DNA of 11,181 bases from Bryobacteraceae bacterium (lineage in GTDB: Bacteria > Acidobacteriota > Terriglobia > Bryobacterales > Bryobacteraceae): contig CANGVB010000056.1 in the NCBI GenBank assembly GCA_947456995.1, positions 1 to 11,181 of the forward strand. The letters are read 5' to 3'. A model generated the notes under the pieces. That model had not been told where the DNA came from. It saw only the letters and a list, made by a program, of their open reading frames with translations, and did not search any database. Positions 1 through 11,181 of the stretch are shown here, piece by piece. Made by a program: the position numbers and the translations under genes. Position 1 is the stretch's first letter. Every line of letters begins with the position of its first letter.

Positions 1-1
1 C

Positions 2-310
2 CCTCAGCCCCCACCCCTGCGTTTGCCGGCCTGGCGTCTCATTTGTTTCTTGGCCCTCGGAATCATCCTGCCGACGGTCCTTTTCTGGACCACCAACCTC
101 GGCCCCTCCGTTTGGCCCCCACTGCTGCTGATTTCGCAGTACTTTTTAGCACCAGGTGTTCATTCCCGTCTTCTCTCCGGCCTCGCCCTGCTCATGCTCA
201 ACTGGGCATGCCTCAGCAGCGGCTTTCCCGAGACCAATTTCATCGTTTTTGCCGCCTTTGCGCTTGCTCTAGTCATTCACGGAGAAACCGAACGCAAGCT
301 TGCAATTTAG
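2..310 (+). CDS. small membrane protein, 5' end possibly outside window
   Basis: The frame is open from the left edge to a TAG at 308-310. The first usable internal start is TTG at 23, which would give 95 residues, but it has no Shine-Dalgarno sequence in front of it, so the true start may lie upstream of the window. From the TTG the protein is very hydrophobic, with about four possible membrane spans at residues 5-24, 30-46, 50-66 and 70-87, Trp-rich loops and a short charged C-terminus (GETERKLAI). Codons end mostly in C or G, which supports real coding. I do not recognise the family. It is an inner-membrane protein of unknown role that ends about 40 bases before the his leader, with no convincing terminator between them. 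Confidence 0.5.
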   Translation, partial: PQPPPLRLPAWRLICFLALGIILPTVLFWTTNLGPSVWPPLLLISQYFLAPGVHSRLLSGLALLMLNWACLSSGFPETNFIVFAAFALALVIHGETERKLAI

Positions 311-332
311 CTTTTAAGGCGCTTGACCAATG

Positions 333-341
333 TGGTATTCT
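333..341 (+). promoter_or_regulatory. possible extended -10 promoter element for the his leader transcript
   Basis: TGGTATTCT matches the extended -10 form TGn-TATnnT and lies 8 bases before the leader ATG at 350. If used, transcription would begin at about 347-350, making the leader transcript nearly leaderless, which fits the absence of a Shine-Dalgarno sequence before that ATG. No good -35 sits at the right distance. TTGACC at 323-328 and TACAAT at 341-346 look like promoter hexamers but are only 12 bases apart, which is too close for a standard promoter. The assignment is tentative. Confidence 0.22.
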
Positions 342-349
342 ACAATTTC

Positions 350-424
350 ATGGCTTTTGGGCTGCATCACCACCGTCTCCATCACCATCTTCACCCTGTG
401 ATGCGGCCGGCCCATATGTTGTGA
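350..424 (+). CDS. hisL: histidine operon leader peptide (attenuator control peptide)
   Basis: This is a 24-codon frame from ATG at 350 to TGA at 422-424. Eight residues are histidine, and residues 6-15 read HHHRLHHHLH; the last His is residue 22. Such clustering of the codon for the operon's own product, just upstream of a terminator and the first his gene, is the hallmark of a leader peptide whose translation senses charged His-tRNA. The peptide itself probably has no function after synthesis. No Shine-Dalgarno sequence precedes the ATG, so it may be translated from a leaderless or near-leaderless mRNA. The frame is too short for ordinary gene callers. An overlapping 23-codon frame starting at ATG 330 has no His codons and is the less likely reading. 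The sequence has no clear resemblance to the E. coli HisL apart from the His run. Confidence 0.85.
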   Translation: MAFGLHHHRLHHHLHPVMRPAHML

Positions 425-483
425 TCTTTGCGATCTACTTCTCCTAAATTAGCCCGCCGCGCTGAACCTCAGCCAGGCGGGCT
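360..483 (+). promoter_or_regulatory. his transcription attenuator with competing hairpins
   Basis: Three mutually exclusive pairings are visible. Segment 1 (360-365, GGCTGC) can pair with segment 2 (403-408, GCGGCC), five Watson-Crick pairs and one G-U, looping out the His codons. Segment 2 (403-412, GCGGCCGGCC) can instead pair with segment 3 (451-460, AGCCCGCCGC) through eight pairs interrupted by one C-C mismatch, an antiterminator. Segment 3 also forms the 5' arm of the terminator with segment 4 (476-483). A ribosome stalled on His codons 6-13 would cover segment 1 and leave segment 2 free, favouring read-through. A ribosome reaching the stop at 422 would cover segment 2 and allow termination. 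The base pairing is read directly from the sequence; the mechanism follows the enterobacterial his/trp model and is inferred here. Confidence 0.75.
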
Positions 484-493
484 TTCTGTTTTT
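451..493 (+). terminator. intrinsic terminator of the his attenuator
   Basis: AGCCCGCC (451-458) pairs perfectly with GGCGGGCT (476-483). Inside it, after a 2x2 mismatch, GCTGA (461-465) pairs with TCAGC (469-473) around a three-base ACC loop. The stem is followed at once by a T-rich tract (TTTCTGTTTTT, 483-493). It ends 14 bases before the hisI start, so it must be bypassed for the operon to be transcribed. Confidence 0.9.
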
Positions 494-494
494 C

Positions 495-499
495 AAGGA
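495..499 (+). promoter_or_regulatory. ribosome binding site of hisI
   Basis: AAGGA lies 8 bases before GTG 508 and directly follows the terminator T-tract. It supports the GTG as the hisI start, there being no nearby in-frame ATG that would keep the conserved N-terminus. Confidence 0.7.
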
Positions 500-507
500 T
501 TCTTTTT

Positions 508-894
508 GTGTCTATCCCAAAACTCGACTACTCCAAACTCGACGGCCTCATCACCGCCGTCATCCAGGACTGGCAAACCCATCGCGTCCTCATGGTCGGA
601 TTCATGAACGAAGAAGCTTTCGCCAAAACCATCGAAACCGGCAAAGCTTGCTTCTACTCCCGCACCCGCAACAAGCTCTGGCTCAAGGGTGAATCCTCCG
701 GCCACTTCCTCGTTGTCAAAGAAATCCGCACCGATTGCGACTTTGACACCCTCCTCATCTTTGCCGAAGCCGTCGGCCCCGGCGTCTGCCACGAGGGCTA
801 CGAATCCTGCTTTGCCAAGCAGCTCAATCCAGACAACGAATTTGTCTACGTCGACACCAAGTCTTACAACCCCGAAGAGGTCTACAAACACTAG
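508..894 (+). CDS. hisI: phosphoribosyl-AMP cyclohydrolase
   Basis: The 128-residue protein hydrolyses the purine ring of phosphoribosyl-AMP, the third step of histidine synthesis, in the cytoplasm. Family signatures are clear: [12 protein letters not shown] at 27-38, [16 protein letters not shown] around 50-65, the metal-binding DCDFD at 76-80, and CHEGYESCF at 94-102. Cys77, Cys94 and Cys101 match the three zinc-ligand cysteines and the Asp residues of DCDFD the magnesium site. The length is that of a stand-alone cyclohydrolase; the HisE pyrophosphatase domain found in HisIE fusions is absent, and no hisE occurs in the window. Translation starts at GTG. It is the first structural gene of the operon, directly behind the attenuator terminator, and ends 2 bases before hisG. 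Confidence 0.96.
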
Positions 895-896
895 CC

Positions 897-1766
897 ATGA
901 AGCTCAAACTCGGTATTCCTAAAGGCTCGCTCGAGTCCGCCACCATCGACATTTTCCGTCGCGCCGGATTCCAGATCACAACCAGCTCCCGCAGCTACTT
1001 CCCCTCGATTGACGATCCAGAAATCGAGTGCATGCTCATCCGCGCGCAGGAGATGGCCCGCTACGTAGAAGACGGCATCCTCGACGCCGGCCTCACCGGC
1101 CGCGATTGGGTGGAAGAAAACAATTCTGACGTGGTCGCCGTCGCTGACTTGATCTACAGCCGCGCCAGCTTCTCCAAGGTCCGTTGGGTTCTCGCCGTCC
1201 CTGAGAATTCCACCATCAATTCCGTCAAAGACCTCCAGGGCAAAGTCATCGCAACAGAACTCGTCGGGGCCACCAAGCGCTACCTCGAGCGCAACGGCGT
1301 TACCGCCAAAGTCGAGTTCTCCTGGGGTGCCACCGAAGTCAAGCCCCCCATCCTCTGCGATGCCATCGTTGAAGTTACCGAAACCGGCAACTCCCTCCGC
1401 GCCAACAAGCTCCGCATCGTCGAAACCATCCTCGAATCCAACACCCAGCTCATCGCCAACAAAGCCTCGTACTCAGACCCCTGGAAGCAGCGCAAATTGG
1501 CCGACATGAAGCTCCTCCTCGATGGCGCAATCGCCGCCCTCGGCAAGGTCGGTCTCATCCTCAATGTGGAGAAGGTAAATCTCGACAAGGTCATCGCCGC
1601 CCTGCCTGCTCTCAAGACCCCCACCATCAGCCAGCTCTCCGATCCAGACTGGGTTGCCGTCCACACCATCCTCGACGAAACCACCGTCCGCACCATCATC
1701 CCCAGACTCAAAGAAGCCGGTGCCCAGGGCATCGTCGAATACCCCTTAAACAAGATCATCCTCTAA
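897..1766 (+). CDS. hisG: ATP phosphoribosyltransferase, long form
   Basis: The 289-residue enzyme joins ATP and PRPP to form phosphoribosyl-ATP, the committed first step of histidine synthesis. The N-terminal [21 protein letters not shown] (65-74), [11 protein letters not shown] (121-131) and the PRPP-binding stretch [14 protein letters not shown] (159-172) identify the family. Residues from about 215 to 289 form the C-terminal ACT-like regulatory domain (HisG_C), with the typical TPTISQL and [10 protein letters not shown] segments. This places it in the long HisG class, normally a hexamer inhibited by histidine through that domain, so the HisZ partner needed by short HisG is not expected. 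The enzyme should therefore be feedback-inhibited while the operon is also attenuated. Its TAA shares one base with the hisD ATG (TAATG). Confidence 0.97.
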
Positions 1767-3013
1767 TGGCAACCCTACGCATCCTTCCACGCACCAAGGC
1801 TTCAAGCCTGCTCAAGCGCCGCCAGGTTCAGATGGACGACGCAATCAAAGTGGTCGAACCCATCCTCGCCGCTGTCCAGAAAGATGGCGACAAGGCTCTG
1901 CTCGAATACGCCCGCAAATTCGATAACTTCGATCGCAAAACCCCGCGTGTCTCTGCCAAAGAATGTGAAGCCGCCGCCAAACAACTCGCCCCAGACTTCG
2001 TCAAGGCAGTCAAAACCGCAGCCGCCAACATTCGCAATTTCGCCAAGTTCCAGATCCCCAAACCCGCCTCGGTCGAAGTCGCGCCAGGCCTCAAACTCGG
2101 CTACCTTGTTCGGCCCCTCGACACTGTCGCCTGCTACATCCCCTCAGGCCGTTACCCACTGCCATCCACCCTACTGATGACCACCCAGCCCGCGCAAGTC
2201 GCCGGCGTCCCAAACATCTGTGTCACCAGCCCGCGCTTCGTGCCTGAGATCTTCGGCGCAGCGCATCTGCTGGGTGTCACAAACACCTTCCTCCTCGGTG
2301 GCGCACACGCCATCGCCGCCTTCGCCTTCGGCACCAAAACCGTCCCCAAGGCAGACCGCATCGTCGGCCCCGGTAACATCTACGTCGCCGCCGCCAAAAA
2401 GCTCCTCGCAGGCGACGTGGGCATCGACTTTGTCGCTGGCCCCACCGAGATCCTGATCATTGCCGACAAAGGCAACCCCCGCTGGATCGCCGCCGACATG
2501 CTCGCCCAGGCAGAACACGATACCGACGCCGCAGCGATCCTGCTCACCACTTCCACCAAGCTCGCCGAAGAAGTTGCCGCTGAAGTGGATCGTCAACTCG
2601 AAACCCTCAGCACCGCCGAAGTCGCCCGCGTCGCCCTCAAGCGCAACTCAGCCATCCTTTTGGTGGACACCTTAGAGGAAGCCTGCGAGCTATCCAATCG
2701 CTTCGCCCCCGAACACCTCTCGATCCCGAGCGACAAACTGCTCAAACACCTCAAGCACGCCGGTGGCATCTTCATCGGCGGCTATTCACCCGAGGCTGCC
2801 GGTGACTATGCCAGCGGACCCAATCACGTGCTCCCCACCAGCGGCGCTGCCCGCCTCCGCGGCGGCCTCTCCGCGGCAGACTACGTGAAGGTAATCACCA
2901 CCCAGCAGCTCAGTGAATCTGCCCTGGCCAAGCTCGCCCCCTCCATCACAACGCTAGCCCGCGCCGAAGGCCTCGAAGCCCACGCCCGATCTGTAGAGGA
3001 GCGCTTCCGCTAA
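1766..3013 (+). CDS. hisD: histidinol dehydrogenase
   Basis: This 415-residue zinc enzyme oxidises L-histidinol to L-histidine in two NAD-dependent steps, the last of the pathway. Visible landmarks are IPSGRYPLPSTLLMT (125-139), the long block KADRIVGPGNIYVAAAKK (195-212), GPTEILIIAD (225-234), AQAEHD (247-252), NRFAPEHLS (311-319), GDYASGPNHVLPTSG (346-360) and EGLEAHARSV (401-410). By comparison with the E. coli enzyme, Gln248, His251, Asp347 and His406 are the zinc ligands and Glu316-His317 the catalytic pair; all are present. The length is slightly short of the usual 430. The first glycine of the common PGGR motif is a serine (PSGR). It overlaps hisG and hisC by one base each, with a GAGGAG 11 bases before the hisC start inside its 3' end. 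Confidence 0.97.
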   Translation: MATLRILPRTKASSLLKRRQVQMDDAIKVVEPILAAVQKDGDKALLEYARKFDNFDRKTPRVSAKECEAAAKQLAPDFVKAVKTAAANIRNFAKFQIPKPASVEVAPGLKLGYLVRPLDTVACYIPSGRYPLPSTLLMTTQPAQVAGVPNICVTSPRFVPEIFGAAHLLGVTNTFLLGGAHAIAAFAFGTKTVPKADRIVGPGNIYVAAAKKLLAGDVGIDFVAGPTEILIIADKGNPRWIAADMLAQAEHDTDAAAILLTTSTKLAEEVAAEVDRQLETLSTAEVARVALKRNSAILLVDTLEEACELSNRFAPEHLSIPSDKLLKHLKHAGGIFIGGYSPEAAGDYASGPNHVLPTSGAARLRGGLSAADYVKVITTQQLSESALAKLAPSITTLARAEGLEAHARSVEERFR

Positions 3014-4086
3014 TGGAATTTCCCCGTCCCATCCCACGCCCTGCCATCGACAGGATGGCTGCCTATCACCCGCCCAGTGCAGGCCGGGCCGGTAAGCTCC
3101 GTCTGGACTTCAACGAGAACACTTCAGGCGCCAGCCCCAAGGTTCTCGCCAAGATCCAGGAAGTTCTCACCGCCGACGCCCTCACCGTCTATCCGGAATA
3201 CACCGAAGTCCTGCCCACTCTGGCTAGGTTCTTCGAAGTCGGCGAAGACGAACTGGTAATGACCAACGGCACAGACGAAGCCATTCAGGTGCTCATCAAC
3301 GCCTATGTCGATAACGACGATGACGTGCTGATCCTCACCCCCAGCTACGCCATGTACCGCTTCTATTCCGAAGTCGCAGGTGCCACCGTCCGCACTCTGC
3401 CTTACAAGAAGGACACTCTCAAATTCCCCCTCGATGAGCTCCTCGCCGCGATCCGTCCCGACACCAAGGCGATCCTCATCTCAAACCCCAACAATCCCAC
3501 CGGCACTGCCATCAAGCGCGACGGCATCGAGCGCATCCTCGACAAAGCCCCTCGCGCCGCTGTCCTGATCGACGAAGCTTACTTCGAGTTCTGCGGCATC
3601 ACCATGCTGCCTTACCTCAACGAATACCCGAACCTCTTCGTCAGCCGCACCTTCTCCAAGGTCTACGGCATGGCCGCCCTCCGCGTCGGCTGTCTCTTCT
3701 CCTGCTCAGACAACATGCAGGCCATCCACAAGTCGCACTCACCCTACTCGGTCAACTACCTCGCTGCAATCGCCGCCAAGGCTGCAGTCGAAGATACCGG
3801 ATTCCTCAAGTCCTTCGTTACTGAGGTGCTCGCCGCCCGCGAGGTTCTTACCGCCGGCCTTGAGAAACTAGGCGTTCCCTATGTCCCAACCCAGGCGAAC
3901 TTCGTCCTCATGCACATCGGGCCCCGCGCACAGGAAGTCTGCGACAAACTCAAGGTTGCCGGAATTCTCGTCCGTAACCGAAGCTATGAAATCCCTGGCT
4001 GCGTCCGTGTCACTGTAGGAACGCAGGATCAAACCCGCCGCTTCCTCGCCGCATTCGAACCCCTCTGGAAGGAAATCCAACGATGA
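3013..4086 (+). CDS. hisC: histidinol-phosphate aminotransferase
   Basis: The 357-residue PLP-dependent fold type I aminotransferase converts imidazole-acetol phosphate and glutamate to histidinol phosphate and 2-oxoglutarate. LDFNENTSGASPKV at 31-44 is the substrate-binding N-terminus, SNPNNPTGT lies at 157-165, the PLP-ring Asp is in IDEAYFEF (D187), and SRTFSKVYGMAALRVG (211-226) holds the PLP lysine Lys216 and Arg224. VRVTVGT (331-337) contains the carboxylate-binding Arg332. The length is normal for the family. The start ATG overlaps the hisD stop by one base, and the gene ends in an ATGA overlap with the following HAD phosphatase, consistent with coupled translation of consecutive pathway steps. 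Confidence 0.96.
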   Translation: MEFPRPIPRPAIDRMAAYHPPSAGRAGKLRLDFNENTSGASPKVLAKIQEVLTADALTVYPEYTEVLPTLARFFEVGEDELVMTNGTDEAIQVLINAYVDNDDDVLILTPSYAMYRFYSEVAGATVRTLPYKKDTLKFPLDELLAAIRPDTKAILISNPNNPTGTAIKRDGIERILDKAPRAAVLIDEAYFEFCGITMLPYLNEYPNLFVSRTFSKVYGMAALRVGCLFSCSDNMQAIHKSHSPYSVNYLAAIAAKAAVEDTGFLKSFVTEVLAAREVLTAGLEKLGVPYVPTQANFVLMHIGPRAQEVCDKLKVAGILVRNRSYEIPGCVRVTVGTQDQTRRFLAAFEPLWKEIQR

Positions 4087-4730
4087 GCAAACCCATGCTG
4101 GTTTTTGACATGGACGGTGTCCTCGTCGAAGTCAAAGAGTCCTATCGCGAATCGATCCGCGCTACGGTGCTTCACTTCACTGGCCGCTCGGTCGAGCATA
4201 GCCTCATCCAGCACTACAAGAATCAGGGCGGCTGGAACAACGACTGGAAGCTGTCGAAAGAACTCTGCAGCGTCTACGGCAAAGAGATCCCCTACGACAC
4301 CGTCGTTGAGGTCTTCAACCAGTATTTCTTCGGCCACAACGGAGTCCCCGGCCTGATCGAACGCGAGAAGTGGATCGACTCAACAGGCGTCCTCGCCCGG
4401 CTCAACGAGCGCTACGACTTCGCTGTCTTTACCGGCCGCTTGCACGAAGAAGCGCAGATCACCCTTCGCCGCTTCGCCACCCACCTCAATTGGGTCGCCG
4501 TGATCGGTGACGACAACGTGACACAATCCAAGCCGAACCCCGAGGGCCTCCTCAAGCTCATGGCCGATCACAATGTCGTCTACTACCTTGGCGACACCGT
4601 CGACGATGCCAAAGCCTCCAAGGCCGCCAAAGTCCCCTTCATTGCCATCACCGCCCCCGGAGGCAACTTCGCTGCCTTCAGCCCGGCTCACTTCATCGAC
4701 AACATCAACCAACTGGAGACCGTCCTCTAA
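4083..4730 (+). CDS. HAD-family phosphatase, probable histidinol-phosphatase
   Basis: The 215-residue protein is a haloacid dehalogenase-type hydrolase. Motif I is [10 protein letters not shown] with nucleophile Asp9 and acid/base Asp11; motif II is Thr117 in VFTGR; motif III is Lys150 in SKPNPEG; motif IV is GDTVDDAKA with Asp171 and Asp174/175. The region 20-90 forms a helical cap and includes the distinctive [13 protein letters not shown], which I recall from the TIGR01548-type HAD subgroup. It is unrelated to the PHP-type (HisK) and inositol-monophosphatase-type (HisN) histidinol phosphatases, and HisB here lacks the N-terminal phosphatase domain of E. coli HisB. Its place between hisC and hisB, with ATGA and TAATG overlaps and a good AAGGA 9 bases upstream, makes dephosphorylation of histidinol phosphate the likely role. 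The family call is firm, the substrate is inferred from context. Confidence 0.85.
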
Positions 4731-5317
4731 TGCGCACCGCCAAAATCGAACGCATCACCAAAGAAACCCAAATCCGCGGCAGCCTCAAGATTGAAGGCAA
4801 AGGCAAGTACACCATCTCCACCGGTGTCCGCTTCCTCGATCACATGCTCGAGCTCTTCACCCGCCACGGCGGCTTTGATCTCAACCTCGAAGCTACCGGC
4901 GACCTCGATGTCGATCAGCACCACACCGTCGAAGACGTGGGCATCGTCCTCGGCCAACTCTTCAGCCAGGCACTTGGCGATCGCAAAGGCATCAACCGCG
5001 CCGGCTACTTCGTGCAGACCATGGACGAAACCCTCGCCGTCACCGCCGTTGACCTCGGTGGCCGTCCTGCTCTCGTCTACAAAGACCTCGTCAAGGTGGT
5101 CCACGTTGGCGACTTGCAAACCGAACTCCTCCCTGACTTCTTCGATGGCTTCGTCACCCACGTTAAGGGCAACCTCCACGTCAAGGTTCTCTATGGCCGC
5201 TCCAACCACCACAAGATCGAAGCGATCTTCAAGTGCTGGGCTCGCTCGATGAAATACGCCTGCTCCAAAGACGTCCGAATGAAGGATCAACTCCCCTCCA
5301 CCAAGGAGCTTCTGTGA
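4730..5317 (+). CDS. hisB: imidazoleglycerol-phosphate dehydratase
   Basis: The 195-residue monofunctional enzyme removes water from imidazole-glycerol phosphate, step six of the pathway, using manganese. The duplicated metal motifs are present: [17 protein letters not shown] (35-51), [14 protein letters not shown] (62-75) and [15 protein letters not shown] (158-172), which supply the His and Glu ligands. TMDE at 97-100 replaces the more usual PMDE. The C-terminus reads LPSTKELL, where nearly all family members have PSTKG; this glycine change lies near the active-site tail. There is no fused phosphatase domain, as in most non-enteric bacteria. The start ATG overlaps the HAD stop (TAATG), and the stop overlaps the hisH GTG (GTGA). 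Confidence 0.97.
5303..5308 (+). promoter_or_regulatory. ribosome binding site of hisH
   Basis: A strong AAGGAG lies 5 bases before GTG 5314. It decides the hisH start in favour of this GTG rather than the ATG at 5233, which would add 27 residues with no family match inside hisB. Confidence 0.8.
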
Positions 5318-5910
5318 TCTCGATCATCGACTACGGGGCCGGTAACCTGCGCTCGGTGCAGAACACTCTCGCTGAGCTTGGGGCTAGCTATAAGCTCATC
5401 GATACCCCTGAGGCCGTCCTCGCTGCTGACAAACTCGTGCTGCCCGGTGTCGGGCACTTCGGCCAGCTCATGCAGTCTCTCGATGCCTTGAAACTCCGTC
5501 AGCCGATTCTCGAAAAGATCGCCGCCGGCAATCCCTTCTTCGGCATCTGCCTCGGCATGCAGGCCCTCTTTTCGGCCTCAGCCGAAGCTCCAGACCTTGA
5601 AGGTCTCAGCATCTACCCCGAGCGCATCGAGCGCTTCCCTGCCGGTGCCCGTGTCCCTCACATGGGTTGGAATTCACTCAATGCCCGCCCCGATTCAAAA
5701 CTGCTGAAAGGCTTAAACGAACCCATCTACGTCTACTTCGCCAACAGCTATTACGCGCCTCCCATCGAGGCCACCTCGGCTACCTGCGACTATCAACTCC
5801 CCTTCAGCGCCGTGCTCGAACGGGACAACATCTACGGAGTCCAGTTTCACCCCGAGAAGTCCGGCCCTACCGGCCTCAAGATCATGAGCAACTTCCTGGA
5901 GCTTGCCTGA
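5314..5910 (+). CDS. hisH: imidazole glycerol phosphate synthase, glutaminase subunit
   Basis: The 198-residue class I glutamine amidotransferase supplies ammonia from glutamine to HisF. The GTG start gives the typical N-terminus [25 protein letters not shown] (41-50) forms the oxyanion region, GICLGMQ (77-83) holds nucleophile Cys79, and VQFHPEKSG (176-184) provides His179 and Glu181 of the triad. VPHMGWN (114-120) is the conserved contact region with HisF. The common FVHSYY is FANSYY here, a change next to the active site seen in my reading but of unknown effect. It overlaps hisB by 4 bases and hisF by one base (TGATG), fitting the need for equal amounts of the two subunits. Confidence 0.96.
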
Positions 5911-6671
5911 TGCTAGCCAAAAGAATCATCCCCTGCCTCGATGTCACTGCCGGCCGCGTCGTCAAAGGCATCAACTTCGTCAACCTCCGCGATGCCGGAG
6001 ATCCAGTCGAGCTCTCGCAGCGCTACAACGAACAGGGCGCCGACGAAGTTGTCTTCCTCGACATCACGGCCAGCTCAGACGAGCGCAACACCATGGTCGA
6101 CGTGGTCTTCCGCACCGCTCAGCGTGTCTTCATCCCGCTCACAGTTGGTGGTGGAATCCGCGAAGTGCGCGATGCCCGCCGCATCCTCGTCTCGGGTGCC
6201 GACAAGGTTAGCGTCAACACCGCCGCTGTCCGCCGCCCCGAGCTGATCACAGAGCTGTCGAACGAGTTCGGCGCTCAAGCCGTTGTCCTCGCCATCGACG
6301 CCCGCCGCAAAGGCGACTCATGGTCGGTCCACACCAAGGGCGGCCGGGTCGATGAATCGATCGACGTCATCGAATGGGCCCAGCGCGGAGAAGCTCTTGG
6401 GGCAGGCGAGATCCTGCTCACTTCGATGGATACCGACGGAGTGCAGAAGGGCTTTGATTGCGCCCTCACCCGCGCCGTCAGCCGCGCCACACGCATCCCG
6501 GTGATTGCTTCCGGTGGCGGTGGCATCCCTGAACACTTCCTCGAAGTGCTGACCGATGGCGAAGCAGATGCCGCCCTCGCCGCCAGTATCTTCCACTATG
6601 GAACTTATACCGTCAACGACCTCAAAGAGTTCCTCGACAAGCACAATATCCCGGTAAGAAAGAACGCATGA
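5910..6671 (+). CDS. hisF: imidazole glycerol phosphate synthase, cyclase subunit
   Basis: The 253-residue (beta/alpha)8 barrel uses ammonia delivered by HisH to form imidazole-glycerol phosphate and AICAR. ATG 5910 gives the standard N-terminus [12 protein letters not shown] with catalytic Asp11; the second catalytic Asp130 is in [19 protein letters not shown] (23-34), VGGGIR (79-84), TSMDTDG (171-177) and SGGGG (201-205) are the phosphate-binding and loop motifs. A longer frame reaching back to 5667 lies inside hisH and is not needed. GGAG 8 bases upstream of the ATG supports this start. It overlaps hisH by one base and hisA by four (ATGA). The order H-F-A differs from the more usual H-A-F. 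Confidence 0.97.
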
Positions 6672-7363
6672 TCGTACCCTGCATCGACCTCATGGACGGC
6701 AAAGTCGTCCAACTCATCCAAGGCAAAGAGAAGGCCCTCGAAGGCGAAGAGCCACTCGTGATGCTGGCGAAATTCGCTGGCTTCCCCGAGATCCAGGTCA
6801 TCGACCTTGATGCCGCTCTCGGTCGCGGAGCCAACGACGACATCGTCGAGCTCCTCGCCGGCCGCGCCCGTTGCCGCGTCGGTGGTGGCGTACGTTCTCC
6901 CGAACGCGCCCAGACCCTCATCGATCAGGGTGCCGCCCAGGTGATCGTCGGCACTGCCGCCTTTACCCGCACCGGCATCAACGTCCCTCTGCTCGAATCG
7001 ATTGCCGCTCAGATCGGCAAAGAGAAGATCCTCATCGCCCTCGACTCCAAGTACGGCAAGATCGTCGTCAAGGGCTGGCAGGAGTCGACAGACCTCACTG
7101 CCGTTGAAGTCCTCAAGTCTCTTGAGCCCTACTGCGGCGGCTTCCTCTGCACCTATGTCGATAAAGAAGGCATGATGCAGGGCACAGACCTCGAATGGTT
7201 CCGCAGCCTCCGCGCCGCAACCACCCTGCCTATCACCGCCGCAGGTGGGATTAGGACTATCGAAGGTGTAAAATCCTTAATGTCGATGGGGATCCACTCG
7301 GCCATGGGAATGGCCATCTACACCGGCCACGTTAAGCTCGACGATTTACGCCAATTGCTCTAA
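6668..7363 (+). CDS. hisA: phosphoribosylformimino-5-aminoimidazole carboxamide ribotide isomerase, divergent form
   Basis: The 231-residue (beta/alpha)8 barrel catalyses the Amadori-type isomerisation of ProFAR to PRFAR, step four. [16 protein letters not shown] gives catalytic Asp7, and Asp126 in IALDSKYG is the second catalytic Asp. VGGGVRS (71-77) and AAGGIRT (191-197) bind the two phosphates. It is about ten residues shorter than standard HisA and differs in key places: the usual RDGTL.G loop after Thr162 reads KEGMMQG, and VKGWQES follows the second Asp. This recalls the WQ-containing eukaryotic-type HisA form, though I judge that from memory. Being within the operon with an ATGA overlap makes the function secure despite divergence. 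It is the last his gene; no clear intrinsic terminator follows. Confidence 0.9.
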
Positions 7364-7372
7364 GACTCTGGT

Positions 7373-7396
7373 CTCAAGACCGATATGTGTCTTGAG
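7373..7396. repeat. perfect inverted repeat between hisA and the next gene
   Basis: CTCAAGAC (7373-7380) and GTCTTGAG (7389-7396) form a perfect 8-pair stem with an 8-base loop. An alternative smaller fold, GGTCT-CA-AGACC (7370-7381), competes for the left arm. No T-tract follows, so it is not a standard intrinsic terminator. It could be an mRNA-stabilising hairpin at the end of the his message, a repressor site, or a structure hiding the start of the next gene, whose alternative TTG start (7392) lies inside it. Confidence 0.6.
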
Positions 7397-7406
7397 CAAC
7401 CGAACA

Positions 7407-8378
7407 GTGAGTATCCTTAGCAACCTCTTTCAGAAGAGCCCCGAGTCTGAATCCACTTCTCTGTCCGAGCAGTTCAGCAGCCTGGAGTGGATCGAAGCCA
7501 CTCGGGATGCGGCTATTCAGCTTTGGCGTTCGAGCATGATCAGCATGAGCGAAGCTATGCCCTCTTCGCCCAAACAGATCTGTGACCCCCACCGCAAGAG
7601 CATCAAGCAACTGGTGGAGGACATGCCCAACAAGCCGGCCCCCAACGTCATTGAACAGCGCAAGCAGAAGACGATTGAGATCCTCAAAAGTTATGGCTCG
7701 CAGATGGGTTCGTTCATCGATTCTCAGGACAAAGAAGCCAAGGCCGTCCTGAACTCAGTGGCTCAACTCACCGAGACCCTTTCCGGCTTCGATCAGCGCT
7801 ACGCCGTCCGCCTGCAGGGCATCACCAAGAAACTCCGCCTCCTTGCCACCTCAAACGACCTGGGCGAGATCCGCACCAAGCTCAGCGCCGAATGCACCCA
7901 GCTTGAGAAGTGTCTCGAAGAACAGCAACGCGACACCCGAGGGGCGATGCAGCGGCTGAATGAAGACCTCACCAAGAGCGACAGCCGCAAGCAGCGCTCG
8001 CTCCCAGGCCCAGGCTCGCAGCATGGCTCGGATAGTCTGCTTACCCTCGAATTAGGGGTAAAGGGATGGGATCGTTACTGCCTTGTGCGTTACGAGTTTC
8101 ACACCCGCCCAGGCGCTCCCGCATGGGCAACCAAAGAGAAGGCGATCCTAGATGCTTTGCCTGAGCGGCTTGGTCATCTGGTCAAGGCCGTCGTCCCCAA
8201 GACAGCAGTGATCCTCGCTGCAGTGCAATGCCAGTTGCTTGAGTATGCTGGCCAGGCCGAATCCATGGAGCGTTCGCTAGCGCAGACCAGTGGCATGACC
8301 TGCACTTCCCGCGTAGTTGAGCCTCTTCGAGGCGAGTCGATGCGTGATGCGATGCTTCGTCTGGAGAAGGCTGGTTAA
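7407..8378 (+). CDS. uncharacterised helical protein with a degenerate GGDEF-like C-terminus
   Basis: From GTG 7407 the protein has 323 residues; an in-frame TTG at 7392 would add five, and neither start has a clear Shine-Dalgarno sequence. There is no signal peptide or membrane span. Residues 1-60 are mixed, and 85-192 are rich in Glu, Lys, Gln and Leu, likely long helices or coiled coil of the type that precedes GGDEF domains in some cytoplasmic diguanylate cyclases. A Ser/Gly/Pro linker follows at about 193-210. The last hundred residues (YCLVRYEF at 224-231, AILDALPERLGHLVKAV at 246-262, RVVEPLRGESMRDAMLRL at 302-319) can be laid along a GGDEF fold, but no GGDEF motif, metal site or I-site is seen; KTAVILA stands about where it should be. 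If the comparison holds, it cannot make c-di-GMP and may bind a nucleotide or partner. It lies one base before the CpaE-like gene. Confidence 0.7.
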   Translation: MSILSNLFQKSPESESTSLSEQFSSLEWIEATRDAAIQLWRSSMISMSEAMPSSPKQICDPHRKSIKQLVEDMPNKPAPNVIEQRKQKTIEILKSYGSQMGSFIDSQDKEAKAVLNSVAQLTETLSGFDQRYAVRLQGITKKLRLLATSNDLGEIRTKLSAECTQLEKCLEEQQRDTRGAMQRLNEDLTKSDSRKQRSLPGPGSQHGSDSLLTLELGVKGWDRYCLVRYEFHTRPGAPAWATKEKAILDALPERLGHLVKAVVPKTAVILAAVQCQLLEYAGQAESMERSLAQTSGMTCTSRVVEPLRGESMRDAMLRLEKAG

Positions 8379-8379
8379 G

Positions 8380-9561
8380 ATGCTGCGTTATGCATTGTTC
8401 GCTCCCGATACTGCGATCGCCTTTGGCCTCGAGCGCTGCCAGAGTCTCTTGCTCCTGCGAGCTTTTGATCACTTCCTCCCGCCTGAAGGGCTGCTCGACT
8501 ATGTTCGGGCCTATTCCCCTCAGGTTCTTTTCTTCGACATCAGTGAAGGCCGCGACGCTCTGAACGAAGCCGCCGAGTTGCTCCGCGGCTCGGCCCATAC
8601 CCATCTGGTAGCCGTAGCCCGTGACCTTGATCCCGAGGTGCTGATCGAGCTGATGAATCAGGGTGTGCGTGAGTTTCTGCGCTTTCCCTTCGACCCCGAA
8701 AAACTGATGGCTTCGATGGCCCGGATTGAGCACACCGTAGCTAGCGCCCCGGCTGAGCGTGAATCGACAGATCTGCTCTTTAGCTTCCTTCCGGCCAAGC
8801 CTGGTGTCGGGGCCTCAACCACCGCGATCCACACTGCTTTGGAGCTGGCGCAGCGCCCACATAGCCGTGTCCTGCTGACAGACTTCGACCTCAACTGCGG
8901 CCTGAGCCGCTTCCTGCTGAAGCTTGGCAATCCTCTTGGCGTTCGCGATGCGGTGGCCAAGATGAGCGAGATGGACGATGGCCTTTGGATGGAGATCAAG
9001 TCGAGTGTTGAAGATCTGGACGTACTGCCATCCTGTCTGATTGAGCCTGGCCTTGATATCGAACCGATGAGGATTCGCAACCTCTTTGAGTTCGCCCGCC
9101 GACGCTACCGCGTTGTCCTGGCAGACCTCAGCGGCATGATGGAGAACTTCTCACTCGACGTCCTTCAGCAATCCCGCCGTATCCTGCTGGTGGTCGAGCC
9201 AGAGCTTGCCGGGGTCCATATGGCCCGCGAAAAGATGCGCTTTCTCGAAGCCCGCGAGTTGAACGACCGTGTGGCGCTGGTGATCAACCGTTGGCGCAAG
9301 GATGCGCCGCTCACGATCGCCGACATTGAGAGCGTTCTTGGAGTGCCAGCCGAAATCACGCTTAGCGACTCGCCGGAGCAAGTCTATAAGTCTGTGATGA
9401 GAGGGGGAGCACTCGACCCCTCCTCCACCTACTATCGTGAGATTGCCGACCTTGCTTCCTGGCTCGCCTCAGAGTCTGGGGTCAAGCGGGGGCCCAAGCC
9501 CAAGCGCAAGGTGGAATACTTCTCGCTGATCCCGAGCCGTTACTCGCTCAATCGGGCTTAA
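8380..9561 (+). CDS. CpaE/MinD-like ATPase with receiver-like N-terminus
   Basis: The 393-residue protein starts best at ATG 8380, one base after the preceding stop and 9 bases after GGAGAAGG; a longer frame from 8317 lies inside the previous gene. Residues 1-118 resemble a response-regulator receiver (VLFFDIS at 49-55 with Asp53, then a REFLRFPFDPEKL ending), but the N-terminal acidic pair is missing, so it is probably a pseudo-receiver. Residues 132-365 are a ParA/MinD-type P-loop ATPase: deviant Walker A AKPGVGASTT with signature Lys140 but Ala in place of the second Lys, TDFDLNCG (167-174), Walker B-like VVLADLSG (245-252) and VINRW. This two-domain layout is that of CpaE, which positions or assembles Flp-type pili in other bacteria. 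The C-terminal 25 residues are Lys/Arg-rich. No other pilus gene is visible here, so the role is inferred. Confidence 0.85.
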   Translation: MLRYALFAPDTAIAFGLERCQSLLLLRAFDHFLPPEGLLDYVRAYSPQVLFFDISEGRDALNEAAELLRGSAHTHLVAVARDLDPEVLIELMNQGVREFLRFPFDPEKLMASMARIEHTVASAPAERESTDLLFSFLPAKPGVGASTTAIHTALELAQRPHSRVLLTDFDLNCGLSRFLLKLGNPLGVRDAVAKMSEMDDGLWMEIKSSVEDLDVLPSCLIEPGLDIEPMRIRNLFEFARRRYRVVLADLSGMMENFSLDVLQQSRRILLVVEPELAGVHMAREKMRFLEARELNDRVALVINRWRKDAPLTIADIESVLGVPAEITLSDSPEQVYKSVMRGGALDPSSTYYREIADLASWLASESGVKRGPKPKRKVEYFSLIPSRYSLNRA

Positions 9562-10492
9562 CCAATTCGGCGTATCCGATCTGCCCGTTGAGCCGCTCGT
9601 CGGGCTTGGGCTGATCGCCGCCTCCAAACCAGATCCGAGCCTTGCCGTTTTCAACCAACACCGTTGCATCGCAAACGACAGCCGAGTTCCAGGGCTGATC
9701 CCCTCGCAGAACTGGTTCCTTGAGCTTCTGCCAATGCCGTCCGTCTTTTGAGACGGCATAACCCATGGCACGTTTCTCTTTGCGGTCCCGCCCGGTATAG
9801 AGCATCACCCATTGGCCATTGGCTTCAAAGACTGCTGGCTCACCGAGTCCATTCTCGTCAAAGTCTCCTGCGCCACCGAGTTCCAGCAAGTGCCCTCGAT
9901 GCTTGGTCCATTCTTTGCCGTCCTTAGACCTGGCAACTCCAAGCCTCTGCCGGCGGGCACGGTCTTCACCGAGGTAGAAGAGATAGAGTTCACCGGAGGC
10001 CTTGAGCAGATAGGGATCTCCGATGCTGATCTCGTCCCAGCTCATGCTCGGCCCAAGTGGGAGGATGGGCTCCTTGGTCCAGTTACGGCCATCTCTCGAG
10101 CGTGCGAGATGAATGACGGTCTTGCCCTTGGGGCCAGCCTGGTAGGCATAGAGCAGTTCTTCGCCCAGCGCCAAGGCCCCGCCGTTGGCCGCGATGTAAT
10201 CGTTACCTGCATTGAGTGCTGTGCCTGAATCCTGCCAGGAGAGGCCATCCTTCGAAGTGGCAAGGGCAGTATGCCAGCTCTTGCCATCAAAGAGCGAATA
10301 GAGGTTGATGTACTGATCCCGCCAGCGCACCACTGAAGGATTCAGAACATCAAGCGACGCCCCTCGCTCCATGACAGGCGTGGCGGTGAGCTTCCAGCGA
10401 AGGTCAAGCGCAGGGCCTTGTGGCTTGGGCAGGGCGAAGTCGTCATAGCGGCCGCAACCACAGAGGAGAAGGGCGAAAAGCAAATACCTCAT
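9548..10492 (-). CDS. lipoprotein with predicted GH43/GH32-like beta-propeller
   Basis: The 314-residue protein begins MRYLLFALLLCGCGR, a short lipoprotein signal with Cys13 (or Cys11) as the likely lipid-bearing residue, so it should be anchored outside the cytoplasm. The rest carries repeated blade-like units, each with an A.SKDG..W element at about 78-86, 130-138, 187-195 and 247-254, and each followed by a strand pair such as GDPYLLKASGELYLFYLG or GEPAVFEANGQWVMLYTG. This is the pattern of five-bladed propellers of the GH43/GH32/GH130 type. Asp159 (GDPY) and Glu218 (GEPA) could be the second and third catalytic acids, but the first blade reads LNPSV, with Asn51 where an active enzyme would have Asp, so it may bind rather than cleave glycans. 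It starts in an ATGA overlap with the kinase gene and ends overlapping the CpaE-like gene by 14 bases. Confidence 0.8.
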   Translation of the reverse strand: MRYLLFALLLCGCGRYDDFALPKPQGPALDLRWKLTATPVMERGASLDVLNPSVVRWRDQYINLYSLFDGKSWHTALATSKDGLSWQDSGTALNAGNDYIAANGGALALGEELLYAYQAGPKGKTVIHLARSRDGRNWTKEPILPLGPSMSWDEISIGDPYLLKASGELYLFYLGEDRARRQRLGVARSKDGKEWTKHRGHLLELGGAGDFDENGLGEPAVFEANGQWVMLYTGRDRKEKRAMGYAVSKDGRHWQKLKEPVLRGDQPWNSAVVCDATVLVENGKARIWFGGGDQPKPDERLNGQIGYAELVKPD

Positions 10493-11181
10493 AGCGGAAT
10501 GCGAACCCGGATCGTGGCCCCATGACCGGGCCGGCTAATGACAACCAGCTCACCCCCAAGGCTGCGGGCACGGCGCTCGATGCTACCCGGGCCTATGCGC
10601 AGCGCTTCGAGCTCAGCAAGGTCATAGTTGCCACTGAAAGGAAAGCCGGTGCCGTCGTCTTCAATATCGATGTGCAGCATCTCCCCTTGCATGGTGAGTG
10701 CGATCGCGACACGCGAGGCCTTGGAATGCTTGTGGACATTGTTTAAGGACTCTCGGACAATCTGGAGTACTTCGAGGAAGCTCTCGGGCTCGCCGGTCAC
10801 TTCCTGGCTGGAGTAGCTGGCTGAGATGCCGGTATCCTTCTTGAAGTTCTCGACCAGTCGGCGGATGGCCGTTGAGAGGCTTTCGCCTTCCACCTCGAGT
10901 GGCCTCATGCTGCGAACAAAGGCGCGTAGCTCGGCAACCTGTGCGCGGCAGACCATCTGCAGGTCTTGCAATTCTTTAAGCCCGGCGGCGAGTTCTCGAC
11001 CGAGCATTTGTTGAACGACGTTGAGGCGCATCTGGAAGCTGATGAAGCTTTGGAGTGGCCCATCATGGAAGTCGTCGGCAATGCGCTGGCGCTCGGTTTC
11101 GCGAAGCTTTTCAGCTTCACTGCGCAGCTTGATCACGTCGAGTTGCGCTTCTTCGAGGCGGTCTGACAGCACACGCTTTTC
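10489..11181 (-). CDS. NarL-type sensor histidine kinase, 5' truncated by the window edge
   Basis: The frame runs open to the right edge, so the N-terminal sensor region is missing; a GTG at 11172 is merely the first in-frame start inside the window. About 230 residues are visible. After a charged coiled-coil stretch comes the HisKA_3 dimerisation and phosphorylation helix ETERQRIADDFHDGPLQ with the phospho-accepting His (residue 36 counted from GTG 11172). The HATPase_c domain follows: N box IVRESLNNVHKHSKA (138-152), G1 box EDDGTGFPF (171-179), and a G2-like GPGSIERRARSLGGEL (194-209), ending GHGATIRVRIPL. Such kinases act on LuxR/NarL-type response regulators; none is in the window, so the partner should lie to the right or elsewhere. 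It is read as one message with the lipoprotein gene, overlapping it by 4 bases. Confidence 0.92.
   Translation of the reverse strand, partial: EKRVLSDRLEEAQLDVIKLRSEAEKLRETERQRIADDFHDGPLQSFISFQMRLNVVQQMLGRELAAGLKELQDLQMVCRAQVAELRAFVRSMRPLEVEGESLSTAIRRLVENFKKDTGISASYSSQEVTGEPESFLEVLQIVRESLNNVHKHSKASRVAIALTMQGEMLHIDIEDDGTGFPFSGNYDLAELEALRIGPGSIERRARSLGGELVVISRPGHGATIRVRIPL

Follow-up and report, generated by a model that had tools for sequence, protein, structure and literature searches.

How is the histidine operon controlled in the organism that carries this stretch of DNA? The window (the whole 11,181-nucleotide stretch analysed) holds a run of his genes preceded by a very short, His-rich reading frame and a hairpin. 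The initial annotation read this leader as a classical ribosome-mediated attenuator and suspected an acidobacterial host. The host assignment held, as the closest named HisI records belong to Bryobacter sp. and to other Bryobacterales/Acidobacteria MAGs; the genome from which the window derives is 79% complete. As set out below, the region at 350-493 is very probably a ribosome-mediated transcription attenuator of the his operon. The parts on which this reading depends are as follows.

333 to 341, forward strand: putative extended -10 promoter element, TGGTATTCT, 8 nt from the leader ATG (from the sequence and relatives)
350 to 424, forward strand: His leader peptide cistron, 24 codons with 8 His (from the sequence and relatives)
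352 to 370, forward strand: segment 1, with its partner at 398-412; candidate protector helix from folding, weak across relatives
365 to 394, forward strand: predicted regulatory His codons, seven of the eight (365-373, 380-388 and 392-394), from the sequence
403 to 411, forward strand: segment 2, the antiterminator 5' arm, within the last codons of the leader (from pairing, swap and covariation tests)
451 to 460, forward strand: segment 3, comprising the terminator 5' arm (451-458) and the antiterminator 3' arm (452-460)
476 to 493, forward strand: segment 4, comprising the terminator 3' arm (476-483) and the T tract to 493
508 to 894, forward strand: hisI, the first structural gene, GTG start (NCBIfam NF000768, above cut-off)
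897 to 7363, forward strand: hisG, hisD, hisC, a HAD-type hydrolase gene, hisB, hisH, hisF and hisA, in this order (NCBIfam; the hydrolase and hisA matches score below their curated cut-offs)

The HAD-type hydrolase gene between hisC and hisB (4083-4730; TIGR01548, below cut-off) possibly encodes the histidinol-phosphate phosphatase of the operon. The open frame at the start of the window, which ends at 310, matched no NCBIfam family.

The leader frame can be read directly from the sequence (MAFGLHHHRLHHHLHPVMRPAHML, from the ATG at 350 to the TGA at 422-424). Its densest stretch reaches seven His per ten codons within 311-507, a density of which 5000 shuffles reach five at most. The distances given in the initial annotation were confirmed: 26 nt (425-450) separate the stop codon from a perfect 8-pair, GC-rich stem (AGCCCGCC at 451-458 with GGCGGGCT at 476-483), and 14 nt separate the end of the T tract from the hisI GTG, ahead of which AAGGA lies at 495-499. 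Attenuators of this type are recognized by a His-codon run ahead of a his operon and an intrinsic terminator in between, and both are present here. A simple terminator scan of positions 1-1500 did not list this terminator because its loop, at 17 nt, is longer than the scan's loop limit of 8.

The alternative pairings were recovered with one small correction. Segments 2 and 3 form eight pairs and one C/C mismatch (408/455) between 403-411 and 452-460; the outermost positions of the originally claimed 403-412/451-460 pairing, 412 and 451, do not pair. The claimed 403-408/360-365 pairing is present within a longer helix in which 352-355 and 360-370 pair with 398-412. In the window, this 15-pair helix would compete with the antiterminator. 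Folding of 340-510 gave a minimum free energy of -54.3 kcal/mol (z -4.2), which was matched by 0 of 200 shuffles.

Relatives were compared in order to assess the conservation of these parts. HisI was present in 59 of the 61 genomes searched, and a script rule for a His-rich short frame was satisfied at 43 of the 60 HisI loci from those genomes. Together with 80 named loci these made 140, which were reduced by 17 near-duplicates to 123 non-redundant HisI upstream regions. The frame was found by the rule in 102 of the 123; 20 regions were without it, including one (L047) that displays a leader with a TTG start by eye, and one region was too short to judge. From 89 regions ahead of family matches to leuA, trpE or ilvB the same rule selected 3, and from 1200 shuffles of his regions it selected 52. 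A density of at least four His per ten codons was reached in 97/123 real regions as compared to 2/1200 shuffles. A terminator followed 97 of the 102 leaders by script, at a median of 27 nt past the stop codon. The five remaining leaders (L042, L046, L083, L110 and L119, of which at least L042 and L119 have a terminator by eye) are left out of the terminator, swap and ribosome-position counts (n = 97). Thus, the His codons and the hairpin are kept together, and the hairpin-only pattern that the initial annotation had named as evidence against its reading is not what relatives display.

Some loci depart from this pattern. In genus g32 of family f3 (L033, L034, L035, L037, L040 and L050), neither a rule-based His leader nor a terminator precedes hisI. 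At L030, a promoter-like motif and the terminator are retained and the leader frame is gone, as if deleted. As a separate point, three loci (L088, L103 and L139) come from MAGs titled Bordetella parapertussis, Acidimicrobiaceae and Thermodesulfobacteriaceae, with HisI proteins 60-65% identical to that of the window; these MAGs are probably misnamed.

The leader cistron is probably leaderless, a point absent from the initial annotation. Of 102 leaders, 96 have a TANNNT hexamer 7-10 nt ahead of the start codon, as compared to 6.6 of 102 after shuffling, with a gap of 8 nt in 56 and of 9 nt in 32. An extended -10 is present in 75 of the 102 (0.47 in shuffled sequence), and the most frequent bases at -3, -2 and -1 relative to the ATG are T, T and C. 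Shine-Dalgarno-like words precede 8/102 leaders and 42/102 hisI starts, the latter count being generous because several start codons were allowed per gene. A promoter at such a spacing would leave few nucleotides of untranslated RNA. With the -10 element 8 nt from the ATG, the transcript should start at the ATG or 1-3 nt before it, and ribosomes would load onto a 5'-terminal AUG.

This geometry was also seen in f8, another family of the window's class. Twenty of its 21 HisI-bearing genomes were read; all 20 have a His leader, and TTGAC and TANNNT stand at promoter spacing directly before the leader ATG in 20/20. Upstream of the ATG, the window and L002, its closest relative, have diverged save at the -10-like positions and the TTC, whereas their leaders are nearly identical. 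Among leaders outside families f1 and f8, a -10-like hexamer was found by script at 8-10 nt in 17/28. The leaderless appearance is absent from families f10 and f22, where the untranslated stretch is longer. For three genomes of Acidobacteria, the predicted share of leaderless genes is reported as 9.7-19.4% (PMC3160421).

The attenuator could also operate as proposed from a transcript that starts further upstream, the -10-like motif then being something else. The f10 leaders L301 and L302, with a -10-like hexamer 21 nt upstream and AAGGAG before the ATG, would suit such an arrangement, as would a simple sigma-70 scan of positions 1-1500 of the window, which returned zero promoters and also missed the extended -10 at 333-341. 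The scan likewise gave no promoter in 424-508, where one would, according to the initial annotation, have counted against the attenuator. However, the 8-9 nt spacing peak, the extended -10, the rarity of SD-like words, the f8 promoter spacing and the selective sparing of the -10-like positions and TTC in L002 all argue against an upstream start, which we consider unlikely.

The strongest evidence for the attenuator comes from the relationship between the leader tail and the terminator. The tail of each leader paired with the 5' arm of its own terminator better than the shuffled mean in 96 of 97 cases (z < -1.5 in 68; mean z -2.05), and this pairing begins, at the median, 21 nt ahead of the last base of the stop codon. 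When tails and arms were exchanged among the 97 leaders, own leader with own arm was 1.29 kcal/mol better than the row and column expectation (z -5.9), and the 64 diverse leaders gave a z of -4.6; in these swap tests on HisI leaders, 0 of 10000 permutations were as good. The terminator arm is nearly uniform among leaders of the window's family, so exchange tests carry more weight. Among 24 hand-picked leaders, drawn from several families with differing arms, the gain rose to 3.9 kcal/mol (z -7.3), with the own combination better in 22, although the stems of the f20 row (71 nt past the stop) and f30 row (69 nt) are possibly the wrong ones. This set had numbered 26 at the start; the f32 and f26 leaders were dropped, as they had no terminator by the rule.

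Pair counts agree with the swap tests. The alignment, RNA model and pair counts used 56 of 65 diverse loci, the nine exclusions having been chosen by hand. In this MAFFT alignment, which was not fitted to structure, 71.5% of the 2:3 cells were paired as compared to at most 43% with the partner slid, and the terminator stem was paired in 98.7% of cells. The 2:3 covariation score was 0.146, as compared to 0.097 when shuffled and at most 0.096 when slid, although double changes were counted in 52 cells as compared to 50 after a slide of -3 columns. Because the arm of the terminator hardly varies in its core, the covariation rests on the arm edges and on differences between families. The initial annotation had named a lack of covariation in this pairing as grounds for refutation; by swap tests and pair counts, the 2:3 pairing coevolves.

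The protector helix is a different matter. The 1:2 pairing is weakly above chance (mean z -1.25; below 0 in 75/88 and below -1.5 in 36/88), and as a general feature it is unsupported, being strong in the window and weak across relatives.

The same comparison bears on the idea that the His-rich frame is a gene for a functional small protein, such as a metal-binding one, followed by a plain partial terminator. His-rich peptides can bind metals, and one is encoded in 102/123 upstream regions. But outside the window's genus the leader peptides have little in common except for the His run and, in many cases, an end rich in Arg and Ala, and this end is the RNA arm that pairs with the terminator. The conserved features of the leaders are the arms and the His run. 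Since the 3' end of the frame coevolves as RNA with the terminator, and since His-rich frames precede his genes of differing identity, a small-protein function in place of attenuation is very improbable.

Folding was then performed with a ribosome placed on the RNA, which was masked to 12 nt past the first base of the A-site codon. At least five antiterminator pairs were predicted in 94/97 leaders with the ribosome at the first His codon, in 95/97 at a middle one and in 86/97 at the last, as compared to 15/97 with the ribosome at the stop codon. By prediction and comparison, then, antiterminator and terminator of these leaders are mutually exclusive, and a ribosome that has reached the stop codon keeps the antiterminator from forming, a further mark of attenuators. 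These folds suggest a simple sequence of events. RNA polymerase would begin at the leader ATG or right beside it, and a ribosome would follow on the nascent RNA. If charged tRNA-His is scarce, the ribosome would stall at the His codons and leave 403-411 free to pair with 452-460 before segment 4 is made, allowing read-through into hisI. If histidine is ample, the ribosome would reach the stop codon at 422 and cover segment 2, and the 451-458/476-483 terminator would form.

Two results qualify the word classical. Even when a ribosome is placed at the first His codon, the full-length optimum retains the terminator in 79/97 leaders; the order of synthesis must therefore decide the outcome, which makes the switch a kinetic one. 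In addition, the antiterminator is still predicted in 81/97 with no ribosome on the RNA; the 1:2 helix is therefore not a general protector, and for most relatives folding of RNA that is left untranslated does not predict termination. The attenuator reading itself stands, supported by the relatives, the terminator and the 2:3 coevolution.

Control of the terminator by a T-box, riboswitch or RNA-binding protein instead of a translating ribosome is the least probable account of all. Any such regulator would be compatible with a terminator that has a second fold, but the His run is conserved besides the arms and Rfam gave no T-box or riboswitch match (at gathering scores in the window, or up to E 10 in 250-700). 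Nothing in the whole window reached Rfam gathering scores, and the three matches up to E 10 in 250-700 were at chance level (best E 0.6). Neither the T-box model nor RF00514 His_leader, the check suggested by the initial annotation, was matched in either search. The leader would thus work like the His_leader family without being a member by sequence.

Judging from the loci read, the predicted device is widespread in the phylum, which the initial annotation had not noted. Outside the window's class, a His cluster was found in 13 of the 40 HisI upstream regions read; in about half of the remaining 27, another frame lies immediately ahead of hisI, which is therefore not the first gene. A covariance model of the leader, which holds only the seven terminator pairs, had matches in 80/217 genomes of the phylum at E <= 0.01. 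Twenty matched loci were read by eye, and these comprised 13 His leaders, five Ile- or Thr-rich leaders and two loci with none (L315 and L318). Weaker matches mostly proved not to be his leaders on reading: among 11 of 13 fetched loci, one was clear (L329), one doubtful (L328) and nine were not, including the second match in the window's own genome (L321); L327, which lay outside the fetched stretch, and L331 were left out. Among the family labels that were read, 20 included His leaders (f1-f4, f6-f8, f10, f11, f20, f22, f26, f29, f30, f32, f38, f49, f51, f63 and f72), that of f6 with three His only.

The first gene after the leader is not always hisI. It is hisG at L303, L305, L306, L307 and L329 (NCBIfam, above cut-off), and apparently hisD at L301 and L304 and a HisZ-like gene at L316; the last three score below their cut-offs because the genes are cut by the locus end. 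In family f22, two His-rich leaders in series, each with its own terminator, precede hisG at all four loci read by eye (L307, L308, L313 and L314; hisG checked with NCBIfam in L307 only). The end of the second leader of L307, CCCGGGTGA, is the exact complement of its terminator arm.

Leaders rich in other amino acids were also met. Ile/Val/Leu-rich frames precede ilvB in Bryobacteraceae-like genomes, five found by script among 30 loci scanned (L273, L277, L278, L280 and L283) and two by eye (L274 and L275). The five script leaders start approximately 250-340 nt ahead of the ilvB match, and the -10-like hexamer of the ilvB leaders lies 6-7 nt before the start. In family f28, an Ile-rich short frame and a terminator (by eye) stand before an ilvA-like threonine ammonia-lyase gene at L309-L312, its identity checked in L309 only, and at L317 a short frame with four consecutive Thr codons and a terminator (by eye) stands before an aspartokinase gene (partial, below cut-off). 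Upstream regions of leuA gave two script matches, neither with a terminator, and those of trpE gave zero.

We consider it slightly more likely than not that the his operon of Acidobacteriota was ancestrally controlled by a leaderless His-codon attenuator. This device would have stayed in place whichever gene came first (hisI, hisG, hisD or hisZ), doubled in one family, and been one instance of leader-peptide attenuation being used more broadly in the phylum (ilvB, ilvA and aspartokinase).

Attenuators with his leaders are known in Proteobacteria. Like the enteric his leader (RF00514), the leader described here has a short His-rich cistron and a terminator before the first his gene, and the position of the ribosome is predicted to select the fold; it differs in having no Rfam match, a probably leaderless start, a simple 1:2/2:3/3:4 scheme and a different phylum. 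In three Firmicutes lineages, his attenuators have been proposed (PMC9413887), likewise from comparison of his upstream regions and with three to five consecutive His codons, a terminator and an antiterminator; the available part of that paper concerns few species and mentions neither a leaderless start nor Acidobacteriota. A 5'-terminal start is shared by the ilvBNC attenuator of Corynebacterium glutamicum, in which transcription is reported to begin one nucleotide from the leader start codon and there is no ribosome binding site (PMC11857589), although that system responds to branched-chain amino acids and belongs to the Actinobacteria. Mycobacteria are reported to have leaderless poly-Cys short ORF attenuators (cited in PMC9031893), which also use a codon run as the sensor, but for cysteine.

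The mechanism, as predicted from sequence, is thus of an ordinary kind and is well supported by comparison. What appears to be new is the lineage, a his leader with a leaderless start, and the distribution across the phylum. The expectation of a little-described case is in line with a literature search in which none of the papers listed was seen to describe a his attenuator for Acidobacteria. According to a 2010 survey, almost no predicted Acidobacteria attenuator has an assigned function (PMC2965389), and the present analysis proposes one for attenuators in this phylum. It also supplies annotators with a sequence model and with numerous loci. Finally, it suggests that amino-acid attenuation through initiation at a 5'-terminal AUG occurs outside the Actinobacteria, and the pacing of ribosome and polymerase without an untranslated leader would thereby become testable in a second phylum.
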